Of a DNA stretch of 35,004 nucleotides, positions 1-35,004 are shown piece by piece. Below the pieces are notes generated by a model that was given only the letters and a program-made list of their open reading frames with translations, did not search any database and was not told the DNA's origin. The first letter of the stretch is position 1. Every line of letters begins with the position of its first letter. Source of the stretch: Faecalicoccus acidiformans (GTDB lineage Bacteria > Bacillota_I > Bacilli_A > Erysipelotrichales > Erysipelotrichaceae); the NCBI RefSeq assembly GCF_014202635.1, contig NZ_JACHHD010000018.1:1-35004 (forward strand), written 5' to 3'. Position numbers and translations under genes: made by a program.

Positions 1-101
1 TCAATCAGAGTATTAAGGTTTCATCTATATAGTACAAAAGGTTAGAAAGGAAATTGATATAAATGTGTGACAAGGTGCATTTGTATCATACAAGGGTATC
101 A

Positions 102-1220
102 ATGATCACACGGACATTTCAAGATTTAAAGTTATCTGGTTTAGGATTAGGTTGTATGCGTCTTCCTTTGTTAGAAGGAAGCGATACAAAACCGGATGTT
201 GATCAAGTCCAGAAGATGGTAGACTTGGCGATTCAAAAAGGAATCAATTATTTTGATACCGCTTGGGGCTATCATGAAGGCGCCAGTGAGATCGTCATCG
301 GTCAGGCATTAAAAAGACATGAGCGTTCAACTTTTTATCTGGCGGATAAGTTTCCGGGATATGATTTAAATAATATGGCAAAGGTCGAAGAGATCTTTGA
401 AGAACAATTAAAAAAATGCCAAGTTGATTATTTTGACTTTTATTTGTTCCATAATGTCTGCGAGAAAAATATCGATGCTTATTTAGATCCGCAATATCAT
501 ATTTACGAATATCTGATGGAACAAAAGAAAAAGGGAAGGATCCGTCATTTGGGATTTTCCTGTCATGGAGATTTTCCAGTTTTGAAACGTTTTTTGGAAG
601 CGTATGGCGATTCTATGGAATTCTGTCAGCTCCAGCTGAATTATTTAGATTGGGAATTTCAAAATGCGAAAGAAAAATGTGCACTCTTACATGAATATGG
701 GATCCCAGTATGGGTCATGGAACCTTTGCGTGGCGGAAAATTAGCACAGATTGATTCTGAATTTGAAGCCTCTTTGGGCCAAAAAGATCCTGTCGAGTGG
801 GCTTTTCGTTTTACCCAGTCCATTCCGGAAGTCACTATGGTTCTTTCGGGGATGTCCAATATGAGTCAGCTTCAAGAAAATATTCGGATTTGGGAAAGCG
901 ATGAACCTTTGACATCGACAGAAATGGATACACTTCTGGCGACCGCAAGAAAAATGACCGCAAAGACGGGCGTACCTTGTACAACGTGTCATTATTGTAC
1001 GAGTCATTGTCCGCAACAACTGGATATTCCTCGATTGATTTCCTTGTATAATGAATTCTGTTATTCTGGAGGAGGATTTATTGCTCCGATGGTGATTGGA
1101 ACACTGCCAAAAGAACAAGGGCCAGGGGCTTGTATTCGATGTCGAAGTTGCGAAAAAGTCTGTCCGCAACAAATCAAGATCTCTGAAGTTTTTCAAGATT
1201 TTGTAAAGCGTTTAGGATGA
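102..1220 (+). CDS. Aldo/keto reductase with C-terminal 2x[4Fe-4S] ferredoxin-like tail
   Basis: This is a probable NAD(P)H- or ferredoxin-linked oxidoreductase acting in the cytoplasm; its substrate is unknown. The N-terminal ~290 residues form an AKR TIM barrel: the GLGCMRLP start, the FDTAWGYHEGASE active-site strand with its Tyr, and the LADKFP segment carrying the catalytic Lys. Near the C-terminus two Cys groups, CTTCHYCTSHCP and CIRCRSCEKVCP, are each typical of a [4Fe-4S] cluster. I chose the ATG at 102 because family members begin about ten residues before the GLG motif. An upstream ATG at 63, with AGAAAGGA 11 nt before it, would add 13 non-conserved residues and cannot be excluded. 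The gene stands alone and is followed by a terminator. Confidence 0.88.
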   Translation: MITRTFQDLKLSGLGLGCMRLPLLEGSDTKPDVDQVQKMVDLAIQKGINYFDTAWGYHEGASEIVIGQALKRHERSTFYLADKFPGYDLNNMAKVEEIFEEQLKKCQVDYFDFYLFHNVCEKNIDAYLDPQYHIYEYLMEQKKKGRIRHLGFSCHGDFPVLKRFLEAYGDSMEFCQLQLNYLDWEFQNAKEKCALLHEYGIPVWVMEPLRGGKLAQIDSEFEASLGQKDPVEWAFRFTQSIPEVTMVLSGMSNMSQLQENIRIWESDEPLTSTEMDTLLATARKMTAKTGVPCTTCHYCTSHCPQQLDIPRLISLYNEFCYSGGGFIAPMVIGTLPKEQGPGACIRCRSCEKVCPQQIKISEVFQDFVKRLG

Positions 1221-1225
1221 TCACG

Positions 1226-1257
1226 AAAACACAGCTTAAAACGGACTGTGTTTTTTT
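1226..1257 (+). terminator. Intrinsic terminator after the aldo/keto reductase gene
   Basis: The arms AAAACACAG (1226-1234) and CTGTGTTTT (1246-1254) form a perfect 9-bp stem that runs directly into a T tract. It begins 5 nt after the stop codon. Confidence 0.85.
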
Positions 1258-1307
1258 ACTTAGACAAAAATTAAAAAGAGTCAATCTAGAAAAGAAAGAA
1301 GGTCCTG

Positions 1308-1316
1308 TGTTATACT
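1308..1316 (+). promoter_or_regulatory. Extended -10 promoter, possibly giving a leaderless mRNA
   Basis: TGT-TATACT is an extended -10 element. No good -35 lies 17 bp upstream. The hexamer ends 6 nt before the ATG at 1323, so transcription would be expected to begin at or next to the start codon. No Shine-Dalgarno lies within 15 nt of that ATG. The arrangement is the same as at 11229-11237. Confidence 0.5.
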
Positions 1317-1322
1317 TTCGTC

Positions 1323-2159
1323 ATGGAACACAATCAATTACGCCTTGTACTATGTGATATCGACAGCACATTGATCAATTCAAATCGAGAACTGACGCCT
1401 AAAACCAAAAAGATGATTGAAAAGCTTCACGATAGAGGAGTGTATTTCGGCTTAGCTTCCGGACGTCCCGTGGATGAGCTGCAGAAGTATGCGCCGCACT
1501 GGGGCTTTGGTTTTGCGTTTGATTTTTTGATCGGGATGAATGGCAGCGAATTATGGGATAATCTCAAACAAAAACAGATCGATTCTTATAAACTAAAAAG
1601 AGAATGGATCCAGGAGATTTTAAATCTAATGAAGCCTTTTCCGTCGAATGCTTTTATCTATCAAGATGGAATGCTGGTGGCGCAACGTATCGATGATGCG
1701 ATGAAAAAATCGGCGGTAACCAGTCAAAAACCGATTCATGTGATCGCTTCTGATAAAGAGCTTTATGAACGTGAAAACGCCAAGATCATGTTTCGAATGT
1801 CTAAAGAGCAGACGTTGAAAGTTGAAGAGTATTTCAAAGAACGTCCCAATCCATACTACAAAGCGTTTAAGACACAGTCTACATTGATCGAATTTGCTGA
1901 TCGCCGGATTTCAAAAGCCTATGCCTTGAAGATTCTTTGTGATAATCACGATTTTTCTTTAGAGAACGTATGGTCTTTTGGCGATACGACCAATGATAAT
2001 ACGATGCTTGAAGTGAGTGGAAAAGGAATCTGCATGTTGAATGGCAGTGAGGATACAAAAGCAATCGCCGATGAAATCACGCATTATGACAATGATCATG
2101 ATGGGGTGGCGATGTATATGCAGGAACATTATTTTGATCAATTGGGGGAGACTTTATGA
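1323..2159 (+). CDS. Cof-type HAD-IIB family hydrolase (sugar/nucleotide phosphatase)
   Basis: This is a cytoplasmic Mg-dependent phosphatase of the Cof/YidA group, 278 aa, the usual size. Motif I is DIDST with nucleophile Asp12 and acid/base Asp14; motif II is in ASGRP; the C-terminal motif is GDTTNDNTML. The large cap between motifs II and III is intact. The physiological substrate cannot be read from sequence. The stop overlaps the start of the next gene as ATGA at 2156-2159, so it is translationally coupled to the DegV protein. It lacks a Shine-Dalgarno and is preceded by an extended -10 at leaderless distance. Confidence 0.88.
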   Translation: MEHNQLRLVLCDIDSTLINSNRELTPKTKKMIEKLHDRGVYFGLASGRPVDELQKYAPHWGFGFAFDFLIGMNGSELWDNLKQKQIDSYKLKREWIQEILNLMKPFPSNAFIYQDGMLVAQRIDDAMKKSAVTSQKPIHVIASDKELYERENAKIMFRMSKEQTLKVEEYFKERPNPYYKAFKTQSTLIEFADRRISKAYALKILCDNHDFSLENVWSFGDTTNDNTMLEVSGKGICMLNGSEDTKAIADEITHYDNDHDGVAMYMQEHYFDQLGETL

Positions 2160-2998
2160 ATAAGATCGCGTTGATGGTGGATTCAAGTGCAGATATCACG
2201 AAAGAAGAAGCACAAGAATTAGGTATCTTTGTATTGCGCATGCCTGTGATCATCGATGGAAAAGAATATATTGAATCGGAAACGATCACAGATGAAGAAG
2301 TAGTAGATGCTTTACAACAGCACAAGAGTGTAAAGACGGCACAGCCGATCATCGGGGATATGATCCAGATGTGGGATCGATTATTAGAAGAATACGACGA
2401 AGTGTTTTATTTGCCTTTGACTAGTGCTTTATCGGGAACGAATAAAACGGCTTTGAATCTTGCCAAAGAAGAATATGCGGGAAAAGTTACTGTAGTAAAG
2501 AGTGAATTTGTTTGTTATCCGACGATTCGAGTTATGGAAATGGCTAAAGGCATGTTTGATAAAGGATATACAACGGCACAAGTTAAAGAAAAGATTGAAA
2601 AAGAAGGCGAGCTTATGGCTGTTTTGATTCCCGAGAACTTGGAAACTCTCAAAGCAGGAGGAAGAATTTCGCCGGCCGTTGCTTCTTTGGCGGGCTTATT
2701 GAAAATTGTTCCGTTATTGAATATTTGTCATGGATCGATTGATCTGCAAGATAAGGTACGAACTTTAAAGAAGGCTTATCAGCGTGGAGTGGAAGTGGTG
2801 ACTCAAGGTGTCGATCCTGAAGATTATGAATGGATGGTCATCGATGCTTTTGATAAAGAAAAAAGTGAGATGTGTAAAGAAATGTTAGAAAAAGCGGTGG
2901 GGCAGCCGGTTTCTCAACATGCGTTCAAAACGGTGATCTTATCTCATGTGGGCAAAGGAACGATCGGATTTGGAAGAATTAAGAAAATTCGTTATTAA
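2156..2998 (+). CDS. DegV family fatty-acid-binding protein
   Basis: DegV/FakB proteins bind a single fatty acid and present it to the kinase FakA for phosphorylation. The 280-aa length is normal. Visible landmarks are the N-terminal DSSADI segment, KTAQP (equivalent to the TSQP-type loop), the LKAGGRIS stretch and the C-terminal GTIGFG. No FakA-like DAK kinase is in the window, so the partner must be encoded elsewhere. It overlaps the upstream HAD gene by 4 nt and is followed by a terminator. Assignment to the family is secure, but which lipid it carries is not known. Confidence 0.9.
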   Translation: MNKIALMVDSSADITKEEAQELGIFVLRMPVIIDGKEYIESETITDEEVVDALQQHKSVKTAQPIIGDMIQMWDRLLEEYDEVFYLPLTSALSGTNKTALNLAKEEYAGKVTVVKSEFVCYPTIRVMEMAKGMFDKGYTTAQVKEKIEKEGELMAVLIPENLETLKAGGRISPAVASLAGLLKIVPLLNICHGSIDLQDKVRTLKKAYQRGVEVVTQGVDPEDYEWMVIDAFDKEKSEMCKEMLEKAVGQPVSQHAFKTVILSHVGKGTIGFGRIKKIRY

Positions 2999-3015
2999 GA
3001 AGTTGTGAATATTTA

Positions 3016-3060
3016 AAAGCGAACCCTAAGTTTGAAAATCAAACGAAAGAGGTTCGCTTT
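3016..3060. terminator. Bidirectional terminator between degV and the malY-type gene
   Basis: A perfect 10-bp stem, AAAGCGAACC (3016-3025) with GGTTCGCTTT (3051-3060), has a small inner TTTGA/TCAAA hairpin in the loop. T-rich tracts lie on both strands outside the stem, so it can serve the convergent gene at 3064-4263 as well. Confidence 0.8.
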
Positions 3061-3063
3061 ATT

Positions 3064-4263
3064 TTATGAATTTTTGAACACAAAATTTTGCAGACGCTTA
3101 AAGGCTTCTTCTACTTTTTTTGTAGGCAGTGCTAAGTTCATGCGAATGGTGTTTTCTTTCTGGAAAGGTCTGCCATCTTGCCAGAGGATGCCAACTTCGA
3201 TTCCTTTTCTTAATAAGGTATCTAGATCCATCGCATGTTTTTGTAGCCATGCCGTGCAGTCCAGATACAACATGTATGTTCCTTGTGGTATAGAGACTTG
3301 GATTTCTGGGGCCAATGTATGGAGCGTATTCAGTGCAAGATCAATGTTGGTCTTTAACACTGTACAAAGCTCATCGACCCATTGCTCTCCTTCTTTGGAA
3401 TAGGCACCTATCAGCGCATGGACGCTGAGAATGTTAGGAGAGTTATAATGTGAACGGGCTTCAGTCTTTAAAATCTCTTGTCTAAGCTTCTGATTTGAGA
3501 TCACATGGTAAGAGCCGACCAAACCTGCCAGATTAAAGGTCTTGCTGGGGGCGAAGATTGAAACCGTTCTTTGTTTGGCATCTTCATTGATCGTCGCTGT
3601 AGGGATATGCGTGTAGCCAGGCAATATCAAATCACTCCAGATTTCGTCGCTGATCACAATGCAGTCATTGTTGCGATAAACTTCCATGGCCTTTTCAAGC
3701 TCTTCTTTTTCCCACACTCTTCCTGTTGGGTTGTGAGGGGAGCAGAATATACAGACTTTGATATGATATTCTTTGATTTTCTTGTCCATGTCCTGATAAT
3801 CCATGCGCCAAATTTGATGCCTGTCCAGGATCAAGGAAGAATGAATGATCTTTCGATGGTTGTTGTTTAAAGTCTTTGTGAATCCAATATATGTAGGAGA
3901 GTGGACCAAAATAGGGTCGTTTTCTTTCGTGAAAGTTTGTAAAACGCTGCTGACACATCCTAAAACACCGTTTTCATAACCAATTTGTTCTTTTGTGACA
4001 TCGTTGTGATGACGGTCTTTTTGCCATCGAATTATGGAATCATAATAGGCTTGAGGCAATTCAAAATAACCAAAATGAGGTTCCTGCAAGCGTTTAGAGA
4101 TGGCACTTTGAATGCCGGGAAAGACGGGAAAATTCATATCAGCCACCCACATAGGAATCTTCGTAAAGCCTTCCTTGACTTTTACTCCTTGGATGGGCAA
4201 AGAGTCTACCGCTAAGGCATCGTGGCCTTCACGATTTAGAATCGTTGTGAAATCATAGTTCAT
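3064..4263 (-). CDS. MalY/PatB-type PLP-dependent aminotransferase / C-S lyase
   Basis: This is a fold-type I PLP enzyme of the MalY/PatB subgroup, which cleaves cystathionine and cysteine S-conjugates and in some species also modulates regulators. The protein of 399 aa has the normal length. It shows SPHNPTGRVW (the PLP-aminotransferase NPTG loop), VISDEIWSDL (cofactor Asp) and APSKTFNLAGL with the Schiff-base Lys. I chose the start at 4263 because GGAGG lies 8 nt upstream and the protein then begins MNYDFTTILNR, as in relatives; an ATG 51 nt further upstream lacks such support. It is a single gene sharing a terminator with degV. Beta-lyase activity is more likely than true transamination, by subfamily. 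Confidence 0.88.
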   Translation of the reverse strand: MNYDFTTILNREGHDALAVDSLPIQGVKVKEGFTKIPMWVADMNFPVFPGIQSAISKRLQEPHFGYFELPQAYYDSIIRWQKDRHHNDVTKEQIGYENGVLGCVSSVLQTFTKENDPILVHSPTYIGFTKTLNNNHRKIIHSSLILDRHQIWRMDYQDMDKKIKEYHIKVCIFCSPHNPTGRVWEKEELEKAMEVYRNNDCIVISDEIWSDLILPGYTHIPTATINEDAKQRTVSIFAPSKTFNLAGLVGSYHVISNQKLRQEILKTEARSHYNSPNILSVHALIGAYSKEGEQWVDELCTVLKTNIDLALNTLHTLAPEIQVSIPQGTYMLYLDCTAWLQKHAMDLDTLLRKGIEVGILWQDGRPFQKENTIRMNLALPTKKVEEAFKRLQNFVFKNS

Positions 4264-4681
4264 AGGGTTAACCTCCGTGATTAGTTTATCATGGTTTAAG
4301 ATTATTGACAGCATATATTCTAGGCTGAAACTTCCAAAGAATGAATCTCGATTATTTAAAAATTCTAATGGATTTACTGGTTTTGACCAAATGATCAGAT
4401 CATAAAATACAACGAGAAGACCGCTTAATTTTTAAAACGGAAGACTTCTTTGATTTTTCGCGGCTGATTCAATTATGTCGTTTGACTTTTGTCCGCAAAT
4501 CCACTTTATTCTATACTGAAAACAAAGGGAGATAGAGGTACATATTGTTGACTCTGACATAATTCAACTTTACGCTTATATTGGATGAAAACAGTACTTT
4601 CCAGATATTGAAAAGCGACCAATCATAAAGACTGACCGCTTTGTATAATACTGGATATGAAATTGTTAAATTGGAAATTGG
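4264..4681. other. 418-bp intergenic region, no convincing gene
   Basis: Contains the upstream region of the malY-type gene and, at 4612-4642, a hairpin serving the methyltransferase gene. A plus-strand reading frame from ATG 4341 resembles a short stop-interrupted coding remnant (17 codons, stop, then ~41 open codons). I cannot assign it. AAATTGGAA at 4668-4676 is an inverted relative of the leader repeats found at 5312 and 5886. Confidence 0.4.
4612..4642 (-). terminator. Terminator-like hairpin after the methyltransferase gene
   Basis: Read on the minus strand, AAAGCGGTCAGTC pairs completely (with G-U pairs) with GATTGGTCGCTTT around a 5-nt loop and runs into a short U-rich tail. It lies ~40 nt past the stop of the gene at 4682. 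The G-U pairs only work on the minus-strand RNA, which supports that orientation. Confidence 0.6.
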
Positions 4682-5293
4682 CTATTTCGTTGCAACAATA
4701 CTTATCCAATGATTTTTTTTATTTGAATACGTTTTTATCTCTGTAAAACCTGCTTCTTTCAAAGCAGCAATGAGCTGATCAGATGTGTAAATCTTCATAC
4801 CATCAATCAACTTTGTCCATTTTTCATCTGCGTCATTCGTTCCGTCAGATTCGTTACAAATCAGGAATGTCCCTCCGTTTTTCAGAACTCGATTTACCTC
4901 AAAAAAACATTTTTTCAATCCCGGCCAGAAGTAAACGGTCTCAAAAGCAGAAACATAATCAAAAACCGCATCAGGAAAAGGGATAGCAGATACATCACCT
5001 TGAACCACGCAGCATTTTCCTTGTTTAATGGCGGCGGCGTTCAGTTTTTGAGATTCTGCCACACTGACCTGCGAATAATCCATTCCTGTCACATGTCCAT
5101 TTCCGCATTTGCCCAACCAGGCAACAATATTTGCACCTCCTCCGCAACCAACATCCAGTACCGCAGCGTCCGGATTCACTGAGATATTTGAGAATCCCCA
5201 TTGTGATAACTTGGCGTGACCGATGTTCATCATCTTCGTCATCAATTTTCCGCCGAAGCCTTGTGGCTTACGAGTATTTTCAAAGAAGTTCAT
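4682..5293 (-). CDS. Class I SAM-dependent methyltransferase
   Basis: A 203-aa cytoplasmic methyltransferase with the Rossmann SAM-binding motif VLDVGCGGGANI at residues ~45-56, an acidic GMDYSQVSV motif II, GDVSAIPFPDAVFDYVSAFE (the UbiE/Methyltransf_11 style post-II region) and VLKNGGTFLICNE. The substrate is not evident. It has a strong site, AGAGGAGG, 9 nt before ATG 5293. It is the last gene of a four-gene minus-strand cassette, but its base composition is clearly less AT-rich than its three upstream neighbours, so it may have joined the group separately. Confidence 0.87.
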   Translation of the reverse strand: MNFFENTRKPQGFGGKLMTKMMNIGHAKLSQWGFSNISVNPDAAVLDVGCGGGANIVAWLGKCGNGHVTGMDYSQVSVAESQKLNAAAIKQGKCCVVQGDVSAIPFPDAVFDYVSAFETVYFWPGLKKCFFEVNRVLKNGGTFLICNESDGTNDADEKWTKLIDGMKIYTSDQLIAALKEAGFTEIKTYSNKKNHWISIVATK

Positions 5294-5311
5294 TACATTA
5301 TTCCTCCTCTT

Positions 5312-5330
5312 TAAATTCCAATTTATTGGA
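5312..5330. repeat. Recurrent leader repeat TAAATTCCAATTT (copy 1) with inverted repeat
   Basis: TAAATTCCAATTT at 5312-5324 is repeated identically at 5886-5898, and TTCCAATTTAT recurs at 7475-7485. Each copy lies just upstream (on the minus strand) of a gene in the cassette. Copy 1 is part of the perfect inverted repeat TCCAAT-TT-ATTGGA (5317-5330), which overlaps the stop of the DUF7010-like gene. Confidence 0.6.
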
Positions 5331-5868
5331 CATAATCATTTACTATTCTCTTATTCTCAAATGATAACAGGACACTAAATATTATTTCTATCAGTATCAT
5401 CATTATTGCAAGAGTATAATTAGCAAAATTTAAACCAACTATCAAAGATAATATTGGAATAATTATTGACAATACCATATATGTTTTTGAATTATATAAC
5501 CAACTGTATGGCAATAAATGTGCTCCGAATATCATAGCAATAACCATTAGCATTTTATCTGGCAATGTAGGATAAATCCACATTGCTATTAAAAGGTATA
5601 TCATTTGATTTGCAGAAAATAGTATTCCTAAGTAGTTTAATGGATTACTTTTATCTTGAAATTGTATTTTTAATATTTTAGAAATTAAAAAAGCTATAGG
5701 TAATAATGGTGCAGTGCAACAAAATGTTAATAGATTTTTTGTTAATATAGGTAAATCTGTTAATTGTACGATTAAAACCATAATCCATATTACTACTGAT
5801 GCAATGATAAAATGAATACCTTTCTTTTGCTTTTGGGCACAATCTTTTTTCAAATCTTTCAAGTTCAT
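5323..5868 (-). CDS. Multi-pass membrane protein, DUF7010-like
   Basis: A 181-aa integral membrane protein with about five or six hydrophobic helices, beginning with a basic/polar N-terminus (MNLKDLKKDC) and including the GAHLLPYSWLY segment. From memory this pattern matches the DUF7010 family; no biochemical role is known to me. ATG 5868 is preceded by GAGGAGAG. The gene is very AT-rich relative to the chromosome around it. It sits between a CPBP protease and a methyltransferase in an accessory cassette, so a defence-, transport- or peptide-related role is possible, but nothing in the sequence shows it. Confidence 0.75.
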   Translation of the reverse strand: MNLKDLKKDCAQKQKKGIHFIIASVVIWIMVLIVQLTDLPILTKNLLTFCCTAPLLPIAFLISKILKIQFQDKSNPLNYLGILFSANQMIYLLIAMWIYPTLPDKMLMVIAMIFGAHLLPYSWLYNSKTYMVLSIIIPILSLIVGLNFANYTLAIMMILIEIIFSVLLSFENKRIVNDYVQ

Positions 5869-5885
5869 TTTTTATCTCTCCTCAA

Positions 5886-5898
5886 TAAATTCCAATTT
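5886..5898. repeat. Leader repeat TAAATTCCAATTT (copy 2)
   Basis: Identical 13-bp copy of 5312-5324, located just before the Shine-Dalgarno of the DUF7010-like gene. Confidence 0.55.
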
Positions 5899-5902
5899 GC
5901 TA

Positions 5903-6655
5903 TTATCTTATATATCTTTTATTTATATTTAAAATTAGTATTGATACTATTATTGTTACAATTAAAGTTATACAACAACTTAACAAACTATAATTAAATA
6001 CAAATATTGCAGATAACCCATTTATTAAACAATGAGTTAATATACAAGGAAATACACCTTTCGATACCTTTCTTATTGTTGCCAAAGCATAGCATAAGGT
6101 TAAACACATTATTCCAAAAAGAAAATAGTTCATATTTGCATTGGCTGTTCCTATTATAAAAAATATTGGTAAATGCCATAACCACCAAATAATAGAAGTA
6201 AAGATTGTTGCTATATGAAATCCAAATTTCTTTTCCAATTCAGGTTGTAAAATCATTCTCCATCCAACTTCTTCATTTCCACCACCAAATAACATCATTG
6301 GTAAAATTACTATAAGCATAAATATAGGAGCACCAAATTTAAATCCATTTATTGCACACCCCAAAACATAATAAATCAATACAAATAAAATTACTAAAAT
6401 ATAAGTCCAAATATTATGTTTTATATCAAATATCTTTTTTAACCATTCTTTTAAATTCTTAACTTTGTTATTTCTCTTTAGTGATATATAAGAGGCAATA
6501 GTTGGAGAGAACCCCCCGATAATGTGCATAATCCTTAAAAATATATTATTTATTGTCAAGTTAAATATTTGACTAATTAAAGCACAACCACCCCAAAATA
6601 TTAGCATTATAACAAATGTTATTATTAAAAATTCTTTCACTAACTTTTTATTCAT
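5903..6655 (-). CDS. CPBP family intramembrane glutamic protease (CAAX-like)
   Basis: A 250-aa membrane protease of the CPBP/Abi family. The catalytic motif EEVGWR (Glu128, Glu129, Arg133) is followed by the WWLWHLP motif with its His and by THCLIN with the third-motif His and Asn, so the active site looks complete. Several hydrophobic helices surround it. ATG 6655 is chosen because AGGAG lies 6 nt upstream; an ATG at 6670 would place that site inside the gene. CPBP proteins in accessory clusters often accompany bacteriocin or peptide genes, but none is visible here. Strong AT bias is shared with the neighbours. Confidence 0.87.
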   Translation of the reverse strand: MNKKLVKEFLIITFVIMLIFWGGCALISQIFNLTINNIFLRIMHIIGGFSPTIASYISLKRNNKVKNLKEWLKKIFDIKHNIWTYILVILFVLIYYVLGCAINGFKFGAPIFMLIVILPMMLFGGGNEEVGWRMILQPELEKKFGFHIATIFTSIIWWLWHLPIFFIIGTANANMNYFLFGIMCLTLCYALATIRKVSKGVFPCILTHCLINGLSAIFVFNYSLLSCCITLIVTIIVSILILNINKRYIR

Positions 6656-6672
6656 AAATACTCCTATCATCT

Positions 6673-6692
6673 CTACAAATTAGGATTTGTAG
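6673..6692 (-). other. Intercistronic hairpin between hydrolase and CPBP genes
   Basis: A perfect 8-bp inverted repeat CTACAAAT/ATTTGTAG with a TAGG loop lies immediately after the hydrolase stop and before the CPBP Shine-Dalgarno. There is no T tract, so an mRNA-stability or processing element is likelier than a terminator. Confidence 0.5.
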
Positions 6693-6694
6693 TA

Positions 6695-7447
6695 CTAGAT
6701 AATATATTTATCCAGTCGTGCAATCCACTCATTTGAGTGCAGTAATGCGTCCTCACAATGTCCCTTTCCTTTTAAACAAATAGTTGTAGAATTTTTATAA
6801 TTTTTCTTGATATATTTTGCTACATTTCTAAAAATAAATTCATTTATCTTTCCACCATAAAAATAAATAATCTGTGTATTGGGTGTATCAATATCTGAGG
6901 GAAGTTTGAATTGTCCAACTGCATATAAATAATTTTTTATGGTTTCATCTGATATATTATCCAACAGTTCTAAAAACACATCCAGCATATCTTCTGTTAC
7001 CATTGAATTTATTGCGTTTCGTACCACTTTTTGATTTCGTTCTCTTGCTTTTTTGGTTATAGACAAGTACTGTTTTATAAGCATTTGAGTCATATATTTT
7101 CCAAATGGTAAAAGTGGTGAACTTTCTAAAATAACCTTTTCAAAGGTAAGCCTTTTGTTTTTCCATAAATACGATGTTAAAACTCCACCCATGCTCATTC
7201 CATAAATTGCGTATATATGGTTAATAGATTTTGATATACAATAATTTTCTATCTCTTTTGCAGTATCATCAAAGGAATTGAACTCGGACTTCTCCTGCAC
7301 ATCATGTCCCGGCAAAATTGGCACAAGAATATGATAGTTCTCTTTATAATGCTCTATATAATCAATCCATATTTGATATGGACTTTCAAAACCATGAACA
7401 AGCATTATTGTTGGATTATTTGTATTGCCATATTCCAAAATACGCAT
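6695..7447 (-). CDS. Alpha/beta fold hydrolase
   Basis: A 250-aa cytoplasmic serine hydrolase. The oxyanion segment LVHGFES follows the first strand, the nucleophile elbow is GMSMG with Ser85, and the C-terminal catalytic His is His230 in GKGHCEDAL; an acidic partner lies upstream. The substrate is unknown. A G-rich site (GGGGG) precedes ATG 7447. It is the first gene of the minus-strand cassette and is AT-rich like the two genes after it. Esterase or thioesterase roles would both fit the fold. Confidence 0.87.
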   Translation of the reverse strand: MRILEYGNTNNPTIMLVHGFESPYQIWIDYIEHYKENYHILVPILPGHDVQEKSEFNSFDDTAKEIENYCISKSINHIYAIYGMSMGGVLTSYLWKNKRLTFEKVILESSPLLPFGKYMTQMLIKQYLSITKKARERNQKVVRNAINSMVTEDMLDVFLELLDNISDETIKNYLYAVGQFKLPSDIDTPNTQIIYFYGGKINEFIFRNVAKYIKKNYKNSTTICLKGKGHCEDALLHSNEWIARLDKYII

Positions 7448-7474
7448 TTTAAGCCCCCGCTTTGCTTACACAAC

Positions 7475-7485
7475 TTCCAATTTAT
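7475..7485. repeat. Leader repeat TTCCAATTTAT (copy 3, partial)
   Basis: Eleven bases identical to 5316-5326, placed in the leader of the first cassette gene. Confidence 0.4.
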
Positions 7486-7491
7486 AGAGAT

Positions 7492-7497
7492 ATTATA
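7492..7497 (-). promoter_or_regulatory. Probable -10 of the hydrolase/CPBP/DUF7010/methyltransferase cassette
   Basis: On the minus strand this is a consensus TATAAT, 44 nt before the hydrolase start codon. No recognisable -35 lies 16-18 bp upstream, so the promoter is weak or activator-dependent. Confidence 0.4.
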
Positions 7498-7633
7498 CGT
7501 CTATTTTTACCCTATGTTTTATAAATTCTAAATTCTGAAGAATAATCTATACTTCAATGAATAAAGGACAACACAATACTTTTAAAAAGTTATCACCTGT
7601 TTTTTTTCAGTATAGATTCCACTTTAACCTGTC

Positions 7634-7662
7634 TTGTCACCTGACATGTCTCAGTGTATAAT
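7634..7662 (+). promoter_or_regulatory. nadA promoter with overlapping likely NiaR operator
   Basis: TTGTCA (7634-7639), a 17-bp spacer and TATAAT (7657-7662) form a good sigma-A promoter. The perfect inverted repeat TGTCA-CC-TGACA (7635-7646) covers the -35, and the palindrome GACATGTC (7643-7650) lies in the spacer. The last gene of this operon encodes the NAD repressor NiaR, so these GACA/TGTC elements are the natural operator. Promoter seen directly; operator assignment inferred. Confidence 0.65.
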
Positions 7663-7694
7663 GGTCAAGACAGATTTTTTTGGAGGATTTCGAT

Positions 7695-8603
7695 ATGGGA
7701 ATCAAGGAAGAGATTTTAAGACTAAAAAAAGAGAAGAATGCCGTTATATTGGCCCATTATTATGTCATACCAGAAGTTCAGGATATTGCGGATTTTGTCG
7801 GCGATTCTTTTGCTTTGGCAAAGAAAGCCAAAGCAATCGACGCTTCGATCATTGTCTTTGCCGGCGTTTCTTTTATGGGCGAAAGTGCCAAGATCCTCAA
7901 CCAGGATAAAAAGGTGCTGATGCCGGATCTGGAAGCGGATTGCCCGATGGCTCATATGGCCACTTTGGCAAAAGTACAGAAGATGCGCGACGAAATCGAT
8001 GATCTTGCGGTAGTTTGTTATGTCAATTCCACTGCTGAGCTCAAAAAAGTGAGTGATGTCTGTGTAACAAGCTCAAATGCGGTAGATATTGTTCGCAAAC
8101 TTCCACAGAAAAATATCTATTTTATTCCGGATCGCCATCTCGCATCGTTTGTTCAGAAACTGGTGCCTGAAAAAAATGTGATCTTAAACGATGGTTATTG
8201 TCCAACGCATCATGCGATGTCATCCGAAGATGTACTTAAAGCGAAAAGTGCTCATCCCCAGGCACTGGTCTTTGTACATCCTGAATGTCCGGAGGAAGTC
8301 GTATGCCTGGCTGATTATGCGGGCAGTACAGCGGGTATAATCCAAGCTGTCAAACAAAGTGAGTCGAAGGAGTTTATTATCGGAACGGAAGAGGGAGTCT
8401 TGCATGAGCTTCGAAAACAGAATCCTGAAAAGACATTCTATTTATTAAGCGAAAACTTGGTCTGCGAAGATATGAAAAAGGTTACATTAGAAAAGCTATA
8501 CCAAGTATTGCGTGATGAATCTAATGAAGTCCATTTAGATTCCAAGACCATGTCAGTGGCCTATAAAGCGATGGATACGATGTTGGAGATGACCAAATCA
8601 TGA
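7695..8603 (+). CDS. nadA: Quinolinate synthase NadA
   Basis: NadA condenses iminoaspartate with dihydroxyacetone phosphate to quinolinate, the second step of NAD synthesis from aspartate, using an oxygen-sensitive [4Fe-4S] cluster. The 302-aa protein carries AHYYVIPEVQDIADFVGDS near the N-terminus and the three ligand cysteines: Cys83 (EADCPMA), Cys198 (HPECPEE) and Cys257 (NLVCEDM). ATG 7695 has GGAGG 8 nt upstream; an in-frame TTG at 7680 would overlap that site and is not preferred. The stop overlaps the next start as ATGA (8600-8603). The promoter and likely NiaR operator directly precede it. Confidence 0.95.
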   Translation: MGIKEEILRLKKEKNAVILAHYYVIPEVQDIADFVGDSFALAKKAKAIDASIIVFAGVSFMGESAKILNQDKKVLMPDLEADCPMAHMATLAKVQKMRDEIDDLAVVCYVNSTAELKKVSDVCVTSSNAVDIVRKLPQKNIYFIPDRHLASFVQKLVPEKNVILNDGYCPTHHAMSSEDVLKAKSAHPQALVFVHPECPEEVVCLADYAGSTAGIIQAVKQSESKEFIIGTEEGVLHELRKQNPEKTFYLLSENLVCEDMKKVTLEKLYQVLRDESNEVHLDSKTMSVAYKAMDTMLEMTKS

Positions 8604-10732
8604 AGACGATTCATACGGATATCGTCATTGTAGGAACAGGGTGCAGCGGATTGTTTGCGGCTTTGCATGCACCAAAGGAGAAGAAGATTTTGATGTTGAC
8701 CAAGACGACATTGGAAGAGAGTGATTCGTTTTTGGCGCAAGGCGGCATCTGCGTATTAAAAGATCCGGATGATTATGAAAGCTTTTTTAGAGATACGATC
8801 AAAGCAGGACATTATGAAAATCGTCGACAGTCGGTTGAGATCATGATCAAATCTTCACCTGAGATCATTGCGGAATTAGAAGATTATGGGGTGCGTTTCG
8901 CTAAAGATGAACTAGGCAATCCTATCTATACGAAAGAAGGATGCCATTCTCAGCCTCGAATTCTTTTTCATGAAGATATCACCGGAAAAGAAATCACCTC
9001 CTGTCTCTTGGAACAAGCAAAAAAATGTTCGAATGTGTCTTGGATGGAGAATACAACGATGGTCGATATTATCGAAGAAGATAATATATGTTATGGAATT
9101 TTGGCACAAAGAGACAAGGAAACGATTGCGATCGAGAGTGATTTTACAATTTTTGCGACCGGTGGAATCGGAGGACTGTTTTCAAATTCGACCAATTACC
9201 CTCATCTGACAGGGGATGCCTTGGCAATCAGCTTACGTCATCGTATCGCTTTAGAGCATCCGGACTATATCCAGATTCATCCCACTACACTTTATTCTAC
9301 AAAAAAGGGACGGCGTTTTTTGATTAGTGAAAGTGTTCGTGGAGAAGGCGCCAAATTATATGGCAAGAATGGCAAACGTTTTGCCGATGAAGTTTTGCCT
9401 CGCGATCTTTTGACCAAAGAAATCTACAAACAAATGAAGAAAGATGAGATGCCCTATGTTTGGCTTGACATGACAATGTTGGGAAAAGAGCAGATTCTTT
9501 CGCATTTTCCGCATATCTATCAACATTGTTTGGATGAGGGATACGATTGTACGAAAGAATGGATCCCGGTTGTGCCGGCTCAGCATTATTTTATGGGTGG
9601 TATCCATGTGAATGCGGCCTCTAAGACAACGATGGATCAGTTGTATGCGGTGGGGGAAACAGCCTGTAATGGGGTCCATGGAGCAAACCGTCTCGCCAGT
9701 AATTCGCTGTTGGAAAGTTTGGTCTTTTCCAAACGAGCCATGCACGATCTTTTAGCGTTAAAGCCCAAAAAAGCAAAAGATTTTTTAGCTTTAGCTGATG
9801 AAACCGCAAAGAAGTTAGAAACATCGACCTATAAAGAAATCGTCTGGGATGCGATTCGAAAGAGAAAAGAGGGAAAAAAGATGAATTCGATCACCATGTC
9901 AATGAATGTAGATACTTTGATTCTTCAAGCGCTTCGTGAGGATGTGACAAGTGAGGACATCACGACCAACGCGATCATGAAAGGTTATCAGTCTGGAAGT
10001 GTACAGCTGATCTGTAAAGAAAATGGTGTAATTGCCGGTCTGCCTGTATTTGAAAGAGTATTCCATCTTGTAGATCCGAAAACGGAAGTTACTTTCTTTT
10101 TTCATGATGGAGACAGAGTGCAAAAAGGAGATTTAGTTGCAGAGATCTATGGTGATATACGCGCTTTGCTGACAGGAGAAAGAACGGCCTTGAATTATCT
10201 GCAAAGAATGTCAGGAATTGCAACCTATACGGCACAAACAGTCAAGCTATTAGAAGGAACGAATATTCGGCTGTTGGATACGCGAAAGACAACACCGAAT
10301 ATGCGGGTCTTTGAAAAATATGCCGTTAAAGTAGGCGGAGGATATAATCATCGCTATAACTTAAGTGATGGGATCTTGTTGAAAGATAATCATATTGCTG
10401 CTGCCGGAGGCATCACCAATGCGATTCAAATGGCAAAAGAATATGCTTCCTTTGTTCGAAAGATTGAAGTGGAAGTAGAAAACATGGAAATGGTCAAAGA
10501 GGCAGTTGAAGCAGGAGCGGATATCATTATGCTTGATAATATGAATGTGGAGCAAATGAAAGAAGCTGTGGATTATATTGCAGGAAGAGCACTGACAGAA
10601 TGCAGCGGCAATGTGACGCGTGAGAATATTGCCCAATATATTCAAAGCGGAGTTGATTATATTTCTAGTGGTGCTTTGACACATTCTGCCAAGATCCTGG
10701 ATCTTTCTTTAAAGAATCTTAAAGCGGTTTGA
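8600..10732 (+). CDS. nadB: L-aspartate oxidase / quinolinate phosphoribosyltransferase fusion (NadB-NadC)
   Basis: One uninterrupted frame encodes two NAD enzymes. Residues 1-~425 are NadB, a FAD enzyme oxidising aspartate to iminoaspartate: the dinucleotide motif VGTGCSGL, SFLAQGGI, HPTTLYST, SVRGEGAKL and GANRLASNSLLE. It lacks much of the C-terminal helical domain of ~530-aa NadB proteins. Residues 428-710 are a complete NadC, which converts quinolinate and PRPP to nicotinate mononucleotide: GERTALNYLQRMSGIAT, LLDTRKTTP, GGGYNHRYNLSDGILLKDNH and MLDNM. An internal ATG at 9881 has GAGGG 8 nt upstream, so free NadC could also be made. The iminoaspartate intermediate is unstable, which fits tight coupling with NadA. 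Confidence 0.93.
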   Translation: MKTIHTDIVIVGTGCSGLFAALHAPKEKKILMLTKTTLEESDSFLAQGGICVLKDPDDYESFFRDTIKAGHYENRRQSVEIMIKSSPEIIAELEDYGVRFAKDELGNPIYTKEGCHSQPRILFHEDITGKEITSCLLEQAKKCSNVSWMENTTMVDIIEEDNICYGILAQRDKETIAIESDFTIFATGGIGGLFSNSTNYPHLTGDALAISLRHRIALEHPDYIQIHPTTLYSTKKGRRFLISESVRGEGAKLYGKNGKRFADEVLPRDLLTKEIYKQMKKDEMPYVWLDMTMLGKEQILSHFPHIYQHCLDEGYDCTKEWIPVVPAQHYFMGGIHVNAASKTTMDQLYAVGETACNGVHGANRLASNSLLESLVFSKRAMHDLLALKPKKAKDFLALADETAKKLETSTYKEIVWDAIRKRKEGKKMNSITMSMNVDTLILQALREDVTSEDITTNAIMKGYQSGSVQLICKENGVIAGLPVFERVFHLVDPKTEVTFFFHDGDRVQKGDLVAEIYGDIRALLTGERTALNYLQRMSGIATYTAQTVKLLEGTNIRLLDTRKTTPNMRVFEKYAVKVGGGYNHRYNLSDGILLKDNHIAAAGGITNAIQMAKEYASFVRKIEVEVENMEMVKEAVEAGADIIMLDNMNVEQMKEAVDYIAGRALTECSGNVTRENIAQYIQSGVDYISSGALTHSAKILDLSLKNLKAV

Positions 10733-10733
10733 T

Positions 10734-11234
10734 ATGAGTCGAGAGTATCGTTTACAAAAGCTGCTGGAACGGTTACAGCAGACTTCAAATCCGTTATCAG
10801 GCAGTGCTCTTGCGAAAGAATTGCATGTTTCCAGGCAGGTGATCGTACAAGATATCACTTTATTGCGCGAGCGGGGAAACTCCATTTTAGCTACTCGCCT
10901 GGGTTATGTTTTGGAAAAGAAACCGTGTCAAGAAATCATCAAGGTGCATCATTTTGATGATCGTATCGAAGAAGAGTTAAATACCATCGTCGATGCCGGA
11001 GCGTGGGTCAAAGATGTATTTGTACAACATGAGACCTATGGAAGGCTTCAAGCAGAGTTGTCAATTCATTCCCGCCGGGATGTACAAAATTTTTTGGAAG
11101 ATATCCGCAAAAATAACAGTGCCCCCTTGACGTATTTGACCAATGGGATTCATTACCATACGATCGAGGCATCGGATCCTGAAGCGATCCAGGAAGCTTT
11201 GAAGAACTTAGACAATCTAGGGTTTCTTTGTTAG
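10734..11234 (+). CDS. niaR: NiaR-type transcriptional repressor of NAD biosynthesis
   Basis: A 166-aa regulator: residues ~1-60 are an HTH_11 winged helix (SGSALAKELHVSRQVIVQDITLLRERG) and the rest is a 3H domain with its His residues (KVHHFDDR, VQHETYG, SIHSRRDV, HYHTIEA). NiaR/YrxA proteins bind nicotinic acid and repress nad genes. It begins one base after the nadBC stop and is therefore co-transcribed with the genes it would control, forming a feedback loop through the inverted repeats at 7635-7650. The Shine-Dalgarno is weak, consistent with translational coupling and low expression. Confidence 0.88.
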   Translation: MSREYRLQKLLERLQQTSNPLSGSALAKELHVSRQVIVQDITLLRERGNSILATRLGYVLEKKPCQEIIKVHHFDDRIEEELNTIVDAGAWVKDVFVQHETYGRLQAELSIHSRRDVQNFLEDIRKNNSAPLTYLTNGIHYHTIEASDPEAIQEALKNLDNLGFLC

Positions 11235-11237
11235 AAT
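11209..11237 (+). promoter_or_regulatory. Extended -10 promoter at leaderless distance from the CPBP gene
   Basis: TAGACA (11209-11214), 17 bp, then TAGAAT (11232-11237) preceded by TGT. The -10 ends 6 nt before ATG 11244 and there is no Shine-Dalgarno, the same geometry as at 1308-1323. It lies inside the end of niaR. Confidence 0.5.
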
Positions 11238-11243
11238 TGAAAT

Positions 11244-12149
11244 ATGAACGAGTTCTCTTTATGGAAAAAATGTAAGAGTGATTTCAATAAATGCACAGGA
11301 TTGCTATTGATTTATATTTTTTTATCGCTTGTGTTAGGAATGGGATTGGGGTCTTTTATCGGATACCTTCCTGTTTCTTTTCTTCACAAGCTTGTTTTGA
11401 TGATGTTGGCTGTGTATCTGTTGTCGCTGTTTGTGATCGTGATCGCTTTTCTGATAGGGAAAGCGTGGCTAAAAGTACCGCTCGGAAAACTATTTCGAAA
11501 TAAAATATCATGCAAGACATGGGGGCTTTCCACATCTTTTATGTTTGGTATAAGCTTCTTTGTGGCTTATTTTGTGAATCTTGTCAATTTGCTTTTGAGT
11601 CGCTTGTTTGGAGTTTCCATGTCAGGCTCCAGTTTGGAATTGGGCCCATTTAGCTTCTATACTTTTCTGATTTTGATCTATGTTGTCGTTTTAGGGCCTT
11701 TGTTTGAAGAACTATTATTTCGAGGTTTGATTCTTAGAACACTCGATAAGTATCACCGGGGTTTTGCGGTTTTAGTCAGTTCTCTTTTGTTTGGGATGCT
11801 TCATATGAATCTGCAACAGGGCATCGTTACTTTTGCTGTGGGCTGCGTGCTGGGATATGTGAGTTTAAAGTACGATAGCTTGCTTTTGCCTATAGGAATG
11901 CATATCGCAAACAATTTAGTTTCGGTTTTGATCACATACCTTTCGTGGCCGGTTCTATGGTGCTTTTTCTATTTATTTTGTGTGATTATGATGATGATTT
12001 CTTTATCAAAAGAAGAACGATCGATTCATCAGTTATTTCAAAAAGAATATTGTACATATCCGTATGGAAAGCTTTTCTTTAGCCGATGGACAACAATTCT
12101 GTTTTTGGCCGTTTTTGTGATCATGGCCATCTTTGGATTTGGCACATGA
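11244..12149 (+). CDS. CPBP family intramembrane metalloprotease-like protein
   Basis: A 301-aa membrane protein with about eight hydrophobic segments. The CPBP motifs are EELLFRGLI (EExxxR), FGMLHMN (FxxxH) and GMHIANN (HxxxN), so the catalytic set is present. This is a second, unrelated-in-detail CPBP protein in the window, with normal chromosomal base composition, unlike the one at 5903. It sits alone between niaR and the tRNA pair and appears to have its own promoter, perhaps giving a leaderless message. No partner gene hints at its substrate. Confidence 0.88.
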   Translation: MNEFSLWKKCKSDFNKCTGLLLIYIFLSLVLGMGLGSFIGYLPVSFLHKLVLMMLAVYLLSLFVIVIAFLIGKAWLKVPLGKLFRNKISCKTWGLSTSFMFGISFFVAYFVNLVNLLLSRLFGVSMSGSSLELGPFSFYTFLILIYVVVLGPLFEELLFRGLILRTLDKYHRGFAVLVSSLLFGMLHMNLQQGIVTFAVGCVLGYVSLKYDSLLLPIGMHIANNLVSVLITYLSWPVLWCFFYLFCVIMMMISLSKEERSIHQLFQKEYCTYPYGKLFFSRWTTILFLAVFVIMAIFGFGT

Positions 12150-12169
12150 AAAAAATTTTTATTTTCTGT

Positions 12170-12198
12170 TTGACATCCTTTTATGAGAATGCTATTAT
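12170..12198 (+). promoter_or_regulatory. Promoter of the tRNA-Ile/tRNA-Ala pair
   Basis: Consensus TTGACA (12170-12175), exactly 17 bp, TATTAT (12193-12198) with an upstream TG (12190-12191). Transcription would start ~14 nt before tRNA-Ile. Confidence 0.85.
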
Positions 12199-12218
12199 AT
12201 CTAGGCAGTCAGCAATAC

Positions 12219-12295
<77 letters not shown>

Positions 12296-12313
12296 TTTGC
12301 TTTGATTGTTTGT

Positions 12314-12389
12314 GGGGTGTTAGCTCAGCTGGGAGAGCACCTGCTTTGCACGCAGGGGGTCAGGAGTTCGATCCTCCTACGCTCCACCA
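12314..12389 (+). tRNA. tRNA-Ala (TGC)
   Basis: A 76-nt cloverleaf: acceptor GGGGTGT pairs with ACGCTCC (two G-U pairs), anticodon stem CCTGC/GCAGG with loop TTTGCAC holding TGC, and an encoded CCA. It is co-transcribed with tRNA-Ile. Confidence 0.97.
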
Positions 12390-12436
12390 TTTTTAAAAAT
12401 TCACCAATTTACTTTGGTTAACTATATAGAGTACAC

Positions 12437-12462
12437 AGACGGACGGATGTTCGTCTTTTCTT
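12437..12462 (+). terminator. Terminator of the tRNA operon
   Basis: AGACGGAC (12437-12444) pairs with GTTCGTCT (12449-12456), one G-U, GGAT loop, followed by TTTCTTTT. Confidence 0.75.
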
Positions 12463-12480
12463 TTGCTGATTCTTGTGTAT

Positions 12481-12518
12481 ACAAAAATAACACCCTCTTT
12501 CGAAGATGTTATCTTTGT
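12481..12518. repeat. Inverted repeat / second terminator-like hairpin
   Basis: ACAAAAATAACA (12481-12492) faces TGTTATCTTTGT (12507-12518), 11 of 12 bases complementary, with an inner TCTT/AAGA pairing. It follows the tRNA terminator and precedes a tiny ORF. It could terminate transcription on either strand. Confidence 0.5.
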
Positions 12519-12546
12519 TGTTATCATTTGTTTTTAGGAGAGAGAT

Positions 12547-12591
12547 ATGAAGAGATTTTTTTTGTCTTCTCTTAAGACACTTTTAATATAA
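12547..12591 (+). CDS. Possible 14-residue peptide ORF
   Basis: ATG 12547 is preceded by AGGAGAG at ideal distance (6-7 nt) and encodes MKRFFLSSLKTLLI, a basic, hydrophobic, amphipathic peptide, then TAA. It lies alone in the 335-bp gap between the tRNA pair and ftsX. It could be a leader peptide, a small secreted or membrane-active peptide, or chance; only the Shine-Dalgarno supports it. Confidence 0.25.
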   Translation: MKRFFLSSLKTLLI

Positions 12592-12671
12592 ATGATTTTT
12601 ATCGTTTAATTATTTGGAATTCGTGTGAAACTATGTGAGTCTTTTTATGATTTTGGGGAAATATGGATTTC

Positions 12672-12700
12672 TTGGGCGGTAAGACTAACCATGGTATAAT
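12672..12700 (+). promoter_or_regulatory. Promoter of the ftsX/M23/ftsE/ftsX/ctpA operon
   Basis: TTGGGC (12672-12677), 17-bp spacer, consensus TATAAT (12695-12700); the ftsX start codon lies 24 nt after the -10. The -35 is weak. Confidence 0.6.
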
Positions 12701-12724
12701 AATCAGGATTGGATGTGAAAAGAA

Positions 12725-13627
12725 ATGTTCTTATTCATAAAGTGCTTGCCTAGACTCTTTCGACAGGCTGGAAAAGATATGCGTCGTCATTTTGCTTTGA
12801 CTTTTTCGTCGGTGCTTTCGATTGCAATTGCTTTATTGATCTCTATGTTGATGCTTGTTTTGGCATGGAATGTTTCTTCTTTTACAACAAATATCGAAGA
12901 AGAACTGATCGTCCAGGTTTCTTTAAATCCGACATTGGATGCTTCAGGGCAGGAGGAACTTAAAAAAGAGATCCAGAAGATACAGGGGATTTCACTTGTT
13001 CGGTTCAGTGATAAAGAAGCAGAGCTGGAGCAGTTGATTGAGGATTATGGAGATACGTTTGCGCAATATGAGGGGGAAGATCGCAATCCTTTGTACGATG
13101 TATTTATTGTAGAATTGGAAGACCCAACACAGATCGAGGACATTACTTCCGAGATCTCTAAACTGAATGGTGTTGTAGAAGCTACTTATGGAACAGATAC
13201 AGTGAATACCATGGTTCAATTGTTTTCATCGGTTCGTGTTGGCGGCTTGGTATTTGTCGCGGCTTTGATTTGTCTTGCGATTTTCTTGATTCGCAATACG
13301 ATCAAACTGGCGATCCAAGTTCGTAAAGATGAAATCCAGATCATGCGTCAAGTAGGTGCCATGAATTGGTATATTACAGTTCCCTTTGTGTTGGAGGGTC
13401 TGTTGACTGGTTTTCTTGGAGCCTTGATTCCTTCTTTGATTTGTATTTTTGGTTATACCGCATTATATCGGGCTTTAAACGGAGTGTTTATCTCGGAGCT
13501 TTTTGTCTTAAAAGATCCGTATCCTTTTCTTCTGTACATTTGCGGCGTTTTGTTTTTGATTGGTATTCTGGCTGGTATGTTGGGAAGCTATTTGGCTAGT
13601 CGAAAGTATTTGAGGTGGACAAGATGA
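12725..13627 (+). CDS. ftsX: FtsX-family permease subunit, first paralogue
   Basis: FtsX is the membrane partner of the ATPase FtsE; in Gram-positives the complex switches on an extracellular peptidoglycan hydrolase during division or elongation. The 300-aa protein shows the standard plan: a basic N-terminal tail, TM1 at ~23-47, a large extracellular loop of ~120 residues with the conserved FSDKEAELEQL segment, then TM2-TM4 including the IRNTIKLAI...IMRQVGA region that contacts FtsE. It overlaps the next gene, the M23 hydrolase, by ATGA. A second FtsX follows at 15681. Having ftsX first, before the hydrolase and ftsE, is not the usual ftsE-ftsX order. Confidence 0.92.
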   Translation: MFLFIKCLPRLFRQAGKDMRRHFALTFSSVLSIAIALLISMLMLVLAWNVSSFTTNIEEELIVQVSLNPTLDASGQEELKKEIQKIQGISLVRFSDKEAELEQLIEDYGDTFAQYEGEDRNPLYDVFIVELEDPTQIEDITSEISKLNGVVEATYGTDTVNTMVQLFSSVRVGGLVFVAALICLAIFLIRNTIKLAIQVRKDEIQIMRQVGAMNWYITVPFVLEGLLTGFLGALIPSLICIFGYTALYRALNGVFISELFVLKDPYPFLLYICGVLFLIGILAGMLGSYLASRKYLRWTR

Positions 13628-14991
13628 AAAAAAGAAATCGCGTGATTGTGTGCTGTTTACTGGTTTTTGGCATGAGTTCTATCCTTCCTGTGTATGCGCA
13701 AGATTATTCGGATAGCGGATACTGGGTTCAAAAATGTTCTCAGCCTCAAAGTTCGCAGGCGGATGTTCAAGCGTGCCAGGGATTTCAAACGTATCAGCAG
13801 CAGCGTTATGAAGAACTGCAAGCCAATATTGAACAATATTCTAATGATATTGCTTCTTTGCAGGCAGATACTGAGAAAATGGAAGAATTGGCGAAGACTC
13901 AAAAAGAACTGCAAGAAACTTTAGAGGGACAGATTCAGGAAAAAGAGGAGGCTCTCCAAACGATCCAGGAACAGATTAAAAAGCTGGATACTGAGATACA
14001 GAAAAAGCAGGCAGAAATCGATGCCTGGAATGAGCAAATCGTTTCCCGGATGAAAGAAGAACAGTCGAACACGGGGACAAATATGGTTGTTGATCTGATC
14101 ATGGGAGCATCGGATCTGAATGATATGTTGCGACGCATCACTGGATTGGAACGAATCACAGAAGACGATCAAGATCAAATTGAACAATTAAAAGAGTTGA
14201 AGGAAGAACTGGACTTACAAAAATCAGAACAAGTACGTCTTGAAGAAGATACGCAGGCGCAACAGGATCAATTAGAAAGTCAGAGGCAGCAGGCCAAACA
14301 ACTAGAAGAATCTTACAACCAATTGGCGGCTCAGTATCAACAGAAGATGGCGGAACTGCAGGCAGCCAAACAAGCCGCTTTTAAGGATATTGAATCGTTA
14401 CGATCGAATATGATTTCTGTTAGTTATTCTGGAACGTTGACGAATGTCAGCGGTTTTGCGGCTCCTATATCTGGAGGTCGAATCTCGGCAGGAACATGGG
14501 CTTATCCCGGGGGCGGTCTGCATCTGGGAATGGATTATGCGGTACCGATTGGGACGCCGGTGAAGGCGCCTGCCAACGGTGTGATCTTGTATGCTGCCAA
14601 TCCAGCACCTTCTAACGGGGGCTATTTGGGCAACTGGAGCGGATATCCTTTTGGCGGCGGCAATACCTTTGAGATGATCTGTATGGTCAATGGAACCACT
14701 TATGCAATCAGCTTTGCGCATTTGTCAAGAGAAGGATTTGCAGTTTCTGCCGGACAGAGTGTCGTACAAGGGCAGACGTTGGCTTTAACAGGAAATTCAG
14801 GAAATTCCAGCGGTCCTCATTGTCATATTGAAGTTTATAATTTAGGCACCATGTCTTTAGAAGAGGCGATTTCACGGTTTTCCAGTTCAGCTGATTTTGC
14901 CTGGGGAACAGGCTGGAACTCTACAGCGACAGCTTGTGAAAATGGTCATGGAACGCCGTGTCGAGAAAGGCCGGAGCGTTTCTTTGGATAG
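13624..14991 (+). CDS. Secreted coiled-coil M23 peptidoglycan endopeptidase (FtsEX-linked)
   Basis: A 455-aa exported hydrolase. A signal peptide ends at VYA-QD near residue 25. Residues ~45-260 are a long Gln/Glu-rich coiled coil like those of PcsB, CwlO and EnvC, through which FtsX acts. The C-terminal domain is LytM/M23 with zinc ligands His300 and Asp304 (HLGMD) and His399/His401 (HCH), plus His366, so it is probably catalytic, unlike EnvC. Cys pairs lie just after the signal peptide and at the very C-terminus (ACENGHGTPC). ATG 13624 has GAGGTGG 5 nt upstream; the GTG at 13615 overlaps that site. Position between ftsX and ftsE makes it the cognate FtsEX effector. Confidence 0.92.
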   Translation: MKKRNRVIVCCLLVFGMSSILPVYAQDYSDSGYWVQKCSQPQSSQADVQACQGFQTYQQQRYEELQANIEQYSNDIASLQADTEKMEELAKTQKELQETLEGQIQEKEEALQTIQEQIKKLDTEIQKKQAEIDAWNEQIVSRMKEEQSNTGTNMVVDLIMGASDLNDMLRRITGLERITEDDQDQIEQLKELKEELDLQKSEQVRLEEDTQAQQDQLESQRQQAKQLEESYNQLAAQYQQKMAELQAAKQAAFKDIESLRSNMISVSYSGTLTNVSGFAAPISGGRISAGTWAYPGGGLHLGMDYAVPIGTPVKAPANGVILYAANPAPSNGGYLGNWSGYPFGGGNTFEMICMVNGTTYAISFAHLSREGFAVSAGQSVVQGQTLALTGNSGNSSGPHCHIEVYNLGTMSLEEAISRFSSSADFAWGTGWNSTATACENGHGTPCRERPERFFG

Positions 14992-15000
14992 GAGGTTCTC

Positions 15001-15684
15001 ATGATTGAATTCAAAAATGTTACGAAATCATATCCAAATGGAGTTCATGCGTTAAATCGTATTTCCTTACAAATCGAGGATGGAGAGTTCATCTATATCA
15101 TAGGTCCTACCGGATCAGGAAAAAGTACGATCATCAAGATCTTGAATGGGGAAGAAGTTCCTGATTCTGGCCTTGTGATCGTGGATTCTGTCGATGTAGG
15201 AAGTTTAAAACATCGAAAAGTTCCCAAATATCGAAGAAATATCGGCTGTGTATTTCAAGATTATCGCTTATTGCCGACTTTGACGGTACAAGAGAATATT
15301 GCTTTTGCTTTAGAAGTTCTGGGACTTCCCAAAAAAATGATCCGCAAACGGGTTCAAGAAGTTTTGGAACTTGTCGATCTTAAGGAAAAAGCAAGGGCTT
15401 ATCCCGATGAACTTTCGGGAGGCCAACAGCAGCGTGTTACGATTGGCCGCGCTATCGCCAATCGTCCAAAGATCTTGATAGCCGATGAGCCTACGGGCAA
15501 TCTCGATCCCGAAAAATCGCGTGAAATCATTGCTTTGCTGGAAAAGATCAATGCCATGGGAACAACCGTGGTTATGGTGACGCACGATATCGTACTGGTC
15601 AACGAGTTTAAAAAGCGAACCATTACTTTAGATCAGGGATTTGTGGTAAAAGATTCAAAGAAAGGCGGCTATGTTAGCGTATGA
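15001..15684 (+). CDS. ftsE: Cell-division ABC ATPase FtsE
   Basis: The cytoplasmic ATPase of the FtsEX complex, 227 aa. Walker A is GPTGSGKST (35-43), the Q loop is VFQDYRLLP, the signature is LSGGQ (138-142), Walker B is ILIADEP with Asp162/Glu163, and the switch His is in VTHD. It is preceded by a strong AGGAGG and overlaps the second ftsX by ATGA. As the only ATPase in the operon it may serve both FtsX proteins. Confidence 0.95.
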
Positions 15685-16583
15685 AACGATGGTTATCGCT
15701 GTTGTTTTATGAGTTCAAATATGCCTTCTTAGGAATCCTAAAACATTTGCTGCTGACGATATCGGCTATCAGCTGTATGATCGTTTCTTTGTTTTTGATT
15801 GGTCTGTTTTTGTTGATTGGGTTACATGTTGATCATTTTGCTACAAATGTTCAGCATGATATGAGCATACATGTTGTGTTGGATCAAGAAGTTGATGATC
15901 AAGAAACGATTCAGCAGATTGAAAAGGAAATTGATTCTGTCTCGAATGTTGACTCGATTGAGTTTTCTGATAAAGATCAGGAATTAGAATTGATGATCCA
16001 GGAAAAAGGAGAGGCGTTCAGTCTATATCGAGGAGAAGACAATCCTTTATCTCATGCTTTCTTTGTCACTGTCAAAGATAGTTCCAAAATTGATCAAACG
16101 GCAAATAAGATCGAAGAATTGGAAGGTGTTAGCTCGGTAGCTTATGGAGGATCGAGTGTTCGTGATTTGATTGATTTGATGGATGTTGCACGGAAGGTTG
16201 GATATGCCTTGGCTGTTCTTCTTTTGATCTTATCTTTATATCTGATCTATAATACGATCAAGACCACAATCTATTCTCGACAGGAAGAAATAGCGATTAT
16301 GCGGCAAGTCGGGGCTTCTAATGCGTTTATACGCATCCCGTTTGAGATCCAGGGAGTCTTGATTGGAGGCATAGGCGCATTGTTTCCTTGTTTACTTTTA
16401 GCTTTTGGATATCCAAAAATATATGAGCAGATGAACGGAGTCCTTTTCTCGCATCTATTCTCTTTGATAGAACCAACGCAAGTTTTCTGGATGGTTGGAA
16501 TCTGCGTTGTTATTTCAGGGTTGTTGATTGGCATACTTGCCAGTTTGCTGGCTGTTGGGAAAACGTTACGCGGCAACCGTTAA
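15681..16583 (+). CDS. ftsX: FtsX-family permease subunit, second paralogue
   Basis: A second full-length FtsX of 300 aa with the same architecture as the first: TM1 after a basic tail, an extracellular domain with FSDKDQELELMIQEKGEAF matching the FSDKEAELEQLIEDYGDTF region of the first copy, then TM2-TM4 with YNTIKTTI and IAIMRQVGASN. The two share local motifs but are divergent along most of the length, so the duplication is old rather than recent. ATGA overlap with ftsE places it in the canonical ftsE-ftsX order. All core features are intact, so it does not look like a decaying copy. Confidence 0.92.
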   Translation: MKRWLSLLFYEFKYAFLGILKHLLLTISAISCMIVSLFLIGLFLLIGLHVDHFATNVQHDMSIHVVLDQEVDDQETIQQIEKEIDSVSNVDSIEFSDKDQELELMIQEKGEAFSLYRGEDNPLSHAFFVTVKDSSKIDQTANKIEELEGVSSVAYGGSSVRDLIDLMDVARKVGYALAVLLLILSLYLIYNTIKTTIYSRQEEIAIMRQVGASNAFIRIPFEIQGVLIGGIGALFPCLLLAFGYPKIYEQMNGVLFSHLFSLIEPTQVFWMVGICVVISGLLIGILASLLAVGKTLRGNR

Positions 16584-16599
16584 AGAAAGGAAAAATACT

Positions 16600-18045
16600 A
16601 TGAAAAAAGCGCAGTACAAAGAAACGACTCTGACGGTCATCATTGTGATTTTATGTCTTCTCTTTTTTGGCTTGGGCGTTTCGGTCCCGTTCATTTTTGA
16701 TCGGGGGTCACAATCGGAAGCGGCAGTCAGTGATGAGAAGTTCAATGCAATCTATGATCTGCTTCGGGAAGAGTGGTATTTTGCTGACGAAGTGGAAGAT
16801 ATTGATAAAGTATTATTAGAAAAAGCCATTGAAGGAATGACAGATCTGGAAGAAGATCCGCACACGAATTATTTCGATCTTGAGTCTGCTCAAGAATTCT
16901 CGGAAAGTCTGGAAGGCTCCAATGTGGGTTTAGGCATGTCTTATTTCCTAGATGAAGATCAAAATTTTGTGGTCAAAGATATCTTCTTGGATTCACCTGC
17001 AGAAGATGCGGGGTTAGAAGTTGGTGATGTGATCACAATGATTGATGGCCAGGCTTGTTCAGAAACTGATTCAGATACTTTGGTCCAGCTGATCAAGGAT
17101 CATGAAGGAACACCGATAGAAATTGTTTATACTCATGAAGGAAAAACGCAATCTAAAATGGTTGAACCTAAAGAGTATGATGAGACTGTATCTTGTCAGT
17201 TGTTTGAGGATCAAGGATATGCTCTGATTCGATTGACTAGCTTTTCAGAAAACAGCGGAGCTGATTTTGCGAAAGCTATGAATCGGATCCAAGAAGCGGG
17301 AATCCAAAATTTGATCCTTGATCTAAGGGGGAATACAGGAGGTTATTTAAGTGCTGCTGTAGATATTGCCAGTTCTTTGTTGCCTGAGGGAAGCGTAGTT
17401 GTACAGGAAGAGGACAAGGATGGAAACCGTAGTGAATCGAAGACCAATGATGATTATGAGCAAGTCCAGTTAGATCAGATCGCGATTCTTCAAAATGGAA
17501 CTACGGCCAGTGCCAGTGAAGCTTTGATCGGGGCTTTAAAGGATAATCTAGGCTCTATTGTGACCACGGTGGGCACCACTTCCTATGGAAAGGGAACGGA
17601 ACAAACGAGTGTTCCATTCAGTGATGGAACGAGCATTAAATATACGATTGCCAAATGGTACACACCCAACGGGGATTCCATTGATCAAGAAGGATTTGAA
17701 CCGGATATAGAGGCGTCATCTTCAGAAATTGAAGATGTTCAATATAACGCAGAAGAGACTCAAGAAACCCTGGAACCGGATACTGTTTCTGTCAATGCTA
17801 AAGCAGTCCAGATCTTTTTGAAGTATTTGGGTTATTCTGCGGATAGAACCGACGAATATTTTTCGGTTGCGAGCAGTGAAGCTTTAAAACTATTCCAAAA
17901 GGATAATGCCTTGACGATCAGCGGTAAATGTGATCCAGAAACGTGGGATAAACTCTATCAGAAAGCGATGTTAAAATATAATCAGGATACTTTGTATACC
18001 GATTCGCAGATTGAAACGGCGGTTCATCAGTTTGAGACATCCTAG
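16600..18045 (+). CDS. CtpA-type S41 carboxyl-terminal processing protease with PG-binding domain
   Basis: A 481-aa membrane-anchored protease. An N-terminal anchor (~12-36) is followed by a PDZ domain (GLGMSYFLDEDQNFVVKDIF...GDVITMIDG) and the S41 catalytic core with Ser306 (TASASE), Lys331 (SYGKG) and Gln335, the S-K-Q spacing of CtpB/Prc. Residues ~410-475 form a peptidoglycan-binding domain 1 (AVQIFLKYLGY...FQKDNALTISGKCDPETW). ATG 16600 has AAAGGA upstream; the frame is open 24 codons further into the ftsX end. Proteins of this type next to FtsEX hydrolases may trim or turn over the hydrolase. A terminator overlaps its stop codon. Confidence 0.92.
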   Translation: MKKAQYKETTLTVIIVILCLLFFGLGVSVPFIFDRGSQSEAAVSDEKFNAIYDLLREEWYFADEVEDIDKVLLEKAIEGMTDLEEDPHTNYFDLESAQEFSESLEGSNVGLGMSYFLDEDQNFVVKDIFLDSPAEDAGLEVGDVITMIDGQACSETDSDTLVQLIKDHEGTPIEIVYTHEGKTQSKMVEPKEYDETVSCQLFEDQGYALIRLTSFSENSGADFAKAMNRIQEAGIQNLILDLRGNTGGYLSAAVDIASSLLPEGSVVVQEEDKDGNRSESKTNDDYEQVQLDQIAILQNGTTASASEALIGALKDNLGSIVTTVGTTSYGKGTEQTSVPFSDGTSIKYTIAKWYTPNGDSIDQEGFEPDIEASSSEIEDVQYNAEETQETLEPDTVSVNAKAVQIFLKYLGYSADRTDEYFSVASSEALKLFQKDNALTISGKCDPETWDKLYQKAMLKYNQDTLYTDSQIETAVHQFETS

Positions 18046-18060
18046 GATGTCTCTTTTTTT
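18034..18060 (+). terminator. Terminator overlapping the ctpA stop codon
   Basis: A perfect 20-bp palindrome, GAGACATCCT/AGGATGTCTC (18034-18053), followed by seven T. The TAG stop is inside the loop, so the last three codons and the terminator share bases. Confidence 0.88.
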
Positions 18061-18066
18061 GCTTTC

Positions 18067-18095
18067 TTGCATAATATTTCTCGAAATTTTATAAT
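18067..18095 (+). promoter_or_regulatory. Promoter of the siroheme operon
   Basis: TTGCAT (18067-18072), 17 bp, TATAAT (18090-18095), 25 nt before the hemC start and immediately after the ctpA terminator. Confidence 0.75.
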
Positions 18096-18120
18096 GAAAT
18101 GGTTAAAAAAGAGGAACGGC

Positions 18121-19002
18121 ATGAACATAAAAGTAGGGACTCGAGAATCAAAATTAGCTTTGAAACAGACTGAACTTGCGATTCAGGCTTTATCTAAGAT
18201 CTTCCCGGAGCGATCCTTTGAAATCGTCCCCATTCGTGTCAAAGGAGATCAGGATAAAAAGACACCGCTAGTTCAAATGAAACAAACCGGCATCTTTATC
18301 AAAGAAATTGAACTCGCTTTATTAGATCATACAATCGATTTGGCTATTCATTCTTTAAAAGATGTCGGGTCTGTGATGCACCCTGATCTTATGCTGTTGC
18401 AGCATGCCTTATTCGAGGACCCTAGAGATTGCCTGATTTCAAAAGATCATCAAACTCTCATGGAATTGCGCCCAGAAGCAAAGATTGCGACAGGTAGCCT
18501 TCGTCGCCGAGCTTGTATCCATCGGCTTCGGCCAGATATTCAGTTTGTGGATCTAAGAGGAAATATAGAAACGCGTCTGCAAAAATTGAAAGAATCTGAT
18601 TGGGATGGTTTGATTTTGGCCAGTGCAGGGTTGAAGCGTTTGGGACTCGAAGCTCTAATCGATGAGTATCTGGATCCATCTTTTGTGATTCCAGCCTGTG
18701 GCCAGGGAACATTGGCTTTACAGATTCGCAAGGAAGATCAAAGGCAGTATGAGAAATGTTTTTCAGAGACTTCAAGAGCGTTAGAAGTACAGATTGAACG
18801 TGATTTTTTAATGCAGAGTCATGCTGGATGCCATGTCCCGGTGGGATGTTATGCCAAAATCCATGGTCAAACAGTTGTGGTTGATGCCTGTTTTGGAGAG
18901 GATGAATTTTCATGTCGTTTTGTGCATGAGACGTTCTCTTTAGATCATTGGGAACAAATCGGATCACAGCTTCAAAAAAAATTAAAGGAACAAGAATTAT
19001 GA
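18121..19002 (+). CDS. hemC: Porphobilinogen deaminase (hydroxymethylbilane synthase)
   Basis: HemC links four porphobilinogens into hydroxymethylbilane. The 293-aa protein shows VGTRESKLALKQT at the start, HSLKDV, TGSLRRRACI, RGNIETRLQKL and the dipyrromethane-cofactor Cys237 in HAGCHVPVG. ATG 18121 has AGAGGAAC upstream; an earlier in-frame ATG (18067) lies inside the promoter and is rejected. It overlaps the next gene by ATGA. The genes that make porphobilinogen (hemA, hemL, hemB) are not in the window. Confidence 0.95.
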   Translation: MNIKVGTRESKLALKQTELAIQALSKIFPERSFEIVPIRVKGDQDKKTPLVQMKQTGIFIKEIELALLDHTIDLAIHSLKDVGSVMHPDLMLLQHALFEDPRDCLISKDHQTLMELRPEAKIATGSLRRRACIHRLRPDIQFVDLRGNIETRLQKLKESDWDGLILASAGLKRLGLEALIDEYLDPSFVIPACGQGTLALQIRKEDQRQYEKCFSETSRALEVQIERDFLMQSHAGCHVPVGCYAKIHGQTVVVDACFGEDEFSCRFVHETFSLDHWEQIGSQLQKKLKEQEL

Positions 19003-20390
19003 TATGGTTTGTGGGAGCGGGATGTTATCATCCTGATATGTTGACAATAGGAGCCATCAAGTGTTTGAAAATGGCAGACTGTGTTTTATATGATCATTTA
19101 GTGAATCCGGAATTTCTACAATATACTTCCGGCGATTGTGAATGCATCTGTGTAGGAAAGCGTGGTTATCATCCTTCTTTTTTACAGACAGATATTGAAA
19201 AACTGTTGGTAAAAAAAGATAAAGAATATGCCAACGTGGTCCGTCTAAAAGGGGGAGATCCCTTTTTATTTGCCAGGGGAAGCGAAGAAATGCTCTATGT
19301 CTTGGATCATGGATGTGATTGTCAATATGTACCGGGAATCAGCAGCGCTATCGGGGCTTTGGGGTTTGCCGGAATCCCGGTGACCCAAAGACATCTTTCA
19401 ACAGGATTTGTGGTTCATACAATGCATACACAAGATGGAAAAGATCCGCTAGATTATGAACGAGTGGCTAGGGAAAGGAATACTCAGATCTTTTTTATGG
19501 GATCGCATAAAATTGAACGATTGGTGAAAAACTGTCTTGCTCATGGGATGCCGGCCGATACACCGATAGCCTTGGGATCGCACTTGACATATCCTCATCA
19601 AGAAGTTTTAGTATCAAGCCTAGGACAGATTTTGAATCAAGATTTAAAAGAATATACCAGTCCTTTACTGATTGTGATCGGAGATGTAGTTAAAGAGCAG
19701 GAAAGGTTAGCCAATGCGAGTCGTTTACCGCATTTTTCGAAACAGGTTCTATTGTGTTCTATCGATAATACTCCCTGGCCTATTGAGGATTTGACCCTTC
19801 GTTACGGAATTTATCCGAGCATTCGACAAGTTGCAGAAATCAAAACGATTTTTGAAGAGAAGTTTACATTAGAATCTTATTCTACTTTTGTCTTTGTATC
19901 GCGGAATGCGGTCGAATCATTCTTTGAGAATATGGTATTTCATCATCTGGATATCAGAGATCTTTATCAGAAAAAAATCGTTGCGATCGGTTCCAAGACG
20001 AAAGAGGCATTGATTCAAAAGGGAATCTTATGTGATTGTGTTTTTTCTCATTTTCGGTCGTTTGAAAAGGAGTGGACAGATCTGACTTCGGTTTGTGTCA
20101 TAAAAGCAAAAGAAAACGAATATGTCTACCCCTCCTTTTCGTGTTACACCATAGAAGAAACTGATTTTGATCTCCCTGAGGTTTCGTGGGATGCCGTGGC
20201 GGTCACTTGTTCTCGTTCTTTAAAGATCTTAAAAGATCGAGGGTTAGCTCTTAATACGCCGATTGTTTGTTTTGCTCATAAGACATTACAGAAGGGCAAG
20301 GAAATGGGATTTACCAACCTGCACCCGGTACTTTCTTCTAAGGAGGCGTTAGTGCAAGGGATATTGCAGCTTTTTGGAGAAACAGTATGA
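18999..20390 (+). CDS. cobA: Uroporphyrinogen-III C-methyltransferase / uroporphyrinogen-III synthase fusion (CobA-HemD)
   Basis: A 463-aa bifunctional enzyme. Residues 1-~240 are SUMT, making precorrin-2 with two SAM: the N-terminal VGAGCYHPDMLTIGA, VLYDHLV, VRLKGGDPFLFARGSEE and VPGISSAIGALGFAGIPVTQR. Residues ~245-463 are a HemD-type uroporphyrinogen-III synthase, a weakly conserved family recognised by FVFVSRNAVESFF, IGSKTKEAL and VTCSRSL. Together they take hydroxymethylbilane to precorrin-2. The ATG at 18999 overlaps the hemC stop; AAAGGA precedes it. It overlaps the next gene by ATGA. Such fusions are known in Clostridia and relatives. Confidence 0.92.
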   Translation: MIWFVGAGCYHPDMLTIGAIKCLKMADCVLYDHLVNPEFLQYTSGDCECICVGKRGYHPSFLQTDIEKLLVKKDKEYANVVRLKGGDPFLFARGSEEMLYVLDHGCDCQYVPGISSAIGALGFAGIPVTQRHLSTGFVVHTMHTQDGKDPLDYERVARERNTQIFFMGSHKIERLVKNCLAHGMPADTPIALGSHLTYPHQEVLVSSLGQILNQDLKEYTSPLLIVIGDVVKEQERLANASRLPHFSKQVLLCSIDNTPWPIEDLTLRYGIYPSIRQVAEIKTIFEEKFTLESYSTFVFVSRNAVESFFENMVFHHLDIRDLYQKKIVAIGSKTKEALIQKGILCDCVFSHFRSFEKEWTDLTSVCVIKAKENEYVYPSFSCYTIEETDFDLPEVSWDAVAVTCSRSLKILKDRGLALNTPIVCFAHKTLQKGKEMGFTNLHPVLSSKEALVQGILQLFGETV

Positions 20391-21406
20391 GAATTTGTAT
20401 CGATGTTGAATGGAAAGATCATGTAGTCTGTATCCTTGGCGGAGGGAAGGTTGCTTTGCGAAAAGCTAGTCAGTTTTTAAAAGCGGATGCGCATATTTAT
20501 ATTTCGAGCTTGGAATATTTAGATGAGTTTGAAAAGCTTCCTGTCATGAAATGTTCCTATCCACAATTGGTAAAGACATTGGATCAGTGCACTTTGGCCA
20601 TTGCGGCAACCGATGATCCTCGTATGAATCAACAGTTTATTCAAGAGGCCAAAAAGCGAGGGGTTTTAGCCATGGCGGCGCAAAAAGATTTAGAACAAGA
20701 TTGTTTCAGTATGATGGAATCTCGAAACGGCGATTTGGTTCTGGCGTGTCATACAAACGGGGCTTATCCTATCGCTAACAAAGCCATATTAAAGGACTGG
20801 CAAGACCGGCTTCAGGATCTTAGAGTGATTCGGGATCATTTACAAGATCATCGCTATTGCGAAACGATTCTGAATCTGGATCCTGAACACATCTCTTTTT
20901 TGCGATCGCTTTGCGAAAAGTCAAAAGGTATTGTCGTGTTGGTGCATGGCAATCATTCTCAAAAGGCGAAGATACAGATAAAGAATCTTTGTCAACGGAT
21001 CCAGGAAGAGCATCAGTATCCAACGACTTTCTTGTTTATGGCACCTCAATATCGAGATATCTCGATAGAAAACTTTTGTCAGATTTTAAAAGAGTTAAAA
21101 TCGAAGGCCCATTTTGTGGATCTTTTTTGGGGGCAAGGGCGTTATATGCATCAGATCCAAGATGTTTTAGAAATCTATCATTTTATGCATCAATGGATCC
21201 GGATCGATGCGGCTGAATTTGTAGGTTCAAATGAAACTCTGATCCAACATACGCTTCCCAATTCTAGGTCGGATTCATCCGTCGTCGTCAGTATGTTAGA
21301 TTCTCCTTTTTTAAAGAAACAGTATCCAAACAGCCGGTTTGTGGCTTGTCTGGAACAAAAAGAAGTAATAGAAAGGATCGTACATGAAATCCATCCGACT
21401 TTTTAG
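20387..21406 (+). CDS. Precorrin-2 dehydrogenase fused to a sirohydrochlorin chelatase-like domain
   Basis: Residues 1-~150 are the Met8/CysG-N type NAD-dependent dehydrogenase: VCILGGGKVALRKASQFL nucleotide loop, AATDDPRMNQQF and LACHTNGAYPIANKAI. Residues ~185-339 resemble the CbiX/SirB small chelatase family: IVVLVHGNHSQKA matches the strand and metal-binding His start, FLFMAPQYRDI the middle, and VDLFWGQGRYMHQI the segment with the second His. The protein would therefore turn precorrin-2 into siroheme in one chain. The chelatase assignment is inferred from weak motifs; a degenerate, non-catalytic domain is possible because the usual HGSR is HGNH here. It starts 4 nt inside the cobA-hemD gene. 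Confidence 0.82.
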   Translation: MRICIDVEWKDHVVCILGGGKVALRKASQFLKADAHIYISSLEYLDEFEKLPVMKCSYPQLVKTLDQCTLAIAATDDPRMNQQFIQEAKKRGVLAMAAQKDLEQDCFSMMESRNGDLVLACHTNGAYPIANKAILKDWQDRLQDLRVIRDHLQDHRYCETILNLDPEHISFLRSLCEKSKGIVVLVHGNHSQKAKIQIKNLCQRIQEEHQYPTTFLFMAPQYRDISIENFCQILKELKSKAHFVDLFWGQGRYMHQIQDVLEIYHFMHQWIRIDAAEFVGSNETLIQHTLPNSRSDSSVVVSMLDSPFLKKQYPNSRFVACLEQKEVIERIVHEIHPTF

Positions 21407-21932
21407 CTACACAGCTCTTTTTTTAGCGTTGATGATTCTTTCTTCTTATATTCAGATTACCTTGCCGACACCGGTTTATTCCATGCATATCACAATGCAG
21501 TTGTTTGTGAGCATCGTTTGTGGCTTTTGTCTGCCATTGCGTTATGGTCTTCTTTGCATGGGAGTCTATGTTTTGATGGGACTAATGGGGATCCCGGTCT
21601 TTGCCAGCGGTGGAGGAATTCAGTATATCTTGTACCCGACTTTTGGCTTTATTCTTGGTTTTGTCGCATGTACTGGCAGCTGTGCTCTTTTGCGTCAAAG
21701 AAAAAGACCAAGTTCCATGAAAGAATATCTTTTCATCGGAGCTTTTGGTCTTGCGATCTACTATATTCTAGGAAATGTGTATTATTATTTCTCATTTCCA
21801 TTCTTTTTGAATACTCACATCCCTCTTTGGCTTTCACTGTTGAATGCTTTTTTCGTTTCGATCATACCGGATTTGTTGATTATGGTCGCGGCTTGTCGAA
21901 CAGCTAAATCTTTACAGATATTTTTTAAGTAA
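21384..21932 (+). CDS. bioY: BioY family biotin transporter (ECF S-component)
   Basis: A 182-aa membrane protein with about six helices. BioY hallmarks are TLPTPVYSMHITMQLFVSI, PLRYGLLCMGVYVLMGLMGIPVF and GGGIQYILYPTFGFILGF. It binds biotin and works alone or with an EcfAAT module not present here. AAAGGA precedes ATG 21384, and the gene overlaps the end of the siroheme gene by 23 nt, so it is in the same operon although biotin has no direct part in siroheme synthesis. Its 3' end overlaps the convergent reductase by 21 bp. Confidence 0.9.
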   Translation: MKSIRLFSYTALFLALMILSSYIQITLPTPVYSMHITMQLFVSIVCGFCLPLRYGLLCMGVYVLMGLMGIPVFASGGGIQYILYPTFGFILGFVACTGSCALLRQRKRPSSMKEYLFIGAFGLAIYYILGNVYYYFSFPFFLNTHIPLWLSLLNAFFVSIIPDLLIMVAACRTAKSLQIFFK

Positions 21933-23447
21933 CGCTTGCCACTGGTCGGCGTTTTCTTTTTGCCAAATTGCAAATGTGGAATCGGCCTCTGTGATCGTTT
22001 CACCCAGTTCTTTAAAGAAGCTGTTGATATCGGATTCTAAGAGTAAGCCGGATTCTATTCCAAATTGTGTACCTGTCAGACAAGGTTTGCCGTTCAATGA
22101 CATTTTAAAGGCAGAATAAGGTTTCTTATCCACTAATTTTGTGAAACCCTGTAATCCGATGGTTCCAATCTGGTGTGTTCCACAGGAACTAGGACAACCG
22201 GAGATATAGATTCTAGGCAGAACACCTTCTTTAAAATTATATGGACGTAAGAAATCAATCAGTTTTTTTAATACTTCATTTGAATTCCTTAAACCAACTT
22301 GACATGTCTGAGCCCCTATGCAGGAAACGCTGGCTTCAAAGGATGTTCGAGCACCATCCTGTGTATGTGCAACAACAGTTTTCGCTTCGTCGATTGTCAG
22401 GTTCACGATATAGATGTCTTCTTGCGGGGATAAACGCAGTTCTACTGCTTCCATGTCTTGGATCAAATGATTCAGTTCGGCCCATTTTTGAACATCCATA
22501 TTGCCGCAGATCGGATGATATTTTACGGTATAGAGTCCGGGCTGTTTTTGAGCGAGTACACGGTCGGGAAGTTCTGTCGCTATTGGGCCGGTTTTAGTGA
22601 TGCTTTCTTCTTGGATCGTTACATCGTGGTCCAAGTTTTGTTTCGCAAGCTTGACTTTTTCCTGGAATTCCTTTTGAATTTCTTCTTCTGTCAATTCTTG
22701 CTGTATGTAGCGTGATCTGGCTTTCGCACGATTCGTGTAATTTCCGTGTTCCATGAAGAAAAGAACCATTGTGTTGACATAGTAGAGAATATCTTTGGGA
22801 TCAATATGGTCTCCTACTTTTACGCCCATCATTGGATTATTCCCAAGTCCTCCGCAACAATATACATCAAAGGTATGATCTTGATTGGCAATAAATCCCA
22901 GATCTCGAAAGTTCGCATGGGTCTCATTGGCTTGAGAATTTGAGAAAGCGACTTTGAGTTTTCGGGGCAGGGAGTATTTATTGATGATCTTAAGCAGGTA
23001 TTCGCCCGCTGCTTTTGCATAAGGGTATACGTCAAATGGTTCTTCCGGATCTATACCGGATAAAGGAGAACACATGACGTTTCTGGGATAGTCGCCGCCC
23101 CCTCCTCGGGTCACGATGCCAATTTCAAGCCCAGCTTTCATAATGGGAGTCAAGGCATCTGGCTGGACATCGTGCAGTTGCACGGTCTGACATGTAGTAC
23201 AGTGGGTCCGGTGAATATCATATTTTTGACATTGTTCCACGATAAAATTCAATTTTTCTTTTGTGATGCGCCCCTGATTCATGCGCAAGCGAAGCATAAA
23301 TGCTTCACCGCCACGTTGAGCATAGGAGCCAAAACCTCCGCTATAGCCCTTATACTCTTTGACGGATATTTCTTTACGGCAGAATTGTTTTGTCTTTTCT
23401 TCAAATTCTGGTAATTCTTGATAAAGTTCTTGTTGTAGTGATTCCAT
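21912..23447 (-). CDS. Siroheme/[4Fe-4S] nitrite or sulfite reductase (NirA/SirA type)
   Basis: A 511-aa single-subunit reductase of the ferredoxin-nitrite/sulfite class, catalysing six-electron reduction of nitrite to ammonia or sulfite to sulfide. Two homologous halves are visible, with TRGGGGDYPRNVMCSPLSG in the first. The siroheme-bridged cluster ligands are Cys376, Cys382 (CIGAQTC), Cys418 and Cys422 (GCPSSC). GAGGAAAT precedes ATG 23447. Nitrite and sulfite cannot be told apart by eye. It converges on, and overlaps, the operon that makes its siroheme, a strong functional link. No PAPS/ATP sulfurylase or nitrate reductase gene is nearby. Confidence 0.9.
   Translation of the reverse strand: MESLQQELYQELPEFEEKTKQFCRKEISVKEYKGYSGGFGSYAQRGGEAFMLRLRMNQGRITKEKLNFIVEQCQKYDIHRTHCTTCQTVQLHDVQPDALTPIMKAGLEIGIVTRGGGGDYPRNVMCSPLSGIDPEEPFDVYPYAKAAGEYLLKIINKYSLPRKLKVAFSNSQANETHANFRDLGFIANQDHTFDVYCCGGLGNNPMMGVKVGDHIDPKDILYYVNTMVLFFMEHGNYTNRAKARSRYIQQELTEEEIQKEFQEKVKLAKQNLDHDVTIQEESITKTGPIATELPDRVLAQKQPGLYTVKYHPICGNMDVQKWAELNHLIQDMEAVELRLSPQEDIYIVNLTIDEAKTVVAHTQDGARTSFEASVSCIGAQTCQVGLRNSNEVLKKLIDFLRPYNFKEGVLPRIYISGCPSSCGTHQIGTIGLQGFTKLVDKKPYSAFKMSLNGKPCLTGTQFGIESGLLLESDINSFFKELGETITEADSTFAIWQKENADQWQALLKKYL
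21931..21961 (+). terminator. Terminator of the siroheme/bioY operon, inside the opposing gene
   Basis: AACGC (21931-21935) pairs with GCGTT (21949-21953), extended by a further pairing across a small mismatch, then TTCTTTTT. It starts at the bioY stop and lies in the C-terminal codons of the convergent reductase. Confidence 0.55.
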
Positions 23448-23613
23448 GCTATTTCCTCATTTCTATTGATTATTATATCGCAAAAGCGAGTTAAAAAGGA
23501 CTATCCATCTGCATTATTTTATTGAACGAGGATCTTCTTCTTTTCATGAGCAGATAAAACGATTAGAATAAAAAAGACTCGGGAGAGGTGGATCCTCTTA
23601 GAAAGGAATGAAT

Positions 23614-24225
23614 ATGAAATTTAGTGATATTGATTTTTCGGCACTTTCAAGAATGATGAATTCCATGAGCGATGAGGAAAAAGAGCGCCTGAATACGATG
23701 GCAGAAAATATGATGGAGAACATGAAAAGCGAACCAGAATCAGAGGAAGAAACTGATTTTTATGCTCATTTTGGCATCAGTGAAACGGAGTATGCTGATC
23801 TTCCTGGTCAAGTATTAGATCAAATCGAAGCGGCCAGTGATTTGGAACAGTATTATGAGGATGTCACAGAATCGGATTTCAGTGCTTCTGTTGTTTTTCT
23901 GTCAAAAGCCGTTTTGAACATGGTGCGCCACTATCATGCGAAAATCTATCAGGATGCACTGGATTTACCAAAGTTTGCCAATCCAAAAACGACAGTTCTT
24001 TATGATTATTACTATCCTTTATTGGATGAGGATCATATACATAAACTGAGCGATGAAGGATTGGGAGAATCTAGTTTGTGGATCAATCACAGAAACATGT
24101 TGCAGCAGATCTATATGGCTCTCAATCGGGCAGAATATGATTTTATCAGTTATGAGACCTTGCAGGGAATCAAATCAATCCTTTTTGATCAAAAAGGATT
24201 GTTGCGGATCAAAGATTTGATTTAA
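23614..24225 (+). CDS. Uncharacterised acidic soluble protein
   Basis: A 203-aa protein that I do not recognise. The N-terminal ~40 residues are a Met-rich amphipathic helix (SALSRMMNSMSDEEKERL...), followed by an acidic linker (EPESEEETD) and a mainly helical domain with HYHAKIYQDALDLPKF and YDYYYPLLDEDH. There is no signal peptide or membrane segment. Of two in-frame ATGs, 23614 is favoured because AGAAAGGA ends 6 nt upstream. It stands alone between the reductase and the degenerate sugar locus. Confidence 0.8.
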   Translation: MKFSDIDFSALSRMMNSMSDEEKERLNTMAENMMENMKSEPESEEETDFYAHFGISETEYADLPGQVLDQIEAASDLEQYYEDVTESDFSASVVFLSKAVLNMVRHYHAKIYQDALDLPKFANPKTTVLYDYYYPLLDEDHIHKLSDEGLGESSLWINHRNMLQQIYMALNRAEYDFISYETLQGIKSILFDQKGLLRIKDLI

Positions 24226-24311
24226 CGATTCGAAAGGCTGGAAGTGTTATGTCTTTCATAGATTATTGATCAAAGAAAAGAAAATGACTTTGCCAAGATT
24301 AATAATTATAT

Positions 24312-24455
24312 CTAGAAATGGATATTATTTTTATCATGATGAAAAACACTGTATGCTTCACCAATTATTTTTTTCTCGATCAATGCAATAGTGATCCAAT
24401 TTGCTTCGGTTCTGTCAGTATTCTTGAATTCTAAGGTGATGGTTTCTATTCTTAT
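24312..24455 (-). other. Unassigned open stretch, probable coding remnant
   Basis: Between the unknown gene and manA, one minus-strand frame stays open for ~46 codons and reads like protein (for example NTDRTEANWITIALIEKKI), ending at TAG 24312. It has no start codon or ribosome site and is out of frame with the remnant upstream of it. It may be a later part of the same broken gene, but I cannot match it to a family. Confidence 0.35.
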
Positions 24456-24603
24456 TCAAGACAAAACACAAAGTTATGTATTATTCCTTCTTTCATGATA
24501 ATAGGAATCCCAACTTCATAAATGTCAATTACATCGTGAATCTGATCTGCAATTTCTAAAATTTTTTTGTATCGGCCAAATCAACTGCAATTTGTAACTT
24601 CAT
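24452..24603 (-). pseudogene. Truncated, frameshifted 3-hexulose-6-phosphate synthase-like gene
   Basis: ATG 24603 has a good AGAAGGAG site overlapping the manA stop and begins MKLQIAVDLADTKK, which is the characteristic N-terminus of the hexulose-phosphate synthase / KGPDC (OMPDC superfamily) proteins. A stop follows after 15 codons. Shifting frame by one base in a run of seven A restores LEIADQIHDVIDIYEVGIPIIMKEG, again the family pattern, before a second stop after ~50 codons. The remaining ~160 residues are missing. It was evidently the third gene of the deoR-manA operon, for ketose/hexulose phosphate metabolism. Confidence 0.7.
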
Positions 24604-24605
24604 TT

Positions 24606-25556
24606 CTAATTCTCCTTCTCATTTCGATAGGATGCTAAGAATAAATCCATATTTCCGTTGAAATGCATCCATCCCATATGCGAAGGCACTAAAACTGTTT
24701 CTCCCTTACGAATGGAGATTCCATTGATGGTACCTTCGCCATCGACGCATGTGTAAAAGGCGAATCTTTCATGAAGAAACTTTCCTTGTTTTTTCACATG
24801 GATACGAATCAAAGTATAGAGTCCGGGTTCATCCCAATAGCGAGTCACATCACACCCAAATTCATGGGCTGCAGGATACATCTCGAATTCAATCATTTTG
24901 TCTGGTAAATTGACATTTTCATATACAAATTGAGGTTGGATATCTCGCTTTTTTCCAGTGGAGGGATCAATTCGATCATAATCATATAAACGTAAGGTAA
25001 GGTCCGCGTTTCTGGAGATATTATAGGTCAGCACTTTTTTTCCGATCGCATGTAAAGTACCAGTAGGAATATCGATAAAACCATTAATTGGTGTAGGTAA
25101 ATATCGAAGTAATTTATCCCATTTTTTGTTTTTGGTCCATTCAATAAATTCTTCTTTACTTTTCGCATGATGACCGAATTCGATATATCCATCTTCGGGC
25201 GCATCTAAAATGACCCAGGCTTCTGGTTTCCCTCTGCCGCCGTTATATTCTTTGGCGAAAGAATCGTCGGGATGGATTTGTATAGACAAGTCTTCATCTG
25301 GGTCCAATATATTGACTCGTATTGGTAATTGGTCTGTTTCGCACTCAAACCAATTCGGATGATCAACATACAATTCGGACAATGTACAGTTCATTTCCGG
25401 AATTTTACAATCCGCATGGCCTGGCAAGGCAACAACATTGTAAACCTCACCCAGTTGTTCGATATCTGTTTCATAATGAAACTCTTCTCTGAGTCGTTTT
25501 CCTTTTCCCCACATTCTTGGTTCGATGTGCGGAGAAATCTTAACAATCTTTTTCAT
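24606..25556 (-). CDS. manA: Class I mannose-6-phosphate isomerase
   Basis: A 316-aa Zn-dependent cupin isomerase interconverting mannose 6-phosphate and fructose 6-phosphate. The metal-binding residues are in SIQIHPDD (Gln, His), GKPEAWVIL (Glu) and PTGTLHAIG (His). The N-terminus (PHIEPRMWGKGKRL) fits the family, which also includes isomerases acting on other aldose phosphates. AGGAGG lies 7 nt before ATG 25556. It starts one base after the DeoR stop, so the regulator and enzyme are one transcript; a broken hexulose-phosphate synthase-like gene follows. Confidence 0.92.
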   Translation of the reverse strand: MKKIVKISPHIEPRMWGKGKRLREEFHYETDIEQLGEVYNVVALPGHADCKIPEMNCTLSELYVDHPNWFECETDQLPIRVNILDPDEDLSIQIHPDDSFAKEYNGGRGKPEAWVILDAPEDGYIEFGHHAKSKEEFIEWTKNKKWDKLLRYLPTPINGFIDIPTGTLHAIGKKVLTYNISRNADLTLRLYDYDRIDPSTGKKRDIQPQFVYENVNLPDKMIEFEMYPAAHEFGCDVTRYWDEPGLYTLIRIHVKKQGKFLHERFAFYTCVDGEGTINGISIRKGETVLVPSHMGWMHFNGNMDLFLASYRNEKEN

Positions 25557-25557
25557 T

Positions 25558-26322
25558 TCAATCCTCCTTGCTGCTGATGATATTGACTCGATCTTTTAAT
25601 GCATCATATCTTTGTCGAGAAAGCAGATGATCTGTTATAATGCCGTCAATGCATTCCCAATCGGTAATCGTGTGCAAACCGTTTTGTGCAAACTTAGTAC
25701 TGTCAACTAGAACATAGACTATATCACTTTGTAGAATCATTGTTTGTTTCAAACTTAGTTCTTGATATGAATGTGTTGTTGGACCAGTACTATCCATGAT
25801 TCCGGCACTGCCTAATAAACAAATATCTGCATGCACGGATTGTATGAACTTTTCGGCCCAATTCCCGACAAGAGCTTGATTTTTGTCTCGTTTTTTGCCG
25901 CCAGTCAAGAATACATTGTTGGTTTCTTTTAAGCTTTCAAATGCTAACAAAGAATTTGTGATAATATTTTTGTCTTCCAGACGGTTTAAATAATCGACAC
26001 ATTGAAGGCAAGTTGAACCGGCATCCAAGAAAATCGTATTTACTTGGCGGCATTCTTCAACGGCTCTTTTCGCTATTTCAGTTTTCTTTTCTATATTCTG
26101 CTTGCGAAAATCATATCTTTTTTCGAGGCTTAATATAGATAAACTGGCTCCTCCGTATTCTTTTTGTGCGATTCCCATTTGTTCCAGAATATGCAAGTCT
26201 TTTCGGATTGTTTCCATACTTACCTGATGGCATTGCGCTAATTCTTTGGCATTGACATATCCATCTTTTTCTAATCTCTCGACGATTTCTGATAGTCGTT
26301 TATGCATTAATCTTTTCTCCAT
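25558..26322 (-). CDS. DeoR/GlpR family sugar-phosphate-responsive repressor
   Basis: A 254-aa regulator: an N-terminal DeoR-type HTH (RLSEIVERLEKDGYVNAKELAQCHQVSMETIRKDLHILEQMG) and a C-terminal DeoRC sugar-phosphate sensor with FLDAGSTCLQ and VDSTKFAQNG. ATG 26322 is chosen because AGGAG lies 8 nt upstream and the HTH then starts at the usual place; the open frame runs 41 codons further without family similarity. It heads the operon with manA and presumably represses it, relieved by a sugar phosphate. An 8-bp tandem repeat in its promoter region (26365-26382) is a candidate operator. Confidence 0.9.
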   Translation of the reverse strand: MEKRLMHKRLSEIVERLEKDGYVNAKELAQCHQVSMETIRKDLHILEQMGIAQKEYGGASLSILSLEKRYDFRKQNIEKKTEIAKRAVEECRQVNTIFLDAGSTCLQCVDYLNRLEDKNIITNSLLAFESLKETNNVFLTGGKKRDKNQALVGNWAEKFIQSVHADICLLGSAGIMDSTGPTTHSYQELSLKQTMILQSDIVYVLVDSTKFAQNGLHTITDWECIDGIITDHLLSRQRYDALKDRVNIISSKED

Positions 26323-26364
26323 ACCATCACTCCTTATTCTAATGAAAATAAATGGATAATCATC

Positions 26365-26382
26365 TTGCGATTGGTTGCGATT
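26365..26382. promoter_or_regulatory. Tandem octamer upstream of the deoR gene, candidate operator
   Basis: TTGCGATT occurs twice, at 26365-26372 and 26375-26382, a 10-bp period that puts both on one helix face. It lies 43-60 bp upstream of the DeoR start codon. DeoR-family repressors often use repeated short boxes in their own promoters. Confidence 0.45.
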
Positions 26383-26468
26383 CAATACTATTCTACATCT
26401 AACTTTTTTGTCTTGTATACAGGTAAGATTTGGTACTATTATCACTAACAGAAATAATTGGTAAAACA

Positions 26469-26500
26469 GCCCAATGATCTGTAAATTAATTTAATTGGGC
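26469..26500. repeat. Inverted repeat between deoR and lipoprotein genes
   Basis: GCCCAAT (26469-26475) and ATTGGGC (26494-26500) form a perfect 7-bp stem with an 18-nt AT-rich loop. It lies between two divergent genes and could be an operator or a weak terminator. Confidence 0.4.
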
Positions 26501-26577
26501 TCGTCATCAATTAACATTTGCAGCTAATATTTTTATATGTAAAAGTTAAAACAACTCATGGTTGCAAAAATTCTGCT

Positions 26578-26585
26578 GGGGGGGG
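26578..26585 (+). repeat. G8 homopolymer upstream of the lipoprotein gene
   Basis: Eight consecutive G residues, 38 nt before the lipoprotein start codon, just downstream of an AT-rich promoter zone. A tract of this length is prone to slippage. Confidence 0.6.
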
Positions 26586-26622
26586 TAAAATTTAGTTAAA
26601 CAAATTAAAGGAGAAAGAAAAA

Positions 26623-27174
26623 ATGAAGAAAATGAAAAGGTTATTCTCATTGATTTTGGCTTCGACAATGGGGATGGGACTGGTAGGATGCTCCAGTTCT
26701 GCAAATGAAGAAGAAACAACTAAAAAAACGGAAACAGTAGAAAAAGAAGAAACGATTGCATTACCGACAGAAACAATGTCACCAGAAGAAACATTGCAGT
26801 TGACTGCCGGTACCGAAATAAAATTAGAGGACCTTGAGAAGATGCCCGATGAGGCTACATTAGAAGAAAATAATTTAATGACGACTTATAATATAGTTAA
26901 CTCGTTCTTGGATGAAAATGGAGAAAAAGGGAAAGAAATTGAAATGCAAGAAGGTTTAGGGGTGTGTGAATATGATGAACATGGATATCGAGAGCAAGTG
27001 GGATCTGATGGAAAAACTCAAGAAATCCAGATAACCGGCATAACTATTGAAGAAATAACAAACTTGGTTCATAACAATGATGGTACAATCACAAAGTGTT
27101 TTGTTGATGATTATGATCAAGAGGTTCGAGGAGGAAATATCATTTCAGAAAAGTTGTTAGCCGAACTAAACTGA
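26623..27174 (+). CDS. Putative lipoprotein of unknown function
   Basis: A 183-aa surface lipoprotein: a basic N-terminus, a hydrophobic stretch and the lipobox LVGC at residues 20-23, then a Ser/Glu/Thr-rich linker and a small acidic domain with no family I recognise. It has GGAG upstream of ATG 26623. It is monocistronic with its own terminator. It ends just before the tRNA-Asn-related element. A role in binding or signalling at the membrane surface is only a guess. Confidence 0.82.
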   Translation: MKKMKRLFSLILASTMGMGLVGCSSSANEEETTKKTETVEKEETIALPTETMSPEETLQLTAGTEIKLEDLEKMPDEATLEENNLMTTYNIVNSFLDENGEKGKEIEMQEGLGVCEYDEHGYREQVGSDGKTQEIQITGITIEEITNLVHNNDGTITKCFVDDYDQEVRGGNIISEKLLAELN

Positions 27175-27203
27175 GAATAAATCAGTTTTACAGATACACC
27201 AAA

Positions 27204-27242
27204 AGCCAGGCAGCTCTATTGCAGAGTTCCTGGCTGATTTTA
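27204..27242 (+). terminator. Terminator of the lipoprotein gene
   Basis: AGCCAGG (27204-27210) and CCTGGCT (27229-27235) with an inner CTCT/AGAG pairing, followed by GATTTTAT. Confidence 0.7.
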
Positions 27243-27315
27243 TAGACATTTCGATTAGTATTTTTATAATTTTTCTATTTAGAAAATTAGAGTACATGGC
27301 TAATAATATTTTGAC

Positions 27316-27393
27316 AAAAATAAAACACTTTCTTAATTTGCCTTTATTTAAAGCATTTCAAGAAAGTGTTTATTTGCAATGGCGCCTGAAACA
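27316..27393. repeat. Distal attachment-site repeat (copy of the tRNA-Asn 3' end)
   Basis: Carries GGCGCCTGAAACA (27381-27393), the complement of the tRNA-Asn 3' end with CCA, plus a full copy of the tRNA terminator hairpin. It has no tRNA body: similarity stops at 27393. It differs from 29086-29164 by one A deletion and two substitutions. Confidence 0.85.
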
Positions 27394-27511
27394 CAACGAA
27401 CGATAAATATTAAAACAGATTGATATACGCCGATAACAGCTATTTAAAAGGACTTTTTGAATTTCATTGTGCTTATAAATCGATACAAATTGATACGAAT
27501 CTGACTAAAAA

Positions 27512-27530
27512 TGTGGTGAGTTTGTGGTGA
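27512..27530 (+). repeat. Paired TGTGGTGA octamers, left end of the element
   Basis: TGTGGTGA at 27512-27519 and 27523-27530, an 11-bp period. A matching pair with the same 11-bp period occurs at 29059-29077 near the other end. Candidate arm-type binding sites for a tyrosine recombinase. Confidence 0.5.
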
Positions 27531-27555
27531 AAAATTTTAATGGATTCGGCTTTCG

Positions 27556-27603
27556 TAAAGTATATTTAAAGTATACTTAAAGTTCACTTTTAAAGTCTAC
27601 TTT
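27556..27603. repeat. Four near-tandem TAAAGTNTAC units overlapping the 3' end of the AlbA_2 gene
   Basis: Units start at 27556, 27567, 27578 and 27591 (11, 11 and 13 bp apart): TAAAGTATATT, TAAAGTATACT, TAAAGTTCACTTT, TAAAGTCTACTTT. The last one runs across the stop codon of the gene. Each is a near-palindrome of TAAAGTATACTTTA. Confidence 0.75.
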
Positions 27604-28901
27604 GTTATCCATTGACCTTTTTTTCGAGATCCTACTCTTTCCAGAATTCCGAGATTTTGAAGTTTAGCACAAATCTTTTTTGTTGCTCCAAGACTAATTC
27701 CTACTTTATCCGCAACGTTCTGGAGCGATAAATTACCATCATGGCTTAAAGCGTCATATACTTTTTTCTGATTTTCAGTTAATCCATTTTTATATAAAAC
27801 TATATTTTTTCTAGTTGCAACATCGGGTCTATCAAAAGCCAATGGAATTGTTACCTTCAACATCCCATCATCAAAAGAAAATACTTCTTTGCCATATTTT
27901 TCAACTATAGTTGGAATTCCATGGCCGCTTTGTTCGGCATATTTGGCTGCCATGAAAATTGTTAACAAGCTTTTATTGACTGGAACGCTAGTCCCTTGAT
28001 AAAATCCCTCTTTTGATAAAGAAAAGGGAAGACCACCATATGAAACTATTTCGATACGATCATCAAATAAGTAAATGGAAGGTGCTACTTCGTTTTTCCA
28101 ATCATTGTGTAAGCAGGCATTAATCCAAGCTTCTCGAAAACTAGGAAAATCAAATAAAGGAAGTTCTTCTCTTATTGTATTATTTAGATTCACTTTCATT
28201 ATATTTATAGTTTCAAAAAATTGCATAACTTCCGAGATAGAAATAAGCAGACATTTTCCTCCATATTCAGTTCTTTTAGACATTACGCTCTTATCAGTTC
28301 CTTCAAAGGTAATAACTTTTAAAGAAATAGAATTCCTATCGGATAATAAGTAGGCATTCATGTTGAATTTACCATTTCTGTTTATCAAACCGTAATTTGA
28401 GTAAAATTCTCTTGTAGCACTTGGATGGATTCCGTTGCCTGCTAATATGGCGAAAAGTGAATTAAAAGTAGGGTTTTGATTAGGAGATGACTTTTGACGC
28501 AAAATATCAGAATCTGAAGTAGAAAGCATTCTTCTCAAAATCTCATTTGATGCATGTTCGTCTGCTGAAACATTACGGATATAATATCTTCCATCAAATG
28601 AATATGGTATATCATATCCTCTAGCAAAAACTTTAATATATTTTCTATTAGTTTCGTCTATCAATTCTTGAATATCTGCATAAATTCGAGGTTCAATCTT
28701 ATCTCTTATTCTATTTCGTATATCCATTAAAGTGTTTTTGCCTATAGAAATTCCACATACATTTCCATCATCTTTTACACCATAATATACAGTGCCTTGA
28801 CCATGCTTATTAAGCATGGCTACAATTGATTTCAAGCCTTTATCAAGCTGGCCTAACCCTTCTTTAAATTCTTGATATTCATTCTCGATACCGAGATTCA
28901 T
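27597..28901 (-). CDS. Schlafen/AlbA_2 domain ATP-binding transcriptional regulator
   Basis: A 434-aa protein of the widespread AlbA_2-HATPase_c_4 group. Residues ~5-130 are the Schlafen AlbA_2 domain (YQEFKEGL...SIVAMLNKHGQGTVYYGVKDDG). Residues ~240-355 form a GHKL-type ATP-binding domain, with the N-box FREAWINACLHNDW and SGHGIPTIVEKYG. The last ~60 residues are a winged helix (LTENQKKVYDALS...LQNVADKVGISLGATKKICAKL). Start ATG 28901 has GAGGTG 6 nt upstream; a GTG at 28910 is within that site. It is the only gene in a tRNA-Asn element and is bracketed by TAAAGTNTAC clusters that it probably binds. Mobile-element regulation or defence are both possible roles. Confidence 0.88.
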   Translation of the reverse strand: MNLGIENEYQEFKEGLGQLDKGLKSIVAMLNKHGQGTVYYGVKDDGNVCGISIGKNTLMDIRNRIRDKIEPRIYADIQELIDETNRKYIKVFARGYDIPYSFDGRYYIRNVSADEHASNEILRRMLSTSDSDILRQKSSPNQNPTFNSLFAILAGNGIHPSATREFYSNYGLINRNGKFNMNAYLLSDRNSISLKVITFEGTDKSVMSKRTEYGGKCLLISISEVMQFFETINIMKVNLNNTIREELPLFDFPSFREAWINACLHNDWKNEVAPSIYLFDDRIEIVSYGGLPFSLSKEGFYQGTSVPVNKSLLTIFMAAKYAEQSGHGIPTIVEKYGKEVFSFDDGMLKVTIPLAFDRPDVATRKNIVLYKNGLTENQKKVYDALSHDGNLSLQNVADKVGISLGATKKICAKLQNLGILERVGSRKKGQWITK

Positions 28902-28921
28902 AACGTTCACCTCATTTCATT

Positions 28922-28967
28922 TAAAGTATACCTTAAGTTTATTTTAAAGTCTACTTTTAAAGTCTAC
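28922..28967. promoter_or_regulatory. Four TAAAGTNTAC units in the promoter of the AlbA_2 gene
   Basis: Units begin at 28922 (TAAAGTATACCT), 28933 (TTAAGTTTATTT, degenerate), 28945 and 28958 (TAAAGTCTAC twice, 13 bp apart). They cover the region 20-65 bp upstream of the start codon, where the promoter must lie, so autoregulation is likely. Same unit and count as 27556-27603. Confidence 0.7.
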
Positions 28968-29058
28968 CACAATATTGTTACTTCTATATAAATATGATTG
29001 TGTCGATTTAAAATGTAGATTATTATCACTACTAATAACATTCAGAAACAAATGGTTC

Positions 29059-29077
29059 TGTGGTGAAAATGTGGCGA
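29059..29077 (+). repeat. Paired TGTGGYGA octamers, right end of the element
   Basis: TGTGGTGA at 29059-29066 and TGTGGCGA at 29070-29077, 11-bp period, 9 bp from the attachment repeat. Same orientation as the pair at 27512-27530. Confidence 0.5.
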
Positions 29078-29085
29078 ATTTGCAT

Positions 29086-29142
29086 AAAAATAAAAACACT
29101 TTCTCAATTTGCCTTTATTTAAAGCATTTCAAGAAAGTGTTT
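29086..29142 (-). terminator. Terminator of tRNA-Asn
   Basis: On the minus strand AAACACTTTCT (29142-29132) pairs with AGAAAGTGTTT (29104-29094), an 11-bp stem with an additional inner GCTTTA/TAAAGGC pairing, followed by TTTATTTTT. Confidence 0.8.
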
Positions 29143-29164
29143 ACTTGCAATGGCGCCTGAAACA
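29086..29164. repeat. tRNA-proximal attachment-site repeat
   Basis: Contains the real tRNA-Asn 3' end (29151-29164) and its terminator; the near-identical copy is at 27316-27393. Confidence 0.85.
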
Positions 29165-29226
29165 AGACTCGAACTTGTGACCTGCCGGTTAACAGCCGGA
29201 TGCTCTACCGACTGAGCTATTCAGGC
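29151..29226 (-). tRNA. tRNA-Asn (GTT)
   Basis: A 76-nt cloverleaf on the minus strand: acceptor GCCTGAA/TTCAGGC, D arm AGCTCAGTCGGTAGAGC, anticodon loop CTGTTAA with GTT, T arm ACAAG-TTCGAGT-CTTGT, G discriminator and encoded CCA. A minus-strand TATAAT at 29236-29241 is the likely -10. Its 3' end is the target of the element to its left. Confidence 0.96.
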
Positions 29227-29298
29227 AACTGCTCAATTATATTAGCATACACTTTGTTTATGTGCAATAGGAAATAATGAATTTTTTCGATAAAAGTA

Positions 29299-29327
29299 TT
29301 GTCTTTTTAGATTTGTCGGTTTTTAAT
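29299..29327 (+). promoter_or_regulatory. Promoter of the HAD phosphatase gene at 29357
   Basis: TTGTCT (29299-29304), 17 bp, TTTAAT (29322-29327), 29 nt before the start codon. Confidence 0.5.
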
Positions 29328-29356
29328 GATGTGTGTAATGAAAAGAAGGGGACAAA

Positions 29357-30235
29357 ATGATCAAAGCTATCGTAATGGACATGGATGGAACTTTGTTGGA
29401 TCCATCGAATAAAATTATGCCAAAAACAAAAAGTGCATTGATTCAATTACAGAAAAAAGGGATACAGTTGATACTAGCCAGTGGACGGAGTTATACGCGG
29501 TTGATGCCGTATGCCACGGAACTGACGATGGATATGCATCGTGGATGGTTATTAGAAGTTGATGGGGTCGCTGTATATGATTTATCAAAGATGGAGAGAA
29601 CGATCTTGCGCCGAATGACCATGGAAGAAGTTCAAATGGTATTTTCAGACCTTATCCATAGAAATTGCGAAAGTATGGCTTGTTTTGATGACGGAGTCTA
29701 CGATTATTTTCCAGATGAAATACGTCAGATTAAAAAGACTATACGGATTAAGGAAAACCTGCCGGAAGATTTTCCTTGGACTGGAGGACCTTGGGGTTGG
29801 TTGGCAGATATGAGAGATGGTTATCCGAACATTCATTACATAACACATGTATCTGAGATTTCGCCACCTATCAATAAAATTCAACTTATGCAGGAAGAAC
29901 AAGAAATCCAGTTTTTGTATCAAGTGTTGGCAGAGAAGTTTTTAGATTTTAATGTATTCCGTACAGCACCACGTCAATTGGAAATCTTGCCTAAAGGAGT
30001 TTCAAAAGGAGAAACCCTAGAGAAGATCATGGAGCGGGAAGGATGGACAAAGGATGAAGTCCTGGCATTCGGCGATGGCGAAAATGATGTTAGCTTATTT
30101 GATGTGGTAGAAAATAGTTTTGCGATGGGACAAGCCAAAGCGTATGTTAAAGAGCGGGCAAAACATGTAACAGCTTCAAATAATCAGGAAGGAATATGGC
30201 AAGCCCTTTACAAACTTGGCTTGCTTGAAGATTGA
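29357..30235 (+). CDS. Cof-type HAD-IIB family phosphatase
   Basis: A 292-aa cytoplasmic phosphatase. Motif I is MDMDGTLLD with Asp8/Asp10, motif II is ASGRS, the conserved Lys is in LPKGVSKGETLEKI, and motif IV is GDGENDVSLFD. The cap domain between residues ~85 and 200 is type C2. AAGGGGA precedes ATG 29357. The following LTA-synthase-like gene starts ~30 nt later and is probably co-transcribed. Substrate unknown; this is the second Cof-type HAD in the window but only distantly similar to the one at 1323. Confidence 0.9.
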   Translation: MIKAIVMDMDGTLLDPSNKIMPKTKSALIQLQKKGIQLILASGRSYTRLMPYATELTMDMHRGWLLEVDGVAVYDLSKMERTILRRMTMEEVQMVFSDLIHRNCESMACFDDGVYDYFPDEIRQIKKTIRIKENLPEDFPWTGGPWGWLADMRDGYPNIHYITHVSEISPPINKIQLMQEEQEIQFLYQVLAEKFLDFNVFRTAPRQLEILPKGVSKGETLEKIMEREGWTKDEVLAFGDGENDVSLFDVVENSFAMGQAKAYVKERAKHVTASNNQEGIWQALYKLGLLED

Positions 30236-30265
30236 ATAGTTCGATAAAAAGGAAGGTTGGATGAG

Positions 30266-31687
30266 TTGTTGAACTTTTTGATAGTATTGTTGGGATCGGT
30301 ATTGGCTAGAACGGTTGCATGGGCATTTTCCTATTTTGGACTTTCTTCATTTGAACAACTGGTTTTTCATATCAAAGTCCCGTTGGAAGGAACAAATAAA
30401 CGATTTTTAGTGGATTGGCTGCGCCTGTGTTTTCTATATGGCTTGATTCTTTCGCTCCTAATCTATATTCCTCTTTATTTTTTAGATCTATTAAATGAAT
30501 TATCTTGGATTTGGTTTTTTCTTTGTTTGATTTATTCTGCAGGGAAAGTAGGACTGTTTACTTATATCCTTCATCAGTTTCAAACCAGCGATCTTTATGA
30601 AAAAGAATATATTCATCCAGATCAAGAGTCTATAGGAATACCTAAAGAGAAAAAGAATTTAATCCATATTTATTTGGAATCTATGGAAACCACATATGCG
30701 AAGAAGGAAGATGGAGGAGATTCCCAAGAAGATCTTCTTCCTTATTTAACTTCTTTGACCAAAGAAAATCTCTCTTTCTCTCAACACGACAAGATTGGAG
30801 GCGGTCTTGTGGTGACAGGCACAGGATGGACTACGGGAGGTATGGTGGCTTCGAGCGCCGGTGTGCCTTTGAATTTTCCGATCACCCATCCATTTTGTAC
30901 AGATAAAAAGCCATTCATGAAAGGGCTAGTTGGATTGGGCGATATTTTAGAGAAAAATGGATACTCCAATACTTTGATGATTGGTTCTCAAGCTGTATTT
31001 GGGGGTCGTAAGTTTTATTATGATCAACATGGAGATTATCAGATCTATGATTTAAATAGAGTGAAACAAGAAGGGTGGCTAGATCAAGATTATCATGAGT
31101 TTTGGGGATATGAAGATGAGAAACTGTTTGCTTTTGCGAAAAAGAAAATCTTAGAGTTAGCGCAAAAGCAACAACCATTTAATTTTGAAATGTTGACAGT
31201 GGATACACATCATCCATACGGATATCAGCAGAAAGACTGGGATCTTCCTTATACAAAAGGAATCTCAAATTCAATTTATCATACGGATCAACTATTGAAT
31301 GATTTTATGGAATGGTTGAAAAAACAACCTTTTTATAAAGACACTGTAATCGTGATTCAAGGAGATCACACAAGCATGGCTGCCCAATATATACATTCAA
31401 CTTATCAAAAGAATTTTGACCGCAGGATCTGGAATGTATTTATCCATCCGCAGAAAAACGCAAAGAAGAGTAAAAATCGAGAGTTTTCAACTTTAGATCT
31501 TTTTCCTTCGATTCTTTCGGCTTTGGGATTCTCATTGCCTAAAGGCGGTTTGGGATTGGGGCGTGACCTGTTTGGAGACAAGAAAACATTAGTAGAAAAA
31601 TATGGTTTAAACACGTTAAATTTGTTCATTAAAAGACGATCTCGCTTCTATCAAGAAGAGATTTTAAAACTTGGAAAAAAAAGCTGA
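30266..31687 (+). CDS. LTA synthase-like phosphoglycerol transferase (sulfatase fold), membrane protein
   Basis: A ~473-aa membrane-anchored enzyme of the LtaS/MdoB family, which moves glycerol-phosphate from phosphatidylglycerol to extracellular glycopolymers. About three N-terminal hydrophobic segments precede the extracellular sulfatase-fold domain: HIYLESMETTY (metal-binding Glu), VTGTGWTTGGM (nucleophile Thr region), VDTHHPYG and IQGDHTSM (Asp/His metal ligands). LtaS proper has five helices and ~620-650 aa, so this is a shorter subtype, closer to MdoB-like transferases. No ATG fits the start: TTG 30266 has AAGGAAGG 9 nt upstream; TTG 30257 and 30269 are alternatives. It may decorate a lipoteichoic or other surface polymer. 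Confidence 0.85.
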   Translation: MLNFLIVLLGSVLARTVAWAFSYFGLSSFEQLVFHIKVPLEGTNKRFLVDWLRLCFLYGLILSLLIYIPLYFLDLLNELSWIWFFLCLIYSAGKVGLFTYILHQFQTSDLYEKEYIHPDQESIGIPKEKKNLIHIYLESMETTYAKKEDGGDSQEDLLPYLTSLTKENLSFSQHDKIGGGLVVTGTGWTTGGMVASSAGVPLNFPITHPFCTDKKPFMKGLVGLGDILEKNGYSNTLMIGSQAVFGGRKFYYDQHGDYQIYDLNRVKQEGWLDQDYHEFWGYEDEKLFAFAKKKILELAQKQQPFNFEMLTVDTHHPYGYQQKDWDLPYTKGISNSIYHTDQLLNDFMEWLKKQPFYKDTVIVIQGDHTSMAAQYIHSTYQKNFDRRIWNVFIHPQKNAKKSKNREFSTLDLFPSILSALGFSLPKGGLGLGRDLFGDKKTLVEKYGLNTLNLFIKRRSRFYQEEILKLGKKS

Positions 31688-31706
31688 TTTTATGGAAGCG
31701 TATTCG

Positions 31707-31735
31707 TTGACACTTTTCGTCTTCTTGGGTATCAT
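31707..31735 (+). promoter_or_regulatory. Promoter of the pfl operon
   Basis: Consensus TTGACA (31707-31712), 17 bp, TATCAT (31730-31735). Transcription would begin at about 31742, so the riboswitch aptamer starts almost at the 5' end of the RNA. Confidence 0.8.
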
Positions 31736-31741
31736 GAAATC

Positions 31742-31845
31742 GTACTTATACGACTGACGGAACTAGTGGAACAGACCACATGAAGTATAAGAGTGTATAG
31801 CCGACCGTCTGGGCAGAAAGAAGAGCCCGGAGGCCGGCTTTTCTT
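31742..31845 (+). promoter_or_regulatory. ZTP (pfl motif) riboswitch with terminator expression platform
   Basis: P1 is CTTATAC (31745-31751) with GTATAAG (31785-31791); P2 is GTGG (31766-31769) with CCAC (31776-31779); the pseudoknot is GACGG (31756-31760) with CCGTC (31805-31809), next to the hallmark CCGTCTGGGCA. The terminator stem (31799-31839) pairs TCTGGGC with GCCCGGA and AGCCG with CGGCT, followed by TTTTCTT, and consumes the 3' half of the pseudoknot. Ligand (ZTP/ZMP, signalling folate shortage) binding should thus allow read-through into pflB. The family is named after its frequent link to pfl genes. Confidence 0.9.
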
Positions 31846-31871
31846 ACGAAATCACAAGGAGGAAAAAAAGA

Positions 31872-34118
31872 ATGTTTGAACAATGGAAGGGCTTTAAAGG
31901 TTCTAAATGGCAAGACGAAGTCAATGTCAGAGATTTTATTCAGCACAATTATGATCCTTATGATGGGGATGAGTCATTCTTGGCGGGGCCAACTCAGGCT
32001 ACTGAAAAACTATGGGATGCATTGCAGAAACTTCAGAAAGAAGAACGCGCTAAAGGCGGCGTTTTAGATATGGAGACAGAAGTTATTTCAACTTTGACAT
32101 CTTATGGTCCAGGTTACATCGATGAAAACTTAAAGGATCTGGAACAGATCGTCGGATTACAGACAGATAAACCTTTGAAACGTGCTTTTATGCCATATGG
32201 CGGTATCCGTATGAGTATGGAGGCTTGTGAAACATACGGCTATACACCAAGCAAAAAAATCACAGAAGTGTTTACAAAATATCATAAAACACATAATGAT
32301 GCGGTGTTCAGTGCCTACACGCCAGAAATGCGACTGGCTCGTAAAAACAAAATCATCACAGGACTACCGGATACCTATGGCCGTGGCCGTATCGTAGGAG
32401 ATTATCGTCGTGTTGCCTTATACGGTATCGATTTCTTAATTGAAGAAAAACAAAAGGATATGGCACTTTGTGGCGACGGAACGATGACAGATGATGTGAT
32501 TCGTTTAAGAGAAGAAATTGCCGATCAAATCAAAGCTTTGAAAGAGATGAAAGAAATGGCTGCCGTGTATGGTTATGATATTTCACAACCTGCAAAAAAT
32601 GCGAAAGAAGCAGTTCAATGGGTTTACTTCGGATATTTAGCGGCAATCAAGACACAGAATGGTGCTGCCATGTCGGTTGGTCGTATTTCAACTTTCCTGG
32701 ATATCTATATGGAACGTGATATCCAAGCAGGAGTTTTAACCGAAGAGCAGGCACAAGAATTAGTGGATCATATGGTCATGAAATTCCGTATGGTGAAATT
32801 TGCGCGTATTCCATCTTATAATCAACTTTTCTCTGGAGACCCAGTATGGGCAACTTTGGATGTTGCAGGATTAGGAATGGACGGTCGCCATATGGTTACG
32901 AAAACTTGTTTCCGCTTTTTGCATACATTAGAAAATATGGGACCAAGTCCAGAACCGAACTTGACTGTGTTGTATTCGAGTCGTCTGCCAGAGCCATTTA
33001 AAAAATATGCAGCAAAAGTCAGTGTTGCCACTTCTTCTTTACAATACGAGAACGATGATGAGATGCGTCCGGAATGGGGAGATGACTATTCGGTTTGCTG
33101 CTGCGTCAGTGCAACACAAACAGGAAAAGAAATGCAGTTCTTTGGTGCACGTGCCAATTTAGCAAAATGCTTGCTGTATGCTATTAATGGCGGCATCGAC
33201 GAAAGAACGAAGATGCAGGTGGGTCCAGAATATAAGCCAATCACGAGCGATGTTTTGGATTATGATGAAGTAATGCATAAATATGATTTGATGATGGATT
33301 GGTTAAGTGGATTATATGTCAATACATTAAATCTGATCCAGTATATGCATGACAAGTATTATTATGAATCTGCTTTGATGGCATTGATCGATACCGATGT
33401 TCGTCGAACTTTTGCGACAGGTATTGCCGGGTTCTCTCATGTGGTTGACAGCTTGTCGGCAATCAAATATGCAAAAGTGTCGCCAATTCGTGATGAAGAC
33501 GGCATTGCGATTGATTATAAGATCGAAGGAGATTTCCCACGATATGGAAACGATGACGAAAGGGCCGATGAAATCGCAGTATGGTTGTTGAAGACATTTA
33601 TGAATAAAATTCGTAAACATCATACATATCGCAACAGTGAGCCAACCACATCGATTTTAACGATTACGAGTAACGTAGTATATGGGAAAGCCACGGGAGC
33701 TTTACCAGATGGAAGAAAAGCAGGAGAACCTTTGTCTCCAGGAGCAAACCCATCTTATGGAGCTGAGAAGAACGGCTTGTTGGCATCCTTAAATTCGGTT
33801 GCAAAATTACCATATGAATATGCATTGGATGGCATTTCGAACACGCAAACGATCAATCCAGGAGCTTTAGGGCACAGTGATGAGGAAAGAGCAGAAAATC
33901 TGGTCCACGTAATGGATGGTTACTTTGATCAGGGTGCGCATCATCTAAATGTCAATGTATTTGGTGTTGAAAAGCTGAAAGATGCGATGGAACATCCGGA
34001 AAAAGAAGAGTACCAAAACTTTACGATTCGTGTCAGCGGTTATGCAGTGAAATTTATTGACTTGACGCATGAACAACAGCTGGATGTCATTGCCAGAACC
34101 TGTCATGATCATCTATAA
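31872..34118 (+). CDS. pflB: Formate C-acetyltransferase (pyruvate formate-lyase)
   Basis: PflB cleaves pyruvate plus CoA to acetyl-CoA and formate under anaerobic conditions using a glycyl radical. The 748-aa length is normal. The active-site cysteines are in SVCCCVS, where three Cys (409-411) occur in a row; the catalytic pair is two of these. The radical site is Gly723 in [15 protein letters not shown] precedes ATG 31872 by 10 nt. Expression is controlled by the ZTP riboswitch; formate produced also feeds one-carbon folate and purine synthesis, which explains that control. The activase follows 5 nt downstream. Confidence 0.97.
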
Positions 34119-34123
34119 GATCT

Positions 34124-34867
34124 ATGAAAGGAAGTATTCATTCAATTGAAACCTTTGGCTCGGTCGACGGGCCAGGGGTTCGTTATGTGATCTTTTTACA
34201 AGGATGTAAAATGCGCTGTCAGTTCTGCCATAATGCAGATACTTGGAAGCTCTTAGAGCCAACCCAAGAAGCTAGTGATGTTTTAAAAAAGGCATTGCGC
34301 TATCGCCCATACTGGAAACAAAAGGGCGGAATCACTGTTTCGGGCGGAGAACCATTATTACAAATCGATTTCTTGATTGAATTGTTTACACTCGCTAAAA
34401 GCGAAGGGGTTCATACCACCTTAGATACATCGGGCCAACCCTTTTCTAAAACGAAAGAGTTTCTAGAAAAATTTGATCGACTTATGGAAGTTACAGATTT
34501 AGTTTTACTGGATATCAAACATATCGATGATCAGGCTCATCAGCAACTGACAGGATGGACCAATCAGAATATATTGGAGCTGGCTAGATATCTAGATGAG
34601 ATCCATAAGCCTGTTTGGATTCGTCATGTTCTGGTTCCTGGTCGAACGGATGAAGATCGGTATCTCATAGAATTAGATGCCTTTATCTCAAGTCTTAATA
34701 ATGTAGAACGTCTGGAAGTACTGCCGTATCATACTCTAGGGGCATATAAATGGAAAGAACTTGGGATCCCCTATCCTTTAGAAAACATTGACCCCCCAAC
34801 GGCAGAGCGTATTCAAAATGCGAATAAACTTCTGCATACAAATAGCTATATGAAATACCAAAACTAA
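34124..34867 (+). CDS. pflA: Pyruvate formate-lyase activating enzyme (radical SAM)
   Basis: A 247-aa radical-SAM activase that abstracts the hydrogen from the PflB glycine. The [4Fe-4S]/SAM motif is CKMRCQFC (Cys28, Cys32, Cys35), preceded by FGSVDGPGVRYVIFLQG, and TVSGGEPLLQ is the SAM-binding GGE motif. It has no clear Shine-Dalgarno and starts 5 nt after the pflB stop, so translation is probably coupled to pflB. It is the last gene of the riboswitch-controlled operon. Confidence 0.96.
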   Translation: MKGSIHSIETFGSVDGPGVRYVIFLQGCKMRCQFCHNADTWKLLEPTQEASDVLKKALRYRPYWKQKGGITVSGGEPLLQIDFLIELFTLAKSEGVHTTLDTSGQPFSKTKEFLEKFDRLMEVTDLVLLDIKHIDDQAHQQLTGWTNQNILELARYLDEIHKPVWIRHVLVPGRTDEDRYLIELDAFISSLNNVERLEVLPYHTLGAYKWKELGIPYPLENIDPPTAERIQNANKLLHTNSYMKYQN

Positions 34868-34872
34868 CCAAA

Positions 34873-34907
34873 GAAACCAAGGAGATTTAAGATCCCCTTG
34901 GTTTTTT
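34873..34907 (+). terminator. Terminator of the pfl operon
   Basis: AAACCAAGG (34873-34881) pairs with CCTTGGTTT (34895-34903), with an inner GAT/ATC pairing, then a T7 tract. Confidence 0.9.
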
Positions 34908-34933
34908 TAGATATATTAAATTATGTTGGGGTA

Positions 34934-34968
34934 CACCCTAGCCTTTAAATTGGTTGGGGTGCTTTTCT
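34934..34968 (+). terminator. Second terminator-like hairpin downstream of pflA
   Basis: CACCCTAGCC (34934-34943) pairs over 10 bp (two G-U) with GGTTGGGGTG (34952-34961) around an 8-nt AT loop, followed by CTTTTCTT. It may be a backup terminator, or a leader attenuator of a gene beyond the window. Confidence 0.5.
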
Positions 34969-35004
34969 TGTATCGCTTTAAATTTAAGTGGGGGTCTCGA
35001 AAAT

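Follow-up and report, generated by a model that had tools for sequence, protein, structure and literature searches.

Salvagers of tetrapyrrole precursors, described by Shelton et al. (PMC6461909), are among the known systems closest to the locus considered here. The class is defined for cobamide producers, and a class of salvagers specific for porphobilinogen (PBG) is cited in PMC8123684. The available portions of PMC6461909 name no transporter for the salvaged precursors. Likewise, the titles and abstracts searched, in which subscription journals are thinly covered, contain no PBG transporter, and none of them links either BioY or any ECF transporter with porphobilinogen or with hemC. Here we describe an operon of the gut bacterium Faecalicoccus acidiformans, located in a window of 35,004 nucleotides (the whole stretch of DNA that was analysed), which quite likely makes siroheme from imported PBG, with a BioY-type protein as the importer. 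The locus consists of five genes:

18121-19002, plus strand: hemC, hydroxymethylbilane synthase (TIGR00212 275.7 bits, cut-off 164; PF01379 and PF03900 over cut-off)
18999-20390, plus strand: cobA-hemD fusion, uroporphyrinogen-III C-methyltransferase and uroporphyrinogen-III synthase (TIGR01469 228.4 bits, cut-off 185; HEM4 48.3, cut-off 27.5)
20387-21406, plus strand: sirC-like precorrin-2 dehydrogenase fused to a CbiX/SirB-like chelatase domain (NAD_binding_7 56.6, cut-off 22.1)
21384-21932, plus strand: BioY-family ECF S-component, MH type, predicted porphobilinogen importer (PF02632 97.7, cut-off 25)
21912-23447, minus strand: siroheme-[4Fe-4S] reductase (NIR_SIR 112.9 bits, cut-off 27, and two half domains)

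The first three genes cover the steps from PBG to siroheme. This agrees with an earlier note on the same DNA, which had assigned HemC, CobA-HemD and a dehydrogenase-chelatase fusion: their profile scores exceed the cut-offs, with the chelatase half recognised by its predicted fold (Pfam CbiX 18.2 bits, under the cut-off of 22). The inventory of the note was incomplete, as the fourth, bioY-like gene had been overlooked. The note had also described a convergent siroheme reductase that overlaps the siroheme-synthesis genes. The reductase gene is indeed present and convergent to these genes, but the bioY-like gene sits between them and is the only one to overlap it (by 21 bases; its overlap with sirC-cbiX is 23 bases). 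CobA-HemD fusions are already known.

The predicted model of the sirC-like fusion resembles CysG (Z 14.4) and SirC (Z 11.2), and its residues 177-338 resemble CbiK (Z 10.3, rmsd 4.0 over 162) and SirB (Z 9.3). As modelled, with a pLDDT of only 73, the C-terminal half is of the class II chelatase fold. CbiX/SirB chelatases have two active-site histidines. In the fusion, H187 is invariant in 5 orthologues, and the presumed position of the second histidine is occupied by Y253 in an alignment made by eye.

The convergent gene encodes a protein with the motifs CX5C...CX3C and LPRKLK, and has NirA/NiR relatives among PDB entries. The four-cysteine motif occurs together with the NIR_SIR domains, the combination that marks siroheme sulfite/nitrite reductases. 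The NirA equivalog NF007126 is not reached (165.9, cut-off 523). The protein is probably a ferredoxin-type sulfite reductase, with sulfite as its presumed substrate. Its gene is the sole NIR_SIR gene of the genome. Furthermore, hemE, the heme-branch gene searched for by profile, was not found, and no corrin methyltransferase was found other than CobA, the only further TP_methylase being RsmI. The reductase is therefore the only tetrapyrrole consumer detected, in line with two proposals of the earlier note, namely that heme-branch genes are missing and that tetrapyrroles are made for this enzyme alone.

The supply of the pathway is less straightforward. HemC is the earliest pathway enzyme present in the genome: neither hemA nor hemB was found by profile search, and instead of a bona fide hemL only a weak match was obtained (143 bits, cut-off 527). 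A self-contained pathway is thus not encoded, and siroheme synthesis therefore starts at PBG, which has to be supplied from outside. Genes can go missing from draft genomes, and the assembly consists of 31 contigs. An assembly gap is nevertheless an unlikely cause of the missing hemB, given the completeness of the genome (99.7%) and the fact that hemB, hemA and hemL over cut-off are likewise missing from six relatives that share the operon (four of the six, G074, G001, G042 and G091, are 91-99% complete). Alternatively, the cell might make its own PBG with enzymes that have no relation to HemA, HemL and HemB, in which case the BioY would carry something else. Such enzymes would have escaped searches that covered known families only, and the draft state of the genome leaves some room for them. 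However, this would require the repeated replacement of three successive steps, and the hemB-less operons described below gain two unrelated kinds of transporter and no shared new enzyme. By analogy, according to the available portions of PMC6461909, corrinoid formation in two Clostridium species with gaps of this kind depended on added ALA. We regard synthesis within the cell as highly improbable, and import of PBG as the better reading.

The candidate importer exceeds the cut-off of PF02632 and hence belongs to the BioY family by profile. Its model (pLDDT 90.7) superimposes on 4dve_A with Z 23.0 and an rmsd of 1.6 over 174 aligned residues; the model thus has the fold typical of substrate-binding S-components of BioY type. 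A motif, MHxTxQ, marks a single branch of BioY relatives that includes the copy in the window. Loss of lysine 166 was considered as a further hallmark of this MH type and rejected, since most non-MH relatives from the scan described below also have no such lysine. No NCBIfam family matches these BioYs at E 0.001. Family membership (97.7 bits) and the nearest solved fold, the biotin S-component 4DVE, would also fit an ordinary biotin importer that lies downstream of the siroheme genes by chance, with PBG entering by an unrelated route. The distribution of the gene argues against such a coincidence.

Among 125 genomes of the family of the window organism, 18 have a hemC over cut-off. Ten of these have no hemB, and in 7 of them the siroheme operon is followed by a BioY gene, with two different gene orders, versus none of the 8 hemC loci of genomes with hemB; the branch is missing from the other 3 of the 10. 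All 7 genomes with an operon-linked BioY own a second BioY elsewhere, so that the family divides into two paralogues, and the second copy of G001 and G091 adjoins biotin-enzyme or biotin-ligase genes. The same sample bears on the earlier prediction that pathway and reductase are lost together, which holds in one direction: NIR_SIR occurs in 17 of the 18 genomes with hemC, but 15 of the 32 genomes with NIR_SIR have no hemC over cut-off. The reductase is therefore no strict predictor of the pathway.

A scan of contigs separates the two types of BioY further. MH-type genes lie beside hemC or cobA-hemD in 49 of 61 loci, compared to 0 of 18 for non-MH genes, whereas BioB/BioD matches occur in 0 of the 61 MH-type and in 11 of the 18 non-MH loci. 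Linkage to biotin genes, by which a biotin transporter may be recognised, is absent from the MH type. Only 1 of 44 genomes carrying MH-type loci has a hemB over cut-off. Two counterexamples are known: G130 combines hemB with a linked MH-type BioY, and G379 combines hemB (as two contig-end pieces) with a VT-type BioY beside hemC. The remaining 12 of the 61 MH-type BioYs have no tetrapyrrole gene within 3.5 kb. Their neighbours (ProRS, ArgRS, hemerythrin, glycosyl hydrolase) were inspected for a function, and none emerged. Riboswitch control of unlinked MH-type BioYs was also considered: Rfam, applied to 12 of the 20 first-listed sources, gave no cobalamin riboswitch, and the sole match was a T-box in L168, upstream of the gene for prolyl-tRNA synthetase, which is the next gene before bioY.

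The association recurs in a second family. Of 299 Lachnospiraceae genomes, 129 harbor hemC, 36 of them without and 93 with hemB. The MH branch is found in 22 of the 36 hemB-less genomes and in 0 of 44 tested genomes with hemC and hemB, using a membership line of 199 bits that was set after the scores were known; a stricter line of 225 bits gives 20 of 36 and 0 of 44. On a careful HemC tree of 80 Lachnospiraceae and the 18 family genomes, the branch is opposite to hemB in 6.6 of 12 independent pairs and together with it in none (median p 0.0156). An earlier test restricted to the 80 Lachnospiraceae gave 5 pairs and was too weak (median p 0.25). The link to hemC and to the absence of hemB thus recurs across two families and with several different gene orders. 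Together with the second BioY of all 7 family genomes and the missing biotin-gene matches, this makes an ordinary biotin importer unlikely, and the BioY-like product is probably a PBG importer, as judged from gene content and co-occurrence.

The branch is missing from 14 of the 36 hemB-less Lachnospiraceae, and 9 of these 14 encode a second type of importer inside the hemC operon, with permeases of the OppB/OppC type and a solute-binding protein of family 5. This Opp/Dpp-type importer occurs in the hemC operon of 0 of the 93 genomes with hemB, and mere background of Opp permeases was rejected on this count.

We propose that the BioY-type protein would bind PBG outside the cell and bring it in with a shared ECF ATPase/T module, itself presumed. 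HemC would polymerise PBG to hydroxymethylbilane, HemD would close uroporphyrinogen III, CobA would methylate it to precorrin-2 and SirC would oxidise the latter. Iron might be inserted by the CbiX-like half or by other chemistry, and siroheme would be delivered to the convergent, probable sulfite reductase. The presumptive elements of this scheme are the substrate and direction of transport, the iron-inserting activity and the substrate of the reductase. Gene content fixes the pathway step and leaves the exact ligand less constrained, and the hemB-less genomes include both cobamide-type and siroheme-type members; the BioY might hence import another compound that the pathway needs, be it a pyrrole other than PBG, an intermediate further along the tetrapyrrole route or a chelated metal. 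Yet the operons retain hemC and hemD, which would have no task if import began at uroporphyrinogen III or beyond; the gene whose absence goes with the branch is hemB, which makes PBG; and hydroxymethylbilane is unstable. Another ligand is therefore improbable, and PBG is retained as the presumed substrate.

More broadly, the chances appear about even that PBG is exchanged as a nutrient within gut communities, such that many siroheme- or cobamide-making Firmicutes dropped hemA, hemL and hemB and carry a dedicated importer of one of two unrelated kinds, either a BioY S-component put to a new use or an ABC transporter of Opp/Dpp type, often within the hemC operon. If so, PBG would be added to the shared gut cofactors, many annotated biotin transporters of gut Firmicutes would be misnamed, and these bacteria would rely on neighbours or the host for their siroheme-dependent reduction and their supply of cobamides. 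A candidate gene and a sequence signature are supplied for salvagers whose transporter is not named in the available portions of the literature, and cultured strains, Faecalicoccus pleomorphus DSM 20574 and Faecalitalea cylindroides ATCC 27803, allow direct tests of PBG dependence.

Compared with known systems, the genome shares with the salvagers of Shelton et al. (PMC6461909, as far as its available portions describe them) that the genes upstream of one precursor are all missing and those downstream kept, but it lacks a pathway to the corrin ring, and siroheme is its sole end product. With CobA and RsmI as its only TP_methylases, it is therefore salvager-like for siroheme, not a member of the class as defined for cobamides. 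The enzymatic steps from uroporphyrinogen III to siroheme are identical to those of SirA/SirC/SirB and of CysG; here, however, the CbiX-like domain fused to SirC is shortened and divergent, and in G001 and G091 HemC, CobA and HemD form one chain with SirC separate. With BioY of the Lactococcus lactis ECF biotin transporter (PDB 4DVE), the BioY-like protein shares Pfam family, fold and the arrangement as a single S-component gene without its own ATPase, at an identity of about 19%. It differs in that its residues 34-35 are MH, whereas position 35 is P in 27 of 30 other family BioYs, in being linked to hemC/cobA-hemD instead of biotin genes, and in occurring as a second BioY copy. The second importer type shares its kind of permease (OppB/OppC) and its family 5 solute-binding protein with Dpp/Opp peptide ABC importers. 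In E. coli, ALA is taken up through Dpp, whereas the importers described here are encoded in hemC operons of hemB-less genomes, where ALA would be unusable.

The siroheme genes of the window form a compact plus-strand run that closes with a bioY gene and faces a reductase gene. All five genes carry at least one profile score over the curated cut-off:

18121-19002, plus strand: hemC
18999-20390, plus strand: cobA-hemD fusion (CobA and HemD profiles)
20387-21406, plus strand: SirC-like fusion (NAD_binding_7)
21384-21932, plus strand: bioY, coding for a 182-residue BioY-family membrane protein (BioY profile)
21912-23447, minus strand: reductase, convergent to the siroheme genes (NIR_SIR)

Consecutive genes among the first three share 4 bases, while bioY has 23 bases in common with the SirC fusion and 21 with the reductase. 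The earlier note listed the siroheme genes and the reductase, which are present, and left out bioY. Its reading of the third gene as a dehydrogenase-chelatase fusion is backed by fold comparison: in a structure model built from five orthologues (pLDDT 73) the first half matches CysG (Z 14.4) and SirC (Z 11.2), and residues 177-338, the putative chelatase half, match CbiK (Z 10.3) and SirB (Z 9.3). The CbiX profile scores this half under the cut-off (18.2 versus 22 bits). Its H187 is invariant; of the two histidines presumably expected there, the position taken as the second is a tyrosine. Elsewhere in the window, a ZMP/ZTP riboswitch (RF01750, 60.9 bits, gathering threshold 39) is found at 31740-31821 on the plus strand.

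The reductase comprises two NIR_SIR ferredoxin-like half domains and a four-cysteine motif. Its LPRKLK stretch aligns with LPRKWN of plant nitrite reductases, and because we take the lysine at this position to be a mark of sulfite reductases, the sequence is probably that of a sulfite reductase. Five family genomes (G003, G024, G028, G039 and G060; loci L041, L052, L040, L026 and L028) encode reductases 46-53% identical to it, with the four-cysteine motif kept and no hemC match; G028 is only 65% complete. A different architecture, in which NIR_SIR domains close open frames of ~850-870 residues, occurs in further genomes without hemC (G110, G120, G053, G066 and G059; L025, L033, L035, L047 and L049).

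Searches of the window genome (1.77 Mb, 31 contigs, completeness 99.7%) returned no HemB, no GlutR/HemA and no URO-D/HemE, and for hemL only a weak aminotransferase match (143 bits, cut-off 527). With HemB and HemA absent and hemL represented by this match only, the pathway begins at porphobilinogen (PBG). The two TP_methylases are CobA and RsmI, hence there is no cobamide ring pathway. Within the limits of these searches, the suggestion that siroheme supply is dedicated to a single reductase holds for this genome, amended in that the supply would start outside the cell.

Across 125 Erysipelotrichaceae genomes, hemC, NIR_SIR and hemB exceed the cut-off in 18, 32 and 8, respectively. NIR_SIR accompanies hemC in 17 of 18 genomes; in the remaining one (G106) a cobamide gene adjoins hemC. 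No hemB is found in ten of the 18; seven of these ten have a BioY gene directly after the siroheme genes, compared to none of the eight hemB-positive family loci. Five genomes (G000, G074, G101, G042, G083) show the order hemC, cobA-hemD, sirC-cbiX, bioY, facing sirA; two (G001, G091) have sirC, a single-chain hemC-cobA-hemD and bioY, with sirA divergent. Such single chains of ~750-820 residues occur in several family genomes (L064, L065, L068, L071, L074, L080). All seven genomes with a linked BioY carry a second BioY elsewhere, next to a biotin carrier and either OAD_beta or a biotin ligase in G001 and G091, and with neutral neighbours (arginase-like, MTHFR) in the window genome. The hemB-positive genomes have one BioY of another type (G043, G058, G087) or none (five genomes). 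Of the hemB-negative genomes without linked BioY (G035, G106, G114), G114 is likely explained by an assembly gap, since the short contig carrying its hemC has the end of a hemA gene at its border. G033 retains a remnant of hemC that is interrupted by an internal stop (C51:9562-9810; L021, L081; 73.6 bits, below cut-off) and has no NIR_SIR, consistent with joint loss of hemC and reductase.

Beyond the family, a contig scan with seven family BioY proteins, using patterns for an MH[IF]T[ML]Q-type stretch and PVFASGGG, yielded 142 loci, of which the best 80 were retained. Among these, 49 BioYs are linked, that is, located within 3.5 kb of hemC or cobA-hemD on the same strand, in Pseudobutyrivibrio, Dorea, Hungatella, Sporofaciens, other Lachnospiraceae and Eubacteriales, and Erysipelotrichaceae. 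Histidine at position 35, the second residue of the Met-His pair that defines the MH type (MHxTxQ), is present in 49 of 49 linked and 12 unlinked BioYs of these best 80, a retrieval that was partly motif-based, with linkage no criterion. The other 19 loci are all unlinked (18 non-MH; L207 gapped at position 35). BioB or BioD matches, checked by Pfam in three examples, accompany 11 of the 18 non-MH loci versus none of the 61 MH loci among the best 80. In a tree of 112 BioYs the MH type forms one side of a branch (SH-aLRT 86). Two MH-type genes follow tRNA synthetase genes. In L168 (6210-8558), away from hemC, the gene immediately before bioY encodes a prolyl-tRNA synthetase and is under T-box control; in L190 bioY comes after an arginyl-tRNA synthetase gene. 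We tested 50 of the 80 loci for hemB: 45 treated as linked (44 that satisfy the 3.5 kb criterion, plus L149, with hemC ~4.5 kb off) and five unlinked; five loci of family genomes already tested were left out. The cut-off is exceeded in one of 44 genomes of the linked set (G130, Pseudobutyrivibrio sp. ACV-2) and in none of five of the unlinked set.

A sample of 299 Lachnospiraceae genomes was chosen without regard to BioY. hemC exceeds the cut-off in 129, of which 36 lack and 93 possess a hemB match over its cut-off. BioY lies within ~4 kb of hemC in seven of the 36 (six of MH type) versus one of the 93 (VT type, G379). A genome-wide MH-type profile search covered all 36 and every second of the first 87 hemB-positive genomes (44): at 199 bits or more, a line set after the scores were seen, 22 of 36 versus 0 of 44 match, and at 225 bits 20 versus 0 (Fisher 2e-9). 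The 22 BioYs (17 MH, 3 MN, 2 VT) group with the MH type on one side of a tree branch. Omitting the seven hemB-negative genomes already met in the contig scan (G127, G137, G142, G152, G163, G169, G171) leaves 15 of 29. In nine of the 14 hemB-negative genomes without this branch, OppB/OppC-type permeases adjoin hemC and cobA-hemD (L214, L221, L222, L224, L226, L229, L234, L235, L242), compared to none of the 93 hemB-positive hemC neighbourhoods; the operon of L214 also holds CbiB and a CobQ/CobB-like amidotransferase gene, that of L224 a family 5 solute-binding protein. L220, from a genome with the BioY branch, has a more distant Opp-type permease. The Opp/Dpp-type ABC importer is a possible second PBG importer. 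The BioY branch or these hemC-adjoining permeases occur in 31 of the 36; of the remaining five, two have hemA adjoining hemC, which suggests assembly gaps, and G206, G303 and G375 are without this explanation.

Shared ancestry was controlled for with a HemC tree of 98 genomes, whose best version implies at least 19 changes of hemB presence. Among 12 independent pairs on well-supported branches, MH-branch BioY and hemB are opposite in 6.6 (mean) and never together (median p 0.0156; 0.031 at a strict cut); counting the Opp-type importer as well gives 9.1 opposite pairs (p 0.0039). An earlier 80-genome tree offered only 5 independent pairs and no significance.

The modelled BioY of the window (pLDDT 90.7) shares its fold with the biotin S-component 4DVE: 174 residues can be superposed at 1.6 A (Z 23.0). 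In the model, a short strand that separates the first long helix from the second carries H35, a region we take to be the loop closing the binding site in S-components; this position would fit a change of ligand.

The simplest account is that losing the three early steps repeatedly went along with an importer for the first still-usable intermediate, which by gene content would be PBG. Precursor salvage is already known in cobamide producers (PMC6461909), and a PBG class of salvagers is cited in PMC8123684; the candidate importer gene, salvage in a siroheme-only organism and the second importer type appear to be new.
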